Part shown: piece by piece, positions 1 to 64,000 of the stretch | Numbering within the stretch: position 1 is the stretch's first letter | Layout: each line of letters opens with the position of its first letter | Assembly (NCBI GenBank): GCA_951812755.1 | Contig: OX638329.1 | Coordinates: 2,031,339 to 2,095,338 of the forward strand | DNA from: an uncultured Latescibacterota bacterium | Lineage (GTDB): Bacteria; Latescibacterota; UBA2968 | Direction: 5' to 3' | DNA length: 64,000 bases | Notes under the pieces: model-generated | Told to the model about the DNA's origin: nothing | Database searches by the model: none | The model's input: the letters and a program-made list of their open reading frames with translations, nothing else | Position numbers and translations under genes: made by a program

Positions 1-778
1 ATAAAGCCGCGCCGCCGCGGGTGTCGCTGTCCATGCGCGTGAGTATTACACCCGAAAATTTGAGTTTTTCGTAAAAGGCCGAGGCTGATGATACCGCATC
101 TTGCCCGGTCATGGCGTCGCACACAAACAGAATTTCTGAGGGCGATACAGCCTCGCGGATGCGAAATACCTCATCCATTCGCTCGTCATCAACGTGTAGC
201 CGACCCGCGGTATCGAGAATCACGACATCGCTATTTTCATTTTGCGCCCGATCCACCGCCTGTATGCAAATATCGACCGGACCGGTGCCTTCTGGCGCCC
301 GATGCACGGGCACGCCTACTTGCTCGCCAAGCACGCAAAGTTGATCAATTGCCGCGGGACGATAAATATCAGCCGCCACGAGTAAGGTTTTTTTATTTTC
401 TGCTGCCAATAATCGGGCCAATTTTGCTGCGGCTGTCGTTTTACCCGCTCCTTGAAGCCCGACCATCATGATTACTGAGGGTGGCGATTCTGCAAATTGC
501 AAGGCGGCATTTTGATTGCCCATCAACGCGATCAATTCGTCGTGGACAACTTTTACAACTTGCTGTCCGGGCGTGATGCTTTTGAGCACTTCCCGCCCTA
601 TTGCGCGTTCTTTGACCCGCGCAATAAACGAGCGGGCAACTTTGTAGTTGACGTCTGCTTCGAGCAATGCCCGACGCACCTCTCGCATGGCGTCGTCGAT
701 GTTCGATTCGCTCAATCGACCGCGGCTGCGAAGTGTCTTAAAAACGCCATTGAGGCGTTCTGTCAGCATTTCAAACAT
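1..778 (-). CDS. ffh: Signal recognition particle protein Ffh, 3' end cut by the window edge
   Basis: Ffh is the SRP GTPase that binds signal sequences with 4.5S RNA and hands ribosomes to FtsY at the membrane. Reading down from the ATG at 778, about 259 residues are visible: the helical N domain (starts MFEMLTERLNGVFKTLR), then the G domain with the P-loop GLQGAGKTT, the DTAGR motif and a late LTRMDSDTRGG segment equivalent to the usual LTKLDGDARGG. The methionine-rich M domain lies beyond position 1. It is the last gene of a minus-strand run (barrel, PASTA protein, rpe, ffh). There is a 94-bp gap after rpe, so co-transcription is likely but not proven. The family assignment is secure. Confidence 0.95.
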   Translation of the reverse strand, partial: MFEMLTERLNGVFKTLRSRGRLSESNIDDAMREVRRALLEADVNYKVARSFIARVKERAIGREVLKSITPGQQVVKVVHDELIALMGNQNAALQFAESPPSVIMMVGLQGAGKTTAAAKLARLLAAENKKTLLVAADIYRPAAIDQLCVLGEQVGVPVHRAPEGTGPVDICIQAVDRAQNENSDVVILDTAGRLHVDDERMDEVFRIREAVSPSEILFVCDAMTGQDAVSSASAFYEKLKFSGVILTRMDSDTRGGAAL

Positions 779-872
779 AAAAAGACCTGAAAAAATGGCG
801 AGGCGAGACGAGGAAATATAGAAGATTCGCCAATTTTATGCAAGAAATAAGCTGATGAAAAATCCGCTGCAG

Positions 873-1529
873 CTATCCCATTGCCGCCTGGCGAATGGCC
901 TGTACGTTTTTTGCAATAGCCCCGTCGCGAAATACTGCTGAACCCGCTACGAGCACTTGTACGCCAGCTTCGGCCACCTGACGAGCGTTTTCCACACCAA
1001 TGCCACCGTCAATTTCTATTTCGACATCCAATTTCTGCCGCACAATTTCGGCTTTTAATGCCCGCGCCCGATCGAGAGACGCTGGCATAAACGACTGGCC
1101 GCCAAAGCCCGGTTCGACCGACATAATAAGTGCGAGGTCCAATTTGGGTAGCAGCGGGAATAACGCATTGATCCCCGTGCCCGGGCGCAAGGTAGCACCG
1201 GCTTTCATATTGGCTTTGCGGATGCGATCCAACAGTGCGGGAACATCTTCTTTGACTTCGACATGAACGGTCAAAATATCTGTACCTGCATCGGCAAAAT
1301 TTTTCAGATATTTACCGGGTTCAGAAATCATGAGATGCACATCCAGCACCAGATCTGTTGTTTTGCGAATGGCTTCAACGACCAGCGCACCGAATGTAAT
1401 ATTGGGCACAAAATGTCCATCCATAATATCCAGATGAATATATTCGGCGCCGGCCTCTTCAACCAGACGCACTTGATTTTCGAGCGTGCGGAAATCGGCA
1501 GAGAGAAATGATGGGGCGATTTTTATCAT
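873..1529 (-). CDS. rpe: Ribulose-phosphate 3-epimerase
   Basis: This enzyme interconverts ribulose-5-phosphate and xylulose-5-phosphate in the pentose phosphate pathway (cytosolic TIM barrel). The 218-residue length is typical of the family. Visible signatures are IAPSFLSADF at the N-terminus, HLDIMDGHFVPNITFG (catalytic Asp and metal His), LDVHLM, MSVEPGFGGQ, and the phosphate-binding EIDGGIG followed by VAGSAVF. The ATG at 1529 begins the conserved MIKIAPS. It lies 22 bp downstream of the PASTA gene in the same direction, a pairing that suggests one transcript. Confidence 0.97.
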   Translation of the reverse strand: MIKIAPSFLSADFRTLENQVRLVEEAGAEYIHLDIMDGHFVPNITFGALVVEAIRKTTDLVLDVHLMISEPGKYLKNFADAGTDILTVHVEVKEDVPALLDRIRKANMKAGATLRPGTGINALFPLLPKLDLALIMSVEPGFGGQSFMPASLDRARALKAEIVRQKLDVEIEIDGGIGVENARQVAEAGVQVLVAGSAVFRDGAIAKNVQAIRQAAMG

Positions 1530-1551
1530 TTTGACCTCAAATAAAACTTTC

Positions 1552-2292
1552 TCACAACTTACTCACAATTAGTTGCACAGGAGACCCGCGTTTTATTGGC
1601 GTGCCCGATTCTGGCTCCTGGCGGATTACGACATTGGGTTCATAAGCGGTGCTAAATTCGTATCGGATATTATTGGGCTGCAAACCGAGCGACAATAACA
1701 AACGCCGGGCTTCGTCTAATTTTAGCTCGGTAACCCGGGGCATATTGACAAGCGCGCGAGGAGGTCCCGTGCTCACAATCAGTTCGACCTGCGTCCCCGG
1801 GACGACTTGCTCGTTAGCTTTGGGCTTGTGATCGATAATATTGCCCTCTTTTATTTTTGAAGATGACATTTCGGTGACTTTGCCGATGGTCAAATCTGCT
1901 TGTGCAATCCACAACTGAGCCTGTCGCAAAGGGCGGTTGTGGAGATCTGGTACGGCGTGGAGACGCTGTCCCAGACTCGGCGCAACATAGACCGTGCGGT
2001 TGGGTTTTACGTGCGAGAGGGCAGATGGATTTTGCCACACAATTTGTCCTGCAGGCACAGAAGCATCCCAGCGTGGTTCTCGTTCTTTCATGCGCAGGCT
2101 CTTGGCGTGCAATCGCGCCTGTGCCTGTGAGGGGGTAAGTCCGATAAGATCGGGAACAGTGACTTCTACGCCTTGCCGCACATAGATCGGCATTGCAATT
2201 TGATCGACTACAATTAATCCGATTATTGCCGTAAATATGGCGCACACACCAAAAAGAGCAATTTCGCGCAAAATTTTCAAGGGCAAATTCAT
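1552..2292 (-). CDS. Membrane-anchored protein with three PASTA domains
   Basis: One transmembrane helix near residues 12-33 follows a short basic N-terminus, and three consecutive PASTA repeats fill the periplasmic part, each with a VPDLxGxxxxxA-type start (VTVPDLIGLTPSQA, then AVPDLHNRPLRQA, then VNMPRVTELKLDEA). PASTA domains bind peptidoglycan stems or muropeptides in PBPs and Ser/Thr kinases. No kinase or penicillin-binding domain is attached here, so its role is probably envelope sensing or scaffolding. I chose the ATG at 2292 (MNLPLKILREI). A TTG at 2361 is in frame but overlaps the upstream gene. It lies directly upstream of rpe. Confidence 0.8.
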   Translation of the reverse strand: MNLPLKILREIALFGVCAIFTAIIGLIVVDQIAMPIYVRQGVEVTVPDLIGLTPSQAQARLHAKSLRMKEREPRWDASVPAGQIVWQNPSALSHVKPNRTVYVAPSLGQRLHAVPDLHNRPLRQAQLWIAQADLTIGKVTEMSSSKIKEGNIIDHKPKANEQVVPGTQVELIVSTGPPRALVNMPRVTELKLDEARRLLLSLGLQPNNIRYEFSTAYEPNVVIRQEPESGTPIKRGSPVQLIVSKL

Positions 2293-2350
2293 GATCCCAA
2301 AATAGCCGGAGGCCCAAATTCTGTCAAGCACGAACCCTTGAAACAGGGCG

Positions 2351-3190
2351 TTAATACTCAAAGATCACCGATGCGCGATGCGTGATCCCCAGTATTGTAT
2401 GCCATACTGCGGCATAATCAATCGCAAAGCCACTTTTCCGCACGCCAAATCCCGCGCTCAATCGTTCCGGGCGGCTACCTGCACCTGTGCGTAGCACCAG
2501 TTGGGGACGGATATGATATATTACGCCAATGCCCGCACCTGTGGGGAAATTCGCTTCTTTCTGTATATCTGCTACCAATACGACCCGCGGCATGACGGCA
2601 ATCCCCATCCCCACAGTGCCTCCCTGCCCCAAAAGAGATGTGTGCCTGCCACCTGCATTCCAGATTGTTGCGCCGAGAAAGACGCCTTTGCGCAACTGCA
2701 ATTTTATTCCTGCATCGAATACCACCCAGTGTTGTGTGGGCATTCCCGCTGTGCTCAGTTGCAAGGCGCGTACACCGAATCCCAGGCTCGCCTGTTGAAA
2801 TACGCGCAGTCCGTAAATGAGACCAAATATCTGCTCTTTGTAGAGTGCGAATCCAAATCCCGTATATCTCGCGCCCAGGCCATGGCGGCCAATTCGCAGG
2901 CCAGCACTGAACGCATGTGTTGCCAGTTCGGCTATTCCGAAGGGCCGATCATACGTGCCAAACAAGCTCAATCGCTTGCCCCATGCCAATGCTGCGGGAT
3001 TCCAAAATGCGCCTGCGGCACCGGCTGCCAATGCCACGCCTGCATCGCCGGTGCCCGAGGTATGTGCTCCAATGGGTTGAAATTCAAAGGCTGCGTGAGC
3101 AGATGAAGGGAAGAGTGCGAAAATTGCAAGAGCAATCCACCTGGTTCGCAGGCTGCGGAAAAGCGGGCTGAGAAACAGTTGATCTGGCAT
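2351..3190 (-). CDS. PorV/PorQ-like outer-membrane beta-barrel protein
   Basis: The 280-residue product from the ATG at 3190 has a signal peptide ending around SSAHA/AFEF. The mature N-terminus, GAHTSGTGDAGVALAAGAAGAFWNPAALA, is the hallmark of PorV/PorQ/UPF0164-type barrels. The remainder alternates Gly-rich amphipathic strands and ends in an aromatic residue (IFEY), as expected for BAM-dependent insertion. In Bacteroidota such proteins serve type IX secretion, but here the partner is unknown. An upstream TTG (3244) would extend the N-terminus by 18 residues with no signal-peptide logic, so I rejected it. It is the first gene of the minus-strand run leading to ffh. Confidence 0.7.
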   Translation of the reverse strand: MPDQLFLSPLFRSLRTRWIALAIFALFPSSAHAAFEFQPIGAHTSGTGDAGVALAAGAAGAFWNPAALAWGKRLSLFGTYDRPFGIAELATHAFSAGLRIGRHGLGARYTGFGFALYKEQIFGLIYGLRVFQQASLGFGVRALQLSTAGMPTQHWVVFDAGIKLQLRKGVFLGATIWNAGGRHTSLLGQGGTVGMGIAVMPRVVLVADIQKEANFPTGAGIGVIYHIRPQLVLRTGAGSRPERLSAGFGVRKSGFAIDYAAVWHTILGITHRASVIFEY

Positions 3191-3628
3191 GGGAGACCAT
3201 GTATGAAATGGGTTAGGGATGTGTTTTTTTAAGTCTATTTGCAAATGACATGCCAGACTGATGGTTTTACCTATTTTTTTTTAACCCATTGATATTACAC
3301 GATAAAATCTGTTTATTGTCGGTTAGAATAGACGGGTAACTGTCGGCAATTATGCGACAGAATATTTCAATTTGTCGTTCGTTATGAGACAAAAATTTTC
3401 TTTTTTTAGGAGCCATACGCTATGTTGTGAAGAAATTCTTTTTCCAGCCCTGATCGCGGCAAGGCTGTATTCAGGAATGCCGTTCGACAGCTTACTTGTT
3501 CGTTGATTGACACTTGCAAATTTGCAATGTATCTTTTAGAAGAATATAAGTTCTGCACATCTTGTTTTTTGATAAAGAATTTAATTGTATAGGGAAATTA
3601 CCCTTATAGATGGAGGTTTTAATTACCT
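3191..3628. other. Intergenic region between divergent genes
   Basis: This 438-bp AT-rich stretch lies between the barrel gene (leftward) and a VapB-like gene (rightward). Apart from the sigma70-type promoter at 3507-3535, I see no repeats, RNA genes or ORFs worth calling. The RBS for the rightward gene is ATGGAGG at 3609-3615. Confidence 0.6.
3507..3535 (+). promoter_or_regulatory. Sigma70-type promoter
   Basis: TTGACA at 3507-3512, a 17-bp spacer and TATCTT at 3530-3535 form a near-consensus housekeeping promoter. It points at the VapB-like gene starting at 3629, which gives a leader of roughly 85-90 nt. An inverted TTTGCAAA-like element (TTGCAAATTTGCAA, 3515-3528) fills the spacer and could be an operator for the antitoxin. 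The operator role is inference. Confidence 0.7.
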
Positions 3629-3898
3629 ATGGCGAACGTCAATTTAGAGAGCATTTTAGACCGAGCAAAAGCGTTGTCACCAGAAGAACAGCAAGAATTA
3701 AGCAAGCGGCTCAACGACCTGCTAAATGAAACGCTTCCATGCTCAAAAGAGGACGAATTGGAACGCAGATTACTCAAAGCGAATCTGCTCAGTGAGGTTC
3801 CTCCTTCATTGGTCGATTTAACTCCCTATCAAAATCGCAAGCCGGGTAAGACAACAGGTAAACCGCTGTCTAAAGTGATCATTGAGGAGCGTCGATAA
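3629..3898 (+). CDS. Small VapB-like antitoxin partner (orphaned)
   Basis: An 89-residue acidic-then-basic protein that opens with a helical segment (LESILDRAKALSPEEQQELSKRL), the layout of small proteins encoded just before PIN-domain toxins. There is no clear RHH or AbrB fold. It ends two bases before a GTG ORF that is the C-terminal scrap of a PIN toxin (3900-4013), so the pair looks like a decayed type II toxin-antitoxin module. It has its own strong promoter and RBS. The function call rests on context and general composition only. Confidence 0.55.
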   Translation: MANVNLESILDRAKALSPEEQQELSKRLNDLLNETLPCSKEDELERRLLKANLLSEVPPSLVDLTPYQNRKPGKTTGKPLSKVIIEERR

Positions 3899-3899
3899 G

Positions 3900-4013
3900 G
3901 TGGCTATCTTTTTTGTATCTGCGGATATGGCACTCAATGATGCTGCAAAGGATAAAGACCTTGTCGTCATTGATCCCAATATGCGCGACACAACTGAGAA
4001 TTTCACAAAGTAG
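3900..4013 (+). pseudogene. Remnant of a PIN-domain (VapC-like) toxin
   Basis: A 37-codon ORF starting with GTG reads MAIF, then FVSADMALNDAAKDKDLVVIDPNM and a short tail. The FVSAD...A...L..IDP pattern is the last strand-helix part of PIN toxins. The N-terminal start (MAIF) and the C-terminus are preserved, but the roughly 90 residues that would carry the acidic catalytic site are absent. This looks like an in-frame internal deletion that leaves an inactive stub immediately after its antitoxin-like gene. Confidence 0.5.
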
Positions 4014-4172
4014 TGCATATTATGTTGGCTACCTTGCCTGAATTTTGAAGGAAATAGAGGCATGAATTGGGATATAATTCAAAAATTCGCGCTGTGTGTA
4101 GTTGATTTTTAAAAAAAGAACCGATATTTTATCTGTCCGGTTTCTGCGAATCTTCACCTGGGAGAGAAGATT

Positions 4173-4910
4173 ATGGCTTATTTTACCGACGAAGAGAAAT
4201 TGCATTTCAAAGAACAGGGATATGTTGTCAAACGCGATGTCGTGCCGATGCACTTGATCGATAAGGCGGTGGATGTGTTGTGGGAGGAGATTGAGGCAGA
4301 CCGCGATGATCCCGAAACGTGGATCAACGCGGGGCCGAAGGGAAATTTGAAATGCAGCAGTCATCCCGATGTGCGGGCGACGTTGACGGAGACTCCGATT
4401 CAGGATATGTGCGAAGAAATGGTGGGTAAAGGGACCCTGGCCGTGTCGAATTACACGTTTGCCAAGATGATTTATCCCGAAGGACACGACAATTGGACGA
4501 CGGCCAGACAGATGCATCTGGATGGCTATACGATTGAAGGCGTAGTGGATACATTTGCGATTGCGGTGACGGTGAATATCAATCACGTCAAGCCGCACTC
4601 GGGAGGGTTTTCGATCTGGCCGGGCGCACACAAGCGGGCTTATGAGTATTTTAAGACGCATAGCCTGGTGAATGGGTTGGATGCGTTTCGCAATGAGCAG
4701 GGGGAGTATTACGATCTTCCCACGCCCGTTGATGTTACAGGACCGCCGGGCACGGTTACGTTCTGGCATCATCTGATGTTGCATAGCCCAGGCGTAAATT
4801 GCGGGCGGGATATTCGCATGGCGTTTGTGAGCCGGTTTCGGCGAAAGGATAATAATGATATGCGCTTTGAGACGCCGGATGATATGTGGGCGTATTGGGA
4901 TGGATTGTAG
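4173..4910 (+). CDS. Phytanoyl-CoA dioxygenase family protein (1 of 6)
   Basis: A 245-residue Fe(II)/2-oxoglutarate-dependent oxygenase of the PhyH fold. The iron triad is visible: H115 and D117 in QMHLDG, and H204 in LMLHSPG. Arg in RMAFVSRFR (215-221) suits 2-oxoglutarate binding. The N-terminus has the standard helix (FTDEEKLHFKEQGYVV). It starts with ATG after GGGAGAGAAG and is followed by a near-perfect hairpin terminator, so it is probably monocistronic. The substrate cannot be told from sequence, since family members hydroxylate lipids, natural products and small metabolites. The coding strand is very G-rich, like the genes to its right up to 16.7 kb. Confidence 0.88.
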   Translation: MAYFTDEEKLHFKEQGYVVKRDVVPMHLIDKAVDVLWEEIEADRDDPETWINAGPKGNLKCSSHPDVRATLTETPIQDMCEEMVGKGTLAVSNYTFAKMIYPEGHDNWTTARQMHLDGYTIEGVVDTFAIAVTVNINHVKPHSGGFSIWPGAHKRAYEYFKTHSLVNGLDAFRNEQGEYYDLPTPVDVTGPPGTVTFWHHLMLHSPGVNCGRDIRMAFVSRFRRKDNNDMRFETPDDMWAYWDGL

Positions 4911-4926
4911 GCGGATTCCGCGTTGA

Positions 4927-4970
4927 AATACAGAAGGCCAGGATGGCGAGATGTCCTGGCCTTCTGTATT
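4927..4970 (+). terminator. Intrinsic hairpin terminator after PhyH gene
   Basis: A perfect 17-bp inverted repeat (AATACAGAAGGCCAGGA at 4927-4943 with its complement at 4954-4970) around a 10-nt loop. The tail is only weakly T-rich, so termination strength is uncertain. Confidence 0.65.
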
Positions 4971-5105
4971 GTTGCTAATCACATGAGTTGTCAAGTTAGT
5001 GTTAATTGACAGTTGATATGACTTTACCCATATTAAGGGTTACTAAATACGACACCAAATATTTCAAATTGACGGCAGGATAATAACGAGAGATGAGGAT
5101 ACATC

Positions 5106-5336
5106 ATGAATATTACACTCAGCATTGATGAAGAAGTCGTTAAAAAAGTGCGTAAAATTGCTGTGGACCAGGATACGACTTTGACTGCTATGGTACGCGA
5201 ATATCTCAAAACTGTAGCAGATAGTGACCAGGCTGAACGGCGGGAACGCATTCGAAAATTGAATGATACTTTCCGCAAATACAGTGGCAAAATGGGTCCT
5301 CGAACGTGGACACGAGAAGATCTTTATGAACGCTAA
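5106..5336 (+). CDS. vapB: VapB-family ribbon-helix-helix antitoxin
   Basis: A 76-residue protein. The N-terminus MNITLSIDEEVVKKVRKIA, followed by a second helix (TLTAMVREYLKTVA), is a ribbon-helix-helix DNA-binding domain, and the C-terminal half (RKYSGKMGPRTWTREDLYER) resembles the toxin-wrapping tail of VapB antitoxins. It overlaps the downstream PIN toxin by 11 nt, the usual translational coupling for such modules. Autoregulation of the shared promoter is expected from the family but not visible here. Confidence 0.8.
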   Translation: MNITLSIDEEVVKKVRKIAVDQDTTLTAMVREYLKTVADSDQAERRERIRKLNDTFRKYSGKMGPRTWTREDLYER

Positions 5337-5751
5337 GACCTTTTTAGACTCCAATGTGCTGATTTACGCTTACGATAATAGCAATATATTAAAACAGACT
5401 CTCGCGCAAAAGATTTTGAACCAGGGACTTGCTGCTAATAATATCGTTCTATCTGTCCAAGTACTCAGCGAATTTTATACAACTGTCACAAAGCGTTATG
5501 AGGAACCGCTTTCCACGGATCAAGCACGTGATGTGATCAATCTGGTTGATATTTTGCAAATTGTGCAAATAGATGTTCCTCTGGTTAAACGTGCAATCGA
5601 GACACATAAGCGATATCAGATCAACTATTGGGACGGATTGATTATTGCCGCTGCGGAGCAGGGGCGTTGTGGAACTATTCTATCTGAAGACTTAAATGCA
5701 GGGCAATTGTACCACGACATCAGAGTTGAGAATCCTTTTAGCAATCTGTAA
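5326..5751 (+). CDS. vapC: VapC-family PIN-domain toxin
   Basis: A 141-residue PIN ribonuclease. The first acidic residue sits in FLDSNVLIYAYD near the N-terminus, a conserved Glu follows in SVQVLSEFY, and the third acidic cluster is in NYWDGLIIAAAEQ, then ILSEDLNAGQ. All PIN acidic positions appear intact, so it should be active. I start at the ATG at 5326 inside the antitoxin gene, because the longer in-frame extension to 5263 is only antitoxin sequence in another frame. The pair is complete, in contrast to the remnant 1.3 kb upstream. Confidence 0.85.
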   Translation: MNAKTFLDSNVLIYAYDNSNILKQTLAQKILNQGLAANNIVLSVQVLSEFYTTVTKRYEEPLSTDQARDVINLVDILQIVQIDVPLVKRAIETHKRYQINYWDGLIIAAAEQGRCGTILSEDLNAGQLYHDIRVENPFSNL

Positions 5752-5756
5752 AATCT

Positions 5757-8700
5757 ATGCTCTCCAAAAATAAATTAAGAAAAAAACACAAATCGTACAG
5801 AAAGCGGCCGAGTCTGATGTCGGCGGTGTGGTCGCTGTTGCCTGCGTGTATGCTCCAGGATGGTATGGAGATTGCGCGGCAGTTGCGGCAATTACAGCGG
5901 CAAAAGCGGCGCGATACGGTGCAGTTGAAGAAATTGAAGGTACAGGCGGAGCGGTCGGCGGCGTTGCGGAAAGACCGGGGGGAGAATCCGCTGCATGTGA
6001 CGTATCCAGAAGCGTTGCCGATTGCAGCGCGAAAGGATGAGATTGTCAGGGCGATTCGAGAACATCCGGTGGTGATTGTGGCGGGTGAGACGGGATCGGG
6101 GAAGACGACACAGTTGCCCAAAATGTGTTTGGAGGCCGGTCGCGGTGTGGCGGCAAAAATTGCGTGTACTCAACCTCGGCGCGTGGCGGCGCTGTCCGTG
6201 TCGCGGCGCATTGCAGAGGAGTTGGGGGTTGCGTGGGGTGCCGAGGTGGGGTGCAAAATTCGGTTTAAGGATGAGACAGCGCCCGAGACGAGGATCAAGA
6301 TGGTGACGGATGGGATGTTGCTCGCGGAGATTCAGGGCGATCCGAATTTGTATGAGTACGATACGATTATTATTGATGAAGCGCACGAGCGCAGTTTGAA
6401 TATCGATTTTTTGCTGGGGTATTTGCGTCTCTTACAAAAGCGCCGCCCCGAGTTGCGGATCGTGATTACATCGGCGACGATTGATACGGAGGCGTTTTCA
6501 AAGGCGTTTGACAATGCGCCCATTATTGAAGTGTCCGGGCGTATGTATCCCGTGGATGTGCAATACTGGCCTCTGGAAGATCTCGCCGGGGAAAATGGCG
6601 CGCAGACGTATATCGATGCGGCGGTGACTGCAGTGGATATGGTGGTGGATGCAGGACGAGGTGATATTCTGGTTTTTATGCCCACAGAGAAGGATATCCA
6701 TGAGACGCGCAGGCGTTTGGAGGGGCGACACTTCCGCTTTACAGAAATTTTGCCACTGTTTGGGCGGTTGACAGCGGGCGATCAGCAGAAGGTGTTTCAC
6801 AAGCAGAGATATCGGCGCATTGTGGTGGCGACAAATATTGCGGAGACGTCGATTACGATTCCGGGTATTCGATATGTGATCGATACGGGGCTGGCGCGAA
6901 TCAGCCGGCACAATCCGCGCAATCAGACGCATCGGCTACCTGTGGAGGCGATTTCTCAAAGTAGTGCCAGGCAGCGGGCAGGGCGGTGTGGGCGGGTGCA
7001 AAATGGCGTGTGTATTCGTCTGTACGATGAGAAAAGTTTTCTCGCACGACCAGAATACACGCAGCCCGAGATTCAGCGGTCGGATTTGGCCGAGGTCATT
7101 TTGCGGATGATTGCGCTGCGGCTGGGCGATGTCGAGACGTTTCCGTTTATTGATCCCCCCCGTTCTCAGGCGATTCAGGGGGGATTTAATGTGTTGAGGG
7201 CACTGGGCGCGATTGATAATAACAAGCGTCTGACACCGCTGGGACGCGATATGGCGCGTTTGCCGCTCGCGCCAACGGTATCGCGGATGATTTTGCAAGC
7301 GCAACAAGAACGCGCTTTGCGCGAGGTGCTGGTTATTGCGTCGGCAATTAGCATTCAGGATCCGCGCGTGCGGCCGCTCGGACAGGAGAAGGCCGCAGAC
7401 CAGGAGCATCGGCGGTTTGTGGATGGGGAGTCGGATTTTATCGCGTTGTTGAATATCTGGAAGGCGTATCACGATACGTTTGAGAAATTGAGAACGCAGA
7501 GCCAGATGCGGAAATTTTGCAAGCAGCATTTTTTGTCTTTTAATCGCATGCGCGAATGGCGCGATATTTATATGCAGATTCGACATACCCTGCGCGAGAT
7601 GGGCAGTTTTCGGACGAATCGGGACGATGCGGGATACGATGCGATTCATCGGTCGGTGGTGAGTGGGTTGTTGGGCAATGTGGCGCAAAAGAAGGAAGGC
7701 AATATGTATCGCGCAGCGCGTGGGCGCGATGTGATGTTGTTTCCGGGGTCTGGTTTGTTTCAACGGAGAGAGGCGGACTCACACAGAGACACAAAGACAC
7801 AAAGGGATAAAAAAGAAAAAGAAAAGGGTACGCCCGGTTGGATTATGGCTGCGGAGATGGTGGAGACGTCGCGTTTGTTTGCGCGCACTGTGGCTCGCAT
7901 ACAGCCGTCGTGGCTGGCGGAATTGGGGGCGCATTTGTGCCGGGCGTCTTATAAGGAGCCGTTTTACAGCGTGCGATCAGGGCGGGTGCTGGCGACCGAG
8001 ACATTGACGCTGCACGGGTTGCAGGTGGTGCAAAAGCGCGTGGGTTACGGGCGTATAGATGCCAAAGCCGCGACGGAGATTTTTATCCGCGAGGCTCTGG
8101 TGAATGATGAGGTGGCGTTGCCCTATGAATTTGTGATGCAGAATCGGGATTTGCGTGCGCGCGTGGAAACATGGCAGATGCAACAGCGTTTGATGCAGTT
8201 TCTGGATCTGGACGAGGCTGCGTATCGGTTTTATGCCGAGCGATTGGAGAATGTGTCTTCTACGCACGATTTGAATCCCGTGATCAAGAGAAAGGGTGCG
8301 GATTTTTTGCGGATGTCCGAAAAGCATCTGGCGGGCGAGCAGGTGGATTTTGATCGGGATGCGTTTCCCGATTTTTTGGAGATGGATGGCGAACGGGTGC
8401 CGCTTTCTTATGCGTATCGGCCCGGACAAGATCGGGATGGCGTGACGTTGCAACTGCCTTACAAGCTGGTGCATTTTGTACAGCCGGAGGTACTGGACTG
8501 GCTGGTGCCGGGGTTGTTGGAAGAAAAAATTACGTATTTGTTGCGCGGGCTTCCAAAAAGTATTCGCAAGCGGTTTGTGCCCGTGCCGGACAAGGCGCGA
8601 GAAATTGCCGCGGTTTTGCAGCCAACGCACGGCGCGTTTTTGGATTCGCTGTCTGCCCATATTTGGAGTCATTACGGTATTGAGATTTCTCAAGGCGACT

Positions 8701-9695
8701 GGAATGTACGCGATTTGCCGGAACATTTGCAGATGCGCGTGGAAGTTCGGGACGAGAAAGAGAAGGCGATTATTGCAGCACGGGATTTACGCGCGCTGCG
8801 CGAGCAGTTAGACGCGCACGAAGAAGATGTGCAGTCCGATGCGTGGATGCAGGCGCAGAAGCAGGTGGCGCGCCGAGATGTGACGGGGCAGACGCTGGGT
8901 GAGTTGCCCGAGCGCGTAGAGGTGATGCGAGCCGGTGGAATGCCGGTATTTGGCTACGTGGGGTTGAAGCGCGAGGGGGATCGCGTGGATGTGTGTTTGT
9001 TTAAGCGCGCAGATGAGGCAGAACGCGAGACTCAAGCGGGTTGGTTGCGGTTGTGCGAACGCGAAATGCGGGATGAGATGAAGGCGTTGAAGCGGTCTTT
9101 GGGCAATTTGGCGCAATTTGAGGGGGGACGCGAGGCTTTGCGCGAGGGCGCGTACGCAAATTTAATGGCCCATCTGTTTGCGCGAGACGCGGCGTTTCCC
9201 ATAACGCGCCAGCGCTTTGAATCGCGCGTTCAACAGGCGCGGTTGTATTTGCAGCATCTGGCGCCGCAATTGATTCAGGCGATGGATTCGCTGTTTGAGA
9301 CGCACCGGGAAATCCGCCTGTTGCGCGGTGGATATCCCGAGATGGAGGCCGATCTCGCGCGTTTGATGCCGCCGGATTTTTTGCAGCAGACGCCTTATGA
9401 TCAGGTGTTGCATTTGAGTCGGTTTTTGAAGGCGATTGTAATACGGGCCGAACGCGCGATGCTCGATCCGATGAAGGACCGACAAAAGGCAGAGCAGGTT
9501 CAACCCTTTCAAGACGCGGTGGATGAATTGATGGATTCGGAATTGACAGGTGCAAAGCGCGATGCGGTGCATGCATTGCGGTGGATGGTCGAGGAGTTTC
9601 GGGTGTCGGTATTTGCACAGGAACTCGGTACGGCGCAAAAGGTGTCGCCAAAGCGATTGTGGGATAAATTGGAGCAGGTGAGAGGGATGGCGTAG
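5757..9695 (+). CDS. hrpA: ATP-dependent RNA helicase HrpA (DEAH box)
   Basis: A 1312-residue DEAH-box helicase, close to the 1300 of E. coli HrpA. Motif I is GETGSGKT (110-117), motif II DEAH (207-210) and motif III SAT (239-241); QRAGRCGR is motif VI. The helicase-associated and OB-fold regions follow, then the long HrpA-specific C-terminal region. HrpA remodels mRNA and rescues stalled ribosomes. An oddity is residues about 671-692 (ADSHRDTKTQRDKKEKEKG), a hydrophilic insert encoded by a dispersed CACAAAGACACAAAG repeat that sits inside the conserved stretch FPGSGLF...W.MAAEMVETSR. The reading frame is kept. The start may be later (M at 21 or 37), since the first 36 residues are basic and unlike the family. 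Confidence 0.93.
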   Translation: MLSKNKLRKKHKSYRKRPSLMSAVWSLLPACMLQDGMEIARQLRQLQRQKRRDTVQLKKLKVQAERSAALRKDRGENPLHVTYPEALPIAARKDEIVRAIREHPVVIVAGETGSGKTTQLPKMCLEAGRGVAAKIACTQPRRVAALSVSRRIAEELGVAWGAEVGCKIRFKDETAPETRIKMVTDGMLLAEIQGDPNLYEYDTIIIDEAHERSLNIDFLLGYLRLLQKRRPELRIVITSATIDTEAFSKAFDNAPIIEVSGRMYPVDVQYWPLEDLAGENGAQTYIDAAVTAVDMVVDAGRGDILVFMPTEKDIHETRRRLEGRHFRFTEILPLFGRLTAGDQQKVFHKQRYRRIVVATNIAETSITIPGIRYVIDTGLARISRHNPRNQTHRLPVEAISQSSARQRAGRCGRVQNGVCIRLYDEKSFLARPEYTQPEIQRSDLAEVILRMIALRLGDVETFPFIDPPRSQAIQGGFNVLRALGAIDNNKRLTPLGRDMARLPLAPTVSRMILQAQQERALREVLVIASAISIQDPRVRPLGQEKAADQEHRRFVDGESDFIALLNIWKAYHDTFEKLRTQSQMRKFCKQHFLSFNRMREWRDIYMQIRHTLREMGSFRTNRDDAGYDAIHRSVVSGLLGNVAQKKEGNMYRAARGRDVMLFPGSGLFQRREADSHRDTKTQRDKKEKEKGTPGWIMAAEMVETSRLFARTVARIQPSWLAELGAHLCRASYKEPFYSVRSGRVLATETLTLHGLQVVQKRVGYGRIDAKAATEIFIREALVNDEVALPYEFVMQNRDLRARVETWQMQQRLMQFLDLDEAAYRFYAERLENVSSTHDLNPVIKRKGADFLRMSEKHLAGEQVDFDRDAFPDFLEMDGERVPLSYAYRPGQDRDGVTLQLPYKLVHFVQPEVLDWLVPGLLEEKITYLLRGLPKSIRKRFVPVPDKAREIAAVLQPTHGAFLDSLSAHIWSHYGIEISQGDWNVRDLPEHLQMRVEVRDEKEKAIIAARDLRALREQLDAHEEDVQSDAWMQAQKQVARRDVTGQTLGELPERVEVMRAGGMPVFGYVGLKREGDRVDVCLFKRADEAERETQAGWLRLCEREMRDEMKALKRSLGNLAQFEGGREALREGAYANLMAHLFARDAAFPITRQRFESRVQQARLYLQHLAPQLIQAMDSLFETHREIRLLRGGYPEMEADLARLMPPDFLQQTPYDQVLHLSRFLKAIVIRAERAMLDPMKDRQKAEQVQPFQDAVDELMDSELTGAKRDAVHALRWMVEEFRVSVFAQELGTAQKVSPKRLWDKLEQVRGMA
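7778..7804 (+). repeat. Dispersed CACAAAGACACAAAG repeat inside hrpA
   Basis: The sequence CTCACACAGAGACACAAAG and following bases match intergenic copies at 11485-11512 and, inverted, 18096-18122. Here it is translated in frame within hrpA. Confidence 0.75.
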
Positions 9696-9698
9696 TTT

Positions 9699-11477
9699 AT
9701 GAGTCTCAATTTTTTCAAACCCTTTGCGGAGTATGTATATCCCCATCGATGGAAGATTTTTTGGGGATTGATGTTGTTGTTGGGTACGCAAGCGGTTCAG
9801 GCACTCGTTCCGATGTTGATGAAATGGGCGATTGATACGGCCAAGGCGGGGATGGATGCCGGGGATCTTACAGGCGATGTGGTCGATACAATCACGGGAA
9901 GCCCGATGGGCGATTTGCAGATGTACGGGGCACTCATGGCCGCGCTTGGCATCGCGCAATGGGGCATGTCATTTGGCATGAGATGGTACATTGCCAGTGT
10001 GTCCCGTTTTATAGAGCGCGATCTTCGCAAGCTCTATGTGCGGCATATTGTGCGGCTACCGCTGAGCTTTTTCCAGACGCAGCGCGTGGGCGATTTAATG
10101 GCGCGGGCGACGAATGATGTGGAAGCGATTCAGCGGTTTTTTTATTTTGCGTATCGCCTGTCGCTGCAAGCGGTTTTGAATTTTGCGATCAGTCTCGTTT
10201 TGATGTGTGTGATTGACTGGCAGTTGGCTCTTTTGGCGCTGGCTCCTATGCCCGTGATGGCGTTCTGTGCGCGGTGGGTTGGGCAAAAGGTGCGCGTGGG
10301 ATACCGACGGGTTCAGGAACAATTTGCCGCTGTCAGTTCAAAAATTCAGGAAAATTTGACGGGTATGCGAATGGTCAAAGCCTTTGCCATGCGCCCGCTT
10401 GAGATTGTGGATTTCGGGATTCTCAACGAAGAATACGTCACGCGCAACCGCCATTTGATTAAAATCCGCAGTTTGTATTATCCGTTCACGTTTTTGTTGA
10501 GCGGTGTTTCTATGATTGTGATTTTGTGGCTGGGCGGTCTGCGGGTGATCGATGGGAGTTTGAGCCTGGGGGCATTTGTGGCGTTCAATGCGTATTTGCT
10601 GCGTATGAGTAGGCCGATGTCGATGTTGGGAAGAATTGTCGATGAGTATCAACGCGCTGTGGCTTCGCTGAGGCGTGTTGAAGAGGTTTTGAAAATATCG
10701 CCGCAACCCGATGTTGAGGGTGGCACAACGGGGGATATCAGGGGGGAGATCGAGTTTCGCAATACGAGTTTTTCATACAATGGTCAACGGGTACTCAAAG
10801 ATATCAATCTTCGGATTGAGGCGGGAAGTACGGTTGCATTGGTGGGGCGTGTGGGGTCGGGAAAATCCACGCTGGCGCGGTTGATCCCCCGGTTGATCCA
10901 GGCGAATGAAGGACGGGTTTTGATTGATGGCAAGCCGGTGGAAGAGATACCGCTTCAGACTATTCGAGACGCGACCGGGTATGTGCCGCAGGATGCTTTT
11001 TTGTTTTCGGATACGATTCGGGAAAATGTGGCTTTGGGCACACAGGCAGAGGGCGATGTTGGGCGCGCGACCGAAATTTCGCAATTGGCCCCCGATTTAC
11101 ACCTTTTTCCCGAGCAATTGGAGACGGTTGTGGGAGAGCGGGGGGTCACGCTTTCGGGGGGACAAAAACAGCGCACAGCTATTGCGCGCGCGGTGATTCG
11201 AGAGCCGCGGATTCTGATTATGGACGATGCATTGGCCAGCGTGGATACGCGGACTGAAGAAGAGATTCTCAAACATTTGCGCGAAATTATGGCTTCGCGC
11301 ACGACGATTTTGATTGCCCATCGCATTTCGACCGTGAAAGATGCAGATCATATTGTGGTGCTGGATGAGGGGCGCATTGCAGAGCAGGGGGCACACGACG
11401 AATTGGTTGAACGCGATGGGATTTATGCCGATATGTTTCGACGCCAGCACCTGGCTCAGGAATTGGAAAGTTTTTAG
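9699..11477 (+). CDS. ABC exporter half-transporter, degenerate ATP site subunit
   Basis: A 592-residue type IV ABC exporter subunit with six predicted membrane helices in residues 1-310 and one nucleotide-binding domain. Walker A is GRVGSGKS (383-390), the signature is canonical LSGGQ (485-489), and Walker B is ILIMDD with Asp510 where the catalytic Glu should be. The Asp marks it as the degenerate-site partner of a heterodimer. It starts 3 bp after the hrpA stop and is followed 96 bp later by its presumed partner. The substrate is unknown; the family includes lipid and multidrug exporters. Confidence 0.9.
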   Translation: MSLNFFKPFAEYVYPHRWKIFWGLMLLLGTQAVQALVPMLMKWAIDTAKAGMDAGDLTGDVVDTITGSPMGDLQMYGALMAALGIAQWGMSFGMRWYIASVSRFIERDLRKLYVRHIVRLPLSFFQTQRVGDLMARATNDVEAIQRFFYFAYRLSLQAVLNFAISLVLMCVIDWQLALLALAPMPVMAFCARWVGQKVRVGYRRVQEQFAAVSSKIQENLTGMRMVKAFAMRPLEIVDFGILNEEYVTRNRHLIKIRSLYYPFTFLLSGVSMIVILWLGGLRVIDGSLSLGAFVAFNAYLLRMSRPMSMLGRIVDEYQRAVASLRRVEEVLKISPQPDVEGGTTGDIRGEIEFRNTSFSYNGQRVLKDINLRIEAGSTVALVGRVGSGKSTLARLIPRLIQANEGRVLIDGKPVEEIPLQTIRDATGYVPQDAFLFSDTIRENVALGTQAEGDVGRATEISQLAPDLHLFPEQLETVVGERGVTLSGGQKQRTAIARAVIREPRILIMDDALASVDTRTEEEILKHLREIMASRTTILIAHRISTVKDADHIVVLDEGRIAEQGAHDELVERDGIYADMFRRQHLAQELESF

Positions 11478-11484
11478 ACGAAGG

Positions 11485-11512
11485 TCTCACACAAAGACAC
11501 AAAGACGCAAAG
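11485..11512 (+). repeat. Dispersed CACAAAGACACAAAG repeat
   Basis: An intergenic copy between the two ABC exporter genes, TCTCACACAAAGACACAAAG followed by ACGCAAAG. It is the same family as the copies in hrpA and at 18096-18122. Confidence 0.7.
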
Positions 11513-11573
11513 AGGGAAAGCGAGTCATGTAGGGGCAGTGCCTTGTGCCTGCCCATAGGAGTAAGGTTCTACG

Positions 11574-13328
11574 ATGGAAGAAGAGGAAATTGGTCATAAG
11601 GGTTTTGATCTGCGTTTGATGGCGCGTCTGTTGAACTTTCTCAAGCCCTACATGCGCTGGGTTGTGCTCACGTTTGTGCTCATCATTATCGCAGCGGTTG
11701 TGCGGCAGGCGGGGCCTTATTTGACCAAGATTGCGGTGGATGATTATATCGTGCCGGGAGATGCGGATGGGTTGACCTATCTGGTAATGCTCTATATTGG
11801 TCTGCTTGTCGCGCAATTTGGCGTGGGGTATTGCCAGAGCTGGACAACCAACATGATCGGGCAATGGGCTATGCACGATGTGCGGTTGCAAATTTTTATG
11901 CATTTGCAGCGGTTGCCCATGCGATTTTTCGACCGCACGCCTGTGGGCCGTTTGATGGCGCGCAATACAAATGATGTGGATGCCCTCAACGAGTTGTTTA
12001 CCGATGGCATTGTGTCGATGATCAGCGACATTTTTACGATTATCACCATTCTCGCATACATTTTTTATATGGATGTCACGCTCGGCTTTTTGATCTGTCT
12101 TGCATTGCCGGTGGCTTTTGTCGCAACCGTGTGGCTTCAAAATAAGACCTTTTTTGCATATCGCGTTGCGCGCACGCTGTTCGCGCGATTTAGTTCGTCG
12201 CTGCAAGAGACCGTGTCGGGGATGGAAGTGGTGCAGTTATTTAGCTGTGAAGATCGCTGTGTGAAGCGATTTGAAGACGCCAATAAAGAGTATCTGGATG
12301 CGCGGCTAAAGAGCACGTTTTACCATGCGATTTATTTTCCTATCATGGAGTTGGGCGGTATTTTGTTGTCTGCTTTGGTGTTGTGGTATGGCGGCGCGCG
12401 AGTGCTGGACGGAGAAATACAGTGGGGCGTGCTCGTGGCGATGTTGCAATATGTTCCGCGGTTCTTTATGCCCATCCGCGATATTGCCGATCGTTTTACC
12501 GTGCTTCAGGTTGCGATGGCGTCTTCAGAGCGCATTTTTGAATTGCTGGATACGAAGCCAGAATCACTTGGCGGCACTGTAAAGGCCGATCACTTGAAGG
12601 GTGAAATCGCGTTTCAGAATGTCTGGTTTGCGTACAACGAAGGCGAATGGGTGCTGCGCGATGTGTCTTTTCGCGTTGCGCCGGGGCAGAGTTTGGCATT
12701 GGTCGGGGCGACGGGTGCTGGTAAGAGTACGGTGATTAGTCTGGTGTGTCGGTTCTACGATATTCAGCGGGGTGCGATTCTGGTGGATGGTGTCGATATT
12801 CGCGAGTGGGATGTGGAGGAGCTTCGCAGGCGCATTGGGGTGGTGCAACAGGATGTTTTTCTTTTTGCTGGCGATATTGAAGACAATATTAGCCTGGGAC
12901 ATCCGCGCATTAGCCGCCAGGAGGTTGAACAAGCCGCGCGCGATGTAAATGCCGACCGGTTTATTGACAAATTGCCCGATACCTATCAGCACGAGGTCCA
13001 TGAGCGGGGCAGTTCGCTTTCGGTGGGACAGAGGCAGTTGATATCTTTTGCGCGTACGCTGGCTTCTGGACCAGATATTCTCATTCTGGATGAGGCGACG
13101 GCGAGTGTGGATACGGAGACTGAGATGTGGATTCAGGATGCGGTGGCGAAATTGATGCGGTCGCGGACTTCGATTGCGATTGCACATCGTCTTTCAACTA
13201 TTCGAAACGCGGATAAAATTCTGGTGATGCACCGCGGTCAAATCCGCGAGGAGGGTGACCACGATACGCTGCTCAAGCAGAATGGGATTTATGCTCGGCT
13301 TTACCAGTTGCAGTACCAGGAGGAATAG
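11574..13328 (+). CDS. ABC exporter half-transporter, catalytic site subunit
   Basis: A 584-residue exporter subunit with membrane domain 20-310 and NBD from about 345. Walker A is GATGAGKS (378-385), Walker B is ILILDE with intact Glu507, but the signature is LSVGQ (482-486) rather than LSGGQ. Its Walker motifs and the partner's LSGGQ would form the one competent site, while its LSVGQ and the partner's Asp510 form the degenerate one. This complementary pattern is known for heterodimeric exporters such as TM287/288 and BmrCD. The ATG at 11574 follows GGAGTAAGG. Confidence 0.92.
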   Translation: MEEEEIGHKGFDLRLMARLLNFLKPYMRWVVLTFVLIIIAAVVRQAGPYLTKIAVDDYIVPGDADGLTYLVMLYIGLLVAQFGVGYCQSWTTNMIGQWAMHDVRLQIFMHLQRLPMRFFDRTPVGRLMARNTNDVDALNELFTDGIVSMISDIFTIITILAYIFYMDVTLGFLICLALPVAFVATVWLQNKTFFAYRVARTLFARFSSSLQETVSGMEVVQLFSCEDRCVKRFEDANKEYLDARLKSTFYHAIYFPIMELGGILLSALVLWYGGARVLDGEIQWGVLVAMLQYVPRFFMPIRDIADRFTVLQVAMASSERIFELLDTKPESLGGTVKADHLKGEIAFQNVWFAYNEGEWVLRDVSFRVAPGQSLALVGATGAGKSTVISLVCRFYDIQRGAILVDGVDIREWDVEELRRRIGVVQQDVFLFAGDIEDNISLGHPRISRQEVEQAARDVNADRFIDKLPDTYQHEVHERGSSLSVGQRQLISFARTLASGPDILILDEATASVDTETEMWIQDAVAKLMRSRTSIAIAHRLSTIRNADKILVMHRGQIREEGDHDTLLKQNGIYARLYQLQYQEE

Positions 13329-13371
13329 GGGAATCAGCGAATCAACAGCCAGCAATCAGTCCTCAACTATC

Positions 13372-13479
13372 GTCATTGCGGCATGGTTTTAGCCGCAATC
13401 CAGAGGTTTTGGGAGGTTGGGTGGGGTTCGTCTATTCGTCTATGAACTGGCCTGAGAGGCGGTCAGTTGTACACCGCTC
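13372..13479 (+). repeat. Two dispersed repeat modules upstream of the NHL gene
   Basis: 13372-13403 is a palindromic module (GTCATTGCGGCATG, then AGCCGCAATCCAG) found at least seven more times in the window. 13442-13479 is the AACTGGCCTGAGAGGCGG...GTTGTACACCGCTC module found also at 22111-22206, 41353-41446, 44188-44225 and, diverged, within the sigma-clamp gene. They create an open in-frame extension upstream of the NHL gene that should not be taken as coding. Confidence 0.75.
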
Positions 13480-13510
13480 CGTCTATTCGTTATTTTCAAG
13501 GAGGTGCAAC

Positions 13511-14392
13511 ATGTTGTTCGGAGAAGGCGATTATCGGTACGAAGAAGTTGAGGGATGGGCGAAATTGCCCGAGGGATGGGTGTTTACGCAGGTGTCAGAT
13601 GCCGCGGTGGATTCACAGGGCCGCATTTACGCATTTACGCGCGGTATTCATCCTGTAGTCGTGTTTGATAAGGATGGCAATTTTATTACGTCGTGGGGAT
13701 ATGGCGATTTTGGTATTTCGCCAAATTTGATCAGTCAGTCACACGGCATTTTTATCGATCCGGACGATAAGGTGTTTTTGACCGATTCGTATCAGCATAT
13801 TGTCAGGCGTTATACCCGATTGGGCGAGTTGGAACGCGAATGGGGCACCCGCGGGGTTCCCGGCCCGACGTTTCACCGCAGGGAATACAATATGCCAACG
13901 GGTGTTGCTTATGCGCCAGATGGCAATTCGTTTTACGTGTCGGATGGGTATGGCAGCCGGTGTGTTCACAAGTATTCGCGCGAGGGCGAGCATCTCGCGG
14001 TGTGGGGCGAGGGGGGGAGTGGACCGGGGCAGTTTGCATTGGTACACAATATCGGATGCGATAAGACAGGGCGGGTTCTGGTGTGTGACCGGGAGAATAG
14101 TCGCATTCAGATTTTCGATCCAGATGGCAAGTTTATGGAGATGTGGACTGATGTAATGATGCCGGGCGATGTGTGGATTACGGATGATAATACGATTTAT
14201 GTGGCTGAACAAGGGGGCGGGGGGCGCATCAGTGTGTGGTCTGCGGATGGGGAATTGATTTGTCGGTTTGAGGATAAGAGTGCTGTGCAGTCGCCGCATG
14301 GGCTTTGTGTGGATGACGAGGGTAGTATTTATGTGGCTGAGATCGGTATGGGTGGACAGGGACAGCGGTTGCAAAAATTTGCCCGGGTTTAG
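13511..14392 (+). CDS. NHL-repeat six-bladed beta-propeller protein
   Basis: A 293-residue protein made of successive NHL-type blades (DSQGRIYAF...GIHPVVVFDKDGNFITSWG; SHGIFIDPDDKVFLTD; PTGVAYAPDGNSFYVSDGYG; NIGCDKTGRVLVCDRENSRIQIFD; PHGLCVDDEGSIYVAE). It resembles peptidyl-alpha-hydroxyglycine alpha-amidating lyase-like proteins common in these genomes. No signal peptide is seen, so it is probably cytosolic. The ATG at 13511 has an excellent AAGGAGGTG at 13498-13506. The longer frame back to 13376 runs through dispersed repeats and is rejected. The enzymatic role is unknown. Confidence 0.8.
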   Translation: MLFGEGDYRYEEVEGWAKLPEGWVFTQVSDAAVDSQGRIYAFTRGIHPVVVFDKDGNFITSWGYGDFGISPNLISQSHGIFIDPDDKVFLTDSYQHIVRRYTRLGELEREWGTRGVPGPTFHRREYNMPTGVAYAPDGNSFYVSDGYGSRCVHKYSREGEHLAVWGEGGSGPGQFALVHNIGCDKTGRVLVCDRENSRIQIFDPDGKFMEMWTDVMMPGDVWITDDNTIYVAEQGGGGRISVWSADGELICRFEDKSAVQSPHGLCVDDEGSIYVAEIGMGGQGQRLQKFARV

Positions 14393-14402
14393 GGTTTTTA
14401 AA

Positions 14403-14503
14403 TTAATGGGACCTACCCCCTAACCCCCTTCCTGCGAGGAAGGGGGAATCAGGTCTCCCCTCCTCGTCTCGGGGAGGGGCCGGGGGAGGGGTCAGAAACA
14501 TAG
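14403..14503. repeat. C/G-run intergenic repeat
   Basis: A low-complexity CCCCTAACCCCC / GAGGGGCCGGGGGAGGGG arrangement. The two halves are roughly complementary and could fold into one long hairpin between the NHL gene and the aldolase gene. It is another of the short intergenic repeats of this genome. Confidence 0.5.
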
Positions 14504-14513
14504 CGAGGTTTTT

Positions 14514-15257
14514 ATGGCTACACCAAATCGCATTCTCGAGCGTTATCGCAATGGCGAAAAAGCCGTTGGCGTGCAGATGAGTTTTGTTTCAGAAATTGTG
14601 ATTGAGGTGGCGGCTAAGATGGGGATGGATTTTATTTCGCTGGATGGGCAGCACGGCGCATTGACGTTGCCGACTGTTGAGACGGTGTGCCGCCTTTGCG
14701 ATGCTTATGGGATGACGCCGGCTATGCGGGTTGTGGATCAGTCCGAGGCGGCTATTTTGACGGCGCTGGATCGGGGTATGCAGATGATTACGGTGCCCAA
14801 TTTGCAGACTGCTGAGGAAGCCGAGCAGATGGTACAGTTTGGTTTTTACGGGCCTTTGGGACGGCGGAGCGCGATGAGCCAGCGCGTGGCGTATAGTTTG
14901 AACGATACCAGCGATAGTCGGGAGATTTTCAAGTTTACAAATGACAATACCATTATTGTGCCGCAGCTCGAGAGTAAGACGGCTTTTGACAATTTGGATG
15001 AGATTCTCCAGGTTGACGGGCTTATGTTTTTCGCGGGTGGTCCTCAAGATATTGCGCAGTCTATGGGGTATCCCGGAGAGCCGAATCATCCGGAGTGCGT
15101 AGCGGCTTATGAGGCGGCGTGTGACAGGGTGCGTGCGGCGGGGAAGCACATGATTGGCGATGTGACGGTTAGTGTGGATGCCTTTGGGGCGATCTACGAT
15201 GCGGGAAAGGCGTTACTCGAAGCACACGGTCGCGTGTGTGGTATGAAGATTGGTTGA
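14514..15257 (+). CDS. HpcH/HpaI family aldolase
   Basis: A 247-residue class II pyruvate aldolase-like TIM barrel (HpcH/HpaI). Features are FISLDGQHGALTL (the base His after the first strand), PAMRV, TVPNLQTAEEA, the metal-site Glu in IVPQLESKTAF, and Asp in FFAGGPQDIAQSMG. The usual (D/G)xEHG is DGQHG here, so Gln replaces the Glu beside the His. The reaction is probably retro-aldol cleavage of a 2-keto-3-deoxy acid to pyruvate plus an aldehyde, but the substrate cannot be set. It starts with ATG after GCGAGG, 9 bp ahead of an MFS gene, possibly its transporter. Confidence 0.85.
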   Translation: MATPNRILERYRNGEKAVGVQMSFVSEIVIEVAAKMGMDFISLDGQHGALTLPTVETVCRLCDAYGMTPAMRVVDQSEAAILTALDRGMQMITVPNLQTAEEAEQMVQFGFYGPLGRRSAMSQRVAYSLNDTSDSREIFKFTNDNTIIVPQLESKTAFDNLDEILQVDGLMFFAGGPQDIAQSMGYPGEPNHPECVAAYEAACDRVRAAGKHMIGDVTVSVDAFGAIYDAGKALLEAHGRVCGMKIG

Positions 15258-15271
15258 ATTGAGAGGTGCGT

Positions 15272-16681
15272 TTGTCTAAGGCACAGGTTGAATCCGGGGA
15301 GGCAGAACCGCTGTCTCCTCGAGCGGCCCGGCGCGTGTTGATTAGCCTGATGTTTTCGTCTATGCTGATGCCTATGGTGTCTGGCATGTCGCGGGTTGCG
15401 CTGCCGGTTATTCGGGATGATTTTGGGATTCCCGCAGATTTGACGGCATGGGTTCTGGCAGCTTTCATGCTGCCTTTTGTCGTTTTGATGCCGATTTATG
15501 GGCGGTTGAGCGATGGCGTTGACCGGCGGGTGTTGATTCTGGTGGGGACTGTGATTTTTGGCGTTGGTTCCACGATGACATTTATGGCGCCGGATATGCG
15601 CTGGTTGATGGCTGGCAGGGCGATTCAGGGTATTGGCGTGGGGGGTATGACGCCGATGGGTATGGCGTTGCTCGCGTCGATTTTTAGTGCGGGAGAGCGC
15701 GGGCGCGTTCTGGGTACGTGGAGTGCGGTGGGTCCGGCGATGAGTTTTTCGTCGTCTTTTGTCGCGGGTATTCTCATTGCTATTTGGGGGTGGCGCGCCG
15801 CTTTTGTGCCGGGGCTTTTGCTCAGTGTGGTGACTTTTGTCGCGATTTACAGGGGGGTGCCTTCTCAGGTGATTGGAGAGGCGTCTAAATTTTTGCGGCA
15901 GTTCGATTGGGGTGGGGTCGGTTTGTTGTCGGGTGGGATTGTGTTTCTGATGTTTTATCTGTCCAGTCGGTCTGTGACAGGGGTTGCCCCGTTTGAGGAT
16001 TGGCGGTTGCTTTCAGGCGCGGGGTTGTTTTTCGCGGGTTTCTGGTGGTGGGAAAGAGGGCGCGAGGATCCTTTTCTCGCGCTCAATTTTTTTGGCAATC
16101 GCATGTTTTGCCGGGTGACGTTTTGCGCTTCGATGCGGATGTTTGTGCAGGGCGGTATTGGGGTGTTGATGCCGCTGTACCTGGTCGATGTCCACCGCAT
16201 GGGTCCGGCACTATTGGGCGTGTTTTTGATTATTAGTTCTGCGGCTATGACGCTGATTGTGCGGTTTGGCGGGCAGATGGCCGATCGTTTTCAGAGTCGG
16301 TGGCTGGTGATGATTGGGATGTTTGTGCAGTTGACGGTGATGCTGGGCTTTGCCCATTTGTCCGATACGATTTCGACATGGGTTATTGCTGGCTTGCTGG
16401 CGTATTATGGACTTGGCGCCGGGTTGATGCTGGCTGCATTGCACAGTACGGTTATGGGGACTGTTGATTCAGACCAGATGGGCGCTGCTGCAGGGCTTTA
16501 TAGTATGTTGCGGTTTATGGGTATGGCGATCAGTACGGCACTGGTCGGGGTCGCGTTGCAATTTTTCTTTGATGCAAATCTGGCGACACTCGACGCGTAC
16601 CAGAAGGTGTTTATGGTGCTTGCGATATTTCCCGTTTTGGGGATGGTGGTTGCATTTGGGTTGCGGGAGAAGAGGTTGTGA
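15272..16681 (+). CDS. MFS transporter, DHA2 (14-TMS) type
   Basis: About 469 residues of a drug:H+ antiporter-2-like carrier. The first helix carries PMVSGMSRVALPVIRDDF, loop 2-3 has motif A (GRLSDGVDRR), and helix 5 has the motif C-like GPAMSFSSSFVAGIL. Fourteen hydrophobic segments are plausible. I prefer the TTG at 15272 because GAGAGG (15261-15266) is correctly spaced from it. A GTG at 15266 lies inside that Shine-Dalgarno sequence. It directly follows the aldolase gene and could move a related organic acid. The specificity is not readable. Confidence 0.85.
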   Translation: MSKAQVESGEAEPLSPRAARRVLISLMFSSMLMPMVSGMSRVALPVIRDDFGIPADLTAWVLAAFMLPFVVLMPIYGRLSDGVDRRVLILVGTVIFGVGSTMTFMAPDMRWLMAGRAIQGIGVGGMTPMGMALLASIFSAGERGRVLGTWSAVGPAMSFSSSFVAGILIAIWGWRAAFVPGLLLSVVTFVAIYRGVPSQVIGEASKFLRQFDWGGVGLLSGGIVFLMFYLSSRSVTGVAPFEDWRLLSGAGLFFAGFWWWERGREDPFLALNFFGNRMFCRVTFCASMRMFVQGGIGVLMPLYLVDVHRMGPALLGVFLIISSAAMTLIVRFGGQMADRFQSRWLVMIGMFVQLTVMLGFAHLSDTISTWVIAGLLAYYGLGAGLMLAALHSTVMGTVDSDQMGAAAGLYSMLRFMGMAISTALVGVALQFFFDANLATLDAYQKVFMVLAIFPVLGMVVAFGLREKRL

Positions 16682-16833
16682 TTACCGCTTGGATATTTAT
16701 CAATATTCTCTTAGATCCTACTTATAACCCTTTATTCTTTTTAAAAGCTGAAGCAGATCGGTCTTTTTTTAGGGAATTATATACAAAAGGGCCAGACAAA
16801 TATTCCTATTAACGCGATTGACAAATGACCCGA

Positions 16834-17065
16834 ACCTCACACTGGACTTGACCCGTTTCGGTGGGTACCTTATCAGTAATCAGAAAGGAGACCCACTATG
16901 CCACCAACCCGTCCACCTTATCCACCCGAGTTGAAGCGCCAGATCGTCGAGCTTGTACGCGCTGGCCGCAGTCCTTCTGAGTTGGCCAAAGAGTTTGCGC
17001 TGTGCAAGCCCCCGCAGGGGCGCCCTTTTTTTGCTTCATTTTTTTGGGCGCGCAAAAAAATGAAG
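16834..17065 (+). mobile_element. IS3-type insertion sequence remnant
   Basis: The left end (GACCCGAACCTCACACTGG..., from about 16828) and the first 38 codons of an orfA transposase are present, then the sequence breaks at about 17010 into an unrelated C/G-rich stretch. That stretch includes a perfect hairpin CTTCATTTTTTT-GGGCGCGC-AAAAAAATGAAG (17034-17065). No orfB or right end is seen. It lies at the boundary where plus-strand composition switches from G-rich to C-rich. Confidence 0.6.
16898..17011 (+). pseudogene. Truncated IS3-family transposase OrfA
   Basis: It starts MPPTRPPYPPELKRQIVELV then RAGRSPSELAKEF, the N-terminal helix-turn-helix of IS3-family OrfA proteins, preceded by AGAAAGGAGACCC as RBS. 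After EF the reading frame continues into unrelated sequence (ALCKPPQGRP...), so the DNA-binding domain is cut before its second half and no DDE domain follows. It is non-functional as a transposase. Confidence 0.65.
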
Positions 17066-17160
17066 TCGCCGAAGGCATGGAAAAATGAAAAAGGTGGAAT
17101 TATCACCAACACTTTGGACAAGATTCCCCGTTTTTTCGCAAGCGTGCGTAACGTCAGTTA

Positions 17161-18021
17161 TTAACCTTCACCCAATAGCTTCTGTGCGTTTTGGTATGTT
17201 ATTTTGTCGAACGCGTCTTTTGGCAGGTTCAGGCGCTGTAGATAATCCATCAGGCGCGTGTCGAAATAATCCCTTCCAAATAACAGGCTATCCTGAAAAT
17301 CGATCAGGAATTGCCTGCCAAACGCTTCATCTCTGCTGATTGCGGTCAGTCCCGATCCCGCAGAGAGGTCGGCGTACAAGTTGTCGTATTGCCTGAGCAT
17401 CTCGGGCACTTTGCCGCCCGGTTCAACGGGACCCGTGGGATACGCTTCTTTGTCAAACTTGCCATCTCCAGAAATGTGTGCCCAGAATCCCGGCGCATGG
17501 CCGATGAAATTGGTTTCGGGACATGCGACAATCGCCCGTTCAAATGCTTCGATGCTGCCGCCATACCACCAGTTTGGTCGCGGGTAATCCCCTCGTCCGT
17601 GATCGATGGGATAGTCGAGATGGATTGTGATCGGCAGGCCCATGTCACCGCAGACGTGATACAGTCTGAGGGCATCCGGATCGTCAAATACCACCCGCAC
17701 CTTTAGTTCGCTGGCTACCCGTATTCCGTGAATTTCTACGGCTGCTTTCAAGCGGTCAATTGCGTCGGGCCGCTTTGGGTGTGGCATATATCCCAGGACG
17801 AATCGGTCGGGGGCTGTGCGTCCGACCTGTATCACGTCTTCGAGGGGGATGCACACGCCTGTTGGGGGCAATACGTTGTGATAGCTGGGACTGTATTCGT
17901 CTTCTGGCGCTTCCCATGAGAACAGCCACAGCTGGTCGATGTTCTGCTCGTCCATGTTTTTCAATATTTTTTCGGCGTTGAATCCGTGCCAGTTCGGGTG
18001 ATTGTGCGCGTCGATTAACAT
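17161..18021 (-). CDS. Amidohydrolase family protein (amidohydrolase-2 type)
   Basis: A 286-residue TIM-barrel metal hydrolase. It opens MLIDAHNHPNWHGF (HxH metal ligands, H6 and H8), has a His in PITIHLDYPIDH, another in NFIGHAPGFW, and ends with LLFGRDYFDTR, the Asp-containing last-strand motif. This architecture fits ACMSD-like decarboxylases and hydrolases of the amidohydrolase-2 group. It starts with ATG 18021 after AAGGAGATTCAC. Neighbours are an aminopeptidase scrap upstream and the IS remnant downstream. The substrate is unknown. Confidence 0.85.
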   Translation of the reverse strand: MLIDAHNHPNWHGFNAEKILKNMDEQNIDQLWLFSWEAPEDEYSPSYHNVLPPTGVCIPLEDVIQVGRTAPDRFVLGYMPHPKRPDAIDRLKAAVEIHGIRVASELKVRVVFDDPDALRLYHVCGDMGLPITIHLDYPIDHGRGDYPRPNWWYGGSIEAFERAIVACPETNFIGHAPGFWAHISGDGKFDKEAYPTGPVEPGGKVPEMLRQYDNLYADLSAGSGLTAISRDEAFGRQFLIDFQDSLLFGRDYFDTRLMDYLQRLNLPKDAFDKITYQNAQKLLGEG

Positions 18022-18049
18022 GTGAATCTCCTTTTACAGGTAAGAGGTA

Positions 18050-18122
18050 GACGTAAAAGGTGAGAGATGTTCGTCTCACGTTTTACGTCTTGTATCTTTG
18101 TGTCTTTGTGTCTTTGTGTGAG
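18050..18122. repeat. Composite intergenic repeat
   Basis: 18050-18090 carries GACGTAAAAGGTGAGA / TCTCACGTTTTACGTC in inverted arrangement, a motif also seen at 41309-41338. 18096-18122 is the inverted CACAAAGACACAAAG repeat (CTTTGTGTCTTTGTGTCTTTG). Confidence 0.6.
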
Positions 18123-18141
18123 ATATATTACCTCCCACCCC

Positions 18142-18381
18142 TCAAACCAGATACGCGCCATCTCGAATGATTTCGCGTGCTTCTCCGTCTGCTGAAATCA
18201 ACAGGAGTGACGCCACTTGAATCGGGCTGTCTTTGGCATAGACGATGTCTTCGTGAACAATGTGTGCGGGGGATTTGAAATGTTCTGGCCCAATTGTGCC
18301 GCCGAGATGTTCGCTGCGTCCATAAGCCCAGTGAAAGCCCGCTTTTTCATCTTCTAACACATTGCCCCAAACAGTTGACAC
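18142..18381 (-). pseudogene. C-terminal fragment of an M29-like aminopeptidase
   Basis: An open frame of 79 codons reads GFHWAYGRSEHLGGTIGP, then HIVHEDIVYAKDSPIQ and a C-terminal VIxDGAY-like end (IIRDGAYLV). This is the terminal part of thermophilic-metalloprotease/leucyl aminopeptidase (M29-like) proteins of about 350 residues. Everything upstream is missing: the frame closes at about 18382 and an inverted repeat follows. Hence it is a truncated relic, although the GTG at 18381 could still be translated. Confidence 0.55.
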
Positions 18382-18436
18382 GTTTGCCGAAAAGACTTGC
18401 CAAAGGAACCATGCTATGATTATCTTGTGTTCTCAC

Positions 18437-18516
18437 GGTAGTTTCCTCCAAGTTCATTGTTAAATGGTTGTGAGTGTAACCTAATATAATACAATGACTT
18501 GAATAAGGAAACTACC
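18437..18516. repeat. 80-bp imperfect inverted repeat
   Basis: Arms GGTAGTTTCCTCCAAGTTCATTG (23 nt, 18437-18459) and CAATGACTTG...GGAAACTACC (18492-18516) face each other across about 30 bp. It separates the truncated aminopeptidase from the epimerase gene and may be a small solo element. No flanking duplication is visible. Confidence 0.5.
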
Positions 18517-18561
18517 TTTTTTATGAATTTTTCGGGCTTAGTGGATATCTCTTCGCCTTTC

Positions 18562-19569
18562 TCAATCCCAGGTATAATCCGTCGCACCTTCTTCACACGC
18601 AAAAGCCGACTCGATCATCGTATTCAAATCGCCTTGAGGACGATAATCAATCAGACTCTTAGCCTTGCCAATGGCATGGTCATACATGTACTGGAGGGGA
18701 ACTCTGACCTCGAGCGGATCAACCCCTCTCTTTTCTGCAATCAACCGCGCCCCTTCGGGAAAAGGAAATGGCTCTGGCGCGCCTGCATTAAAAGACTCGC
18801 CCAGCGCCGCGCCAGAATTCAACGCGCAAACCAGACAATGGGCAATATCGCGGGCATCCTGCGGCTGATAAAGCCAGGGGCGTCCGTCCTCATCCGTAAT
18901 ACTACACGTTTGTTGTGGAGAAACCGCCTTCGCTTCAATATCGTGCCAGAGTTCGGTACCATCGGGCATATAGAGTTCAGTGCCGGGCTTGCTCTGGCTT
19001 TTCTTCAACAAATTGACCACGCGCGCAACGCTGAACTGATTCAAAATTTTAGTCCCGGACAAAACGTGACTCGGACGCACAATCGAATAGCGCAAACCCG
19101 TCTCTCGATTAGCGCGCTCTGCCATCACCTCGCCGAAATACTTGGACATAGAATACTCGCCATCCGGCCGTTTGGGATGTAATTCATCAACCGGATGATA
19201 AGCACACGGAACATTTTCGCCATTATTGGGGAACACACCCGAAGAACTGGTATAAACATAGCGTTCGAGACGGTCAGCAACGCTCTCGCAAGCGCGTGTA
19301 ACCTGAAGATTGATCTGATTGTTGAGTTCAAAATGCGGACCAACCAGATTGGCGGTATGAATAACCGCATCCATACCTTGAACGGCATCTTTAATATAGG
19401 CGAGATCGGTCAAATCCCCCTCGCGCAACTCAATATCGACACCATCCAGACGGCTACGCGCGGGATCATCGGGAAGAATAGTCCCCCGAACTTCACAATT
19501 TTGGTCGAGCAACTGGCGCACCAGCCGGCAACCGACCTGTCCGGCAGCACCTGTAACGAGAACTTTCAT
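18562..19569 (-). CDS. NAD-dependent epimerase/dehydratase
   Basis: A 335-residue extended short-chain dehydrogenase. The Rossmann motif GAAGQVG is at residues 7-13, Asp/Leu in GDLTDL, VIHTANLVG, the catalytic SSS...YSMSK (YxxxK), and the extended-SDR substrate domain with RPSHVLSG. It starts with ATG 19569 after AAAGGAG. A much longer upstream frame to 19959 is only antisense of the neighbouring PhyH gene. The likely role is nucleotide-sugar or related epimerisation; the substrate is not determinable. It is co-directional with, and 28 bp downstream of, a PhyH gene. Confidence 0.9.
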   Translation of the reverse strand: MKVLVTGAAGQVGCRLVRQLLDQNCEVRGTILPDDPARSRLDGVDIELREGDLTDLAYIKDAVQGMDAVIHTANLVGPHFELNNQINLQVTRACESVADRLERYVYTSSSGVFPNNGENVPCAYHPVDELHPKRPDGEYSMSKYFGEVMAERANRETGLRYSIVRPSHVLSGTKILNQFSVARVVNLLKKSQSKPGTELYMPDGTELWHDIEAKAVSPQQTCSITDEDGRPWLYQPQDARDIAHCLVCALNSGAALGESFNAGAPEPFPFPEGARLIAEKRGVDPLEVRVPLQYMYDHAIGKAKSLIDYRPQGDLNTMIESAFACEEGATDYTWD

Positions 19570-19597
19570 AAAAACTCCTTTGCGTTTTTTTAATTTA

Positions 19598-20401
19598 CTA
19601 CATAGAACCCCTTGTTTGATACGCATCCGCCCTTGTTTGCCGCGCCGTCTGTTTGTTCTCTTGCCAGTATGCATCAATGGGCGTATCGCGCTTCTGGGGT
19701 GGCGTCCTGAACGTAAGAGTATAAGCCCTTCTCGGCACATCTGTGCGATTGGGCTCTGCATAGTGGAGCATATAACACGCATGGATAGATGCACCACCAG
19801 CCGCAACAGGGCAGGGTACAGCCCGAGCGGCATATTGTTCGGGATCATCAACCTCAAGACCGTGAATGCGCGGATCCCGGTTAATGCTGTGATGCGGCAA
19901 AACATCGAGCTTGTGGCTACCCGGAATAAACTGCAAACAACCCGATTCAACCGTCGCATCGTCCAGCGGCATCCAGAAATTTACGCCTTTGTATGCCAAG
20001 GTGGGATTGTGATACGCCTGATCCTGATGCCACGGCGTTGCCGCACCAATACGCGGCGGTTTGTAAATCATGTGCTCACCATTGCCATCGCGCATATCAG
20101 AACCGAGCAATTGCCGCGCAATCGCCCGCGCATTGGCCAGATAGAGCGTATCCTTCAGCTCGGGCGCAAAACGGCTGGGACCGAGCATTTGCGGAAGGCG
20201 TGGTTGATCATCCTCATCGGTACCCGCCAGATCGAACTGACTCCCCTGATCCCAACCCGTGCGATCCGAAAAAAGCCGATCGTAAATTTCCCGAAGCTGT
20301 TCCACCTCCTCTTCCGTGGTAATCGCATTGAGAACGAGGAACCCATCCTCGTGAAATGAATGAATTTGTTCCTGAGAAAGAGAAATTGTCGGCTCTGGCA
20401 T
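19598..20401 (-). CDS. Phytanoyl-CoA dioxygenase family protein (2 of 6)
   Basis: A 267-residue PhyH-fold Fe(II)/2OG oxygenase with H125 and D127 in TPWHQDQAY, H213 in CYMLHYAEPN and the Arg in RRAYTLTF. The SGCLQFIPGSHK strand is a PhyH hallmark. The ATG at 20401 follows GAGGAGG; an upstream in-frame start at 20446 is rejected. It is divergent from a sulfatase gene at 20636, with a repeat-containing intergenic region between. It heads a two-gene unit with the epimerase. Confidence 0.92.
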   Translation of the reverse strand: MPEPTISLSQEQIHSFHEDGFLVLNAITTEEEVEQLREIYDRLFSDRTGWDQGSQFDLAGTDEDDQPRLPQMLGPSRFAPELKDTLYLANARAIARQLLGSDMRDGNGEHMIYKPPRIGAATPWHQDQAYHNPTLAYKGVNFWMPLDDATVESGCLQFIPGSHKLDVLPHHSINRDPRIHGLEVDDPEQYAARAVPCPVAAGGASIHACYMLHYAEPNRTDVPRRAYTLTFRTPPQKRDTPIDAYWQENKQTARQTRADAYQTRGSM

Positions 20402-20476
20402 CTGCGGCCTCCTCACTATTATTTGTGCGATGCAGAATAATGTCAACAGACCAATTCGTCAAGTTAATCCGTTTTG

Positions 20477-20564
20477 TAGGGGCGACCCCCTGTGGTCGCC
20501 CGCAGAAGGTCAGACACAGGTGGTCGTGTGGGACGGCACAGGGGCCGTCCCCTACAGACCACTG
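20477..20564. repeat. GTAGGGGCGACC inverted intergenic repeat
   Basis: TGTAGGGGCGACCCCCTGTGG and GGGACGGCACAGGGGCCGTCCCCTACA form a structured unit whose ends (TGTAGGGG / CCCCTACA) are inverted repeats. Part of the family recurs at 40012-40070 (ACCCGCCCCTACA, CCTGTCCCTAC). Confidence 0.6.
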
Positions 20565-20635
20565 ATAAACTTGCTAAGAAACGATTTTAAAGGTAAATTA
20601 TCCTTTAAACTAACCAAAACAAAAAAGGAACATCT

Positions 20636-22108
20636 ATGCGCATTCTGTACCTCGATCTCGACGCCTTAAATCCCACACACCTGGGCTGTTACGGATATCA
20701 CCGCAACACATCGCCTACAATCGACAAAATTGCAGCCGAAGGCATTCAATTTAATCAAGTCTATACAACAGACGCGCCCTGCTTGCCATCGCGCACCGCA
20801 TTTTACTCCGGGCAATTTGGCATTCATTCGGGCGTCGTAGGGCACGGCGGTACCGCGTCAGAACGGCGGATAAATGGGCCAAACCGCGGTTTTCGAGATC
20901 GACTCGCCAACGAAGGCCTGGCCGGATTCTTACAGCGTCAGGGCTTTAAAACATCCATGATCAGCCCCTTTGGACAGCGGCATGCCGCGTGGCATTTTTA
21001 CGCCGGCTTCAACGAAATCCACAACACTGGCAAAGGCGGCATGGAATCAGCCGAAGAAGTAACACCCGTAGTCGAAAAGTGGCTCCAGGACAATGCCGCG
21101 GGCGACAACTGGTTTTTGCACATCAACTACTGGGATGTACACACCCCCTACCGCGCGCCAGAAGAATATGGCGAACCCTTTGCCGATGATCCCCTGCCGG
21201 ACTGGCTGACCCCCGAATTACTGGAAGAACACAAAAAACTCGTCGGTCCCCACACCGCACAGGATATCATGATGTGGAACGACCGTCCCAATCCCCGCTT
21301 TCCCCGGCACCCCGGGCGCCTGGACAACATGGACGACCTGCGGCGGATGATCGATGGATACGACACCGCAATCCGGTACGTAGATGATCAAATTGCCATC
21401 ATTGTGGAAATATTGGAAAACAAAGGCGTGCTGGACGACACCGCGATCATCATCAGCGCAGATCACGGCGAAAACATGGGCGAACTCGGCATATACGGCG
21501 AACACGGAACAGCCGATCAGGCGACCTGCCATATACCGATGATTGTAAAGTGGCCGGGCGGGCAGTCTGGAATCACAGACGAGGGCCTGCATTATAATAT
21601 TGATTTGGCTCCTACATTAGCCGATCTTTTGGGCGGACAAAAACAGGCGTTGTGGGATGGCGAAAGTTATGCCCCTGTCATTACCGAAGGCGCAGATGCC
21701 GGGCGCAGCGAATTAATCTTGAGCCAGTGCGCGCATGTGTGCCAGCGGGCTGTTCGCTTTGACGACTGGATTTATATCCGTACCTATCACGATGGATATC
21801 GGCTTTATCCACGAGAATTGCTATTTAATTTATCAGACGACCCCTGGGAAATGCGCGACATAGCGGCTGAAAATCCCGATATATGCCGCGAAGCGGCGTA
21901 TCGGCTGATGAACTGGCACGACCACATGATGGAAACCATGCCGCGGCCCTACGACAACGATCCCCTCTGGACAGTCATGCAAGAAGGCGGGCCAATGCAC
22001 ACCTGGGGAGCTTTTGAAGACTATTGCGGCCGCCTCGCAGAAACCGATCGTGCAGAAGGCGCGGTCTTACTGCGCGAAAAATTTGGAAACAAATACCGCC
22101 ATCCATAA
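20636..22108 (+). CDS. Sulfatase, type I (Cys-type FGly motif)
   Basis: A 490-residue alkaline-phosphatase-superfamily sulfatase. The nucleophile motif is C49-L-P-S-R, which is converted to formylglycine by FGE in this family. Metal ligands include D7/D9 (YLDLDAL) and the DH pair in IISADHGEN. No signal peptide is seen, so it may be cytosolic. It starts with ATG after AAAGGAACATCT, and the end (GNKYRHP) abuts a repeat. It is flanked by PhyH genes on both sides, a recurring neighbourhood. The substrate is unknown; carbohydrate or small-molecule sulfate esters are possible. Confidence 0.93.
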   Translation: MRILYLDLDALNPTHLGCYGYHRNTSPTIDKIAAEGIQFNQVYTTDAPCLPSRTAFYSGQFGIHSGVVGHGGTASERRINGPNRGFRDRLANEGLAGFLQRQGFKTSMISPFGQRHAAWHFYAGFNEIHNTGKGGMESAEEVTPVVEKWLQDNAAGDNWFLHINYWDVHTPYRAPEEYGEPFADDPLPDWLTPELLEEHKKLVGPHTAQDIMMWNDRPNPRFPRHPGRLDNMDDLRRMIDGYDTAIRYVDDQIAIIVEILENKGVLDDTAIIISADHGENMGELGIYGEHGTADQATCHIPMIVKWPGGQSGITDEGLHYNIDLAPTLADLLGGQKQALWDGESYAPVITEGADAGRSELILSQCAHVCQRAVRFDDWIYIRTYHDGYRLYPRELLFNLSDDPWEMRDIAAENPDICREAAYRLMNWHDHMMETMPRPYDNDPLWTVMQEGGPMHTWGAFEDYCGRLAETDRAEGAVLLREKFGNKYRHP

Positions 22109-22110
22109 AA

Positions 22111-22206
22111 GTATCCGCAGAAAAAAACGCGAGTGAGCGGTGTACAACTGGCCGCCTCTCAGGCCAGTTCATTTGAGCGTTTTTCGCAGATGGACACAGA
22201 TAAAGG
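22111..22206 (+). repeat. Dispersed repeat, ACAACTGGCCGCC module with flanks
   Basis: A full-length copy: GTATCCGCAGAAAAAAACGC, the GGTGTACAACTGGCCGCCTC core, then GAGCGTTTTTCGCAGATGGA. The outer parts are roughly self-complementary. An inverted copy occupies 41353-41446, and partial copies lie at 13442-13479, 44188-44225 and 56915-56965. Confidence 0.75.
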
Positions 22207-22250
22207 GGCGGGGTGGTATCCTGTAAATCCTGATCCAAAAGGAGTAAGAC

Positions 22251-23117
22251 ATGCTCACCCAAGAACAAATTGCATTTTATCGCGAGCACGGGTATCTCGG
22301 TGTGGAGAACGTGCTAAGCGAAGACGAGGTCAATGACCTGCGGCGGATAACCGATGAATTTGTGGAAAAATCGCGGGAGGTTACCGAACACACCGAAGTA
22401 TTCGATCTCGAACCCGGGCACACGCCCGAAAATCCAAAACTGAGACGCTTAAAAAGTCCGATCTTGCTACATGAGGTATATCGCAAGACCCTGCATCACG
22501 AGAAAATTTTGGGAATCGTATCGCAATTGATCGGATACGGCCTGCGGTGCAATGGCAACAAACTGAACATGAAACAACCCGGCTATGGCAGCCCGGTCGA
22601 ATGGCATCAGGACTGGGCATTTTATCCACATAGCAATGACGATTTGCTCGCCGTGGGCATAGTGCTGGACGACATGACAGAAGAAAACGGCCCCTTGCTC
22701 GTAATACCCGGCTCGCACAAAGGGCCAGTGTACGACCATCACCTCGACGGCCATTTCTGCGGTGCCGTAACCGACTCCACCTTTAGCGACAAAGGCGCCG
22801 TACCCGTAATGGTAAAAGCAGGCGGCATCACTATCCATCACGTACGCATGCTACACGGGTCAGTATCCAATACATCCGACAAACCCCGCCGACTGCTCCT
22901 ATTTCAATATTGCGCGATCGATGCGTATCCCCTATCGGGCCTGAACAACTGGGATTTGTTCAATGGGACAATCGTGCGCGGTGAACCGACCAACATCCCG
23001 CGCGTGGAAGCCGTACCCGTGCGAATGCCCTGGCCGGCCGCACTCCGAAGCGGATCCATTTACGAATCGCAAACCGTATTAAAAGAAACGAAATTTACCC
23101 AAACACAATACAAATAA
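22251..23117 (+). CDS. Phytanoyl-CoA dioxygenase family protein (3 of 6)
   Basis: A 288-residue PhyH-fold oxygenase: LTQEQIAFYREHGYL at the start, H119 and D121 in VEWHQDWAF, NGPLLVIPGSHKG, H202 in RMLHGSVSN, and Arg in KPRRLLLFQY for 2-oxoglutarate. The ATG at 22251 follows GGAGTAAGAC. It is in the same direction as the sulfatase, 142 bp downstream of it, with the dispersed repeat in the gap. The WHQD form is typical of family members acting on larger substrates, but the substrate is not known. Confidence 0.92.
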   Translation: MLTQEQIAFYREHGYLGVENVLSEDEVNDLRRITDEFVEKSREVTEHTEVFDLEPGHTPENPKLRRLKSPILLHEVYRKTLHHEKILGIVSQLIGYGLRCNGNKLNMKQPGYGSPVEWHQDWAFYPHSNDDLLAVGIVLDDMTEENGPLLVIPGSHKGPVYDHHLDGHFCGAVTDSTFSDKGAVPVMVKAGGITIHHVRMLHGSVSNTSDKPRRLLLFQYCAIDAYPLSGLNNWDLFNGTIVRGEPTNIPRVEAVPVRMPWPAALRSGSIYESQTVLKETKFTQTQYK

Positions 23118-23125
23118 CGAACGTC

Positions 23126-23446
23126 TCAATCCCGATAGGTAACAGCCGTGCCACTGGCACTGACCATAAGCATACTGCCCTCGCCAACCGTATCGTAGTC
23201 GAGATCCACGCCAATGACGGCATTGGCACCCATACCGCGTGCCTGTTCGACCATTTCCTCAATGGCAAGATCTTTGGCCCGGCGGAGTTCTGACTCATAC
23301 GCGGCTGAACGCCCGCCGACAATATCGCGGAGACTCGCAAAGATATCTTTGAAAAAATTGGCACCCAAAATAGCTTCGCCAGTCACAATGCCCTGATAGC
23401 TATCAATAGTTTTCCCTTCAATATTGGGGGTTGTCAACACGAGCAT
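23126..23446 (-). CDS. YbjQ family (UPF0145) protein
   Basis: A 106-residue protein of the YbjQ/UPF0145 fold: [29 protein letters not shown], then [19 protein letters not shown], and [12 protein letters not shown]. Known structures form pentamers and the domain is labelled heavy-metal-binding, but its function is unsettled. The length is typical. It starts with ATG 23446 after AAGGAGG. It is convergent with the PhyH gene. Confidence 0.92.
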
Positions 23447-23568
23447 AAAAGCCTCCTTTTAATTTTTGATGATCTTACCCGCAAAATATTGCATTGTACA
23501 ACATCGGGCAAGGACTAAGATATAAACCCAATCGGTCCGTCAACCACACAAAAGCACGAGGAATCGCC

Positions 23569-24039
23569 ATGGCACAAACGAACGAAAGCGTGTCCATTGC
23601 AATTGAAGACAGCGTGATTCACTGCGATAAAGAAATCATGGGGGGTACGCCCGTTTTCAAAAGAACCCGCGTGCCTGTAAAAAACTTGTTTGACTACCTG
23701 GCCAAGGGCTACAATCTGAAGGATTTTCATTACGATTTTCCAACGGTATTCCGAGAGCAGACGTATGCTGTGCTTGAAATGGCCAGAGAGACTCTGGAGC
23801 AGGAAGCCTATAATGCCCCTAACAGCGTTTTTCACAGCGATCCCGAAATCGTGAGCGGAACTCCTGTATTTGTGGGAACCCGGCTGCCGATTAAAAATCT
23901 GTTCGACTGTCTGGCTGTCGCGTACAGCCTGAAAGATTTTTTTTACGAATTTCCATCAGCGAACCAGGAACAGTTAGTAGCCATTCTGAAAATGGCCCAG
24001 GAAGTCCTGGAGAAAAAGGCTCGTGCAGATACTATTTGA
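23569..24039 (+). CDS. Protein with two tandem DUF433 domains
   Basis: About 156 residues from the ATG at 23569 contain two DUF433 copies: CDKEIMGGTPVFKRTRVPVKNL with a following GYNLKDFHYDFP, and SDPEIVSGTPVFVGTRLPIKNL with YSLKDFFYEFP. DUF433 proteins are usually single-domain, VapB-like partners of DUF5615 toxins. Here the domain is duplicated, which is unusual. The gene overlaps the DUF5615 gene (GTG 24023) by 17 nt, implying coupling. An earlier ATG at 23494 has weaker support. Confidence 0.85.
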   Translation: MAQTNESVSIAIEDSVIHCDKEIMGGTPVFKRTRVPVKNLFDYLAKGYNLKDFHYDFPTVFREQTYAVLEMARETLEQEAYNAPNSVFHSDPEIVSGTPVFVGTRLPIKNLFDCLAVAYSLKDFFYEFPSANQEQLVAILKMAQEVLEKKARADTI

Positions 24040-24366
24040 TGAATCAGTTACATGGGCCTTACGCCCTCTCCTGATAGGCGAACATGAAGTCGCAACTGCC
24101 AAATATCTGGGATGGGACAGCAAAAGCAATGGTGAACTACTGTCGCTGGCAAGGAGCGCGTTTGATGTTCTCATCACCGCCGACCAGAACATCCCATATC
24201 AACAACACATCACGGAAGTAGATGCGCGATAGTTGTTCTCGCCGCAAGGCGTAATTCCTTTGAGTATCTGGCACCATTGGTTCCACAAATTCTGGAAGCC
24301 CTACCAAACCTGAAACGCGGGGAAATCGTCCGCATTGAAGCCGGACAAAACGAGGAGTCGCCCTGA
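24023..24366 (+). pseudogene. DUF5615 (PIN-like) toxin with a frameshift
   Basis: The frame from GTG 24023 reads MQILFDESVTWALRPLL, then FDVLITADQNIPYQQH, the DUF5615 pattern of a PIN-like nuclease, and stops at 24232 after 69 codons. The missing C-terminus (AIVVLAARRNSFEYLAPLVP...) continues at once in another frame from about 24226 to the TGA at 24364. One lost base near 24225 explains it. It is either a genuine inactivating mutation or an assembly error. The cognate DUF433 gene upstream is intact. Confidence 0.75.
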
Positions 24367-24398
24367 CAAAAACGAAGTAAAAAAACAGGAGCTTTGAC

Positions 24399-25217
24399 AT
24401 GAACCAATTGAGCAAATCCATGCGGCAACAGTGGCAGGAGCAGGGGTATTTACATCTCAAAAATGTAATCCCCAGAGACGAAGCAGCGGGTTATCTCGAC
24501 GCGGCCAATGAAGTAATCGCGAAATACGAAGCCAAATATCCCGAAGTGCGCGAAAAAGGCGTCTATACCATCATCCAAACGCTCTTCCGAACGAGTCGGA
24601 TCGACGGGTTAATGGACCACCCCAACTTATTTGGCATCATCCTCGACCTGATGGGACCGTATCTCCAGATCATGGGATCGCAAATTTACGTGCGCTATCC
24701 AAATGACAAATCCGATAACTTGATCGGCTGGCACACCGATGCCGGACGCTCACTGGCACAAATCCGGGTCACGCCAGACAGTTTGCCATTGAACTTCAAA
24801 ATTCAGTTTTTCCTCACCGATATTCCACACGAGAATTGTGCAAACTTCTGTCTGGTGCCCGGCAGCCATCGCCGCCCAATGCCCAAAGGATCCCGCAATG
24901 AGACACCGCCCGGCGCAATACAACTCATTGCAGAAGCAGGAGACTGCGCGATCTTCCCCAACACTATGTGGCACGCGGTCGCGCCAAATCACACAGACGT
25001 CGTGCGGCGCAGCATCACTTTCCGATATGGACAGATGTGGTGCAGACCCTACGATTACGAAAAATGTCCCGAAGAAGTGCTATCCCGCATGACACCGCGC
25101 CGCCGCCGATTAATGGGCGATATGGGTGAAAAATATACGGCGACAGATTATTTCAAACCGTCCGATCAAATAAAAGTCATCATGGATGGCCTGGACTTTA
25201 AGTGTCCCAATGCTTAA
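24399..25217 (+). CDS. Phytanoyl-CoA dioxygenase family protein (4 of 6)
   Basis: A 272-residue PhyH-fold oxygenase with H112 and D114 in LIGWHTDAGRS, the strand NFCLVPGSHRRP, H192 in NTMWHAVAPNHTD and Arg in RRSITFRYG. It has a His-Thr-Asp iron motif rather than the HQD of the 19.6 and 22.3 kb paralogues, so it belongs to another subfamily. The ATG at 24399 has only AGGAGC upstream. An intrinsic terminator follows directly at 25233. Confidence 0.9.
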   Translation: MNQLSKSMRQQWQEQGYLHLKNVIPRDEAAGYLDAANEVIAKYEAKYPEVREKGVYTIIQTLFRTSRIDGLMDHPNLFGIILDLMGPYLQIMGSQIYVRYPNDKSDNLIGWHTDAGRSLAQIRVTPDSLPLNFKIQFFLTDIPHENCANFCLVPGSHRRPMPKGSRNETPPGAIQLIAEAGDCAIFPNTMWHAVAPNHTDVVRRSITFRYGQMWCRPYDYEKCPEEVLSRMTPRRRRLMGDMGEKYTATDYFKPSDQIKVIMDGLDFKCPNA

Positions 25218-25232
25218 CAGACCAAAAAATCA

Positions 25233-25263
25233 AAAAGCCTCGGAACAATCCGGGGCTTTTTTT
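25233..25263 (+). terminator. Intrinsic terminator after PhyH gene
   Basis: The stem AAGCCTCGG / CCGGGGCTT (one G-T wobble) has a 6-nt loop and runs into seven T residues. The same stem sequence type recurs at 28489 and 30234. Confidence 0.85.
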
Positions 25264-25341
25264 ATATCCATACGACACTTTTGGGATGCAGACTCGTCTT
25301 TATAGTAAAACACGCGTGGATTGATTTCTTGTGGAGCATTC

Positions 25342-26748
25342 GTGGAACAAATTGAAGACAGAGCACTCATTGCTCAAATTCTGGACGGCGACCGCAAAGC
25401 ATTCGCAATTCTGGTGCAACGCTATTCGCGATATGTGTACGCCCAAATTGCCCGATCTGTGCGACTGGTTGACGATGTAGAAGACCTGGTCCAAATCGTA
25501 TTTGTCAAAGTGTTCGAAAATCTGCACCAACTTCGCAAACCCGACCGATTTAGACCCTGGTTACACAGCATCATACGCAACGCCGTCAACTCCCATCATC
25601 GCCGTCGAGCCGTGCAATTGCGGTTAGAAGAAACATTTTATCCAGAACCTGCAACGCACGATGAAGAAGAAATCAAACAGGTTGTGCGAGCTGCGCTTCG
25701 CATCCTATCGGCTGAACACCGCCAGGTAATCGCCCATCACTATTTCAAAGGGTATTCTTATGCGGAAACAGCCGACCTCCTGAACCTCACGGTAGAAACC
25801 GTGCGCGGGCGTCTGAGGCGTGCGCGTGTAAAATTGAAAGGAGAGTTACACAAAATGTCGGATATTCAAACACAAACGACTGAACTGGACCGCGCGGACA
25901 TGGACGCGCTCAAAAAAGTAATCGGTTTTGTAAGCGACGACGAAAAACGCCCGATCTTGCAGGGCGTATGTCTCGACACAGGCGGTCGCGCGACTGCGAC
26001 CAACGGGCATATCATGATCATTCGCACCTTAAAAAGCCTCTCGGAATTGGCCGCCCCAATTGTCCTCGGACCCTGGTCAGGCATTCAATTGCCCGAACAA
26101 GCCACATTGAAAATTGCGGAAGAGACCGCGGAAATCCAGAGCAATGGCACAACCCTTCAGGTACCCTTAATCGAAGGTCCTTATGTCAAATACGAACAGG
26201 TCATTCCTCAGGAAGATCCCGCAATGCGAGTTTCCATCTCCTCGGATCTTCTGGCACCTGCACTGGACTTACTACAAGACTTCATGGAAACGCGGCATCC
26301 AGAATCAGGCCCGCAGGGGTGGCAATATCGTCCTCGGGTAGATCTGCATCTCTCGCCACTGACCCAGACCATAACCTTTCTCACATCCCGAGATACGGGA
26401 TATACCCGCGAAGACAATGGCAAATTCCAATATCTCCTCGACGCGAAAGATGACGACTCTCCAGGAGGCGTTGCGGATTGGATATTTCAAGTACCGCTCA
26501 ATGCCAAATTTGAAACACCATCAGAAGACACACCCAGGTTGAACGGGTCTGAGGAACGCCCCGTTGTACACCGCTTTGCCGTGAACTTCGCATATCTCAA
26601 ACAGATTCTGCATGCTCTGGACTTTGAAGACAGCGATGAAATCACAATGGAATTTAGAGAACAGAGCAAAGCGATTATCTTGCGCACACCCCTGAATGCG
26701 GAATGGCTGGCATTGCTAATGCCGTTGAGACTGAAGTCAAAGGATTAA
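25342..26748 (+). CDS. ECF sigma factor fused to a DNA polymerase III beta-clamp-like region
   Basis: About 468 residues. Residues 8-90 are sigma region 2 (LIAQILDGDRKAFAILVQRYS, DVEDLVQIVFVKVFENLHQL, FRPWLHSIIRNAVNSHHRRR). Residues 120-170 are region 4 (AEHRQVIAHHYFKGYSYAETADLL...VRGRLRRAR). From about 180 the sequence matches sliding-clamp domains II-III: VIGFVSDDEKRPILQGVCLD, TATNGH, VPLIEGPYVKYEQVIP, then FAVNFAYLKQILHAL and MPLRL at the end. The first clamp domain is missing. I start at GTG 25342 with GGAG at 25333. M172 (25855) has its own AAAGGAGAG upstream, so a clamp-only product is possible. Residues about 401-411 derive from a dispersed repeat. I know of no such fusion. Function is inferred only: tethering transcription initiation to replication or repair proteins is possible, or the clamp part may act as an anti-sigma-like or dimerising module. 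Confidence 0.8.
   Translation: MEQIEDRALIAQILDGDRKAFAILVQRYSRYVYAQIARSVRLVDDVEDLVQIVFVKVFENLHQLRKPDRFRPWLHSIIRNAVNSHHRRRAVQLRLEETFYPEPATHDEEEIKQVVRAALRILSAEHRQVIAHHYFKGYSYAETADLLNLTVETVRGRLRRARVKLKGELHKMSDIQTQTTELDRADMDALKKVIGFVSDDEKRPILQGVCLDTGGRATATNGHIMIIRTLKSLSELAAPIVLGPWSGIQLPEQATLKIAEETAEIQSNGTTLQVPLIEGPYVKYEQVIPQEDPAMRVSISSDLLAPALDLLQDFMETRHPESGPQGWQYRPRVDLHLSPLTQTITFLTSRDTGYTREDNGKFQYLLDAKDDDSPGGVADWIFQVPLNAKFETPSEDTPRLNGSEERPVVHRFAVNFAYLKQILHALDFEDSDEITMEFREQSKAIILRTPLNAEWLALLMPLRLKSKD
26542..26575 (+). repeat. Diverged dispersed repeat inside the sigma-clamp gene
   Basis: 26 of 34 bases match the 13444-13477 copy of the AACTGGCCTGAG...GTTGTACACCGCT module. It encodes NGSEERPVVHR within the clamp-like region, without breaking the frame. 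Confidence 0.6.
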
Positions 26749-27632
26749 ATCACGCCTGCATTCTCCAATGCCGCCTGAATCTGTCCCTCCTGCTCGGCAG
26801 AGGGAGGTGGCATTGGCGGGCGCGGCACACCCCCATCACGCCCCTGCAGCTTCATCGCATACTTGGTATTTGCAGGCAAATTATCATCAAAAAGCGCATT
26901 CCAAATCGGCAGCAACTTTTCGTGTAAATCCAACGCCTTTTTATGATCACCTGCACGACACGCATCCCACACCGCCACACACAACTCGGGCACCGCCGTC
27001 AAAATCGCCGCAATCGCACCGTGCGCCCCCAAAACAAATGACGGATACAACAACGCATCTACCGCTGTCATAATCCGCGCTCGATCTCCGGCCATCAACA
27101 ACAAATCAGCCAGCAACTTCATATCACCTGCACTCTGCTTCACCCCCACCACACCATCCACCTCGTCAATAATCCGCGTCAACAACTCCGGCGACAAATA
27201 CGTCCACGGCACCACATTGTAAATCATCACCGGCAACCCCGTCCCCTCACACAACGCCTCAAAATGCCTGACCATCGCATCATCGTCTGGCCGAAACAAA
27301 TAGTGCACTGGCGTCACCTGCAACGCCACCGGACCCAAATCGGCCACAGCCTTCCCGCGCTCAATTGCCGACTTCGTACTGTCCGTAATAATTCCCGTAA
27401 TCACCGGCACTCGCCCATCGGCTTCCTCCACAACCCATTGCGTCAACTGCCTCACCTCATCATCCCCCAGCGTATGCCCCTCGCCCGTACTCCCCGTCAC
27501 CGCCAACCCATGCACCTTCGCCGTCTCAATCATATACTGAATTTCCGCACGAAACGCCCCCTCATCGAGTGAGTCATCCTTCCGAAACGGCGTCACCACA
27601 GGCGGCACAATTCCATAAATAGAATCCATCAT
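26745..27632 (-). CDS. Dihydrodipicolinate synthase family lyase
   Basis: A 295-residue class I aldolase of the DapA/NAL family. The Schiff-base Lys165 is in VGVKQSAGD, the catalytic Tyr138 in MIYNVV, and the substrate carboxylate loop TGSTGEG (46-52) replaces the TGTTGE of DapA. Catabolic relatives cleave or form 2-keto acids such as KDG or N-acetylneuraminate. No lysine pathway genes are near, so a catabolic role is more likely than DapA. It starts with ATG 27632 preceded by GGGAGGAA. Its last 4 bases overlap the convergent sigma-clamp gene. Confidence 0.88.
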   Translation of the reverse strand: MMDSIYGIVPPVVTPFRKDDSLDEGAFRAEIQYMIETAKVHGLAVTGSTGEGHTLGDDEVRQLTQWVVEEADGRVPVITGIITDSTKSAIERGKAVADLGPVALQVTPVHYLFRPDDDAMVRHFEALCEGTGLPVMIYNVVPWTYLSPELLTRIIDEVDGVVGVKQSAGDMKLLADLLLMAGDRARIMTAVDALLYPSFVLGAHGAIAAILTAVPELCVAVWDACRAGDHKKALDLHEKLLPIWNALFDDNLPANTKYAMKLQGRDGGVPRPPMPPPSAEQEGQIQAALENAGVI

Positions 27633-27711
27633 TTCCTCCCAATATCTTCTGTCAAAGCAACCACATCTAAAAGTTTGATGTCTTTATCCATATCACTTCG
27701 CCTTTTTTTTC

Positions 27712-27739
27712 TTGAAAAATATTCCCATATGAGTATATT
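27712..27739 (+). promoter_or_regulatory. Sigma70-type promoter for a toxin-antitoxin-like pair
   Basis: TTGAAA (27712-27717), a 16-bp spacer and TATATT (27734-27739) lie just ahead of GAGAGGA and the ATG at 27761. That would give a short leader of about 15 nt. Confidence 0.5.
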
Positions 27740-27760
27740 TAATGCGAGAGGAAATTATCG

Positions 27761-28018
27761 ATGAAGACGACGCCATACTTTCGCAATCGGACACTCAGAG
27801 ATCGACCTGAATTAAAAAAATATCTGAAAGAAATTGCAGATGCAATAAACCATTACCATGCGATTGAACAGCAAGCAGATGGTCGCTCACGGCGATGGAT
27901 TTACATCGCTGAAATTGACAAATATATTCGCGTCGTTGTCGAAGCCGATGGAGAAACGATTCACAATGCATTTCCGGATCGCACGTACACAAAAAAAGAA
28001 AAACGAAAGGACCTCTGA
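27761..28018 (+). CDS. Small PBECR/RelE-like nuclease-type protein (putative toxin)
   Basis: An 85-residue basic protein. Its core, RRWIYIAEIDKYIRVVVEADGETIHNAFPDRTY, resembles small barnase/EndoU/RelE-like nuclease domains of the PBECR type (a strand pair, then a conserved H-N-A-F-x-D-R end). It is followed after 1 bp by a DUF2283-HTH gene, an arrangement of toxin then antitoxin. It has its own promoter and RBS (GAGAGGA). Nuclease activity is inferred from pattern and context only. Confidence 0.55.
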   Translation: MKTTPYFRNRTLRDRPELKKYLKEIADAINHYHAIEQQADGRSRRWIYIAEIDKYIRVVVEADGETIHNAFPDRTYTKKEKRKDL

Positions 28019-28019
28019 T

Positions 28020-28466
28020 ATGAAATCCCTGGAGTATTTTCCCGAAACGGATACGCTTCATATTACACTGAGTTCGACACCTGCATCTGGAGGCGCGGAA
28101 AATGCCGGAACAGATGGCGAACATCAGGACATCATTCTGTCCTATAATGATAAAGACAAATTGGTATCTATTACAATTGAAAATGCCAGTAAGGGCGTGG
28201 ACCTGAACGATATTCTTTCGGGACACGCAAAAATTGTACGTGGAAAAATAGAAACCATTTATTCAATTTCAGAATTAGCGGAAAGATTGGACATCACACC
28301 ACGCACATTGCGCAATACCATCCATTCGATGCGGACTTCGGGAATAGACATCGGCAAACAATACGGGCCTACATATCCCATTATCCTATCTGAACCTGAC
28401 GCGCAAAAAATTGTGCAATGGCGCAATGAACACCCAAGAGGCAGACCTAAATTGGCATCTGTTTAG
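28020..28466 (+). CDS. DUF2283 protein with C-terminal helix-turn-helix (putative antitoxin)
   Basis: A 148-residue protein. Residues 1-75 are DUF2283 (YFPETDTLHITLS, IILSYNDKDKLVSITIENAS), and 78-140 form a DNA-binding helix-turn-helix (IYSISELAERLDITPRTLRNTIHSMR). DUF2283 alone is a frequent second gene in toxin-antitoxin-like pairs. The added HTH would allow self-regulation. The start at 28020 is set by coupling to the upstream stop (28018). The longer frame to 27858 is antisense-type overlap. An intrinsic terminator follows at 28489. Confidence 0.75.
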   Translation: MKSLEYFPETDTLHITLSSTPASGGAENAGTDGEHQDIILSYNDKDKLVSITIENASKGVDLNDILSGHAKIVRGKIETIYSISELAERLDITPRTLRNTIHSMRTSGIDIGKQYGPTYPIILSEPDAQKIVQWRNEHPRGRPKLASV

Positions 28467-28488
28467 ACAGAACGCTTATGAATTCAAT

Positions 28489-28517
28489 AGCCCTGGAGAA
28501 ATCCGGGGCTTTTTTTA
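28489..28517 (+). terminator. Intrinsic terminator after the DUF2283-HTH gene
   Basis: AGCCCTGGA-GAAA-TCCGGGGCT stem (one G-T wobble) followed by a run of T. The same core is seen at 30234-30256 after the sulfatase-like gene. Confidence 0.85.
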
Positions 28518-28518
28518 T

Positions 28519-28571
28519 CACAACATCATTTTCACACCATCTGACGTTCGTGTTGCAGATTTTGAAAAAGG
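28519..28571 (+). repeat. Dispersed repeat with CACACCATCTGACGTTCG core
   Basis: Reads ATCATTTTCACACCATCTGA then CGTTCGTGTTGCAGATTTTGA. A close copy lies at 32097-32149 (CACCATTTTGACACCATCTG). Both can encode TPS(G/D)VR(I/V)ADFE in one frame, so they may be decayed coding sequence. Confidence 0.6.
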
Positions 28572-28599
28572 GATTATTTTACACAGGCTCAATTCTCAG

Positions 28600-28782
28600 A
28601 AGCTGTTTTAAAATTAATAACTGATGTTACGCATGTCAGGCGTTTTGTCATGCTGAGCGTAGCCGAAGCATCTTTTCCACCTGAGTTGGTAAGAGATTCT
28701 TCGACTCCGCTACGCTACGCTCAGAATGACAGGGCAATAGAGCATAGACGGGAAAGGGGCAAAATGAGTTTTAAAACAGCTT
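28600..28782 (+). mobile_element. MITE-like element family A, copy 1
   Basis: 183 bp, bounded by perfect 14-bp inverted ends AAGCTGTTTTAAAA (28600-28613) and TTTTAAAACAGCTT (28769-28782) and flanked on both sides by CTCAG (28595-28599, 28783-28787), a 5-bp target duplication. The interior carries TGTCATGCTGAGCGTAGCC... and the inverted AGATTCTTCGACTCCGCT...AGAATGACA module. It encodes no protein. The ATG at 28764 near its right end is in frame with the sulfatase-like gene. Confidence 0.85.
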
Positions 28783-28817
28783 CTCAGCATTTAGAAACCT
28801 TTTTGGGAGGGGTACAC

Positions 28818-30185
28818 ATGAATATCATCGTTGTAATGTCCGACACCTTGCGCTACGATCACCTGGGATGTCACGGAAATCCATGGATCCGAACACCGCA
28901 TATAGACGCATTCTCCAAACGGTGCATGTTATTTGACCGCGCGTATCAAGCATCATTCCCAACAATACCCACGCGCACAGACATGATGACCGGCAGACTC
29001 ACATTTCCCTTTCGCGGCTGGACGCCACTCCCCGAAGATGAAGTCATCTTGTCCGAACTCCTCACAGACGCGGGTTATGTAACCATGCTCTTATGTGACA
29101 CACCGCATCTCGTAAGAGACGGACATCAATTTGACCGCGGGTTTTTGGGCTGGGAATGGATTCGCGGACAAGAAGGCGACCGCTCAATCACAGACGATAT
29201 ACCCGTCCCCTTCGAATCAGTCCCCGAAAAAATTCGCACGCCTGAGCGCATGCAACAATATCACTATCGCTGGCGTGCAGCACACTGGGAAACAGAACGC
29301 GACACCTTTGTCGCCCGCACCATGCAACGCGCCGCAGACTGGCTGGAAGCAAATCACACCCACGAAAAATTCTTCCTGTACATCGACACCTTTGACCCCC
29401 ACGAACCGTGGGACCCACCCGCGCACTACGTCAATATGTACAACCCCGGATACACAGGTGAAGTCATCGACCATCCCATTTACGACTACTGCGATTACCT
29501 GAGCGCAGAAGAAATCAAACACACGCAGGCACTATACGCAGGTGAAGTCACGCTCATGGACACCTGGGTAGGCCACCTGTTAGAAAAAGTAGAAAATCTG
29601 GGCCTCTGGGAAGACACAGCCGTGATCTTCATGTCCGACCACGGGCATTACATCGGGGACCACGGACGCATTGGCAAAAGCGGACAGGGACCAGATGGCG
29701 ACTGGCCCTATTACGAAGAAGTATCCCACACGGCCTTCATGGGATATGTACCCGGCAGCAACGCAGCGGGAAAACGCACAAAATTCCTGACACAACCCGT
29801 GGATTTTATGCCCACAATTCTCGATCTCGCAGGCATAAAAAAACCCGATGGACTGCACGGGGTATCTGTCGCCCCCATCTTAAAAGGCGAAAAAGCAGAA
29901 GAACGACGAAAAGTCGCCGTCACATCGGCAACCCTGCCCGTACGCGAAGACCGCAGCGTGTGTTCCAGCATCACAGACGGCAACTGGACCTTGCACTATC
30001 GCGGCCCCAACTGGCCGGCGGAACTATACGACCTGCGAACAGACCTCGCGCAAAAGAACAACGTGTATAACCAGCAAAACATGGCCGTGGCACAGCGACT
30101 ACACAAAGCGTATCTGGAATTATTAAAACACGCGGAAACGCCCGAAGAAAAATTCGCATTGCGAACGGAATTGCCCGATGCCTGA
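28818..30185 (+). CDS. Sulfatase-like hydrolase with Thr at the nucleophile position
   Basis: A 455-residue alkaline-phosphatase-superfamily enzyme. The metal-site strand VVMSDTLRYDHLG and the SDHGHYIGDHG motif are intact, but the position of the formylglycine precursor reads FPT49-I-P-T-R instead of C-x-P-S-R. Thr is the nucleophile in phosphodiesterase and phosphonate hydrolase members, so phospho- rather than sulfo-ester hydrolysis is possible. The best start is ATG 28818 with GGGAGGGG. An ATG at 28764, inside the MITE, would add 18 residues (MSFKTASQHLETF...). No signal peptide is seen. A terminator hairpin is at 30234. Confidence 0.85.
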   Translation: MNIIVVMSDTLRYDHLGCHGNPWIRTPHIDAFSKRCMLFDRAYQASFPTIPTRTDMMTGRLTFPFRGWTPLPEDEVILSELLTDAGYVTMLLCDTPHLVRDGHQFDRGFLGWEWIRGQEGDRSITDDIPVPFESVPEKIRTPERMQQYHYRWRAAHWETERDTFVARTMQRAADWLEANHTHEKFFLYIDTFDPHEPWDPPAHYVNMYNPGYTGEVIDHPIYDYCDYLSAEEIKHTQALYAGEVTLMDTWVGHLLEKVENLGLWEDTAVIFMSDHGHYIGDHGRIGKSGQGPDGDWPYYEEVSHTAFMGYVPGSNAAGKRTKFLTQPVDFMPTILDLAGIKKPDGLHGVSVAPILKGEKAEERRKVAVTSATLPVREDRSVCSSITDGNWTLHYRGPNWPAELYDLRTDLAQKNNVYNQQNMAVAQRLHKAYLELLKHAETPEEKFALRTELPDA

Positions 30186-30233
30186 TCAGTATATGGGTTT
30201 CCATTTCAGACTCTGAGATTTACAAAACAAAAA

Positions 30234-30256
30234 AGCCCTGGAGAAATCCGGGGCTT
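30234..30256 (+). terminator. Hairpin terminator between convergent genes
   Basis: AGCCCTGGA-GAAA-TCCGGGGCT again, here followed by TATTCG, so weaker on this strand. On the minus strand the hairpin is followed by TTTTTTG, which suits the convergent methyltransferase gene. Confidence 0.7.
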
Positions 30257-30282
30257 ATTCGTAACTTTTTACTCACAACATC

Positions 30283-31296
30283 TCAAACATTTATTTCATA
30301 CCCTGCTTCCAGTTCCCGTATCAGAAGATCCATCTGCTCAGGCTCTTTTTCGTACGTATTGAATGATTTTACAGCTTCTGTTGCGATCCCCACCGACCTC
30401 TTTTCCTTATCAATACCGATATATCGTCTTCCCTCACTCAATGCTGCCAAAGCAGTAGTACCGCTTCCTATAAAGCAATCGAGCACAATTTCATCAGACT
30501 CAGTAAATAGCTTAATGGCTCTGCGAGGCAACTCAACTGGAAACTTAGAATCATGATCTGAATTGCTGCGTACAGAGGGAATTTCCCATACACCCCTGGA
30601 ACCCCAATTTACCCATTCTTGTTTTGTAAGCCTTGATCGATCAACCTTCGTTATACCCGGCTTCCAAAAAATATAAATATATTCTGACTCATCTACAGAA
30701 CGGTATGAGATGGTATGCCATCTCGAGTTCTCCCAGGCGGCGTCTTTTACCCATATACGCCGGTCATACAAATAAAAACCTGCATCTATAGCAGCTTTTT
30801 CTATCAAATTCCCAACGAGATAAACTCTTGTTTGGGATTGATATTTACCCCCTCTAATATTGTTGCCGTTAAGCCGCCGATCTATTGTTTGCTCGCTGCA
30901 CCCAAAGTGTTCTGCAAGTTTGTACCTGTTCCAATTGGGATGCTGTTGTACAACCTTTAGTATGTCTTCTTTTGTAAGATTAATTTTTCGCCGAGAAATG
31001 TTTTCCGCCATAATTTTGGGCATTGTATCATCCTTAAAACACAATATATCGGCAATATTGATCACCAAAAATCCACCGGGCTTTACAATGGGAAAATGTA
31101 GTTTGATCACCTTTCGCAGAAGATTTTTCCAATCTTCAAATGATAAATCCTTCTCGTATTCTTTCCCGACATAATACGGAGGCGACCAGATACTGAGCGC
31201 AATAGATTCCCGCTCAATTCTTCCCAAAAACTCCTGCGAATCGCCGTGATATATCGCATTTGGGGCAAGTGTCTTAAACAAGTTTACGATTGCCAT
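30283..31296 (-). CDS. Site-specific DNA methyltransferase (beta class, SPPY motif) with internal HTH
   Basis: A 337-residue methyltransferase in permuted order: catalytic motif IV SPPY at 38-41, then a wHTH-like insert at 106-148 (LTKEDILKVVQQHPNWNRYKLAEHF), and the SAM-binding motif I DCFIGSGTT at 273-281. SPPY points to N4-cytosine methylation. The restriction gene upstream is SfiI-like, whose known methylase partner is also an N4-cytosine enzyme, so it probably protects a GGCC-type split palindrome. The ATG at 31296 overlaps the nuclease gene by 13 nt. The HTH insert could help site recognition or act as a regulator of the operon. Confidence 0.88.
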   Translation of the reverse strand: MAIVNLFKTLAPNAIYHGDSQEFLGRIERESIALSIWSPPYYVGKEYEKDLSFEDWKNLLRKVIKLHFPIVKPGGFLVINIADILCFKDDTMPKIMAENISRRKINLTKEDILKVVQQHPNWNRYKLAEHFGCSEQTIDRRLNGNNIRGGKYQSQTRVYLVGNLIEKAAIDAGFYLYDRRIWVKDAAWENSRWHTISYRSVDESEYIYIFWKPGITKVDRSRLTKQEWVNWGSRGVWEIPSVRSNSDHDSKFPVELPRRAIKLFTESDEIVLDCFIGSGTTALAALSEGRRYIGIDKEKRSVGIATEAVKSFNTYEKEPEQMDLLIRELEAGYEINV

Positions 31297-31997
31297 GACC
31301 CAATACACTCCTGTCCTTCTTCATCATAGATAAGCCTTTGTACGCGCCACGAAGCCTTGGCCTTTAATCTGCTAAAGCCTACTCTTACCCTGAAATCTTC
31401 ACCTAATGTCGGTGCATTTCTACCAGCCAGCCAGATGCCATCATCAACCGTTGGATTATACCTTGCTTGCAATTTTCCATTTGGAATTGCTACCATAGTC
31501 ACTTCATGCAAACGATGATGACCTGAGAGATCATCGTAGCTGAAATGAATAAGGCATGTCGTTGTGAGGTAATTTTTATCTCCATATTCGGATATTTCAG
31601 GTAAAAATCCTTTTTCATTAACCTGGGCACCGGATCGCCTTTGTCTCACCCACATGGAAGTCTGTGACATCTGAATCGTCGCAGAACGATTTTCCTTCTC
31701 TGCTTTTGAATCAATAAATAATGCCTGTCTGACGGTTTGATCAGGAAGAATCACATATCGTGCTTTTTTATAATCGACTGTTCCATATACCCTCTGTTGC
31801 ACATTGAACCCTGAAAGCCGATCAAGCAATTCTCGCGTTATATCTTCAGCAATATCTTTAACACTATCGGGCGATCTAAGGAATATTTCATGTGCTTCCA
31901 TGCCAAAATCATAAACCGCCTGAAATATCCAACGCAACGTGAGCTTTTCGATCTCTTCGATTTCATCCAGGGATAAAATTTTGGGGTCTTTTTCCAT
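31284..31997 (-). CDS. SfiI-like type II restriction endonuclease
   Basis: A 237-residue protein matching the R.SfiI family over its length: LSLDEIEEIEKLTLRWI, AEDITRELLDRL, then YGTVDYKKARYV and ALFIDSKAEKENR. The D75...D96-x-K98 arrangement fits the catalytic PD-(D/E)xK core with the same 21-residue spacing I recall for SfiI. The C-terminal IPNGKLQARYNPTVDD and RVGFSRLKAKASWRVQ also agree. R.SfiI cuts GGCCN5GGCC as a tetramer bridging two sites. Here the target is inferred, not proven. I start at ATG 31997; a TTG at 32015 is also possible. It is the first gene of the R-M operon. Confidence 0.85.
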   Translation of the reverse strand: MEKDPKILSLDEIEEIEKLTLRWIFQAVYDFGMEAHEIFLRSPDSVKDIAEDITRELLDRLSGFNVQQRVYGTVDYKKARYVILPDQTVRQALFIDSKAEKENRSATIQMSQTSMWVRQRRSGAQVNEKGFLPEISEYGDKNYLTTTCLIHFSYDDLSGHHRLHEVTMVAIPNGKLQARYNPTVDDGIWLAGRNAPTLGEDFRVRVGFSRLKAKASWRVQRLIYDEEGQECIGSWQS

Positions 31998-32096
31998 GTA
32001 TTTATGTGACTTCAAAATGGATATTTGATTTTGCTACAAACATAGACAGAAATTTATAAGCTGTCAACCACCGACAAGTGTTATGTCCTGCCGCAA

Positions 32097-32149
32097 ACCA
32101 CAACACCATTTTGACACCATCTGGCGTTCGTATTGCAGATTTTGAAAGC
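32097..32149 (+). repeat. Dispersed repeat with TTGACACCATCTGGCGTTCG core
   Basis: The second copy of the 28519-28571 repeat, between the restriction operon and the CaiB gene. No inverted ends are seen. Confidence 0.6.
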
Positions 32150-32162
32150 AGAATGCGATCAT

Positions 32163-33386
32163 TCAAATGGCACCGTCGCTTCGGAGTTTCTCAATCTCTG
32201 GTATTGAATATCCGAGATACTCGCCCAGAATCGGCTCGTTGTGTTCTCCCAATGAAGGCCCGCGCCGGGGTTCAACCGATTCGCCGCCGACCTCTATGGG
32301 ACTCGCCACCACCCGGACGGCTCCGAATTCCGGATGCGGCAACGCCAGTATCATCTCGTTCTCGGCCACATGCGGGTCGGCAAAGGCCTGCTCAACCGTA
32401 TTCACGGGCGCACAGGGCACCTTGCCCTTGAGCAGCGCCAGCCAATCGGCGGTTGTCTTCTTGCGGAAGAGATCCTTCAGAATCGGAACCAGAATATCCC
32501 GATTCTCCAGGCGATCCGCAAAAGAGCAGAACCGGGAATCTTCCGCCAGTTCCGGCGCCCCCAGAATGCGTACCAGATTTTGAAAGAACTTCTCCTTTGC
32601 GCACATTATCACGAGCCATCCGTCCCTGGTCGGCACCACCTGCGACGGAATCTGTGACGGATGAGAAGAATCGGGCGTCCGATGCGCCTCATACCCTCTG
32701 GTCAGAAACCACGCCGCCACATATCCCAGATTCGCCAGCGCCGTGTCGAACAGATTCACATCTACATCGCACCCCAGACCCGTCTGTCTGGCGCGGAAAA
32801 TCGCGCTGACCATGCCCAGTGACGCCATTGTGCCCGCGCCGAGATCCACGAGGGAAAGCCCTGTTTTCGTCGGTGGACCGTCGGGCGCGCCCGTAAGACT
32901 CATCCATCCGGCATATCCCTGCATCAGATAATCGTATCCCGGTTCGCCCGCTCGAGACCCATGCCGTCCGAACGCGGAAAGCGAGCAACATACAATTGAA
33001 GCCTTGACCGCACTCAGCGCCGGATAGTCCAGACCCAGCCGGGCCGGAAGGTCCCCGCGCAGATTGTTGAACACCCCATCCGAAATCCCCACCAGCCGAT
33101 GCAACACCTCCCTCCCTCCCGGATGCTGCAAATTCAGCGTCATACTCTTCTTATTCCGGTTGAAACTCTGGAAATACACGCTATCCTGTTCAGCGGTATA
33201 GGGAGGCACGTAACGCGCGACATCGCCACCTGTCTCGGGATTCTCGACTTTGATGATCTCCGCCCCAAGGTCCGCCAACATCATCGTTGCCCACGGCCCC
33301 GCCCCGAACTGCTCCACCGAGACAATCCTTATTCCATTCAGGGGCGGATGTTGGTTTTGATCGTGCAAGTTAACCCTCTTCCTCAA
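32163..33386 (-). CDS. CaiB/BaiF family CoA-transferase
   Basis: A 407-residue class III CoA-transferase: NGIRIVSVEQFGAGPWATMMLADLGAEIIKVE at the N-terminus, NRNKKSMTLNL, and the catalytic Asp152 in PGYDYLMQGYAG. It would form an acyl-CoA from a dicarboxylic acid using another CoA donor. It starts with TTG at 33384-33386, overlapping the stop of the upstream lyase gene by 17 nt, so the start is uncertain. It is the third gene of a MaoC-lyase-CaiB operon. Composition is richer in G/C third positions than its neighbours, which hints at transfer. Confidence 0.88.
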   Translation of the reverse strand: MRKRVNLHDQNQHPPLNGIRIVSVEQFGAGPWATMMLADLGAEIIKVENPETGGDVARYVPPYTAEQDSVYFQSFNRNKKSMTLNLQHPGGREVLHRLVGISDGVFNNLRGDLPARLGLDYPALSAVKASIVCCSLSAFGRHGSRAGEPGYDYLMQGYAGWMSLTGAPDGPPTKTGLSLVDLGAGTMASLGMVSAIFRARQTGLGCDVDVNLFDTALANLGYVAAWFLTRGYEAHRTPDSSHPSQIPSQVVPTRDGWLVIMCAKEKFFQNLVRILGAPELAEDSRFCSFADRLENRDILVPILKDLFRKKTTADWLALLKGKVPCAPVNTVEQAFADPHVAENEMILALPHPEFGAVRVVASPIEVGGESVEPRRGPSLGEHNEPILGEYLGYSIPEIEKLRSDGAI

Positions 33387-34227
33387 AGCGATCCAGGATC
33401 CATCGAGCCCGTTCCAGAATCGGCCTATCTACCATCTGACCATCCACGGTCGCCGGGCCTTCGTCCGCCCGCCGCTCAAAAGCCTCAACAATTCGCCGGG
33501 CCCACCTCTCCTCGACCTCCGTGGGACTGAAAATTTCATTCACCGCCCCAACCTGACCCGGATGGATCACGGCCTTTCCAGCAAACCCCAGATCCCTGGC
33601 CCGCCGCGCCTCCACGGCCAGTCCGTCAGGATCGCTGATGTCCGTAAATACCTTGTCTATAGCCCGAATTTGTCCGCTTGCCGCAGCCACCGCCAGTGCC
33701 GATCGGGCGTAGTTGACCAATCCCTGTCCCGGGTGCGAAAAGAGGCCCAGATCCAGCGCGAAATCCTCCGCACCGAACATGAGCCCCACCAGCCTGGGTG
33801 TAACGGATGCGATCGCAGGAGCCTGAACCAGACCCCGGGCGCTCTCAATGATTGCCAGAAGCCTGACGCCTCCGGATGAAATACCCGCTCTGGTCTCGTG
33901 CCGGTCCAGCCATCGGCACATCTGAAGCACATCCTCCGGTCCCTGCACTTTGGGCAACACGAGTCCCTGCAACCCCGCACGCGCGATCGCCTGCAGATCG
34001 GCGTCCAATTCGGAGGAACCGGCATCGTGAACCCTAACGAATCGCGTTGGGCCGCCACGCACGCCATCCAGCGCGGCAGCGACACGACTGCGCGCAACAT
34101 CCTTCTCAGCCTCCGGGACGCCGTCCTCCAGATCGAATATCAGCACATCCGCCGGCAGGCCCAGGGCCTTGTCGATCATCGGCTGCCGGTGCCCCGGCAC
34201 AAAAAGCCAGGACCGCATCGACTTCAC
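33370..34227 (-). CDS. HpcH/HpaI-CitE family acyl-CoA lyase (citramalyl/malyl-CoA type)
   Basis: A 285-residue CitE-like lyase: RSWLFVPGHRQPMIDKA, the Mg-binding IFDLEDGVPEAEK, LPKVQGPED, Glu in LAIIESARGL and Asp in FGAEDFALDLG. Relatives cleave citramalyl-CoA to pyruvate and acetyl-CoA, or malyl-CoA to glyoxylate and acetyl-CoA. It starts with GTG at 34227, giving a GTGA overlap with the MaoC stop; an ATG at 34218 is the alternative. Coupled genes on both sides strongly suggest one pathway. Confidence 0.9.
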   Translation of the reverse strand: MKSMRSWLFVPGHRQPMIDKALGLPADVLIFDLEDGVPEAEKDVARSRVAAALDGVRGGPTRFVRVHDAGSSELDADLQAIARAGLQGLVLPKVQGPEDVLQMCRWLDRHETRAGISSGGVRLLAIIESARGLVQAPAIASVTPRLVGLMFGAEDFALDLGLFSHPGQGLVNYARSALAVAAASGQIRAIDKVFTDISDPDGLAVEARRARDLGFAGKAVIHPGQVGAVNEIFSPTEVEERWARRIVEAFERRADEGPATVDGQMVDRPILERARWILDRFEEEG

Positions 34228-34754
34228 CCGTCTTTCTCCTCGTGAATTTCGGGAAAGGCATTCTCCGACGGCGCGTGCGCCCTCTTATAGACCATCACGC
34301 TGCGAGTCAGATCTATGACGACGCGGCCATTCTGATTCACTCCCCGCGTGCGCACCTTCACAATACCCGCTTCCGGGTAAGACTTCGACTCCCGCCTGGC
34401 GAGCACCTCCGTCTCGCAATAGAGCGTATCTCCCACAAATACCGGGTTCGGAAGCCGGACCTCGCTCCAACCCAGATTCGCCATCGCCTTCTCACTCACG
34501 TCCGGGACACTCATTCCCACGACCAGCGCGAGCGTAAACGTGCTGTTCACCAGGATCTTTCCCCACCGCGTCCGGCGGGCGTACTCCTCGTCAAAGTGAA
34601 GCGGATTGGTATTTAGGGTCAGGTGCGTGAACAGCTGGTTGTCAGCCGTCGTCACCGTCCGCCCGAACCGGCTCCGGTAAATTTCGCCCACCTCGAAATC
34701 CTCATAGCATCTCCCGGTCCAGCCCGGTATCACTTTCTTTTTTATTTTCTCCAT
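34224..34754 (-). CDS. MaoC-like (hot-dog) hydratase, operon leader
   Basis: A 176-residue hot-dog fold protein: CYEDFEVGEIYRSRFGRTV, then FTHLTLNTNPLHFDEEYARRT, the hydratase-2 region. The usual GDxNPxH reads LNTNPLH, so Asn48 replaces the catalytic Asp while His53 is kept. In this operon it would be the itaconyl-CoA or mesaconyl-C4-CoA hydratase that makes citramalyl-CoA for the lyase. It starts with ATG 34754. No obvious promoter could be set. The Asp-to-Asn change makes the exact reaction less certain. Confidence 0.8.
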   Translation of the reverse strand: MEKIKKKVIPGWTGRCYEDFEVGEIYRSRFGRTVTTADNQLFTHLTLNTNPLHFDEEYARRTRWGKILVNSTFTLALVVGMSVPDVSEKAMANLGWSEVRLPNPVFVGDTLYCETEVLARRESKSYPEAGIVKVRTRGVNQNGRVVIDLTRSVMVYKRAHAPSENAFPEIHEEKDG

Positions 34755-34824
34755 ACCAGACCCCTTTGCCCCAATATAATTCTCTGCAATCCGGTGTCCA
34801 CCGCTTTATCGCCCTCTCTACTCA

Positions 34825-35244
34825 TCACTCGTTCGTCCCTCGGCGCATTTCAAAAATACGCACGACAATGTACATACCGAGTGAAACAATAAAGAAAACG
34901 AGCAACATCCACGCGATAGATTGCAGGGACTCGATAATCGTGCGATATATCTCGAGCACCCAGCGTTCAGTAGTCAGTTCAAAAGGAGGAATATCGCGGG
35001 ATTCACCTGCGGAATCGAAATGCTCCTGCGGCAAAATATAACGCTCCAGCGAACGAACGCGCACACCGCCAGAAATACCCACCACAAAAATCGCAAACTT
35101 CATATAGCGCACCCACGCACCTGCTATCGCATCGTCAATAAGCCGGTGAAGAATACTATTGATCGCGCTGCTAAACGCACGCACGGCAATAAAAGACACA
35201 AGAGCGGCGACTACGAGGGTAATGATGAGAAGTGTGAAGAACAT
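34825..35244 (-). CDS. Two-helix membrane protein of unknown function
   Basis: A 139-residue protein with membrane segments at 1-25 (FFTLLIITLVVAALVSFIAV) and about 110-130 (SLQSIAWMLLVFFIVSLGMYIV) and a soluble middle with no recognisable domain. It starts with ATG 35244 after GGAGGTTCTCCT. There is no clear partner; the genes on either side are a MaoC hydratase and an FtsX-type permease. Confidence 0.6.
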   Translation of the reverse strand: MFFTLLIITLVVAALVSFIAVRAFSSAINSILHRLIDDAIAGAWVRYMKFAIFVVGISGGVRVRSLERYILPQEHFDSAGESRDIPPFELTTERWVLEIYRTIIESLQSIAWMLLVFFIVSLGMYIVVRIFEMRRGTNE

Positions 35245-35281
35245 AGGAGAACCTCCAAAGTAACGATGACAACCAAAACCA

Positions 35282-35350
35282 CTGGATCGCGGCTAACACC
35301 ATGCCGCGATGACGGCACTTCGCCTATGAATTGGCCTGGGGATGGTTTAC
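35282..35350. repeat. Dispersed repeat modules in a gap
   Basis: 35282-35315 is the palindromic CTGGATCGCGGCTAACACC / ATGCCGCGATGACGG module. 35325-35350 is a partial ATGAATTGGCCTGGGGATGG copy of the ACAACTGGCC family. Confidence 0.6.
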
Positions 35351-35392
35351 AACGGAGCCTATCCCAGACCCGTTCAAAGGTCAGTTGCACAC

Positions 35393-37885
35393 CTACTCAT
35401 GCCTCAGAGTTTCCACGGGATTGGTATGCGCAACCCTGAACGCCTGCGTACCAACGGTCAAAAGTGCGATTAAAAGTGCCAGCAAGCCCGAAAACACAAA
35501 AGGCCATAAACTGAAAGATGTGCGATACGCAAAATTTTGCAAATAAGTATCTGTCAAATAATACGCAACGGGCCAGGCGATGAGATTGGCGACAAGCACC
35601 AGCTTCAAAAACGCTATTGACAACAACAAAACAACACTTGAAACAGACGCACCGAGCACCTTGCGAATGCCAATCTCGCGCCTGCGGCGTTCAGCCGTAA
35701 AAGCCGCCAAACCGAACAACCCCAAACAAGCCAGCAAAATAGCCAGCCCGGCAAAAGCGGTAACAGCCTGCCCCAAATCTCTTTCCGCCCGATAAATCGC
35801 ATCGAGTTCCTCATCCAAAAATGTAAACTCAAAAGGCTTATCGGCTGCCATAAATGTATCCCAGGTCTCTTCGAGAAAAGGTCGAACCTCTAAAAAATCG
35901 CGCACGCGCACTGCCAGATAATCGTAAAACCACTGGCGATAAGCAAAAACCGCTGGCCCAATCGGTTGTCGAAGAGATGCGTAGTGAAAATCTGAAACCA
36001 CGCCAATCACAGTACCTTTGGCATCATCTTCTGAACGCGCCCGTCCAAAACGCCGCCCCACGGCATCCTGCACCGTCCAGCCAAGCGCGCGCACAGCAGA
36101 CTCATTGAGAATATACGCATGCGTGCGGTCGCGCTCAACCTCGGGCGAAAACGTGCGACCAGACAGAATAGACACACCAAGTGTCCCAAAAAAATCTTCA
36201 TCCGCCTCCTGCACCGGCATCCGCCACTCCGTATGCTCCTGACCTTCCGGCTTGACAATCCGCACAAAACCACCGCCATCGCGTCCGGGCAAAAAGCGAA
36301 ACGCAGACACCGAAACAACATTGGAATGTTCCAAAAACGCCTGCTTCACAGTATTGTACTGTGCCACGAGCCAGGGATCATTATTGGTCTTGAGCCGCCG
36401 ATCCAGCTTAAAAATAGGCAACAAAACGAGATGCTCTTTATCAAAACCCAGATCCTTGTGCTGAATATAGTCCAATTGCCGATAAATAACATCCGTAACA
36501 ATCATAAGCAAAATGGCAATAGCAAATTGCGCCACAACCAGAACCTGCCGCAGGCGCGCACCCTGCAAATGCGCCGCGCCCTTGAGCACATCAGCCGGAC
36601 GAAACCCCGAAAAATAAAGCGCGGGATACACCCCCGCCATCAAACCCACGAACACGGCAAGCGCGACGAGACCCGGCAAGAGCACGAACAGTATAGACGT
36701 GTCCAAAGCGTAATGCGCGTCTGTACGTGCGCTGATTTCTGACAACGCGACGCGCGCAATGTGCGCGTCAAGCGCGTAATGTGCGTCTGTGCGTGCGCTG
36801 ATCTCCAACAGCGCGACATGTGCTATGGGAATCGCGATAATCAGCGCGAAAAGCGCGAGCAAAACCGTCTCGCACAAAAACTGTTGAATCAACTGACCGC
36901 GCCGCGCGCCAACCACCTTCCGCATCCCCACCTCGCGCGCGCGATACATCGAACGCGCCGTGGCGAGATTGACAAAATTGATCGCCGCAATCGCCAGAAC
37001 CAGCACCGCAATCGCAGCAAAAAGATAAAGAGCGTGGACATTGCCACCCGAAGCCAAATTGTAATCCTGCACCCCGTATAAATGCAACCGCGCAAGAGGC
37101 TGCAAGCGATACGAAAGAATGCGGCGCACATCTGCGCCCATGTGCCGTTCAATAACACCCGACAACTTTGCTTCGAATTCATCCGCATCTACCCCATCGC
37201 GCAAACGCACAAAAGTCTCAATACCCGCCTGTTGCACCCGCCCCTGCCACAGCGTCCAATCAAAAATAGCCTCCTGTGTCCGTCCATTGGTAAAATGCAA
37301 CAAATCAAACTGAAGGGACGAAGACCTCGGAGGCGTCTGCAAAACAGCGGCAACCGTATAATCGCCGCCGTAATACCGCTCGCGAATCGTAATAATCTTG
37401 CCTATGGGATCGGCCTTGCCAAACAACTTCTCCGCCGCTGATTGCGTAATCGCAATGCAATACGGCTGTTCAAGCACGCTGGCATCGCCAATAGCAAAAG
37501 GAAAGTGAAACAACTCAAAAAACCGGTCATCAACCTGCCCTTGCACCAGCGTAAGCTCTCGATCCTCAAAACGCACCACAACCGGATAAATGCGATTTTT
37601 AGACGCCAACTCAACCTCGGGCATCTCCGCTTCAATCGCGCGAGCAAGCGCCCCCGAAGTCAGCCACCGCACTTGCACCTGCTCATTGCTCACCCGCTCC
37701 CGCAAAACCCGATAAATGCGATGCCCATCCGGATGAAAGCGGTCATAGCTCATCTCGTAATGAATAATCACAATCGCCATCACACAACACGACAGCCCCA
37801 CAATAAGACTGAGCAAATTGATCAGCGTATCGCGCTTGTGCGACCACAGGTTGCGGCATGTGATGGTGAAATAGTTGGAGAACAT
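35393..37885 (-). CDS. MacB/FtsX-type ABC transporter permease
   Basis: An 830-residue permease. An N-terminal helix (about 20-42, TLINLLSLIVGLSCCVMAIVI) is followed by a large periplasmic MacB_PCD domain. FtsX membrane domains lie near 290-430 (RAREVGMRKVVGARRGQLIQQF) and 690-825 (ERRRREIGIRKVLGASV), with a second periplasmic domain between. The matching ATPase is not in the window. Family members move lipids, toxins or signals across the envelope. Residues about 350-393 hold a 22-residue tandem duplication (LLEISARTDAHYALD, LSEISARTDAHYALD) where related permeases have one copy. Confidence 0.88.
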   Translation of the reverse strand: MFSNYFTITCRNLWSHKRDTLINLLSLIVGLSCCVMAIVIIHYEMSYDRFHPDGHRIYRVLRERVSNEQVQVRWLTSGALARAIEAEMPEVELASKNRIYPVVVRFEDRELTLVQGQVDDRFFELFHFPFAIGDASVLEQPYCIAITQSAAEKLFGKADPIGKIITIRERYYGGDYTVAAVLQTPPRSSSLQFDLLHFTNGRTQEAIFDWTLWQGRVQQAGIETFVRLRDGVDADEFEAKLSGVIERHMGADVRRILSYRLQPLARLHLYGVQDYNLASGGNVHALYLFAAIAVLVLAIAAINFVNLATARSMYRAREVGMRKVVGARRGQLIQQFLCETVLLALFALIIAIPIAHVALLEISARTDAHYALDAHIARVALSEISARTDAHYALDTSILFVLLPGLVALAVFVGLMAGVYPALYFSGFRPADVLKGAAHLQGARLRQVLVVAQFAIAILLMIVTDVIYRQLDYIQHKDLGFDKEHLVLLPIFKLDRRLKTNNDPWLVAQYNTVKQAFLEHSNVVSVSAFRFLPGRDGGGFVRIVKPEGQEHTEWRMPVQEADEDFFGTLGVSILSGRTFSPEVERDRTHAYILNESAVRALGWTVQDAVGRRFGRARSEDDAKGTVIGVVSDFHYASLRQPIGPAVFAYRQWFYDYLAVRVRDFLEVRPFLEETWDTFMAADKPFEFTFLDEELDAIYRAERDLGQAVTAFAGLAILLACLGLFGLAAFTAERRRREIGIRKVLGASVSSVVLLLSIAFLKLVLVANLIAWPVAYYLTDTYLQNFAYRTSFSLWPFVFSGLLALLIALLTVGTQAFRVAHTNPVETLRHE
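36708..36830 (-). repeat. 66-bp-period tandem duplication inside permease gene
   Basis: GCGTAATGCGCGTCTGTACG from 36708 recurs as GCGTAATGTGCGTCTGTGCG from 36774, with about six differences in the first 46 bases. It encodes the duplicated ISARTDAHYALD segment. Confidence 0.8.
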
Positions 37886-38063
37886 AAAAAGTCAGAATCA
37901 GGATGGCCAGGATGATCAGGATAAAACCCAACCCACAGCTCTAAAATGCAACCACCGATGAACACAGAGGGTCAAAATTCATTGCGTCAACACCTCCTCG
38001 CTGAGCTAAGGCAGGTGCCTTTTATCCGTGTTTATCTGCGTCCATCTGCGGATACTTTTGATT
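37886..38063. repeat. Intergenic region made of dispersed repeat fragments
   Basis: Contains AATCAGGATGGCCAGGATGA, CACCGATGAACACAGAGG and TTTATCTGCGTCCATCTGCG, stock phrases that recur at 50404-50445, 57030-57065 and 40078. No gene is seen. Confidence 0.5.
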
Positions 38064-39998
38064 CTAAATAAACACATAATCCCCAGGATCGGGCACCCGT
38101 GTTTGCTTCCAGAACTCGTGCATAGAAAACGGCCAATTCTGCGTCACTCGCCCGGCCTCATTCTTGTACCAACTCCGAACATTTGGCGCGCCCCAGGCCA
38201 TCTCCAGATTACCCGCATCAATGCGTTCATTATACCGATCGTGAACATCCCGTTTGCAATCCATCGCAGCGCGTCCCATCTCAATCAGCAACTTGATACA
38301 CCCCAGGATATATCTCATCTCGCACTCGGAAAAAAAGATAATACTCCCATTCACAACAATATTGGTATTGGGCCCATACATACAAAAAAAATTGGGAAAT
38401 CCCGGAATAGAAACACCTTTATACGCGCGCGGATCGCCATCCCAATGCGCCTGTAAATCCCTGCGCCCAACCCCCTCAAACGTCATCGGCCACAACATCC
38501 GACTCGGCTGAAACCCCGTGCCGTAAATCAGCACATCAAAATCATAGCCCTCACCCGATCGCGTCGCCAGACCAGACTCTGTAATCCTCTCAATCGGATC
38601 CGTAATAAGATGCACATTCTCCCGCTTCAGAGTATGCAACCACAAGCCATTATCCCACAACATGCGCTTGCCAGCCGGTGGAAAATCCGGAATACACTTC
38701 TGCATCAACTCGGGATCGTCGCCCAGCACCGACTCGATATACTCTATAATCCGCTGGCGCACCTTGTCATTCGCCTTGCTAACCGCGCGTTCCTGATGCG
38801 GCCATGCCGGATCCTTTTTTGCCGCGCCGAGCATCCCCTCTGCCGAACGCCAGAACATAAACAGCCGAAACCACTTGGCGTAAAACGGCACATGATTCAA
38901 AAGATAGTGCTGTCCCTCTGGCACATCCGCGTGATAATGCGGATTGGGCTGAATCCAGGGTGGCGTGCGCTGAAACACAAAAACATCGCGCGCCTGTTTT
39001 GCAATCTCCGGCACAAACTGAAATGCACTCGCACCCGTACCAATAACCCCAACGCGCTTATCCGTCAAATCGCACGCCCGCGGCCATCGCGCAGAATGAA
39101 AAGCAATCCCCCGGAAGCACTCGCGCCCCGCAATATCCGGCAACTTTGGGCGATTGAGTTGCCCCACAGCACTGATAATGGCATTCGCCTCAATCGTCCG
39201 CCGCACCCCCTCTTTATCCTGCACCTCAACTTTCCAAACCTTACCCTCTTCATCAAAACGACCACACACAACCTCTGTCTGAAACCGAATATGCTCGCGC
39301 AGGCGAAAATCCTCTGCAAACTGCCTGAAATAATCGAGAAGCACCTGCTGCGTGGAAAAATACTGCGGCCAATTCCTGGGCACGAAAGAATAGGAATACG
39401 AGTGATTCGGACTATCAACGCGGCATCCGGGATACGTATTCTCCAGCCATGTCCCCCCCACATCGGCATTCTTTTCCACCACAATAAACGAAATCCCCGC
39501 CTCTTGAAGCCGATGCGCCGCCAGCAACCCGGACATCCCCGCCCCAATAATCAAAACCCGAAAATCCCGCTTCTTATCCCCGGGCAACGCATCCATACCC
39601 GAAGGCACAAACGGATCTTCGCCATTCAAGGACAACTCCCCCTCCAAAAACGCCCCGTAATCTTCGGGAATCTCCTCCCCAATCATAAAATTCATCATCT
39701 CCCAAACCCGCGCTCGGCTCGGTGCAGGAGGCAGAGTACAACCGCGATCTCGATAGGCCTTCAACACCTCAAAAGCGATCTTCCGAACAACCGCCTGTTG
39801 CTCCTCTGTTACACCCGCCTGCGGATCTGCCAGATTCCGCGCCCGTGGACGAACCTCCCCCCGCACAATGCCCATATCCCCGGTCAAATGCACCAGAGAA
39901 ACCATCAGCGCGGGAATATTCGCATCTTCCAACGCCGCCCTGATCGTCTCGTCATCCTCGACAATCGGTCCCCATGTATCAAACGCATTATCTGACAT
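38064..39998 (-). CDS. Flavin-containing Baeyer-Villiger-type monooxygenase
   Basis: A 644-residue enzyme. After an N-terminal extension (about 140 residues, as in HapE-like 4-hydroxyacetophenone monooxygenases), GAGMSG starts the FAD Rossmann fold. The Baeyer-Villiger fingerprint FxGxxxHxxxWP is exact (FRGIAFHSARWP), and GTGASAFQ is the NADPH fold. GSRVD-like TYPGCRVDSPNHSYS also fits. It oxidises ketones to esters with O2 and NADPH. It starts with ATG 39998 and stands alone between an MFS gene and a repeat-filled gap. The substrate is unknown. Confidence 0.9.
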   Translation of the reverse strand: MSDNAFDTWGPIVEDDETIRAALEDANIPALMVSLVHLTGDMGIVRGEVRPRARNLADPQAGVTEEQQAVVRKIAFEVLKAYRDRGCTLPPAPSRARVWEMMNFMIGEEIPEDYGAFLEGELSLNGEDPFVPSGMDALPGDKKRDFRVLIIGAGMSGLLAAHRLQEAGISFIVVEKNADVGGTWLENTYPGCRVDSPNHSYSYSFVPRNWPQYFSTQQVLLDYFRQFAEDFRLREHIRFQTEVVCGRFDEEGKVWKVEVQDKEGVRRTIEANAIISAVGQLNRPKLPDIAGRECFRGIAFHSARWPRACDLTDKRVGVIGTGASAFQFVPEIAKQARDVFVFQRTPPWIQPNPHYHADVPEGQHYLLNHVPFYAKWFRLFMFWRSAEGMLGAAKKDPAWPHQERAVSKANDKVRQRIIEYIESVLGDDPELMQKCIPDFPPAGKRMLWDNGLWLHTLKRENVHLITDPIERITESGLATRSGEGYDFDVLIYGTGFQPSRMLWPMTFEGVGRRDLQAHWDGDPRAYKGVSIPGFPNFFCMYGPNTNIVVNGSIIFFSECEMRYILGCIKLLIEMGRAAMDCKRDVHDRYNERIDAGNLEMAWGAPNVRSWYKNEAGRVTQNWPFSMHEFWKQTRVPDPGDYVFI

Positions 39999-40011
39999 CG
40001 GACGTCTCCGT

Positions 40012-40070
40012 CGGGCGGGTTGAGAAACCCGCCCCTACAATTGGTTGGGTTGGGGAACCTGTCCCTACGC
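40012..40070. repeat. CGGGTTGAGAAACCCGCCCCTAC repeat
   Basis: Small hairpin GCGGGTTGAGAAACCCGC followed by CCCTACA and CCTGTCCCTAC, partial copies of the 20477-20564 family. Confidence 0.5.
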
Positions 40071-40099
40071 CATCGCGTTTCATCTGCGTTCTTATGTGG

Positions 40100-41290
40100 T
40101 CACGAAACAGGTTGCGCGGCCACCCCATCCGGCATCTCTTCTCGTTCCCGCTCAAGCTGCCCCTCGGGATCGACCCATTGACTCACAATCAGCGAAATCA
40201 GCGCCAGAACAGCACCGCTAAAGAAAATCACCTGATATCCAAAATAGTGCCATGCGAAACCGCCCAAAAGCGGTGCCGCAACAGAAGCCACATGATTCAT
40301 CGTCACGCCCATCGCAAGCGACGGCTTGAGATCCGACTCGGGCGCGATCTTGTGCAAATACGTCGTCAGCGCAATCCCGCCAAAAAAGATGATATTATCA
40401 ACACAATACAAAACGTATAGCGTGGGGCGATGCGTCACCACCGCATATCCGACAAACACAAAGGTCAACCCAATATAACTGAGTGACAGCATCTTCCGCT
40501 CGCCGTACTGATCCACCAACTTGCCCATCGTTGGCGCAGTCAGCGTAATCAACGTCTGATTCATCAGCACCAGAATCATCGTCGTATGCACGGGCATCCC
40601 GTGTATCTTCACCAGAGCAAAAATCGCAAACGTAATAAACATCTGCTTCCGCATACCCTGCAGAAAATTCAGCGCATAATACAGACCATACCGCCGCTTA
40701 AAAACAAAACCCCTCTCGTCGGGTGGCCGCCTGCGAGACGCAAACAAAATGGCAAAACCACCGCCCACAGTTGCGGCACCCGCCATAACAAATAAACCGT
40801 TATACCCGACAAAATCGTAAGCCAATTTACAAATTAGAATAGACAACAACCACGCCACACTATTCACACTGCGCAACTGCCCCAACCACTTCCCCTTCTT
40901 ACCCCCTGGCGAAAAAAGCAAAGCCATCGACTGTTCCATCGGGATCCAGCAGTGAAACCCCACACCCCACACAAACGAATACACCGCCAGCATAAAAACC
41001 GAATCAACCTGCGCATAAGCCATAATGCCCAGGCCCATAACCATCAGAGAAATCGCAGCCACTACAGGAGGTGCGAACCGCACCATCAGCGCGACAAAAA
41101 ACGCATTCATAAAACCCGACACCTCGCGCAGGGCTTCCACATATCCCAATTCGTGCGCTCCGATATTCAGGCGATCAACAACAAAATTGTTGTAAAGCGT
41201 CAACTGCACGCCAAAAAAAATCCCCTGCGAAGCAACCGCAAGCGCGAGCAAACGAAAGTCCCGATTCCACTCAGAAATTGGATTATTCAA
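40100..41290 (-). CDS. MFS transporter
   Basis: A 396-residue, roughly 12-helix major facilitator protein. Segments such as LALAVASQGIFFGVQLTLYN, FMNAFFVALMVRFAPPVVA and GKLVDQYGERKML (motif A-like loop in the second half) support this. I start at the TTG at 41290 because AAAGGAG lies seven bases upstream. The longer frame to 41386 begins with unrelated repeat-derived sequence. The substrate cannot be told. It lies 100 bp from the monooxygenase gene in the same direction, so a shared pathway is possible. Confidence 0.82.
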   Translation of the reverse strand: MNNPISEWNRDFRLLALAVASQGIFFGVQLTLYNNFVVDRLNIGAHELGYVEALREVSGFMNAFFVALMVRFAPPVVAAISLMVMGLGIMAYAQVDSVFMLAVYSFVWGVGFHCWIPMEQSMALLFSPGGKKGKWLGQLRSVNSVAWLLSILICKLAYDFVGYNGLFVMAGAATVGGGFAILFASRRRPPDERGFVFKRRYGLYYALNFLQGMRKQMFITFAIFALVKIHGMPVHTTMILVLMNQTLITLTAPTMGKLVDQYGERKMLSLSYIGLTFVFVGYAVVTHRPTLYVLYCVDNIIFFGGIALTTYLHKIAPESDLKPSLAMGVTMNHVASVAAPLLGGFAWHYFGYQVIFFSGAVLALISLIVSQWVDPEGQLEREREEMPDGVAAQPVS

Positions 41291-41308
41291 AAAAACTCCT
41301 TTAAACGG

Positions 41309-41446
41309 TGAGACGTAAAACACAAGACGTGAGACGACCACCCAGCCCCTGCTTTTTATCTGTGTCCATCTGCGAAAAACGCTCAAATGAACTGGCCTGA
41401 GAGGCGGCCAGTTGTACCCCGCTCATTCGCGTTTTTTTCTGCGGAT
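41309..41446 (-). repeat. Composite repeat incl. inverted ACAACTGGCC element
   Basis: 41309-41338 (GGTGAGACGTAAAACACAAG) matches 18050-18090. 41353-41446 is an inverted full copy of the 22111-22206 repeat, ending at the last base of the aldo/keto reductase stop codon. Confidence 0.7.
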
Positions 41447-42393
41447 TAATTCCCCAACGGCTCCCATACATCACCAAAAATAGACCGCAACCGCGCCACA
41501 TCTTCATCCGGCAAAGGCGGACCGAGAATCGCCTTCACATTCTCCTCCAGATGATCGATATTTGCCGTACCCGACAGCACCACCCCCATAGCGGGATGCG
41601 CGTTCACATACTTATAACCCGCCGCGGGCAATGACGCGACATCGCCCTTGACCAGCCAACCCAACGGATCCTCGTCTTCCAGCGCATCTCGCGCAATCAA
41701 CCCCTTATCCTTCGCATACGCGATGCGCTCTTTGAGCACATCGGGCCGAGCCAGTGCCCGCCGAACAGCAACCATACAAATCACACCCACATCCCGCTCC
41801 TGACACATAGGCAAAACCTCGTGCTCGGGCGTTGGGCTCAACAAATTATAACCCACCATAGCCGTATCGAATAAATCATCCGCCAAAGCCATAGAAAACA
41901 TCTCGTGTTTATGATCTTCGGCATACGTCTCACTCACCCCAATAAACCCGAACTTTCCCTGATCTTTCAACCGCTCCACCGTGGGCCACAGCCGCTCAAT
42001 AGCATCAGAATAATGATGCGGACGAACACCGTGCAACTGCATCACATCGACATAATCCACCTGCAAACGCTTCAAACTCCGCTCGACAGAATCGACGACA
42101 TCCTCTGGACTCATACGCTCATCATTGCGATGATGATGGGCGTGAAATTTGGTCGCCAGAATATAATCATCGCGCGGCACACCCTTAAGCGCGTTTCCGA
42201 GAATCGTCTCGCTCTCGCCATACGCAGCAGCCGTATCGAAAAAATTTATACCGAGATCCAGCGCGCGCTGCACCAATCGATTCACGCCCGCTTGATCGAC
42301 ACCTGTCTTTTGTCCCATTTGCGTAGGCCCACCACCGCCAATACCAATAATCGAAACCTTCAAACCCGTGCGTCCCAATATGCGATATTTCAT
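41446..42393 (-). CDS. Aldo/keto reductase
   Basis: A 315-residue NADPH-dependent reductase with the AKR catalytic tetrad: D53 and Y58 in FFDTAAAYGES, K82 in LATKFHAH, H121 in MQLHGV. GRTGLKVSIIGIGGGG is the usual N-terminal strand. The ATG at 42393 follows GGGAG; an in-frame start at 42405 is weaker. The enzyme reduces aldehydes or ketones. The long HAHHHR loop after Lys is unusual. The upstream gap is filled with repeats. Confidence 0.9.
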   Translation of the reverse strand: MKYRILGRTGLKVSIIGIGGGGPTQMGQKTGVDQAGVNRLVQRALDLGINFFDTAAAYGESETILGNALKGVPRDDYILATKFHAHHHRNDERMSPEDVVDSVERSLKRLQVDYVDVMQLHGVRPHHYSDAIERLWPTVERLKDQGKFGFIGVSETYAEDHKHEMFSMALADDLFDTAMVGYNLLSPTPEHEVLPMCQERDVGVICMVAVRRALARPDVLKERIAYAKDKGLIARDALEDEDPLGWLVKGDVASLPAAGYKYVNAHPAMGVVLSGTANIDHLEENVKAILGPPLPDEDVARLRSIFGDVWEPLGN

Positions 42394-42659
42394 AAGATCT
42401 CCCAAAGACGAATAGACGAATAGACGAATAGACGAATAGACGAACCCTGCCTCCTACCCAAAACCTCTGGATTACTGGCGTTGTGCTTGCGCGTGGCAGC
42501 TAACATCATGCCGCAATGACGGCTTTGTTGATTCGCTGATGAACTGCTGGCGCAGTCATGCTCGATTTACTCGCCTTCATACCCCGTTCCGTTGATTCAT
42601 TGATTCGCTTAATATAGGATATCGCAACACCCCTCGCCATTGTTTTAACCAATGTCACC
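42394..42659. repeat. Repeat-rich gap with an 8-bp tandem array
   Basis: 42407-42444 contains about five tandem copies of GACGAATA. 42496-42522 is a partial palindromic GCCGCAATGACGG module. No gene is seen. Confidence 0.6.
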
Positions 42660-42688
42660 TTGACAAATCCCACATGTAAAAGTATATT
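42660..42688 (+). promoter_or_regulatory. Sigma70-type promoter of ssb
   Basis: TTGACA (42660-42665), 17-bp spacer, TATATT (42683-42688), a near-consensus promoter about 70 bp upstream of the ssb ATG. It lies inside the in-frame upstream extension starting at 42660, which supports the later start. Confidence 0.8.
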
Positions 42689-42758
42689 CGTACTAACACA
42701 TTATACAGGGCGTGCCATGATCCCTGAAACGCATACTTCAATCCTAAGGAGGCCACGT

Positions 42759-43229
42759 ATGGCACGAGGAGTCAACAAAGTCATTTTGATCGGCAATGCA
42801 GGTGCCGATCCCGAGCTTCGATACACGCCAGGAGGCACAGCCGTATCGAACTTCAGCATCGCCACCAACGAAAGTTGGACCAACAGCAGTGGTGAAAGAC
42901 AAGAACGCACCGAATGGCATCGCATTGTGGTGTGGGGCCGTTTGGCTGAAATTTGCAACCAGTATTTGCGCAAAGGCAGCAAAGTCTATATCGAAGGCAA
43001 ATTGCAAACGAGTAGTTGGGAAGGGCAAGATGGGCTAAAGCGCTATACCACCGAAGTGGTTGCCCGCGATATGCAATTGCTCGATTCCCGCGGTGAAATG
43101 GACGGTATGGACGGTAGCTATAGCGGTGGCGCGTCCCAGGTAAAATCACAGTCAGAAACTTCTACATCGAACGACACGGCCGCTTCAGAGCCACCGCCTT
43201 ATGCCGCAGACGACGACCTGCCATTTTAG
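42759..43229 (+). CDS. ssb: Single-stranded DNA-binding protein
   Basis: A 156-residue [66 protein letters not shown] of the OB fold, a Gly/Ser-rich linker and the acidic protein-docking tip DDDLPF at the end. It forms tetramers on ssDNA in replication, recombination and repair. It starts with ATG 42759 after AAGGAGG. An intrinsic terminator follows, so it is monocistronic. Confidence 0.97.
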
Positions 43230-43245
43230 TCGCGATACAAACGAC

Positions 43246-43277
43246 AAAGCCCGCACAGAATTGTGCGGGCTTTTTAT
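43246..43277 (+). terminator. Intrinsic terminator of ssb
   Basis: Perfect AAAGCCCGCACA / TGTGCGGGCTTT stem with a GAAT loop and T tail. Confidence 0.92.
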
Positions 43278-43366
43278 TTTGTTTAATAATGCGAATTAAG
43301 AGCTAAAAGCAACTCCTCCCATCCTGGACACCTGCTTCAGGCATGCAGGCGTGACAAGCACCTATC

Positions 43367-43398
43367 GTCATTGCGGCATGCTTAAAGCCGCAATCCAG
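43367..43398 (+). repeat. Palindromic repeat overlapping the creatininase stop
   Basis: GTCATTGCGGCATGCTTAAAGCCGCAATCCAG. Its central TTA (43382-43384) is the creatininase stop codon on the other strand and the module encodes the last residues GLRL. Confidence 0.75.
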
Positions 43399-44140
43399 TT
43401 GTCTTTCCATCCCCATAAATCTCCTGTATCGCCTCAACCAAAAAATCTTCGACAACTTGAAAAATCTGCTCGCCCATCTCTGCCGTAGCAGGACGCGGAT
43501 CTCCCAACCCCCCGTGATCGGTATTCTGGTCAAACCGCTTGTAAAGACGCAAACCCGGAATACTCTCCTGACGGTGCTGACCATCCTCATGTAAAGCATC
43601 TGTTTTCACCAGATCGGGATATATCGCCATAATCATAGCAGTTTCACACTCACCCGCATGCCCGGATCCCGTTGAACCCAGCGTCAAAACCTCATTTATA
43701 TTTTTATCCGACGATCCTGCATACGGCGTAGTCGTATAAAGATCGACATCTTCATACCTCTCCATAACGCGCTGGCGCAAAACCGAAATATTGGCTTCAT
43801 TGCCCCCATGGCTATTAATCAGAAGAAATCGCGTAAAACCGTGTTCAATCATACAAACGAGCATATCGTTCATAATCGCCAGATGCGTCTCGGACGACGC
43901 AGAAACCGTACCGGGATACTTCATATGATGCTGCGAATACCCCAGCCACATAACGGGAAGTATCAACACATCCTCAGACAACCGCTTCTCAATGCGATTG
44001 ACCACCTCCTGAAGAATCATCGTATCGGTAAACACGGGCAAATGCAGACTGTGTTGTTCGAGCGAAGCCACGGGTATAATAACCAGCAAATCCCGCGACA
44101 AAGCATCGACATCGGGAGAGGTCATATTGGCGAGAAACAT
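43382..44140 (-). CDS. Creatininase family protein
   Basis: A 252-residue creatininase-like amidohydrolase. Metal ligands appear as E28 and H30 in ASLEQHSLHLP, D39 in FTDT, H111 in INSHGGNE and E164-type in GHAGECETA. Family members hydrolyse creatinine or cyclic amides, and some make pterin or formamidopyrimidine products. It starts with ATG 44140. Its last codons and stop lie within a palindromic dispersed repeat, so the natural C-terminus may have been longer. Confidence 0.85.
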   Translation of the reverse strand: MFLANMTSPDVDALSRDLLVIIPVASLEQHSLHLPVFTDTMILQEVVNRIEKRLSEDVLILPVMWLGYSQHHMKYPGTVSASSETHLAIMNDMLVCMIEHGFTRFLLINSHGGNEANISVLRQRVMERYEDVDLYTTTPYAGSSDKNINEVLTLGSTGSGHAGECETAMIMAIYPDLVKTDALHEDGQHRQESIPGLRLYKRFDQNTDHGGLGDPRPATAEMGEQIFQVVEDFLVEAIQEIYGDGKTTGLRL

Positions 44141-44187
44141 AAAAGCTCCTTACAAAAGCAATTAAAAATTAAGAATTAAAAATTAGG

Positions 44188-44225
44188 GAGCGGTGTACAA
44201 CTGGCCGCCTCTCAGGCAGTTCATT
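44188..44225 (+). repeat. Partial ACAACTGGCCGCC repeat
   Basis: GAGCGGTGTACAACTGGCCG and on to GGCAGTTCATT, in the gap between creatininase and the MITE. The rest of 44141-44577 holds AT-rich sequence and the MITE. Confidence 0.7.
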
Positions 44226-44375
44226 AAAAACCAAAACCTTACCCGCCCCTACTGACCACTTGTTTTCTGGTAAAAATAACACAGCATAACCAAAAAAGAG
44301 AAACTATTTTCCATTACCTCTAACCCACAGCGTTGTTTATTCAAATTATTTTCTTATATTAAAAACACAACTAAG

Positions 44376-44557
44376 AAGCTGTTTTAAAATTAATACCTGA
44401 TGTTACGCATGTCAGGCGTTTTGTCATGCTGAGCGTAGCCGAAGCATCTTTTCCACCTGAGTTGGTAAGAGATTCTTCGACTCCGCTGCGCTCCGCTCAG
44501 AATGACAGGGCAATAGCGCATAGCTGAGAAGGGGCAAAATGAGTTTTAAAACAGTCT
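44376..44557 (+). mobile_element. MITE-like element family A, copy 2
   Basis: 182 bp, left end AAGCTGTTTTAAAA, right end TTTTAAAACAGTCT, flanked by CTAAG (44371-44375) and CTAAC (44558-44562). The interior is nearly identical to copy 1 (TGATGTTACGCATGTCAGGC, then TGTCATGCTGAGCGTAGCC). Its right end lies 20 bp from the PhyH start. The ATG at 44539 is in frame with that gene. Confidence 0.82.
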
Positions 44558-44577
44558 CTAACATTCTGGAGGCCTCT

Positions 44578-45564
44578 ATGGAAATGGAAAAAGCGTTAAA
44601 ACTCACATATCAAGGCGAACCCCTGGGCCACTCGTCAGACGACTTTGGTGGCTTACGCAAATCCAATGACGCGATAGATGATCGCGACGAACTCCACCGC
44701 CGAATGACAGAGAACGGCTACTTATTTCTCAAAAATTACCTGAACAGAGATGAAGTATTAGCCGCTCGTCAGGAAGTCATGGATCGGCTCATGGGCGCGG
44801 GCGTATTAGACGAGCGCTATCCGGCAATCGACGGCATTGCAGCCTCAAAAAAGAAAATTGACGGACGCGCAACAGGATCGTTTATGCCCTTGCTCGCGCG
44901 CAACAATCCCCCCCTGGACAAAGTAATCCACGAAGGCCCGATCATGTCGTTTTTCGACTTCTTTTTGGGCGGAACTGCGCGCTATTTTGACTACACCTGG
45001 TTTCGAGTCAAACAGCCCGGACTGCACACCGCCACCAATCCCCACTGCGACATCGTCTATATGGGCCGCGGAACAAAAAACCTCTACACCGCCTGGATAC
45101 CCTATGGCGATGTACCCTCCTACATGGGCGGATTGATGCTGCTCGAAAACTCACACAAATTGCACGATCTGAAAGCGAGCTATGGCTCAACAGACGTCGA
45201 TCTATACTGTGAAAACAAAGACGATGCCCAGGAAATTATAGAACGCGCACGCGCCGAAGGGCGGAACTTGACCAATCAAGAGCGGTCTGCTGTAAAGTGG
45301 AACTCGACCGGATCTTATTCCTCTAATGCGATAGCCACCCGCAAAGAACTGGGCGGACGCTGGCTGGTATCGGAATACGAAATGGGAGACCTGCTGATAT
45401 TTTCAATGTACACCCTGCACTCAAGCTCCGACAACCACTCCAAACAATATCGCATATCATCCGACACGCGATATCAACTTGCAGCGGATCCCGTTGACGA
45501 ACGCTGGATTGGCGACGACCCACCAGCCCATGGCATTCGCGCCAAACGCGGGATGGTATGTTGA
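44578..45564 (+). CDS. Phytanoyl-CoA dioxygenase-like protein (5 of 6)
   Basis: A 328-residue PhyH-like Fe(II)/2OG oxygenase, longer than its paralogues. The iron site is HCD in TNPHCDIVY, with H in SMYTLHSSSDN and Arg in RISSDTRY. MGGLMLLENSHK is the usual PhyH strand. It starts with ATG 44578 (GGAGG at 44569-44573); an ATG at 44539 is contributed by the upstream MITE. It is abutted by a 155-residue gene of unknown type that starts with the base after its stop. Confidence 0.85.
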   Translation: MEMEKALKLTYQGEPLGHSSDDFGGLRKSNDAIDDRDELHRRMTENGYLFLKNYLNRDEVLAARQEVMDRLMGAGVLDERYPAIDGIAASKKKIDGRATGSFMPLLARNNPPLDKVIHEGPIMSFFDFFLGGTARYFDYTWFRVKQPGLHTATNPHCDIVYMGRGTKNLYTAWIPYGDVPSYMGGLMLLENSHKLHDLKASYGSTDVDLYCENKDDAQEIIERARAEGRNLTNQERSAVKWNSTGSYSSNAIATRKELGGRWLVSEYEMGDLLIFSMYTLHSSSDNHSKQYRISSDTRYQLAADPVDERWIGDDPPAHGIRAKRGMVC

Positions 45565-46032
45565 GTGAAACTAAAAAACGGCGACATCGTCATCGACGAC
45601 AACTTTCCGTGCAGCAGTGTCGGTGAGATGCGAATAATAGAATCCGGCATAAGCGAGATCGGATACAAAAAAGAAGAAATCCCGCAATGGTTCCAGGCCC
45701 ACTTTACGCGACCAGACTTCACGCGAAGCATTGGCATGCACGACAAGGCATCCATGCCGCACCATCTCCAAAAAAAAGCGGAAATCCTCGAACAAGCGAT
45801 CTTCGCAAACTACCACACTGAACCCCTAAAAAACCGGAAAGTACTCATCGACCCGCGACAACCCGAACACAACGTCTATGGCGACAAACACATCTGTGAA
45901 CAAGCCGGCACAATCCGCACCTTTTTACAAGCCATCCCCGACAGTATTGACGCGCACAACGCCGACGTAAAAGAAATGGTAGAAACCGTCGCCCACGCGC
46001 TCATCAAATGGCGGGAAACTGGTGCAGCTTAG
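45565..46032 (+). CDS. Conserved-looking protein of unknown function
   Basis: A 155-residue protein starting with GTG directly after the PhyH TGA stop, so it is translationally coupled. It has no transmembrane segment or signal peptide. The visible parts are a short beta-like N-terminus (LKNGDIVIDDNFP), a helical middle (DKASMPHHLQKKAEILEQAI) and a helical C-terminus (KEMVETVAHALIKW). I do not recognise a family. Its coupling to an oxygenase suggests an accessory role, for example a cofactor or partner protein. Confidence 0.6.
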   Translation: MKLKNGDIVIDDNFPCSSVGEMRIIESGISEIGYKKEEIPQWFQAHFTRPDFTRSIGMHDKASMPHHLQKKAEILEQAIFANYHTEPLKNRKVLIDPRQPEHNVYGDKHICEQAGTIRTFLQAIPDSIDAHNADVKEMVETVAHALIKWRETGAA

Positions 46033-46061
46033 AGGTATAACCTATTTACGGAGGAAAACCA

Positions 46062-46628
46062 ATGGCAACACACCTATCCCCAGAAGAACAAGCGAAAGGA
46101 TTCACACCCTTATTCAACGGCAAAGACCTGAACGACTGGAAAATTATCGGACCGGAAGAAGGCTGGGAAGTCCAAAACGGATTGATGGTATGCAATGGCG
46201 AAGGCAGAGGATGGATTCGCCCCAAAGCCACATACACAGACTTTGTATTGCGCCTTGACTATCGAAACAGCGCGGGAGGAAACAGCGGAATCTTCCTGCG
46301 GACAAGCGAAGAAGGACGCCCCGCCTATCAGGGAATGGAAATACAAATTTACGACGTACCGCACGACCCGCTCAACAATAAATCAAACGGCGCAATCTAC
46401 GATGCGGTCGCCCCCACCGTTGATCCGTCTCACCCGGCGGGAGAGTGGAACGCCATTGAAGTATCCTGCCAGGGAACAATGGTAAACGTCATCATCAATG
46501 GACGCGAAGTCATATCCTGTGACACAAGCAAACACCCGGACCTCAAAGACCGCTTAAAAACCGGATACATCGGCCTTCAAAATCACCGCAGTCCCATTGA
46601 CTTTCGCAATGTACGAATTAAGGTATAA
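46062..46628 (+). CDS. DUF1080 (3-keto-disaccharide hydrolase) domain protein
   Basis: A 188-residue concanavalin-like fold protein: GFTPLFNGKDLNDWK, GWEVQNGLMVCNGEG, FVLRLDYRNSAGGNSGIFLR, GMEIQIYD and GYIGLQNHRSPIDFRNVRIK. DUF1080 proteins are linked to 3-keto-glycoside hydrolysis or carbohydrate binding in Planctomycetes and relatives. No signal peptide is seen, so it is probably cytosolic. It starts with ATG 46062 after ACGGAGGA. It lies 29 bp after the unknown gene. Confidence 0.9.
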   Translation: MATHLSPEEQAKGFTPLFNGKDLNDWKIIGPEEGWEVQNGLMVCNGEGRGWIRPKATYTDFVLRLDYRNSAGGNSGIFLRTSEEGRPAYQGMEIQIYDVPHDPLNNKSNGAIYDAVAPTVDPSHPAGEWNAIEVSCQGTMVNVIINGREVISCDTSKHPDLKDRLKTGYIGLQNHRSPIDFRNVRIKV

Positions 46629-46641
46629 AATTAGTCCTTAA

Positions 46642-46822
46642 CGTCATGTGTGACTTCAAGGTCAAAGGTCAAATGAGCACTGTCATTCTGAGCGGAGCGC
46701 AGCGGAGTCGAAGAATCTGCTGCCTCAACAGTGTGCATGGGTAACAGATGCTTCGTCAGCCTAGCGGCTTCCTCAGCATGACAGGGTGTATAGCGTATTT
46801 ATTTTTAAAGTCACACATCGCG
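46642..46822. mobile_element. MITE-like element family B, copy 1
   Basis: 181 bp with 15-bp ends CGTCATGTGTGACTT and AAGTCACACATCGCG (one mismatch), flanked by identical TTAGTCCTTAA (46631-46641 and 46823-46833). The right flank includes the stop codon of the aminotransferase gene. The interior carries TGTCATTCTGAGCGGAGCGC, the same module as in family A. Confidence 0.82.
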
Positions 46823-48175
46823 TTAGTCCTTAAACACCGTTAGCACCCTATCAAACGCCTGAGCCGTCTGATCGATATCCACATCGCTGTGAACAGCAGA
46901 AATAACGCCACCGGGCCAGGGCATCACATCGACCCCCTCTGCCATCAGACCGCAGCGAAGCTGGTGAATCTGCTTCATCGAAATCCCACCCTTGAGAACT
47001 GAATGAGGCACTGTGCCATCGTAAATATCCGAACATGTGTACATCTGGTCCTCGGACAAAGGCAAAAAGTGAAACCCCGAAAACTCGCCATACACAAGCC
47101 AGTTCAACCCGTGTCTCTGAATTGTGTCATTGAGCGCGTTCCTCAACACCTCGCCATTCCGATTGGCGCGGTCGGTAATCTCATTCTCCGCAACAATTTT
47201 AAGCGTCGTCAACCCCGCCCGCGCTGAAACCGGATTGGAATTAAACGTACCCTGGTGTGGCACGCGGTATCTGTCATTCCACGAAGCATCGTCGCGATAC
47301 GTCATCACATCGAGCAAATCCGCGCGACCCGCAATCGCGCCACCGGGAAAACCACCCGCAACAATCTTCGCAAAAAGAGCCAAATCGGGCGTCACCCCAT
47401 AATATTCCTGAGCACCGCCGGGTGCAACGCGAAAACCCGTAATCACCTCGTCAAAAATGAGCAAAACCCCGTATTCGCGAGTAACCGCGCGAAGCTGGCG
47501 CAAAAACTCACCCTGCGTGGGAACGCGCCCAAAACTCGCGCCCGTCGGCTCCAGAATAACCGCGGCAATATCGTCCCGACTATCGAGCGCCTGTGTGACT
47601 TGATCGATATTATTCGGCTCACACAACACGGCATTCTCGATATGATCCTCCGTAATACCACTCGGCGGCGTACCGTCAAAACTGGTCGAAGCACCAAAAG
47701 CCACTTGATCGTGCCAGCCGTGAAAATTCGTCGTAAAACGCAGAATCTTCGACTTATTCTGAAAAGCGCGCGCAACGCGCAACCCCAAAAGACTCGCCTC
47801 TGTCCCCGACGACGTAAAACGCACCTTATCCGCGCACGGCACCATCCGAATAATCTGCTCTGCCCATTCCAGTTCCAACTCGTGCGACGCGCCGTAATGC
47901 GTCCCCCTGCTCAACTGCTCTCTTACCGCCTCGGTCACCTCCGGATGATTATGCCCCAAAATCAGCGCACCGTGTCCCCCAAAATAATCGACATATTCAC
48001 ACCCATCCACATCCCACTTGCGCCCACCCTGTGCCCGGGCAACAGAAAGCGGATAAGGCTTCAAATAGCGCGTATCGTGCGTCACCCCACTGGGAAAAGT
48101 CTCCCGCGCCCGCTGGTACAAAGCGCGTGACTTTGGCGTTCTTGCCATATATTTTTCGATCAACAAATCGCTCAT
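46823..48175 (-). CDS. Class III aminotransferase / glutamate-1-semialdehyde aminomutase-like
   Basis: A 450-residue PLP enzyme. The cofactor-binding D242 is in LLIFDEVITGFR and Lys270 in LALFAKIVAGGFPGG, with the SSGTEAS loop at 122-128. The pattern is nearest GSA aminomutase relatives. No heme genes are near, so it is unlikely to be HemL itself and might transaminate a catabolic substrate. It starts with ATG 48175 after AAAGGACAAA. The frame to 48271 is not supported. The insertion of the family B element regenerated its stop codon. Confidence 0.9.
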   Translation of the reverse strand: MSDLLIEKYMARTPKSRALYQRARETFPSGVTHDTRYLKPYPLSVARAQGGRKWDVDGCEYVDYFGGHGALILGHNHPEVTEAVREQLSRGTHYGASHELELEWAEQIIRMVPCADKVRFTSSGTEASLLGLRVARAFQNKSKILRFTTNFHGWHDQVAFGASTSFDGTPPSGITEDHIENAVLCEPNNIDQVTQALDSRDDIAAVILEPTGASFGRVPTQGEFLRQLRAVTREYGVLLIFDEVITGFRVAPGGAQEYYGVTPDLALFAKIVAGGFPGGAIAGRADLLDVMTYRDDASWNDRYRVPHQGTFNSNPVSARAGLTTLKIVAENEITDRANRNGEVLRNALNDTIQRHGLNWLVYGEFSGFHFLPLSEDQMYTCSDIYDGTVPHSVLKGGISMKQIHQLRCGLMAEGVDVMPWPGGVISAVHSDVDIDQTAQAFDRVLTVFKD

Positions 48176-48345
48176 CTTTTGTCCTTTCAGTTTTTCAGTA
48201 TCTGCACAATCTCCCATTGTCGGTAAAAGATACGGTTCTGAGCATGTGCATGCAACCACCTCTTTATTCATACTTGCGCGTTTTTATAGACCTTATTATT
48301 TTATATAGCTATATCTGACGTGCGTTCAAATTGGAAGGAAAGTTT

Positions 48346-49065
48346 ATGAATCTCGCGCTGGAAAACAAAGTCGCTATAATAGTGGGAAGCAGTTCGGGAA
48401 TGGGAAAAGCGACCGCGCGATCTTATGCCCAGGCAGGCGCCAGCGTGGTACTGGCAGCGCGAAGCAAAGACAAATTAGACAACCTGAAAGCAGAAATAGG
48501 AAACCGCGCAATTGCCTGTCCCACAGACGCGCGGGATGTGGATCAGGTAAACCACTTAATTCAGACAACACTGGATAAATTCGGGCAAATCGATATTCTC
48601 GTGTACGCCACGGGAACAAATATCCCGGACCGCAGCCTCGAAGTATTAACCCACGAAACGTGGGAAATGATGATCGGCACAAATTTAACCGGCGCGTTCA
48701 ACTGCACAAAAGCGGTATTGCCCACCATGCGAAAACAGCAATCGGGCCTGATCATCTATCTATCTTCCGGATGCGTGCAATCGCCCGATGTCTCCGGCGT
48801 ATCTTATCAGGCATCCAAACACGGCATGTCTGGCCTGGCGCATGGGACATTCCAAGAAGAACAGGAAAACGGCATTCGCACCACAGTAATCTTCCCCGGA
48901 CTGTGCGACACGCCCATCGTCTTGCAACGCCCCACCCCCACGCCACCAGAAGTAATGGCCAAAGCATTAAAGCCGGAAGACGTGGCCGATGCATGTCTAT
49001 ACGTGGCGACCACGCCCTCGCGTGCGCGAATACCCGAACTCATTCTCTTACCGGCGGGATTGTAA
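48346..49065 (+). CDS. Short-chain dehydrogenase/reductase (SDR)
   Basis: A 239-residue classical SDR: IIVGSSSGMGKATA (TGxxxGxG type, residues 12-20), D in TDARD, NLTGAFN, catalytic Ser in YLSSG and YxxxK in VSYQASKHG. It starts with ATG 48346 after GGAAGGAAAG; an earlier ATG at 48331 is possible. The missing Asn-Ala-Gly-rich motif is present as YATGTN. The substrate is unknown. It is adjacent to and divergent from the aminotransferase. Confidence 0.9.
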   Translation: MNLALENKVAIIVGSSSGMGKATARSYAQAGASVVLAARSKDKLDNLKAEIGNRAIACPTDARDVDQVNHLIQTTLDKFGQIDILVYATGTNIPDRSLEVLTHETWEMMIGTNLTGAFNCTKAVLPTMRKQQSGLIIYLSSGCVQSPDVSGVSYQASKHGMSGLAHGTFQEEQENGIRTTVIFPGLCDTPIVLQRPTPTPPEVMAKALKPEDVADACLYVATTPSRARIPELILLPAGL

Positions 49066-49068
49066 TAC

Positions 49069-49269
49069 TTATTCAGATGATGAGAGTTTTTGTTTTAAGC
49101 GAGCAACCACATCTGCGCTGAGACCATCTTCTGGTTCAACACTTTCTCGTTCATCCAGTGCTGCACGAATCTCGTCAAAAGATGCGCGACCCAATTTTTC
49201 AAGCAAGGCAGCATACGCAACCTTTTGCGAAGCAGTATCGGATACGGGTCGAACAGTGTAGCGGCTCAT
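49069..49269 (-). CDS. Small protein of unknown function
   Basis: A 66-residue protein (MSRYTVRPVSDTASQKVAYAALLEKLG...) with two predicted helices and an acidic middle (ALDERESVEPEDG). It has a good RBS (TAAGGAGTAAAG before ATG 49269), so it is probably real. Its size and charge would suit an orphan antitoxin, but there is no toxin beside it. It is convergent with the SDR gene. A family B element has inserted right at its RBS. Confidence 0.5.
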   Translation of the reverse strand: MSRYTVRPVSDTASQKVAYAALLEKLGRASFDEIRAALDERESVEPEDGLSADVVARLKQKLSSSE

Positions 49270-49282
49270 ACTTTACTCCTTA

Positions 49283-49462
49283 CGTCATGTGTGACTTTAA
49301 AATAATAGTGAAGAAAACAAGCAATCAGTGGTCAGTAGTCAGAAAAACAAGGATTTTAGAGCCGTCATTGCGGCAGGGTGTTAGCCGCAATCCAGTGGTT
49401 TTGACTTTCTTATATCTGTTTATCGGTATTACTATGTGGCAGTTTTGAAGTCACACATCACG
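49283..49462. mobile_element. MITE-like element family B, copy 2
   Basis: 180 bp with ends CGTCATGTGTGACTT and AAGTCACACATCACG (one mismatch), flanked by 9-bp direct repeats TACTCCTTA (49274-49282 and 49463-49471). The left flank is the reverse complement of the small gene's Shine-Dalgarno. The interior contains the palindromic module GTCATTGCGGCAGG...AGCCGCAATCCAG (49364-49395), unlike copy 1. Confidence 0.82.
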
Positions 49463-49577
49463 TACTCCTTATAAGTGCGCAACAAAATTTCCTCATAATT
49501 ATCGCATCTTATCTGGTGTCACGCAAGCCCATATATTCTGAAACTTCTTTACAATTTTTAAAACTCTGGATATTTCC

Positions 49578-50378
49578 ATGTCTATCTCCAAACCAGAAGG
49601 CACAAAGCATCTCACACAGGCGCAGGTCGCGCAATTTGTGAATGACGGATTTGTCATCGTTCCGGGTCTGGTCGATCCAGACCGCGTGCGTGCGGGACTA
49701 AAAGAATTAAAAAATAAAACCGGCATCGTGCCCGATGAGTCAAAAACATGGCCCAAAGACAAAAATGGCATGCATGTGACTCAGGAAGGCATTGCAATTG
49801 ACCGAACCCTGTGTATCTCGCCCAAACTGAAAACTGTCGTGCGTGAACTCGCCGGACCAGCTATCACCAATGAGCCGGGATTAAGCCCCATATTGCGATT
49901 TCCGCAACCGGGACCCAAACAATTTGAACCGGGTGGCGCGCATATCGACGGCACGCGCCAGGGCAATGGCCTCACCGCATATCCCACCCACTTTCTCCTC
50001 CTCGTCATGGCCTATCTCACAGACACGGATGCACACGACGGCGCATTCACCGTATGGCCTGGCAGCCCGCGACAGGTATTTTCGTGGGCTTATACCAACA
50101 ACATCGACCTCGGAGAAAAATGGCGCACAACCGGCAGCACGGGCGCACCGGACATCCCACTCAACGATCCAATCCCCGTCGTCGCACAAGCGGGCGACGT
50201 GGCGATATGCCATTATCTAATGGTACACGCCTCTTCCGCCAACCGGGGCGACCACGTCCGCGTGGGATTTCACGGATGGCTGAGGGCAGACTCCGAATAT
50301 CAATATATCCCGAAAACGGGTCCTCCACAACGCGACTGGACCCCGTTGGACTGGATATTGAGAACGGACAATTTATAA
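49578..50378 (+). CDS. Phytanoyl-CoA dioxygenase family protein (6 of 6)
   Basis: A 266-residue PhyH-like Fe(II)/2OG oxygenase: LTQAQVAQFVNDGFVIVPG at the start, the iron-binding HID in GGAHIDGTRQ, H in HYLMVHASSAN and Arg in VRVGFHGW. It starts with ATG 49578. Its motif set (HxD with Ile) differs from the HQD, HTD and HCD copies. It lies between a family B element and the outer-membrane gene block. Confidence 0.85.
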   Translation: MSISKPEGTKHLTQAQVAQFVNDGFVIVPGLVDPDRVRAGLKELKNKTGIVPDESKTWPKDKNGMHVTQEGIAIDRTLCISPKLKTVVRELAGPAITNEPGLSPILRFPQPGPKQFEPGGAHIDGTRQGNGLTAYPTHFLLLVMAYLTDTDAHDGAFTVWPGSPRQVFSWAYTNNIDLGEKWRTTGSTGAPDIPLNDPIPVVAQAGDVAICHYLMVHASSANRGDHVRVGFHGWLRADSEYQYIPKTGPPQRDWTPLDWILRTDNL

Positions 50379-50466
50379 AGGCAAGTGTGAATTGTGAAGT
50401 GTGAAAAACCGTAGAATCCATCTGCGTCATCTGCGGATACCTACAACGAGAAAGGAGGTCCTTTGA

Positions 50467-50490
50467 ATGCCGAGAGTTAGTAAATTTTAA
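50467..50490 (+). CDS. Seven-codon leader ORF (MPRVSKF)
   Basis: ATG at 50467 with a near-perfect AAAGGAGG at 50451-50458, 8 bp upstream, then CCG AGA GTT AGT AAA TTT TAA. A hairpin (GCGGGGA-AGTCA-TCCCCGT, about 50515-50533) follows before the TonB-receptor RBS. It could be a leader peptide or an antisense-type regulator. No expression evidence exists. Confidence 0.4.
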   Translation: MPRVSKF

Positions 50491-50558
50491 AGTAAGGAAA
50501 CCGAGTCGTCAGGCGGGGAAGTCATCCCCGTCAAAACCACACACAAAGGAGCTGACAC

Positions 50559-53500
50559 ATGAAGCGAATGTGTTTGTTGAGTATGCTCGTCCTTCTCCTG
50601 GTATCTCAAGCCTTTGCAGGTACCACGGGAAAGGTTGCCGGCGTAATAAAAGACGCCAAATCAGGAGAAGTATTGCCCGGTGCAAACGTCATCGTGATGG
50701 GCACCCGTCTGGGTGCGACCACAGACACCGAGGGCAACTATTTTATCCTCAATGTCCCCCCTGGTATGCTGGAAATACAGGCATCGATGGTGGGATATAC
50801 AAAGGTCACACAAACCGCCGTCCGCGTAAAAATCGACCAGACCACAAAACTCAATTTTGAACTGACCGAAGAAACCCTCGAAGCTGCCGAAATACTGGTC
50901 ATGGCCGAACGCCCCCCCGTAGAACTCGACCTCACGGGAAGCAAGCAGGCGCTGACGACGATGGAACTGGAATTGAGTTGGGCAAATTCCGTGGAAGAGG
51001 CCGTGGAAACCCAATCTGGGGTGGGGGTTCGGGGAAGTATCCGCGGAGGATACGGCTTCACCGCCGCCTATATTATAGATGGTGTGGATGTGCGGGACGG
51101 CAATACCCAATCCAGCTTTGTCGTGACCAATACCGCGGCCATCCAGGAAATGGAAATACTCACGGGTGGATATAATGCAGAATACGGCCAGGCCAACGAT
51201 GGAATCATCAACATCGTAACGCGATCTGCACGAGACCGCTGGCACACGACTGCCAAAACGCGCATGCGCCCGCGCGGGGAGTACCACTGGGGCCGCAATA
51301 TTTACAGCGAAGAAAATGTCGAGAACCAGGTAATCACCAAAGCGTACTTCGACAACAACGACATGGGGGCTTCCTGGAATAATTACTGGACAGAACAGGG
51401 CCAAAATCCTACACCCGAGTTCAACTGGCAGAAATACCAGGAATTCACAACGCCGCCGGAAAACATGGGCAATTACGCAGATCTGGACCAGTGGGAGTGG
51501 GAAGGTGCTGCTTTCGGACCCATCTCCACCAATATGGATCTGCTGCTAAGTGGCAAGTATTTGCGAGGCGTAACCAGGTGGCCGAGCGTTTTCAAATACA
51601 GCCCCGAATGGAGCGCGCTCGCCAAATTGAATTACAACCTGACCCAGAACACCAAAATCACGGCATCGTTCAACCACCAGGGCACCGATAACAGCGGTCA
51701 GCCCAGATTGTCTTACATGTCGTCCGACGATATGGGTGGTTCAATGGGGAATCTTCCATCGGGTGGAATCCGAACTCCTTACCAGACTGAGAAATGGAAT
51801 TCGAATGGCAACTCCGTAATTACCGGTAATAACTCGCGCGTGCCTCCTCCGCAGTATATCCGGACGAATGCGGCAATGTTAAAACTGACGCATGTTTTCA
51901 GTCCGCGCACATTTGTGGATTTCCGCATTCAGCACTACCGAATGGATTACGACGCGCATTACGAGAACCTGGATTCAAATCCCGTCTTATTCCAGGATCA
52001 GCTCGACCGAACCCCGGAGTTTTTGGAACCGACGTGGTTTCCCAGCAGCCCGGTCAGCACTGGCGGACGGCAGTGGCAATGGCCGAGAGATAACTCCAAA
52101 ATGTTCGCCAATACCTGGCGCACGACATTCCGGTTTGATCTGACCAGCCAGGTCAATGAACACAATCTGGTCAAAACGGGCTTTTCTTTTGAGCCGCAGT
52201 ATATCGACACCTGGATCGGTGGGCAGTTTGGATCGGCGTCACAACCGTTTAACAAAGTGCCAAACCGGGATTATAGCCCGTGGGATTTCACCGCTTATGT
52301 ACAGGATCAAATTGAAGCCGAAGGCATGATTGTAAACCTGGGATTGCGTCTGGACATGTTCAACGCCAACCGGAAGGTAAATTACACCCTGTGGGATCCC
52401 TACGCGCTGTCGAGTATTACCGATGGAAATATCGCGGGTGGGATTCTGTCCTTCGACCCGGAAGGTCCCCATGCCGCCAAGACACCGCTTCAGGTCGCGA
52501 TCTCGCCGCGCGTGGGCATCGCGCATCCCATTACCGCGAGCACTGTATTGCACTTTATGTACGGACATTTCAACCAGCGTCCGCCCTGGGTAAAAATTGC
52601 CGGGAACAAAGCTATATGGAACCGCGGGGCACCCTCTGATCCGAGCGTTCAACTGCCGCCCAACTACGATGCAAATCCCAACGAGGATTACAACTATATC
52701 CACTGGTGGGGCACAGGCGGCAATCCAGAGATCGGGTTCGAAAAGATGATCCAGTATGAGGTTGGATTTGATCAGGACATTGCCGGCGCGCTCGGCCTGG
52801 ATGTGACCATGTATTACAAGGACGCCAAAGACCTGACAAGGCGAGGTTTCCGGCAGGGACGCGAGGAAGAAACCGGCAACAACTCAACGCTTCAACTCAA
52901 TTTGTTTATGGACCCCAACAATCCACAGAAGCAAACGCCTCAGAGTGGGTTTACCAACCGCGGCGCGTGGTCTATGCAAGGTGCGCGCCTCGATGCCCGC
53001 GGCCTGGAACTGGAATTGAGCACCAAACGCTGGCCCCATGCACAATTCCAGATCAAGTACGACCTGTCCTATTCCAGCACGGGTGCTTATGGTCCCGTAA
53101 GCCTCTATATTCCCATACCACAACCAGACGGTTCGATCAAGCAACTCGGACGGGATAGTTATCACGGATCTGGCGAGAACAATCTGGAATTGTGGAATCC
53201 GCACAATACCTTAAAGTTCAATGCATTGCTCAGTACGCCCAGCAACTTTGGCCCGGTGATGGGAAACTGGTTCTTGAACATGCACTACACCTACGCTTCG
53301 GCGCAGCGATACACCTACCATCCGCCCGGCGATACGAGCACTGAGCCGCTGAACCAGTCGTGGGAACCTTATCACCGCACCAATGCGCGCCTCTCCAAGC
53401 GTTTCGAACTGTTGGGTGGAATGAGAGGCGAATTCGCCCTGGACATACACAATGTCTTCAACAACAAAATCCTGAAACTGTTCGGCGGACAGGATCTGTT

Positions 53501-53657
53501 CAACTATATTGAAAAGGGTGAGATGCCCGTGATAAAAGCCTCCTATCAGACGCCCGATGGCGCTTCAGCCGAATGGGTAGAGCCGAATCAGTGGACGATT
53601 TATCGTCCAGATCTGAACCCGAGAGAGTTGTTCTTCTCGCTGTCGATTGATTATTAG
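50559..53657 (+). CDS. TonB-dependent outer-membrane receptor with carboxypeptidase-regulatory domain
   Basis: A 1032-residue protein. A signal peptide ends near AFAG (residues 1-21); a carboxypeptidase-regulatory-like domain follows (GVIKDAKSGEVLPGANVIVMGT), then the TonB plug (IRGGYGFTAAYIIDGVDV, AEYGQANDGIINIVTR) and a large beta-barrel ending FFSLSIDY with terminal aromatic. It would take up a ligand or oligosaccharide. No SusD gene follows; instead a tail-bearing secreted protein and PorV do. It starts with ATG after AAAGGAG. The substrate is unknown. Confidence 0.9.
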   Translation: MKRMCLLSMLVLLLVSQAFAGTTGKVAGVIKDAKSGEVLPGANVIVMGTRLGATTDTEGNYFILNVPPGMLEIQASMVGYTKVTQTAVRVKIDQTTKLNFELTEETLEAAEILVMAERPPVELDLTGSKQALTTMELELSWANSVEEAVETQSGVGVRGSIRGGYGFTAAYIIDGVDVRDGNTQSSFVVTNTAAIQEMEILTGGYNAEYGQANDGIINIVTRSARDRWHTTAKTRMRPRGEYHWGRNIYSEENVENQVITKAYFDNNDMGASWNNYWTEQGQNPTPEFNWQKYQEFTTPPENMGNYADLDQWEWEGAAFGPISTNMDLLLSGKYLRGVTRWPSVFKYSPEWSALAKLNYNLTQNTKITASFNHQGTDNSGQPRLSYMSSDDMGGSMGNLPSGGIRTPYQTEKWNSNGNSVITGNNSRVPPPQYIRTNAAMLKLTHVFSPRTFVDFRIQHYRMDYDAHYENLDSNPVLFQDQLDRTPEFLEPTWFPSSPVSTGGRQWQWPRDNSKMFANTWRTTFRFDLTSQVNEHNLVKTGFSFEPQYIDTWIGGQFGSASQPFNKVPNRDYSPWDFTAYVQDQIEAEGMIVNLGLRLDMFNANRKVNYTLWDPYALSSITDGNIAGGILSFDPEGPHAAKTPLQVAISPRVGIAHPITASTVLHFMYGHFNQRPPWVKIAGNKAIWNRGAPSDPSVQLPPNYDANPNEDYNYIHWWGTGGNPEIGFEKMIQYEVGFDQDIAGALGLDVTMYYKDAKDLTRRGFRQGREEETGNNSTLQLNLFMDPNNPQKQTPQSGFTNRGAWSMQGARLDARGLELELSTKRWPHAQFQIKYDLSYSSTGAYGPVSLYIPIPQPDGSIKQLGRDSYHGSGENNLELWNPHNTLKFNALLSTPSNFGPVMGNWFLNMHYTYASAQRYTYHPPGDTSTEPLNQSWEPYHRTNARLSKRFELLGGMRGEFALDIHNVFNNKILKLFGGQDLFNYIEKGEMPVIKASYQTPDGASAEWVEPNQWTIYRPDLNPRELFFSLSIDY

Positions 53658-53664
53658 CCAAACA

Positions 53665-53695
53665 ACCGGATGTCGTCGCATTGGCGACGTCCGGT
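53665..53695 (+). terminator. Intra-operon hairpin
   Basis: ACCGGATGTCG / CGACGTCCGGT stem (one wobble) around TCGCATTGG, between the receptor gene and the next gene. It lacks a T run, so it is more likely an mRNA-stability or attenuation hairpin than a full terminator. Confidence 0.4.
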
Positions 53696-53736
53696 CTTAG
53701 AATTCCCAATATTTTCTAATAACAAAGGAGTTTCTG

Positions 53737-55812
53737 ATGAAAGCAATTCGCAAGCATCCTCTGTTTTGGGTGCTGTGCTTGGGCCTGGCACTTATGTTGT
53801 CAGAGGCCGTGAATGCTCAGGTGCCCGAAAGCCAACTCGTGGGCAACAACCCAATTGAGTTTACCGCCGGAAGATTGTGGTGGGGCACGAGTACCGCGGC
53901 AAATTACGCAGAAACGGCAATTCCCAATGTCGTTTCATATCCCGGCTATTACCAGGCACCGGATCACATGGATATGATTGCGCCCTGGATATGGATCAAC
54001 AATCAGGGACGGCGGGTCAAGATCAACTTAACAGAACGGAGCATTGTGTCTTTTGGCGGTGCTGCACAGCCCATGGTCAACAATTACAATTACAATTTTG
54101 TGGGACCAGGCGGCACCAACGAGGCCGAACAATGGGGCGAAGGGATCTTCCAGACATTCAAAATGGATCCAGCCAGTCCGGCTGATGCAATGGGGGCTAT
54201 ACAGATCACCACCAAGACAATGGTGTGGAGTGTGCCTAAATACGACGATTTTGTCATCCACAAGATCAAGATCAAACATGTGGATGACGTACCCTTTGAA
54301 GATTTCTACATGTGTTTTCCCGCTCAGGTGCAATACAACAACGGCCAGCTTGTAAACAACGCCTTCAAGTTCAAGAACGACATGCAATTCGACTGGGACC
54401 CAGAACGGGAAATTTTCATATTCTACGACGATGTACAGTGGCCCACCACGGAAAGCGCGCCCATTTCGTTTAACATATTCGAGCCGCCAGGAGACGTGAC
54501 AGGCGATGGGGGCGACCCCGGCAATATCACCGAGTCGGGATCTCTGGATCGCAGGCTTTACGAACCAGAAGCCCGGGCGTGGGGCATTCTAAATCTGACT
54601 TACAACGGTCAGCCCGAAGAACCCCATTACAATATCCTGGCTGCGGCTGAATCCGGAACAAGGACGGGCAACTTCGCGGGAAGGATGAGCGACGATCGCG
54701 TACCAGCGCGCGAATCCGGACGTCTGTGGGCTGGGCAAAGCTGGGAACAGGATTTGCTGGCATTTTCACACGATCAGGAGCGGGCGAGTTGGATTGACCT
54801 CTGGAACGACCCATCCCGTCCCAAAGACGGATCGGTGGATGGCAATCTGTTCGAGCGATCCCCCATGCTGTATTCCTACATTGGTCCCTACAATTTTCAG
54901 CCCGGCGATGAAATTGAGTTGATCATCCTCTATTGTTTTGGCGAGATGGACCGCAATGTGTCGCAACGCGGCGGATTGGAAGCTGCACAACGATACCAGG
55001 CAGAAGGTATTGCCGCGTTGAAACAAAACTGGGATTCGGCATTGGAACTGATTGCAAATAATTACAAGCTGCCCGCCGATCAGTACCCGCCCCCTCTTGT
55101 GGGAACCCAGCCATTTGTTGAAGACGGATACCCCAAGCTGGAGGCTGAGCCATTTGCCGACGCCAGTACCGGGTCGCAGGGCTTTAACTTGACATGGCAG
55201 GCCGTGCCGGACAATTACCAGGATCCGGGCACAGGAGAAAATGACTTTGCCGGATATCGGATTTACCGATCAGAGATTCACATCACTGGTCCCTGGGAAC
55301 TGCTTGAGGATATTTCCGCTGCGGAAGCCGCAGCTTATAAGCAGGGCGATAAGATCGTTTTTCAAGCCGAGACCGATCCCGGTATCCCCCTCCGCTTTGC
55401 TGTGACCTCCTACGATACCCACGGACTGGAAAGCGGCATAACAGCCTATACATTTTTCGCTACGGAAGCCCCCAAGGCACCTTCGGATGATATGACCCAG
55501 ATCCGCGTGGTACCCAATCCCTTCCGCCAGCGAAGCGGGTTGCTGGATGCAGCTCAGAACAACCGCCTGGCTTTTGTGAATATTCCAGCCAAATGTACCA
55601 TCCGTATTTACACATTGGCGGGCGATCTGATAAAAATTATTGAACACGACGGTTTTGGAGAAACCACCTGGGGCAGCCAGTCCGATGGCAATTATCTCCA
55701 GACAGACTTTTCCGAAAGCCCGGCCGCTGGCCTTTACATCTATCACGTAACCTCTCACGTATCGGGACAAGAAGGCCAGTCTCACGTTGGGAAATTCATG
55801 ATCATTCGATAA
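53737..55812 (+). CDS. Secreted protein with C-terminal type IX-like sorting/FlgD-Ig tail
   Basis: A 691-residue protein with a signal peptide (residues 1-27, ending VNAQ) and a long middle of unknown fold. The last 90 residues (QIRVVPNPFRQRSG, CTIRIYTLAGDLIKIIEHDG, AAGLYIYHVTSH, GKFMIIR) form the FlgD-Ig/Por-secretion-tail pattern. It follows the TonB receptor by 79 bp and precedes PorV by 12 bp. PorV and the tail strongly suggest a shared export route, with the receptor as partner. The length and position recall surface-exposed substrate-binding or surface-layer proteins. Confidence 0.75.
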   Translation: MKAIRKHPLFWVLCLGLALMLSEAVNAQVPESQLVGNNPIEFTAGRLWWGTSTAANYAETAIPNVVSYPGYYQAPDHMDMIAPWIWINNQGRRVKINLTERSIVSFGGAAQPMVNNYNYNFVGPGGTNEAEQWGEGIFQTFKMDPASPADAMGAIQITTKTMVWSVPKYDDFVIHKIKIKHVDDVPFEDFYMCFPAQVQYNNGQLVNNAFKFKNDMQFDWDPEREIFIFYDDVQWPTTESAPISFNIFEPPGDVTGDGGDPGNITESGSLDRRLYEPEARAWGILNLTYNGQPEEPHYNILAAAESGTRTGNFAGRMSDDRVPARESGRLWAGQSWEQDLLAFSHDQERASWIDLWNDPSRPKDGSVDGNLFERSPMLYSYIGPYNFQPGDEIELIILYCFGEMDRNVSQRGGLEAAQRYQAEGIAALKQNWDSALELIANNYKLPADQYPPPLVGTQPFVEDGYPKLEAEPFADASTGSQGFNLTWQAVPDNYQDPGTGENDFAGYRIYRSEIHITGPWELLEDISAAEAAAYKQGDKIVFQAETDPGIPLRFAVTSYDTHGLESGITAYTFFATEAPKAPSDDMTQIRVVPNPFRQRSGLLDAAQNNRLAFVNIPAKCTIRIYTLAGDLIKIIEHDGFGETTWGSQSDGNYLQTDFSESPAAGLYIYHVTSHVSGQEGQSHVGKFMIIR

Positions 55813-55824
55813 GCGGAGGATACA

Positions 55825-56898
55825 ATGAAATGTTGTACATTTAAATGGACAATAATCCCGACCCTTTTGCTCGTGCTGGGATTTGCAAGTGAGGGGTTCG
55901 CGCAGCGGCGATTCGAAGCAGAAGTGGGATCGGGTGTTGCGCCCCTGCCCTATAGCCGCGTGGGACGGTCGGGCTGGCAATTTGCCAAATTGCCCACCTC
56001 GGCGCGCATGGCGAGTCTGGGAGGTATTGCAACGGTATTGAGCAAGGCAGATGCCAACGCCTCATTGGCCAATCCAGCTACAATCTCAGACGTAACAAAT
56101 ATCAGCCTTTCGGGCAGCAACATGAACTGGATTGCCGACATCACCTATTATTCCGGTGCCGTGGTCAAAAATTTTGACCAGTGGGGTGTTTTCGGCCTCA
56201 GCATCAGTACCCTTGATTACGGGGATATGGTGCGCACAGAAAACCAGGAACTATTTGGTCCCGATGGCGAAACTCTGGGCCGCACCCAGCCCGTTATAGA
56301 CGACCTGGGCACGTTTTCTGGCGGTGACCTCGCCGTGGGCATCAACTACGGTCGGCGCATCACGGACCGCTTGCAGATAGGCGGCACCGTGAAATATTTT
56401 CAGGAAACCCTGGACGATGCCACCACTGGCAACTGGGCCATTGATATCGGCACGTACTATCACACCGGAATCAAAAGCCTGCGGCTTGCAATGCTCGGGC
56501 AGAATTTTGGCCCCGATACCGAGTTCACCCAGTACGACGAACAGATCCAAATTCCGCCATCGCAAGTGCGAATGCCCATGGTATTCAAACTCGGTGCGGC
56601 TATTGATCTGGTCGAACAGTCAGAGGATCAACCCCATCTCCTCACTATAGCGACCGAGTTTACGCATCCCAATGACGGCGATGAAAAAATGCACGTAGGC
56701 GCCGAATACGGATTGCGAAACCTGGCCTATATCCGCGGCGGGTACCGCTTCAATTACGACGAAGAGGGCCTCACCGCTGGCGGGGGTCTCAATCTGAAGC
56801 GCGATCAATACGGGATCAGCGTGGATTACGCCTATATCGAATTTGGCCGTCTGGGTTCAGTGCATGTCGTGACGGTCGGATTTGACTTTGGGAACTGA
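55825..56898 (+). CDS. PorV/PorQ family outer-membrane protein
   Basis: A 357-residue protein: signal peptide ending GFAQ, then QFAKLPTSARMASLGGIATVLSKADANASLANPATIS, the PorV hallmark, and Gly-rich barrel strands ending VTVGFDFGN. PorV carries type IX cargo in Bacteroidota. Here it sits right after a gene for a tail-bearing protein, which supports that link by context. It starts with ATG 55825 after GCGGAGGATAC, and the 12-bp spacing indicates an operon. Confidence 0.88.
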   Translation: MKCCTFKWTIIPTLLLVLGFASEGFAQRRFEAEVGSGVAPLPYSRVGRSGWQFAKLPTSARMASLGGIATVLSKADANASLANPATISDVTNISLSGSNMNWIADITYYSGAVVKNFDQWGVFGLSISTLDYGDMVRTENQELFGPDGETLGRTQPVIDDLGTFSGGDLAVGINYGRRITDRLQIGGTVKYFQETLDDATTGNWAIDIGTYYHTGIKSLRLAMLGQNFGPDTEFTQYDEQIQIPPSQVRMPMVFKLGAAIDLVEQSEDQPHLLTIATEFTHPNDGDEKMHVGAEYGLRNLAYIRGGYRFNYDEEGLTAGGGLNLKRDQYGISVDYAYIEFGRLGSVHVVTVGFDFGN

Positions 56899-56914
56899 CG
56901 ATGGGAAGGTATCC

Positions 56915-57070
56915 GCAGATGACGCAGAAAAAAACGCGAGTAATTTGAGCGTTTTTCGCGGATGAAAAGCGAAAAGCAAAACCTTTCTGGATAGCGGCTT
57001 ACACCATGCCGCTATGACGCATGCCTCGTCCCTACATCCGTGTTCATCGGTGTTCATCGGTGGTTGCTTT
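56915..57070. repeat. Intergenic dispersed repeats
   Basis: 56915-56965 is a shortened CGCAGAAAAAAACGCGAG...GAGCGTTTTTCGCGGATG copy, 56987-57019 a palindromic CTGGATAGCGGC...ATGCCGCTATGACGC copy, and 57035-57065 the ATCCGTGTTCATCGGTG phrase. No gene is seen in 56899-57312. Confidence 0.6.
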
Positions 57071-57081
57071 TGTTCTCACAC

Positions 57082-57125
57082 AGGCGCCAGACGGAGTACA
57101 CTCATCCGTCGGCGCCTATTTTTTG
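57082..57125 (+). terminator. Intrinsic terminator
   Basis: AGGCGCCAGACGGA / TCCGTCGGCGCCT stem followed by ATTTTTTG. A near-identical hairpin ends the glycosidase gene at 58728-58771. Confidence 0.8.
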
Positions 57126-57127
57126 TT

Positions 57128-57294
57128 AACTGATGTTACGCATAGGCACACTATAATGCGCCTGTCATTCTGAGCGGAGCGCAGCGGAGTCGAAGAATCT
57201 CTTACCAACGCAGGTGGAAAAGATGCTTCGGCTACGCTCAGCATGACAAAACGCCTGACATGCGTAACATCAGTTATTAATTTTAAAACAGCTT
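57128..57294 (-). mobile_element. MITE-like element family A, copy 3 (inverted, one end lost)
   Basis: It reads on the minus strand. The end TTTTAAAACAGCTT (57281-57294) is followed by CTAAG (57295-57299). The other end begins GTTAACTGATGTTACGCAT, so the first 14 bp are missing, and no left duplication can be set. The inner inverted pair ACTGATGTTACGCAT / ATGCGTAACATCAGT is intact. It ends 18 bp before the next gene's ATG. Confidence 0.75.
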
Positions 57295-57312
57295 CTAAGG
57301 GATAGATTCAGG

Positions 57313-58695
57313 ATGAACGCAACGAACACCGAACTGGACGAATACGGTGGCTGGACGGGTATTCAGGGTGAAAAGACCGGCTTTTTTCATCTGGAAGAAA
57401 TCGATGGGCGAAACTGGTTTATAACGCCGCAGGGCAATGTCTTTTTTCCCGTAGCACTTAGCCATCTGTTGTCGGGAGAAAGCGATGTGGCCTGCGAAAA
57501 TGTATATGGAGGCGACCGGGAAGCATGGGTGCGCGGCTCCCTTGCCAATGCCCGTGCAATGGGCTTTAACTGCGCCCTGGGCGGTGCCACAAGCCCGGAA
57601 CGCAACCTGAATGGATTTGTCGATATCGCAGAATCAGAAGCAATATTTCGGGAAGAAAATTTCCCCTTTGCAGTAGGCGTAATCTTGCTGAAGCACCCCT
57701 GGGAATTTATCGAAGGAGAAACACTCCCGGATATTTTTGATCCCGCATTTGAACAACTGATTGAATCCAGAGCAGAAGCGGCTTGTCCAGCCGCTGCAGA
57801 TGACCCGCTCGTAATGGGCTATTATTATGGCTTCGGTGCATTTAACCATTCAGAACACTGGGTGAATCACCATCTGTCCCTACCGTCAGGTAGCCCCGGA
57901 CGAAATGCCATCATCGACCTGCTCGCACAACGGTATGACAACGACGTTCGAGAATTCAACCGGACATACGGCATTTCTTTGAGCCAGATTGCCGACTTGA
58001 AACAGACAGAAGTACTGGCTTATGACCAGGCCTTCGAGAACCGCAATTATCCGGCAATACAAAAAACTCTAAATCCACGGCAGTTAGATGACTACGAAGC
58101 CATCCTCTCCTACATGTGTGTCACACTCTACAAGATTGCCCATACCGCCATTCGGAGGTGGGACAGCAACCATCTCATCTTTGGCTCCTTTATCAAAGAA
58201 TGGGCTTTGACCGGAGACTCGTGGAAAGCAGCGGCGCCCTACATCGACATGATCGCACCCCAACATGTTAACCGCACAATTTCAGTCAATGAACTGGCCG
58301 ATACCGCAGGATTGCCCATCCTCCTGTCAGATGACTATTTCGGATTCCACTACCCCGGTGAAAAAGGCAAACGCCACGCTGGTGTATCATCTCACGACGC
58401 GCGCGGTGAAATATACCGCGCAAGCCTGATGAGACATTACAAAGACCCTCAGGTTCTGGGCGTCACATATTGCGCCTGTATGTACGATCAGGGCGGCGAC
58501 ACACTCGCAAAGAACAACCAGAATGGCTATTACGACCTGCAGGGCAACCCGCGCGAAAATCTAATCCAGGCAGTCACAGACATCAACCGGACTGTCTATA
58601 CACACACCCCACATCCCGGTACAGCCGAAGAACTTCGCGCATTGAGACAGACACTTTTTGCGACCTGGGACAAATACCAGCGCGGAGACTGGTAG
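57313..58695 (+). CDS. Agarase-like TIM-barrel glycoside hydrolase
   Basis: A 460-residue protein. GRNWFITPQGNVFFPVALSH at the start is the short lead-in seen before TIM-barrel domains of agarase and GH42-like enzymes. DDPLVMGYYYGFGAFN and FGSFIKEWALTGDSWKAAAPYIDMIAPQ carry conserved acid and aromatic residues. No signal peptide is seen. It starts with ATG 57313 (weak RBS). A matching terminator follows at 58728. A galactan or polysaccharide degradation role is suggested but not proven. Confidence 0.6.
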   Translation: MNATNTELDEYGGWTGIQGEKTGFFHLEEIDGRNWFITPQGNVFFPVALSHLLSGESDVACENVYGGDREAWVRGSLANARAMGFNCALGGATSPERNLNGFVDIAESEAIFREENFPFAVGVILLKHPWEFIEGETLPDIFDPAFEQLIESRAEAACPAAADDPLVMGYYYGFGAFNHSEHWVNHHLSLPSGSPGRNAIIDLLAQRYDNDVREFNRTYGISLSQIADLKQTEVLAYDQAFENRNYPAIQKTLNPRQLDDYEAILSYMCVTLYKIAHTAIRRWDSNHLIFGSFIKEWALTGDSWKAAAPYIDMIAPQHVNRTISVNELADTAGLPILLSDDYFGFHYPGEKGKRHAGVSSHDARGEIYRASLMRHYKDPQVLGVTYCACMYDQGGDTLAKNNQNGYYDLQGNPRENLIQAVTDINRTVYTHTPHPGTAEELRALRQTLFATWDKYQRGDW

Positions 58696-58727
58696 GCTAC
58701 TCTAAAAAATCTTTCATCTGAATCTAC

Positions 58728-58771
58728 AGGCGCCTGACGGATTGTATCTCACCCGTCGGCGCCTTAATTTT
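58728..58771 (+). terminator. Intrinsic terminator of glycosidase gene
   Basis: AGGCGCCTGACGG / CCGTCGGCGCCT stem, near-copy of 57082-57125, followed by a short TAATTTTG tail. Confidence 0.7.
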
Positions 58772-58786
58772 GTACTGCAAAAACTC

Positions 58787-58816
58787 TTGACAGGGGGGAT
58801 TGAATGGAAATATATT
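58787..58816 (+). promoter_or_regulatory. Possible sigma70-type promoter
   Basis: TTGACA (58787-58792), 18-bp spacer, TATATT (58811-58816). The next gene start is 59173, so it would give a leader of about 350 nt or a small RNA. The spacing is slightly long. Confidence 0.4.
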
Positions 58817-58882
58817 GTCATAAATATTAAAGTTTATTTAATGAGAATTAATTATATTTACAAAAAATGACGGCAAAAAGCA

Positions 58883-58960
58883 CTGGATCGCAGCTAAAAT
58901 CATGCTGTGATGATAGCTAAAACCTTCTGGACCGCGGCTAAAACCCTGCCGCGATGACGG
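58883..58960. repeat. Two tandem palindromic GCGGC modules
   Basis: CTGGATCGCAGCTAAAATCATGCTGTGATGA (58883-58913) and CTGGACCGCGGCTAAAACCCTGCCGCGATGACGG (58927-58960). The rest of 58772-59172 is AT-rich with no recognised gene. Confidence 0.65.
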
Positions 58961-59172
58961 TGCTTCTGATAAGTTTTATTGATGTATAAAGTTAATGTAT
59001 TGATAGAAATTCTGTTAATAGGCTTAATTGATGTGTAAGATTAATAAATCGCTCATTCCCTTTGGAAAACCACTCAGAAAGGAGAGCGTCTTTTTGATAA
59101 AACAGCCGCGCTGCTATAAAAATGCAAGCGCGATTTTTTATCTGAAAACCTCTTCGTTTGCGAGAAACACAC

Positions 59173-60471
59173 ATGAGTCAAAAGCCAAATATTCTAATCA
59201 TCACCAATCACGACTCTGGCCGTCACTTCGGGTGTTACGGGGTGGAAACCGTACATACCCCGGCGATTGATGCACTCGCCGCTGATGGGATGAGATTTGA
59301 GAACTATTTTGCAACCGTACCGCTTTGCAGTCCCAGCCGCGGTGCAATGCTCACCGGTCGCTATCCGCAAAGCACTGGACTCATGGGCTTGACGCACGCG
59401 CCTTGGCACTGGTCTCTCAACAAAGGAGAACAGCACCTATCGCACATTCTTCGCGATGCCGGTTACCACACCGCACTATTTGGATTGCAGCACGAAGCCG
59501 CCGATGTGCAAACACTGGGCTTTGAGGCATTGCACGCCCAGAGCCGGGATGAAGGCGGACGGTGTACAGCCGATGAGGTTGCACGGGCGACAGCCGAATT
59601 TCTAAAAGGAGAAGTCCGCGCGCCATTTTACGCACAGGTGGGATTCTTTGAAACACATCGCCCCTTTGACTTTGGAGGCGTGACGCCCGACGACAGCAAA
59701 GGGGTCTTTGTACCCCCCTTCCTCGTAGAGAACGAGACAGTAGTAAAGGATTTGGCTCACTACCAGGGCGCACTCCGAAAAGCGGACGAAGCAGTGGGAA
59801 TTATTACAAAAGGACTTGCCGAAAGCGGCCTTGCGGACAATACCATCATCGTCTTTACCGTAGATCACGGCATCCCCTATCCCAGGGCAAAAGGCCATGT
59901 GTACGATCCGGGATTGTCCATTCCCCTCATCGTGCGATGGCCCGGCGGCGGGATTCAAGGCGGTAAAACATGCGACTGGCTCTTGAGCAATGTGGATTTT
60001 CTGCCCACCCTGCTGGCCCTCATCGGAGAGCCAATACCCGAAAACGTGCAGGGCGTGAGTTTTTCCGGAGCTTTCGGAAAAGGCAAACCCCCGCGAGACG
60101 CCATCTTCGGATTTATGCAATCAGGCGAATTGCGCTGCATTCGCACACAATACCACAAGTTGATCCGCAATTTTGAACCCCGCAGGCTATTTGCCACGCC
60201 TGTAGATGTATCGGTTTCGGTATCATCCCGGTGGCCGAATACGGCATACCTCGTAACATCGGAAGAATGCCCGGCAGTGCAACTCTTTGATCTGCAAAAA
60301 GATCCCAATGAGTTTCACAACGTGGCGGAAGACCCGAATTGTGCAGATGTACGCGCCGAACTGGACCGACGATTGTGGGCCTGGCTGGAAGAGGTCGGCG
60401 ATCCAATCCTGAAAGGTTCGGTGCCCACGCCGTATTACCGCCGGTTGATGGCCGAAGCCGGACGCGGGTAA
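59173..60471 (+). CDS. Sulfatase, type I (Cys-type FGly motif)
   Basis: A 432-residue sulfatase with nucleophile motif C52-S-P-S-R and metal strand ILIITNHDSGRHFG (the usual DDQ is NHD). VDHGIPYPRAKG is the second metal site. LSNVDFLPTLLALIG fits the C-terminal domain. It starts with ATG 59173, since a TTG at 59158 is poor. No signal peptide is seen. It lies between an agarase-like gene and a barrel, which suggests sulfated polysaccharide, but the substrate is unknown. Confidence 0.92.
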   Translation: MSQKPNILIITNHDSGRHFGCYGVETVHTPAIDALAADGMRFENYFATVPLCSPSRGAMLTGRYPQSTGLMGLTHAPWHWSLNKGEQHLSHILRDAGYHTALFGLQHEAADVQTLGFEALHAQSRDEGGRCTADEVARATAEFLKGEVRAPFYAQVGFFETHRPFDFGGVTPDDSKGVFVPPFLVENETVVKDLAHYQGALRKADEAVGIITKGLAESGLADNTIIVFTVDHGIPYPRAKGHVYDPGLSIPLIVRWPGGGIQGGKTCDWLLSNVDFLPTLLALIGEPIPENVQGVSFSGAFGKGKPPRDAIFGFMQSGELRCIRTQYHKLIRNFEPRRLFATPVDVSVSVSSRWPNTAYLVTSEECPAVQLFDLQKDPNEFHNVAEDPNCADVRAELDRRLWAWLEEVGDPILKGSVPTPYYRRLMAEAGRG

Positions 60472-60566
60472 TTTTTTAAAGGAGGTGAGAACGGAACTGA
60501 TAAAGATGTCGCGTTTTACAAGTATCCGTAGTTAAAACAGTCTCTGAGACTGAAAGGAGGTTCCGA

Positions 60567-61262
60567 ATGAAAAAAATGGCAGTTGTTATAACCTGTGTGG
60601 GGTGCTGTCTGGGATTGTGGCAGACAGCAGACGCTCAGGAGACAGGACAGTGGAGTGTGGGGGCCTTTGTCGATTATGCCAGACCGACACTGGGGCTGGC
60701 CGACCGGTGGGACGGCGTGCCCAAGGGCGGGATAACGCTGACCTACACCGCCAACCCGAAGATCTCGGTAGAAGTGGAATATCACTATTCCCTGTTCGGC
60801 GATGGGTCCCTGGAGACGACGCCATTTACCTGGGCAGTAGATAATCGGGATTACGTAAGCCCAAATGCGGTACACGAGATGCGGATTAACAGCTTTTTGT
60901 TGAACACCCTCATCCACTTTCAGGAACGCAGCCGCAATACGGGCTTTTCGCCCTATTTCGCGATAGGTACCGGGCTTTACGCTTACCGCACGAAAGTGCA
61001 GAATCTGATCTTTCCCGGTCAAGCCGTGGAGCCGCTAAACCAGTCGCTACATCTGCCCGATCAGACCGATGTTCGCACGGCACTGGGTGTCAATGTAGGC
61101 CTGGGCGGAACTTTGCCCGTCGGCACACAACTCGCCCTGGATGTGCGGACGCGCTACAACGTCATTTTCGGTTACCTGAGGCCGCATCTGGCCTGGGGAA
61201 TTGCTCAGACCTCGTTCTTTCAAATGCTGGACTTGGGCGTGGGTCTGAAATACTATTTTTAA
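60567..61262 (+). CDS. Small outer-membrane beta-barrel protein
   Basis: A 231-residue protein: signal peptide ending ADAQ, then alternating amphipathic strands (GAFVDYARPTLGLADRWDG, LTYTANPKISVEVEYHY, SFLLNTLIHF) and a C-terminal aromatic LKYYF. It resembles OmpA-barrel or OmpW-type eight-stranded porins. It starts with ATG 60567 after GAAAGGAGGTTCC. It is 12 bp upstream of a TonB receptor gene, so the two are probably co-translated. Confidence 0.7.
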   Translation: MKKMAVVITCVGCCLGLWQTADAQETGQWSVGAFVDYARPTLGLADRWDGVPKGGITLTYTANPKISVEVEYHYSLFGDGSLETTPFTWAVDNRDYVSPNAVHEMRINSFLLNTLIHFQERSRNTGFSPYFAIGTGLYAYRTKVQNLIFPGQAVEPLNQSLHLPDQTDVRTALGVNVGLGGTLPVGTQLALDVRTRYNVIFGYLRPHLAWGIAQTSFFQMLDLGVGLKYYF

Positions 61263-61274
61263 GAGGAGGTTGCA

Positions 61275-64000
61275 ATGAGAAGACTTGCCTTATTGAGTCC
61301 TTTTCTGCTACTCCTGATCTGTCTATGTGCGGGAAATGCCTGGAGCGGTACAACGGGCAAGCTCACCGGCGTGGTATTAGATCAACGCGGGGAGCCACTT
61401 CCCGGCGCCAATGTGGTGATCAAAGAACTGCGGCGGGGCGCGAGCACAGATTCGGAAGGCAGGTACTTTATTTTATCTGTGGATCCGGGCACATACCGGG
61501 TAGAAGCATCTCTGGTGGGCTACCAGTCCATCGCGCAAGAAGATGTGAAGATGATTGTGGATTTTACCACAACGGTGGATTTTCGCCTGGAGGAAATGGC
61601 ACTTGAAGGAGCAGAAATCGTGGTTGTGGCCGAACGGCCCCTTGTTGAGCCGGACAAAACATCGACCAAATACGTGGTGACCTCCGAGGAGATCGAAGCA
61701 CTGCCAATGGTGCGTAGTGCATCCGATTTTGCCGAGTTGCAAGGCGGTGTATCCGTAGATGGCAACTGGACCATCCGTGGTGGAGACGCGCCGGATGCCG
61801 CGGTGATTATCGACGGCGTCCGCCTGGTGAACAACGACCTCGGCGGATTTAACCGGTTTATGGGCGTAAACACCAACGCGATTGAGGAATTACAGGTCAT
61901 CACCGGTGGGATGGAGGCGGAATACGGCAACGCACAGGCCGGGATTATCCGGATCGTAACGCGAGACGGCAGCAACACATTGAGGGGCCTGGCAGAATAC
62001 CGCAACACGCCGCCTTCCCAAAAGCACTGGGGACCAAATATCTATGAACACCCGACCGTGCTTCAACAGGATCTCCCGGACAACGCCTCTTTGCTGGACT
62101 ACACCAGCACCTTAGGCCATGAAGTAGATTTGAGCCTGTCCGGACCCCTGGTGGGCGGTCTGCAATTTTTTGCCAGCACCAAGTGGGACGGCAGGGCGCC
62201 GCGGTTTCCCGGGCCAACAACGCGGGTGCCGTGGAATACGCAGAACCACATGAAGTTAATCCAGCAGGTCAACCCCAATTTGAAAGTGCGTGTAGGGGGT
62301 CTTTTTGAGAGACACAAAGGCTACAATGGCGATTCCCGCGGCGTTGGAAGCAGCTTCCGCAATTTGTTCCTGCCCGACGATTTTGCCACAGCCGGTCACC
62401 GCTGGAACCAGGAAGACATGATTTATTTGTCTGCTACGCACACGATCACTTCTCGCACGTTTTACGAAGTGCGTTTTTCGCGTTCACACAGCAGCATAGA
62501 GACGCAGAACGGCCCGGAAGCCACGACAAAGTGGACCAGAAACGGTTATTTCAATATGGACCGCGCCTTTTACCGCCCAGAGGATTCGGAGCGGATCCGG
62601 TGGAATCTGAAGGCGGACATGTCCAGCCAGATAACGCGCTCCAATCTCATCAAAACGGGTATAGATATTACGTATTACAACGTGTGGTGGACCTGGATTC
62701 AGCATGCCACTGAAGCGAACCGCACCATAAGATTTATCGGCCAGGATCACAACATCGGCGAAGGGGTGCAGCCTCTGGAAATAGCTCTGTACCTGCAGGA
62801 TCGGATCGAGTTTGAAGGCATTGTACTCAATGCTGGCATCCGGTTGGACCGCTTCGACTTCCGCAGGGACGAACCGCATCCCTACCTGTGGGGCACCACA
62901 CCGATGTACGTGGGCCTGTTGCGCTTCCGCAATGCGCCGACCGAACCGGCCAAGCCAATGATTCGATGGAGCCCGCGCCTGGGCATCTCCCACCCGATTA
63001 CCGAAAAATCAACGCTTCGGTTTTTCTACGGCAAATTCACCCAGCCGTTGCGATTTGATCACTGGTATCAGGAAGAGTGGGATTCCGGCACCACGGATGA
63101 CCGCAATGGAGACGGCGTGGTGCAGGACTACGAATGGGGCAGTGGATATGTCAAGACACAGGGCCTGCTCCACGGGCACTCGGCATTCGCGCCTTATGAG
63201 CAGACCACGAGTTTTGAAGTGGGACTGGACTGGAACTTCGTGAGCGACTACGTGTTGAACTTGACCACGTATTACAAGAGCGCGATTGACCAGTCGCGCG
63301 CGGGCAGCCAGACCAATTATCGCGACCCATTGAAGAACGGAAAAAACATCGTGGGACCTTCCCACAGGATGGCCGGGTATTCAGAGGATAGTCGCGGGTT
63401 TGAGGTGAGCCTGAAAAAGCGGTTCTCTCACCACTTCGCCTTCCAGGTGGCTTATAACGTGCAGTGGGCGACCGAAGACCAGTCGGGCTGGCGCGGCGCT
63501 TCCGCCTTCCCGGACTCGCTATTTTTCGCCAGCGGTCTGTTCTGGCGGCAGCATACCTACGACCCGAATACCGGTGTAGAGACACCCGTGCCTATGCCCG
63601 AATCCGAGATCGCGAAATTCGGCTCCCAGGCGAACAAAACCCTGCGCTCCTGGCAGGCTGGCGAGATCAGCCTGGCACCTTTCCGAAAGTCCTTCCCCGA
63701 TCTGATGTACGAAGCACCCAACGGGGGCAAGATGTGGCTCTTTATGACACTTTCGGGCGGTCGTGAATCCAGACCGCGCATCAACGCAGACCAGCGCGCT
63801 TTCGGCAGCATCCAGGTGCTGGTATCCACGCCTGCGGACTTTGGCCCGACAATCGGGAATATAAATCCGCTGGGCAGTTGGCGCTCAAACATCATCTATC
63901 GCCTGGATACGGGTACGCCCTTCCAGTATTCGCCCCCCGACGGGCCTACAGTGTGGGCAAATTCCCCGCTGCGGACCCGCGCGGACATGAGTCTGGAACG
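61275..64000 (+). CDS. TonB-dependent outer-membrane receptor, 3' end beyond window
   Basis: A second receptor, 908 residues visible. It starts with ATG 61275 after GAGGAGG. A signal peptide ends near AWSG, then comes the carboxypeptidase-regulatory-like domain (GVVLDQRGEPLPGANVVIKE), then the plug (WTIRGGDAPDAAVIIDGVRL, MEAEYGNAQAGIIRIVTRDG) and the barrel strands. It is paralogous to the 50.6 kb gene and directly preceded by a small barrel. The C-terminus is not seen. Confidence 0.9.
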   Translation, partial: MRRLALLSPFLLLLICLCAGNAWSGTTGKLTGVVLDQRGEPLPGANVVIKELRRGASTDSEGRYFILSVDPGTYRVEASLVGYQSIAQEDVKMIVDFTTTVDFRLEEMALEGAEIVVVAERPLVEPDKTSTKYVVTSEEIEALPMVRSASDFAELQGGVSVDGNWTIRGGDAPDAAVIIDGVRLVNNDLGGFNRFMGVNTNAIEELQVITGGMEAEYGNAQAGIIRIVTRDGSNTLRGLAEYRNTPPSQKHWGPNIYEHPTVLQQDLPDNASLLDYTSTLGHEVDLSLSGPLVGGLQFFASTKWDGRAPRFPGPTTRVPWNTQNHMKLIQQVNPNLKVRVGGLFERHKGYNGDSRGVGSSFRNLFLPDDFATAGHRWNQEDMIYLSATHTITSRTFYEVRFSRSHSSIETQNGPEATTKWTRNGYFNMDRAFYRPEDSERIRWNLKADMSSQITRSNLIKTGIDITYYNVWWTWIQHATEANRTIRFIGQDHNIGEGVQPLEIALYLQDRIEFEGIVLNAGIRLDRFDFRRDEPHPYLWGTTPMYVGLLRFRNAPTEPAKPMIRWSPRLGISHPITEKSTLRFFYGKFTQPLRFDHWYQEEWDSGTTDDRNGDGVVQDYEWGSGYVKTQGLLHGHSAFAPYEQTTSFEVGLDWNFVSDYVLNLTTYYKSAIDQSRAGSQTNYRDPLKNGKNIVGPSHRMAGYSEDSRGFEVSLKKRFSHHFAFQVAYNVQWATEDQSGWRGASAFPDSLFFASGLFWRQHTYDPNTGVETPVPMPESEIAKFGSQANKTLRSWQAGEISLAPFRKSFPDLMYEAPNGGKMWLFMTLSGGRESRPRINADQRAFGSIQVLVSTPADFGPTIGNINPLGSWRSNIIYRLDTGTPFQYSPPDGPTVWANSPLRTRADMSLE

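Follow-up and report, generated by a model that had tools for sequence, protein, structure and literature searches.

We describe a gene of Candidatus Latescibacterota in which an ECF sigma factor is fused, within a single open reading frame, to the second and third domains of a beta clamp (DnaN). The fusion is conserved in one class of the phylum, and its clamp half has lost parts of the DNA-encircling ring and kept the peptide pocket. Our best reading, put forward tentatively, is that of an ECF sigma factor with a clamp-derived regulatory extension that would bind a clamp-binding peptide and gate the sigma factor.

Gene organization and sigma factor domains

The gene lies in a 64,000-nucleotide stretch of DNA, referred to here as the window. 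Its 468-aa reading frame is free of internal stops, and its start region is kept in 8 genomes of the same genus. The following features define the gene, its sigma domains and the region upstream:

25342..26748, + strand: whole fusion gene, 468 aa; GTG start, with a TTG at 25321 as a possible alternative
25411..25611, + strand: ECF sigma region 2, residues 24-90 (Pfam PF04542, E=6.4e-13)
25681..25836, + strand: ECF sigma region 4, residues 114-165 (Pfam PF08281, E=2e-12)
25273..25298, + strand: CGACACTT-N12-CTCGTC, an ECF-promoter-like motif conserved in the genus

By domain content, the N-terminal part is an ECF sigma-70 factor: Sigma70_r2 and Sigma70_r4_2 both exceed their Pfam curated cut-offs and region 3 is absent. 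Sigma regions 2 and 4 had been assigned to this part by an earlier, sequence-only reading of the window, and Pfam places them there. The upstream motif may be the putative promoter of the fusion gene itself. An exact search of the host genome for CGACACTT-N12-CTCGTC, aimed at the regulon, returned the fusion gene's own site as the sole match, and a looser form of the pattern yielded one further site against one control match. Elsewhere in the window, a 181-aa open reading frame (23494-24039, + strand) carries two tandem DUF433 domains, and an N4/N6 DNA methylase (PF01555; 30283-31308, - strand) has an HTH-like insert between its SPPY motif and its second half.

Identification of the clamp half

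Sequence profiles and predicted structures assign the C-terminal part of the protein to two clamp domains:

25873..26235, + strand: clamp domain 2, approximately residues 178-298 (TIGR00663 positions 136-267, profile against PDB, models)
26236..26733, + strand: clamp domain 3, approximately residues 299-464, with an enlarged loop at about 353-409 (profile against PDB, alignment, model)

The NCBIfam model TIGR00663 (dnaN) matches the C-terminal part in two stretches, positions 136-267 and the C-terminus (E=1.3e-12). Its score of 47.4 bits falls below the whole-DnaN cut-off of 137.65, as expected of a partial copy, and the host's own DnaN scores 271.9; the Pfam clamp domains 2 and 3 match the window protein below threshold only. 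A profile built from 13 homologous C-terminal halves retrieved beta clamps among PDB sequences (E=2e-14), aligning with clamp domain 2 and the C-terminal part of domain 3. When the clamp half was modeled alone with AlphaFold (pLDDT 82, pTM 0.83), every Foldseek match listed against the PDB was a beta clamp (best E=3e-15, prob 1.00). These superpose with a TM-score of about 0.6 and an rmsd of 5-6 A, so the angle between the two domains probably differs from that of known beta clamps. A structure search with the full-length model yields the same relatives; that model is less certain (pTM 0.55), the linker between sigma regions 2 and 4 is modeled at low confidence, and contacts between the sigma and clamp halves cannot be read from it.

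Of the three domains that make up DnaN (PF00712, PF02767 and PF02768), domain 1 is absent from the fusion and domains 2 and 3 are recognizable by profile and fold. The sequence-only reading had proposed an ECF sigma factor fused to a clamp-like region with about two of the three clamp domains, and had suggested a structure search of the C-terminal part. Sequence and structure support both halves, the count of domains was correct, with domain 1 as the missing one, and the search recovered the clamp fold.

Loss of ring features and retention of the peptide pocket

Two short segments mark what the clamp half has lost and what it has kept:

26065..26094, + strand: LGPWSGIQLP loop, residues 242-251, which replaces lumenal helix 2 of clamp domain 2 (alignment, models)
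26713..26733, + strand: LLMPLRL, residues 458-464, C-terminal wall of the peptide pocket; Met460 and Pro461 are invariant and correspond to E. coli Met362-Pro363

The loop stands where the E. coli clamp has IVPRKGVIELMRMLDGG (about residues 194-210). In the alignment no member has lumenal helix 2 of domain 2, and the models contain no helix at this place. The equivalent of R197 is lost and other basic lumen residues are replaced, also by alignment, and the first helix of domain 3, basic in DnaN, is neutral or net acidic in all members. The clamp half therefore lacks the DNA-facing basic character of the helices that line the DnaN lumen. A search of the host genome for a separate domain-1 gene or protein able to complete the ring found none. 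Without domain 1, the second helix of domain 2 and the basic lumen residues, the clamp half is not expected to assemble into a working ring; judged on these defining features, the fusion does not belong functionally to the DnaN family. The same absences speak against the earlier suggestion that the fusion tethers transcription initiation to replication, at least by encircling DNA.

The peptide pocket presents the opposite picture. Apart from R152, G174 and P363, the residues on our pocket list are those generally assigned to the pocket in E. coli structures. Those three touch bound peptides in the E. coli clamp (PMC3716654). The equivalents of E. coli R152, G174, N320, M362 and P363 do not vary in any of 19 members. 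His175 is changed to Ser or Ala in two clades. Identity between the window protein and the host DnaN amounts to 17/20 positions in the pocket, 10/58 in the lumen helices and 37/148 elsewhere. The pocket residues between domains 2 and 3 are retained, which predicts peptide binding and fits the earlier guess of a clamp-fold module for binding partners. Since the pocket is the best-conserved part of any DnaN (the host DnaN is identical to that of E. coli at 15 of the 20 positions), its conservation in the fusion shows retention rather than new selection, and is a necessary, not a sufficient, condition for peptide reading.

Distribution and evolution

Among 64 genomes of the phylum, 23 carry the fusion; these belong to four families of one class, with identities down to about 33%. 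The remaining clamp matches in the 64 genomes are ordinary DnaN. The 64-genome search covered this one phylum, and beyond it pattern-based scans addressed close relatives only. No relatives of the fusion were found in IMG/VR or phage records, where the phage matches listed span the sigma part only. The sequence-only reading had proposed looking for the same architecture in other genomes, and for a stop or frameshift separating the two parts: the architecture proved conserved and always fused, with no split at a gene boundary. The exceptions are an orthologue from another genus with a single in-frame TAG, located in clamp domain 3 (G019; L010, L027), an orthologue truncated by a contig end (G010), and a remnant in the genus of the window that retains just the first 94 residues (G001; L019). 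Within that genus, 9 of 11 genomes have the fusion, one carries the remnant, and one, a single contig, lacks it altogether (G008). From this phyletic spread, together with the genome that lacks it, the remnant and the TAG, we conclude that the fusion is ancient in the class yet dispensable. In G019, a second ECF sigma gene adjoins the TAG-bearing orthologue in divergent orientation (L010, L027).

Trees built separately from the sigma and clamp halves agree on the clades but leave deep nodes unresolved, and this agreement is consistent with a single fusion event. Estimates of dN/dS within the genus (0.14 for the sigma half and 0.16 for the clamp half) and in two other clades (0.14-0.27) indicate that purifying selection acts on both halves. 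The host genome encodes one normal three-domain DnaN besides the fusion, and the clamp half lies nearer to this protein than to the E. coli clamp (46.6 vs 27.7 bits), as exemplified by LIEGPYVKYEQVIPQ in the clamp half and LIEGPYVDYEQVIPQ in the host DnaN. Partial duplication of dnaN from this lineage would be the simplest origin. No conserved neighbors were found beyond the genus or genus-level clade, and no conserved anti-sigma gene adjoins the fusion.

A possible second product from the junction

The boundary between the two halves contains a potential translation start:

25837..25843, + strand: AAAGGAG, a Shine-Dalgarno-like string that precedes the junction ATG by 11 nt (by 9 nt in other clades); assessed with the codon test described below
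25855..25857, + strand: junction ATG (Met172), possible internal start of a free 297-aa clamp half, in all 23 orthologues

The gene might hence yield, besides the fusion, a separate clamp half translated from Met172, much as an anti-sigma gene may overlap an ECF gene; we consider this possible but doubtful. The linker around Met172 varies, but the residue itself is kept in all 23 orthologues, and GGAG precedes it by 9-11 nt. The GGAG arises from differing codons, AAA GGA GAG in the genus of the window vs AAG GAG or GAG GAG in other clades, and of the other internal Met codons in six clade representatives, 54 in all, just one has an equally strong site. The same layout recurs at four of five unrelated ECF fusion junctions inspected in the phylum (L092, L094, L119 and L124, not L088), each with a Shine-Dalgarno-like string and an in-frame ATG directly after sigma region 4. 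Against this, in a synonymous-codon test the amino acids and codon usage suffice to account for the string (p 0.37-0.88), and protein-level constraint on the last helix of sigma region 4 would explain it equally well. Of these other fusions, L092 (G000:C1, about 2106000-2107100) has a 3-keto-disaccharide-hydrolase-like domain behind the sigma factor, and L094 (G000:C1, about 4371000-4372700) joins an ECF sigma factor to a region without domain assignment.

Proposed mechanism and alternative readings

In the reading that we favor, a stand-alone ECF sigma factor would carry a C-terminal extension copied from beta-clamp domains 2 and 3, which would act as a peptide reader and no longer as a DNA-encircling ring. 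The surviving pocket would bind a clamp-binding motif (QLxLF-like), offered either by a replication or repair protein or by the sigma factor's own linker between regions 2 and 4 (QLRL and variants), and the binding or release of this peptide, in whichever direction the switch worked, would alter the ability of the sigma factor to join RNA polymerase. Other ECF sigma factors of the phylum bear different C-terminal domains, such as the 3-keto-disaccharide-hydrolase-like one, so a regulatory role is a natural one to look for in an extension of this kind. The C-terminal extension of ECF41 touches a motif in the linker and blocks the sigma factor from RNA polymerase (PMC8999054), and by this precedent the clamp half may control sigma activity. 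A broader proposal, that a built-in, ring-incompetent clamp half sets the sigma factor by reading clamp-binding peptides, that the regulon would consequently report replication or repair traffic, and that a free clamp half made from an internal start may possibly take part, appears to us rather speculative.

It is unlikely that the clamp half is simply a degenerate structural or small-molecule-binding extension, comparable to the SnoaL domains of other ECF sigma factors, with the pocket as a leftover. ECF sigma factors do often bear C-terminal extensions that sense small molecules (PMC8999054), the loop of domain 3 is enlarged, and divergence of the clamp half outpaces that of the sigma half in two clades (dN/dS 0.24 and 0.27), but conservation is far stronger in the pocket residues than in the remainder of the clamp half.

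The linker between the sigma regions contains a segment that enters both the preferred reading and a further alternative:

25615..25626, + strand: QLRL, residues 92-95, in the linker between sigma regions 2 and 4 (alignment); resembles the clamp-binding motif QLxLF

Gln92 is invariant in all fusions and is followed by a hydrophobic-x-hydrophobic pattern (QLRL, QIRF, QLNL, QLDL, QLQL), close to the clamp-binding consensus QL[S/D]LF and to the QLNLF of UmuC (PMC3716654). Through this motif the sigma factor could dock on the normal DnaN ring, with the fused half competing for it or masking it, so that the sigma factor would sense free clamp or replication status. We regard this as quite unlikely, given that position 5, Phe or Leu in the consensus, is Glu or Gly in several clades and that generic ECF linkers are similarly hydrophobic. 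We had also considered the motif as unique to the fusions, a notion weakened by two unrelated ECF sigma factors that have Gln at the same linker position (L119, L127). Because these two share the Gln and the hydrophobic pattern is common among ECF sigma factors, the candidacy of the linker as a ligand in our preferred reading also appears weaker than at first sight.

A mobile enhancer akin to that of phage T4 is improbable. It would have the clamp halves assemble into a trimeric, PCNA-like DNA ring of six domains that carries the sigma factor to promoters and couples transcription to replication. Both PCNA and T4 gp45 consist of three two-domain subunits, and in late T4 transcription a clamp-binding epitope links the sigma factor gp55 to the clamp gp45 (PMC2988020; PMC9690074); the fused half likewise has two domains, and free halves could arise from the junction ATG. 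Such a sliding ring is made less likely by the missing lumen features set out above, from the second helix of domain 2 and the R197 equivalent to the neutral or acidic helices, and it would require both a new interface between domain 2 and domain 3' and a clamp loader that accepts a clamp half. Finally, the idea that the fusion is an artefact of assembly or gene calling, which its initial oddity, the in-frame TAG and the remnant might have prompted, is refuted by its occurrence in 23 genomes, three of them single-contig, all in frame across the junction.

Relation to known systems and significance

To our knowledge, phage T4 is the only well-known case of transcription initiation coupled to the replication clamp. 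Actinobacterial MerR-type regulators annotated in databases with DnaN-like domains would presumably be other joins of a transcription regulator to a clamp; plasmid and literature searches found no MerR-clamp fusions. A Streptomyces dengpaensis plasmid has a sigma-70 family gene and, two genes further downstream, dnaN as a separate gene (L100).

Like the ECF sigma factors with C-terminal extensions that have been reviewed (PMC8999054), the fusion has an extra domain joined behind regions 2 and 4 and lacks a conserved adjoining anti-sigma gene, and this extra domain is conserved among its orthologues in 23 genomes; unlike theirs, its extension consists of two beta-clamp domains. That 2022 review mentions neither "clamp" nor "DNA polymerase" (PMC8999054). 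With DnaN (TIGR00663) the fusion shares domains 2 and 3, the clamp fold, the peptide pocket and the C-terminal MPxR motif, but it has neither domain 1 nor the second lumenal helix of domain 2 nor the basic lumen residues, scores below the family cut-off and is joined to a sigma factor. In phage T4 late transcription (gp55, co-activator gp33 and gp45; PMC2988020), a sigma factor is also physically linked to a sliding-clamp protein, but through separate proteins and a ring that encircles DNA, whereas the fusion is one polypeptide whose clamp half is without ring features. The sequence-only reading knew of no sigma-clamp fusion, and none appears in the literature searched, most subscription papers being outside its reach; within that literature, no ECF sigma factor bearing such a C-terminal extension is described.

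If our reading is correct, the clamp's partner-binding pocket would be separable from the ring and reusable, and a conserved cellular sigma factor with a clamp-derived peptide reader would provide a direct and genetically simple link from replication or repair to gene expression. The retention of the pocket in a clamp half without ring parts hints at a switch of gene expression that responds to proteins of replication or repair.

Follow-up and report, generated by a model that had tools for sequence, protein, structure and literature searches.

The window analysed here is a 64,000-nucleotide stretch of the single-contig, 6.53-Mb genome of an uncultured Latescibacterota bacterium, and the gene of interest (25342..26748, + strand, 468 aa, GTG start) joins an ECF sigma factor to a part resembling domains II and III of the sliding clamp DnaN. 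A TTG at 25321 would be an alternative start and has no SD sequence in front of it (duplex energy +0.7 kcal/mol). The sigma part is made up of sigma-70 region 2 (25411..25611, + strand, residues 24-90; PF04542, E=6e-13) and region 4 (25681..25836, + strand, residues 114-165; PF08281, E=2e-12), and since both of these models, as well as TIGR02937 (E=3e-27), exceed their cut-offs, the protein belongs to the ECF class. No stop codon lies between the ECF domain and the DnaN-like part, and the gene ends with the stop codon at 26746-26748. The glutamate codons of the gene are nearly all GAA (8% GAG, as against 46% in the long ORFs of the window), and codon usage in this genome appears uneven. Upstream lie three dioxygenase-like genes (19598-20446, 22251-23117 and 24399-25217; phytanoyl-CoA type, judged from their translations), clustered with sulfatase-like genes.

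The DnaN-like part comprises 297 aa (25855..26745, + strand). Its domain II-like stretch (25903..26265, + strand, clamp-part residues 17-137) is recognized through TIGR00663, which matches the clamp part with an E of 1e-12 that is under the curated cut-off of that model, and the end of domain III (26578..26730, + strand) gives a weak, below-cut-off match to PF02768 together with a profile match to beta-clamp chains. Besides the resemblance to domains II and III, the part shares with the DnaN beta clamp the terminal MP-L/M-R motif, here LLMPLRL. When 17 clamp parts were combined into a profile, it aligned with domains II and III of beta clamps of solved structure (e.g. chain residues 128-266 and 311-366), and a profile-profile comparison against eight of the class's DnaN proteins aligned their second and third domains with a probability of 99% and an identity of 30%; Pfam, applied to the 17 clamp parts, gives weak matches to domain III in nine and to domain II in four. 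The motif EGPYVxYEQVIPQ is common to the window's protein and the DnaN of its own genome. When the three-domain set was searched, domain I (PF00712) was matched by two of the 17 members at E up to 0.1 (best 0.066), and the profile alignments to beta clamps contain no significant domain I stretch, the match beginning at about residue 128. Of the three domains that mark DnaN (PF00712, PF02767, PF02768), the protein thus matches II and III, weakly by Pfam and clearly by profile. Because the match, read with the limits of the beta-clamp domains in mind, is restricted to II and III, the ECF sigma domain occupies the place of domain I, which was not found in the window's protein. The full-length product would then be an ECF sigma factor with the C-terminal domains II and III of a duplicated DnaN. 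Among the 47 genomes of the class that were searched the clamp part was not found standing alone, the other matches being DnaN-sized frames of 388-461 aa. A structure prediction for the window's protein and five relatives (91-94% identity) had a mean pLDDT of 34 and was set aside.

Where the two parts meet, an SD-like AAAGGAGAG (25837..25845, + strand), contained in codons K166-G167-E168, is followed by an in-frame ATG (25855..25857, + strand) that encodes Met172. An earlier note on this DNA had placed a putative internal start here, and its coordinates are exact: the ATG is residue 172, it is in frame with the GTG at 25342, and 297 codons of clamp-like sequence run from it up to the stop. The junction SD is readable in this organism, because the 16S rRNA tail of the genome is CACCTCCTTT, and its duplex energy is -9.0 kcal/mol, compared with -5.6 at the gene's own GTG start. 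Of the 386 ATGs that lie internally and in frame within 32 of the window's long ORFs, 9 have an equally strong SD, and the other six internal methionines of the fusion gene have SD energies of -0.3 to -4.3; the junction SD exceeds chance for an internal ATG. The GGAG-ATG spacing is 11 nt, compared with 5-8 nt at the eight GGAG sites among the twelve strongest starts listed.

A homologue search of 60 genomes (the window's own included) and 47 genomes of the class yielded 23 loci with the sigma-clamp fusion, counting that of the window, which belong to six genera within a single class of Latescibacterota: nine loci in g1, which is the window's genus, seven in g13, four in g6 and one each in g7, g9 and g12. 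Identity among them goes down to about 35% (36-94% over the matched part for the 22 relatives), and the additional domain after region 4 is conserved in these 22 as a C-terminal extension. Six named relatives were matched by the clamp part, five of them filed under Candidatus Latescibacterota and one under Gemmatimonadota. The nine clamp-fusion representatives in a tree of 97 sigma domains form one clade (100/99), for which one fusion event followed by descent would be the simplest reading. The fusion is absent from G008, a single-contig genome of the window's genus in which the matches are other ECFs and DnaN only, and at E 1e-5 the six genera have no neighbouring ORF (100 aa or longer) in common. 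Phages gave three weak matches only, to portions of the clamp module, and none of 145 plasmid records covers 80% of the query, the 15 listed covering 35-38%, in the sigma part.

Some of the loci are irregular. L025 (G001:C101:7812-8099), from a relative in the window's genus, retains only about 96 N-terminal residues of the protein before a new end; of the 24 loci that gave a high-scoring match it was the one left out, as truncated. L011 (G019), whose clamp part is interrupted by an in-frame TAG where its relatives have Tyr or Phe and which is either a decayed gene or an assembly error, is absent from alignments A1 and A2; L010, which starts at a contig end and has a TAA among its first codons, was dropped from A2 and from the g1 set used for synonymous conservation. 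Four g1 loci have, and five lack, a 12-residue insertion in the clamp part (26536-26571, RLNGSEERPVVH).

The junction ATG is present in 23 of 23 fusions, and so is an upstream GGAG, 9-11 nt away (11 nt in the nine g1 loci, 9 nt elsewhere), so that an in-frame ATG with an SD is conserved throughout. The linker residues that flank the junction Met differ between genera. L013 has a second GGAG immediately before the ATG. The earlier note had named, as the outcome that would tell against an internal start, homologues that conserve the linker without the SD and ATG; that outcome did not occur, because both are kept in every fusion. The same note had also allowed that the junction might record the loss of a stop between two former genes. 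On such a view the ATG would be the old start of a clamp-like gene once adjacent to the sigma gene. The SD and ATG do stand exactly where such a second gene would begin, but a junction stop is found in 0 of the 23 loci, the clamp part is without DnaN domain I, no free copy was found in the 47 class genomes, and Met occupies the same column in ECFs that carry unrelated modules. With a clamp part that is similar to the second and third domains of the phylum's own DnaN and that was not found by itself, this suggestion is poorly supported and we consider it highly improbable.

Conservation may also arise from the protein sequence. We compared the junction with a null of synonymous codons encoding the same amino acids, substituting the codon usage of a related genome in some cases; these codon tests were devised in the course of the analysis and not beforehand. 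Within the clamp family the SD does not depart from this null (genus means 0.16, 0.60, 0.52, 0.22, 0.29 and 0.33; Fisher p=0.31-0.32), and its letters are the expected product of L-K-x-E codons. Synonymous conservation of the SD codons shows no excess in g1 and g13 and some in g6: windows at least as conserved as the SD number 287 of 436 in eight g1 loci, 215 of 428 in seven g13 loci and 70 of 445 in four g6 loci. We accordingly dropped conservation of the SD as proof of initiation, as neither the codon nulls nor within-genus synonymous conservation singles it out in the clamp family. The invariant Met was likewise dropped as sufficient proof, Met, Leu, Val or Ile being present at that column in 61 of 76 other extended ECFs.

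The codons that follow the ATG behave differently from those that precede it. In the 23 fusions, codons +1 to +12 (25858..25893 in the window, + strand) have a mean GC3 percentile of 0.22 and a fold percentile of 0.32 relative to the synonymous null, six other windows being at 0.42 or above. The GC3 percentile is below 0.3 in all six genera (g1 0.22, g7 0.03, g9 0.20, g6 0.18, g13 0.25, g12 0.28; sign test p=0.031, Fisher p=0.036); the fold signal 3' of the ATG, taken alone at genus level in the clamp family, is not significant (p=0.13).

For a wider comparison we used ECFs of the phylum with at least 80 residues past the junction, a sample drawn from among the matches listed, of which 81 were tried and 76 kept (L250, L252, L253, L254 and L255 were too short or cut, and L117 was left out of the first control table). 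The junction column of these 76 proteins contains M in 44, L in 10, V in 4, I in 3 and other residues in 15. Over codons +1 to +12, the 44 with Met have percentiles of 0.29 for GC3 and 0.31 for folding, whereas the 32 without it have 0.57 and 0.54. The difference persists when the sequences are grouped: 34 Met groups have mean percentiles of 0.29 for GC3 (p<1e-4) and 0.32 for structure (p=0.0006), and 19 non-Met groups have 0.58 and 0.51 over the same 12 codons. The dip is restricted to these codons, flanking windows being at 0.39 or above, and does not appear after 441 other internal ATGs of extended ECFs and fusions (0.53, 0.47); in 22 of the window's long ORFs a similar but smaller dip follows the first ATG (0.37, 0.44).

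In this wider set the SD, too, is stronger than the amino acids require. The 34 Met groups (formed at 70% identity) have a mean percentile of 0.29 against the synonymous null (Fisher p=1e-5 with genome usage, 2e-4 with own-gene usage), while 23 non-Met groups average 0.53 (p=0.51 and 0.43, respectively), and the two differ by Mann-Whitney test (p=0.001). With a coarser grouping of 25 clusters at 50% identity, in which clusters holding both Met and non-Met members were counted on both sides, the Fisher p is 0.003 for 14 Met clusters and 0.17 for 15 non-Met clusters. SD strength, GC3 and downstream folding are therefore all three significant across the wider extended-ECF set. Three g1 paralogues with the junction LKRRLLV-M provide a pronounced case, with AGG AGG, an SD of -11.8 and a codon-null p of 0.002-0.005, and for the g6 relative L112 the SD codon-null p is ~0.05. 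In the paralogue L078 (G000:C1:2106510-2107103) the junction SD is AAAAGGAGG. Of 18 loci encoding ECFs without an extension, one has Met at the column and another has an SD of -7 or better.

These results bear on the view that the junction is a by-product of protein sequence, in which Met172 is a hydrophobic residue of a helix running on from region 4 into the extension, the SD-like letters come from Lys-x-Glu codons, and no initiation takes place. The Met may be a helix residue, because related ECFs have Leu, Ile or Val there, and the agreement of the clamp-family SD with the codon null, the lack of extra synonymous conservation in g1 and g13 and the position of the clamp clade on the tree, beside four extended ECFs that have no Met (86/92), all fit such a view. 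What it does not account for is that the codon signature after the ATG is missing where the residue is not Met, or that the paralogues keep an SD with other amino acids; on balance we regard it as rather unlikely. A further proposal, that ribosomes are slowed or paused by the SD-like letters and the AT-rich codons as they pass from one domain to the next, which would help co-translational folding, the ATG being incidental, is in keeping with a site at a domain boundary followed by low GC3, but it leaves the ATG in 23 of 23 fusions unexplained, and non-Met junctions of the same protein class average no dip (0.57), which makes it improbable.

On the best tree the junction Met must have been gained or lost a minimum of 10-11 times, six of these changes falling on well-supported branches. 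Six phylogenetically independent pairs lean the expected way, too few for significance. For proteins with a VEETL-like linker, the mean GC3 is 0.55 in 10 non-Met loci and 0.27 in 25 Met loci; six non-Met g1 loci with this linker also have lowish GC3 (0.20-0.53), which is a partial warning against reading the junction as a start. Non-Met junctions might be thought to use a start nearby, but 44 ATGs located -3 to +25 codons from them have mean percentiles of 0.44 for folding, 0.47 for GC3 and 0.50 for SD, and therefore there is no general displaced start. At individual non-Met junctions (L241, L243 and L246; L092, L103, L109, L115 and L124), an ATG lying 14 or 7 codons past the junction is preceded by a strong SD.

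The modules behind the junction are diverse. A Pfam scan of ten of them identified a 3-keto-disaccharide hydrolase, TPR (two), FliG_C, HATPase_c with TPR, HEAT, ankyrin and FliM, and gave no match for two of the ten. The loci L027, L136, L030, L078, L130 and L104 encode ECFs fused to FliG_C, FliM, HATPase_c, 3-keto-disaccharide hydrolase, ankyrin and HEAT modules, and the ECF-FliG and ECF-FliM fusions look unusual.

Taken together, the feature is real and conserved, and an internal start seems a better explanation of it than accident or scar; it is likely that initiation at the ATG at 25855 gives rise to a free clamp fragment alongside the sigma-clamp protein, and to this reading we assign a probability of roughly 0.6. 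The suggestion in the earlier note of two products from this gene is in this way upheld indirectly, by the universal ATG and GGAG and by a start-like codon choice after the ATG, all of it sequence evidence. One mRNA would direct the synthesis of two proteins, full-length sigma-clamp and, by in-frame initiation, the 297-aa module by itself, which might be a partner of the complete protein or compete with it. Lacking domain I, the free module would be unable to close a normal beta ring. The groove in which the beta clamp receives clamp-binding peptides is formed by domains II and III, and the free module would therefore carry the ligand-groove region. By analogy, the free clamp fragment may bind the full-length sigma-clamp protein or compete with it.

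Proteins with alternative in-frame starts are known in bacteria. The proteoform pairs of SsaQ, CcmM, ClpB and InfB arise in this manner, both forms of SsaQ are required for an effective secretion system, the short form of CcmM has a structural role of its own, and alternative starts have SD contexts stronger than the annotated ones, according to the portions of PMC11005335 drawn on here. The window's gene resembles such pairs in having an in-frame start, an SD stronger than that of the annotated start and, as proposed, a short form of the same protein. It differs in that those pairs are known from ribosome profiling or experiment and the present case from sequence alone, and in that the shorter product here would be a piece of clamp freed from its sigma factor. 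Extended ECFs, as described in the consulted sections of PMC8999054, have the same layout as the window's protein, sigma2-sigma4 with a fused C-terminal module; their C-terminal extensions can inhibit or be needed for activity, and some may derive from fused anti-sigma factors. Here, the module is DnaN II+III, and a junction start that frees the module is not mentioned in those sections. Among the matches listed from open-licence full texts, no published sigma-clamp fusion or junction start was evident from titles or the beginnings of abstracts. A functional parallel is T4 late transcription, in which the specificity factor gp55 works with the sliding clamp gp45 (PMC7892883 and PMC2988020, as far as the parts consulted go). 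It is an analogy and not a homology, as gp55 and gp45 are separate proteins and the clamp is whole, whereas the window's gene encodes one polypeptide with two of the three beta-clamp domains.

The same junction start seems to be present in many of the phylum's other extended ECFs, where different modules follow it, and may be a device that extended ECF sigma factors of this group use generally. We would tentatively extend this to a model in which the end of region 4 forms a fixed joint of SD and ATG for different modules, each gene yielding both the fusion and a free module that tunes the sigma factor by binding or by competition for ligand; the clamp case would couple sigma to clamp-binding proteins. 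If this is true, a group of one-component sigma regulators would carry their own free regulatory domain, supplied by translation from the one gene and not by a separate anti-sigma gene, and sliding-clamp domains would here be linked covalently to a bacterial sigma factor, as a single-chain counterpart of the sigma-clamp partnership of T4. The control of many extended ECF factors would then become directly testable through changes to the start codon.
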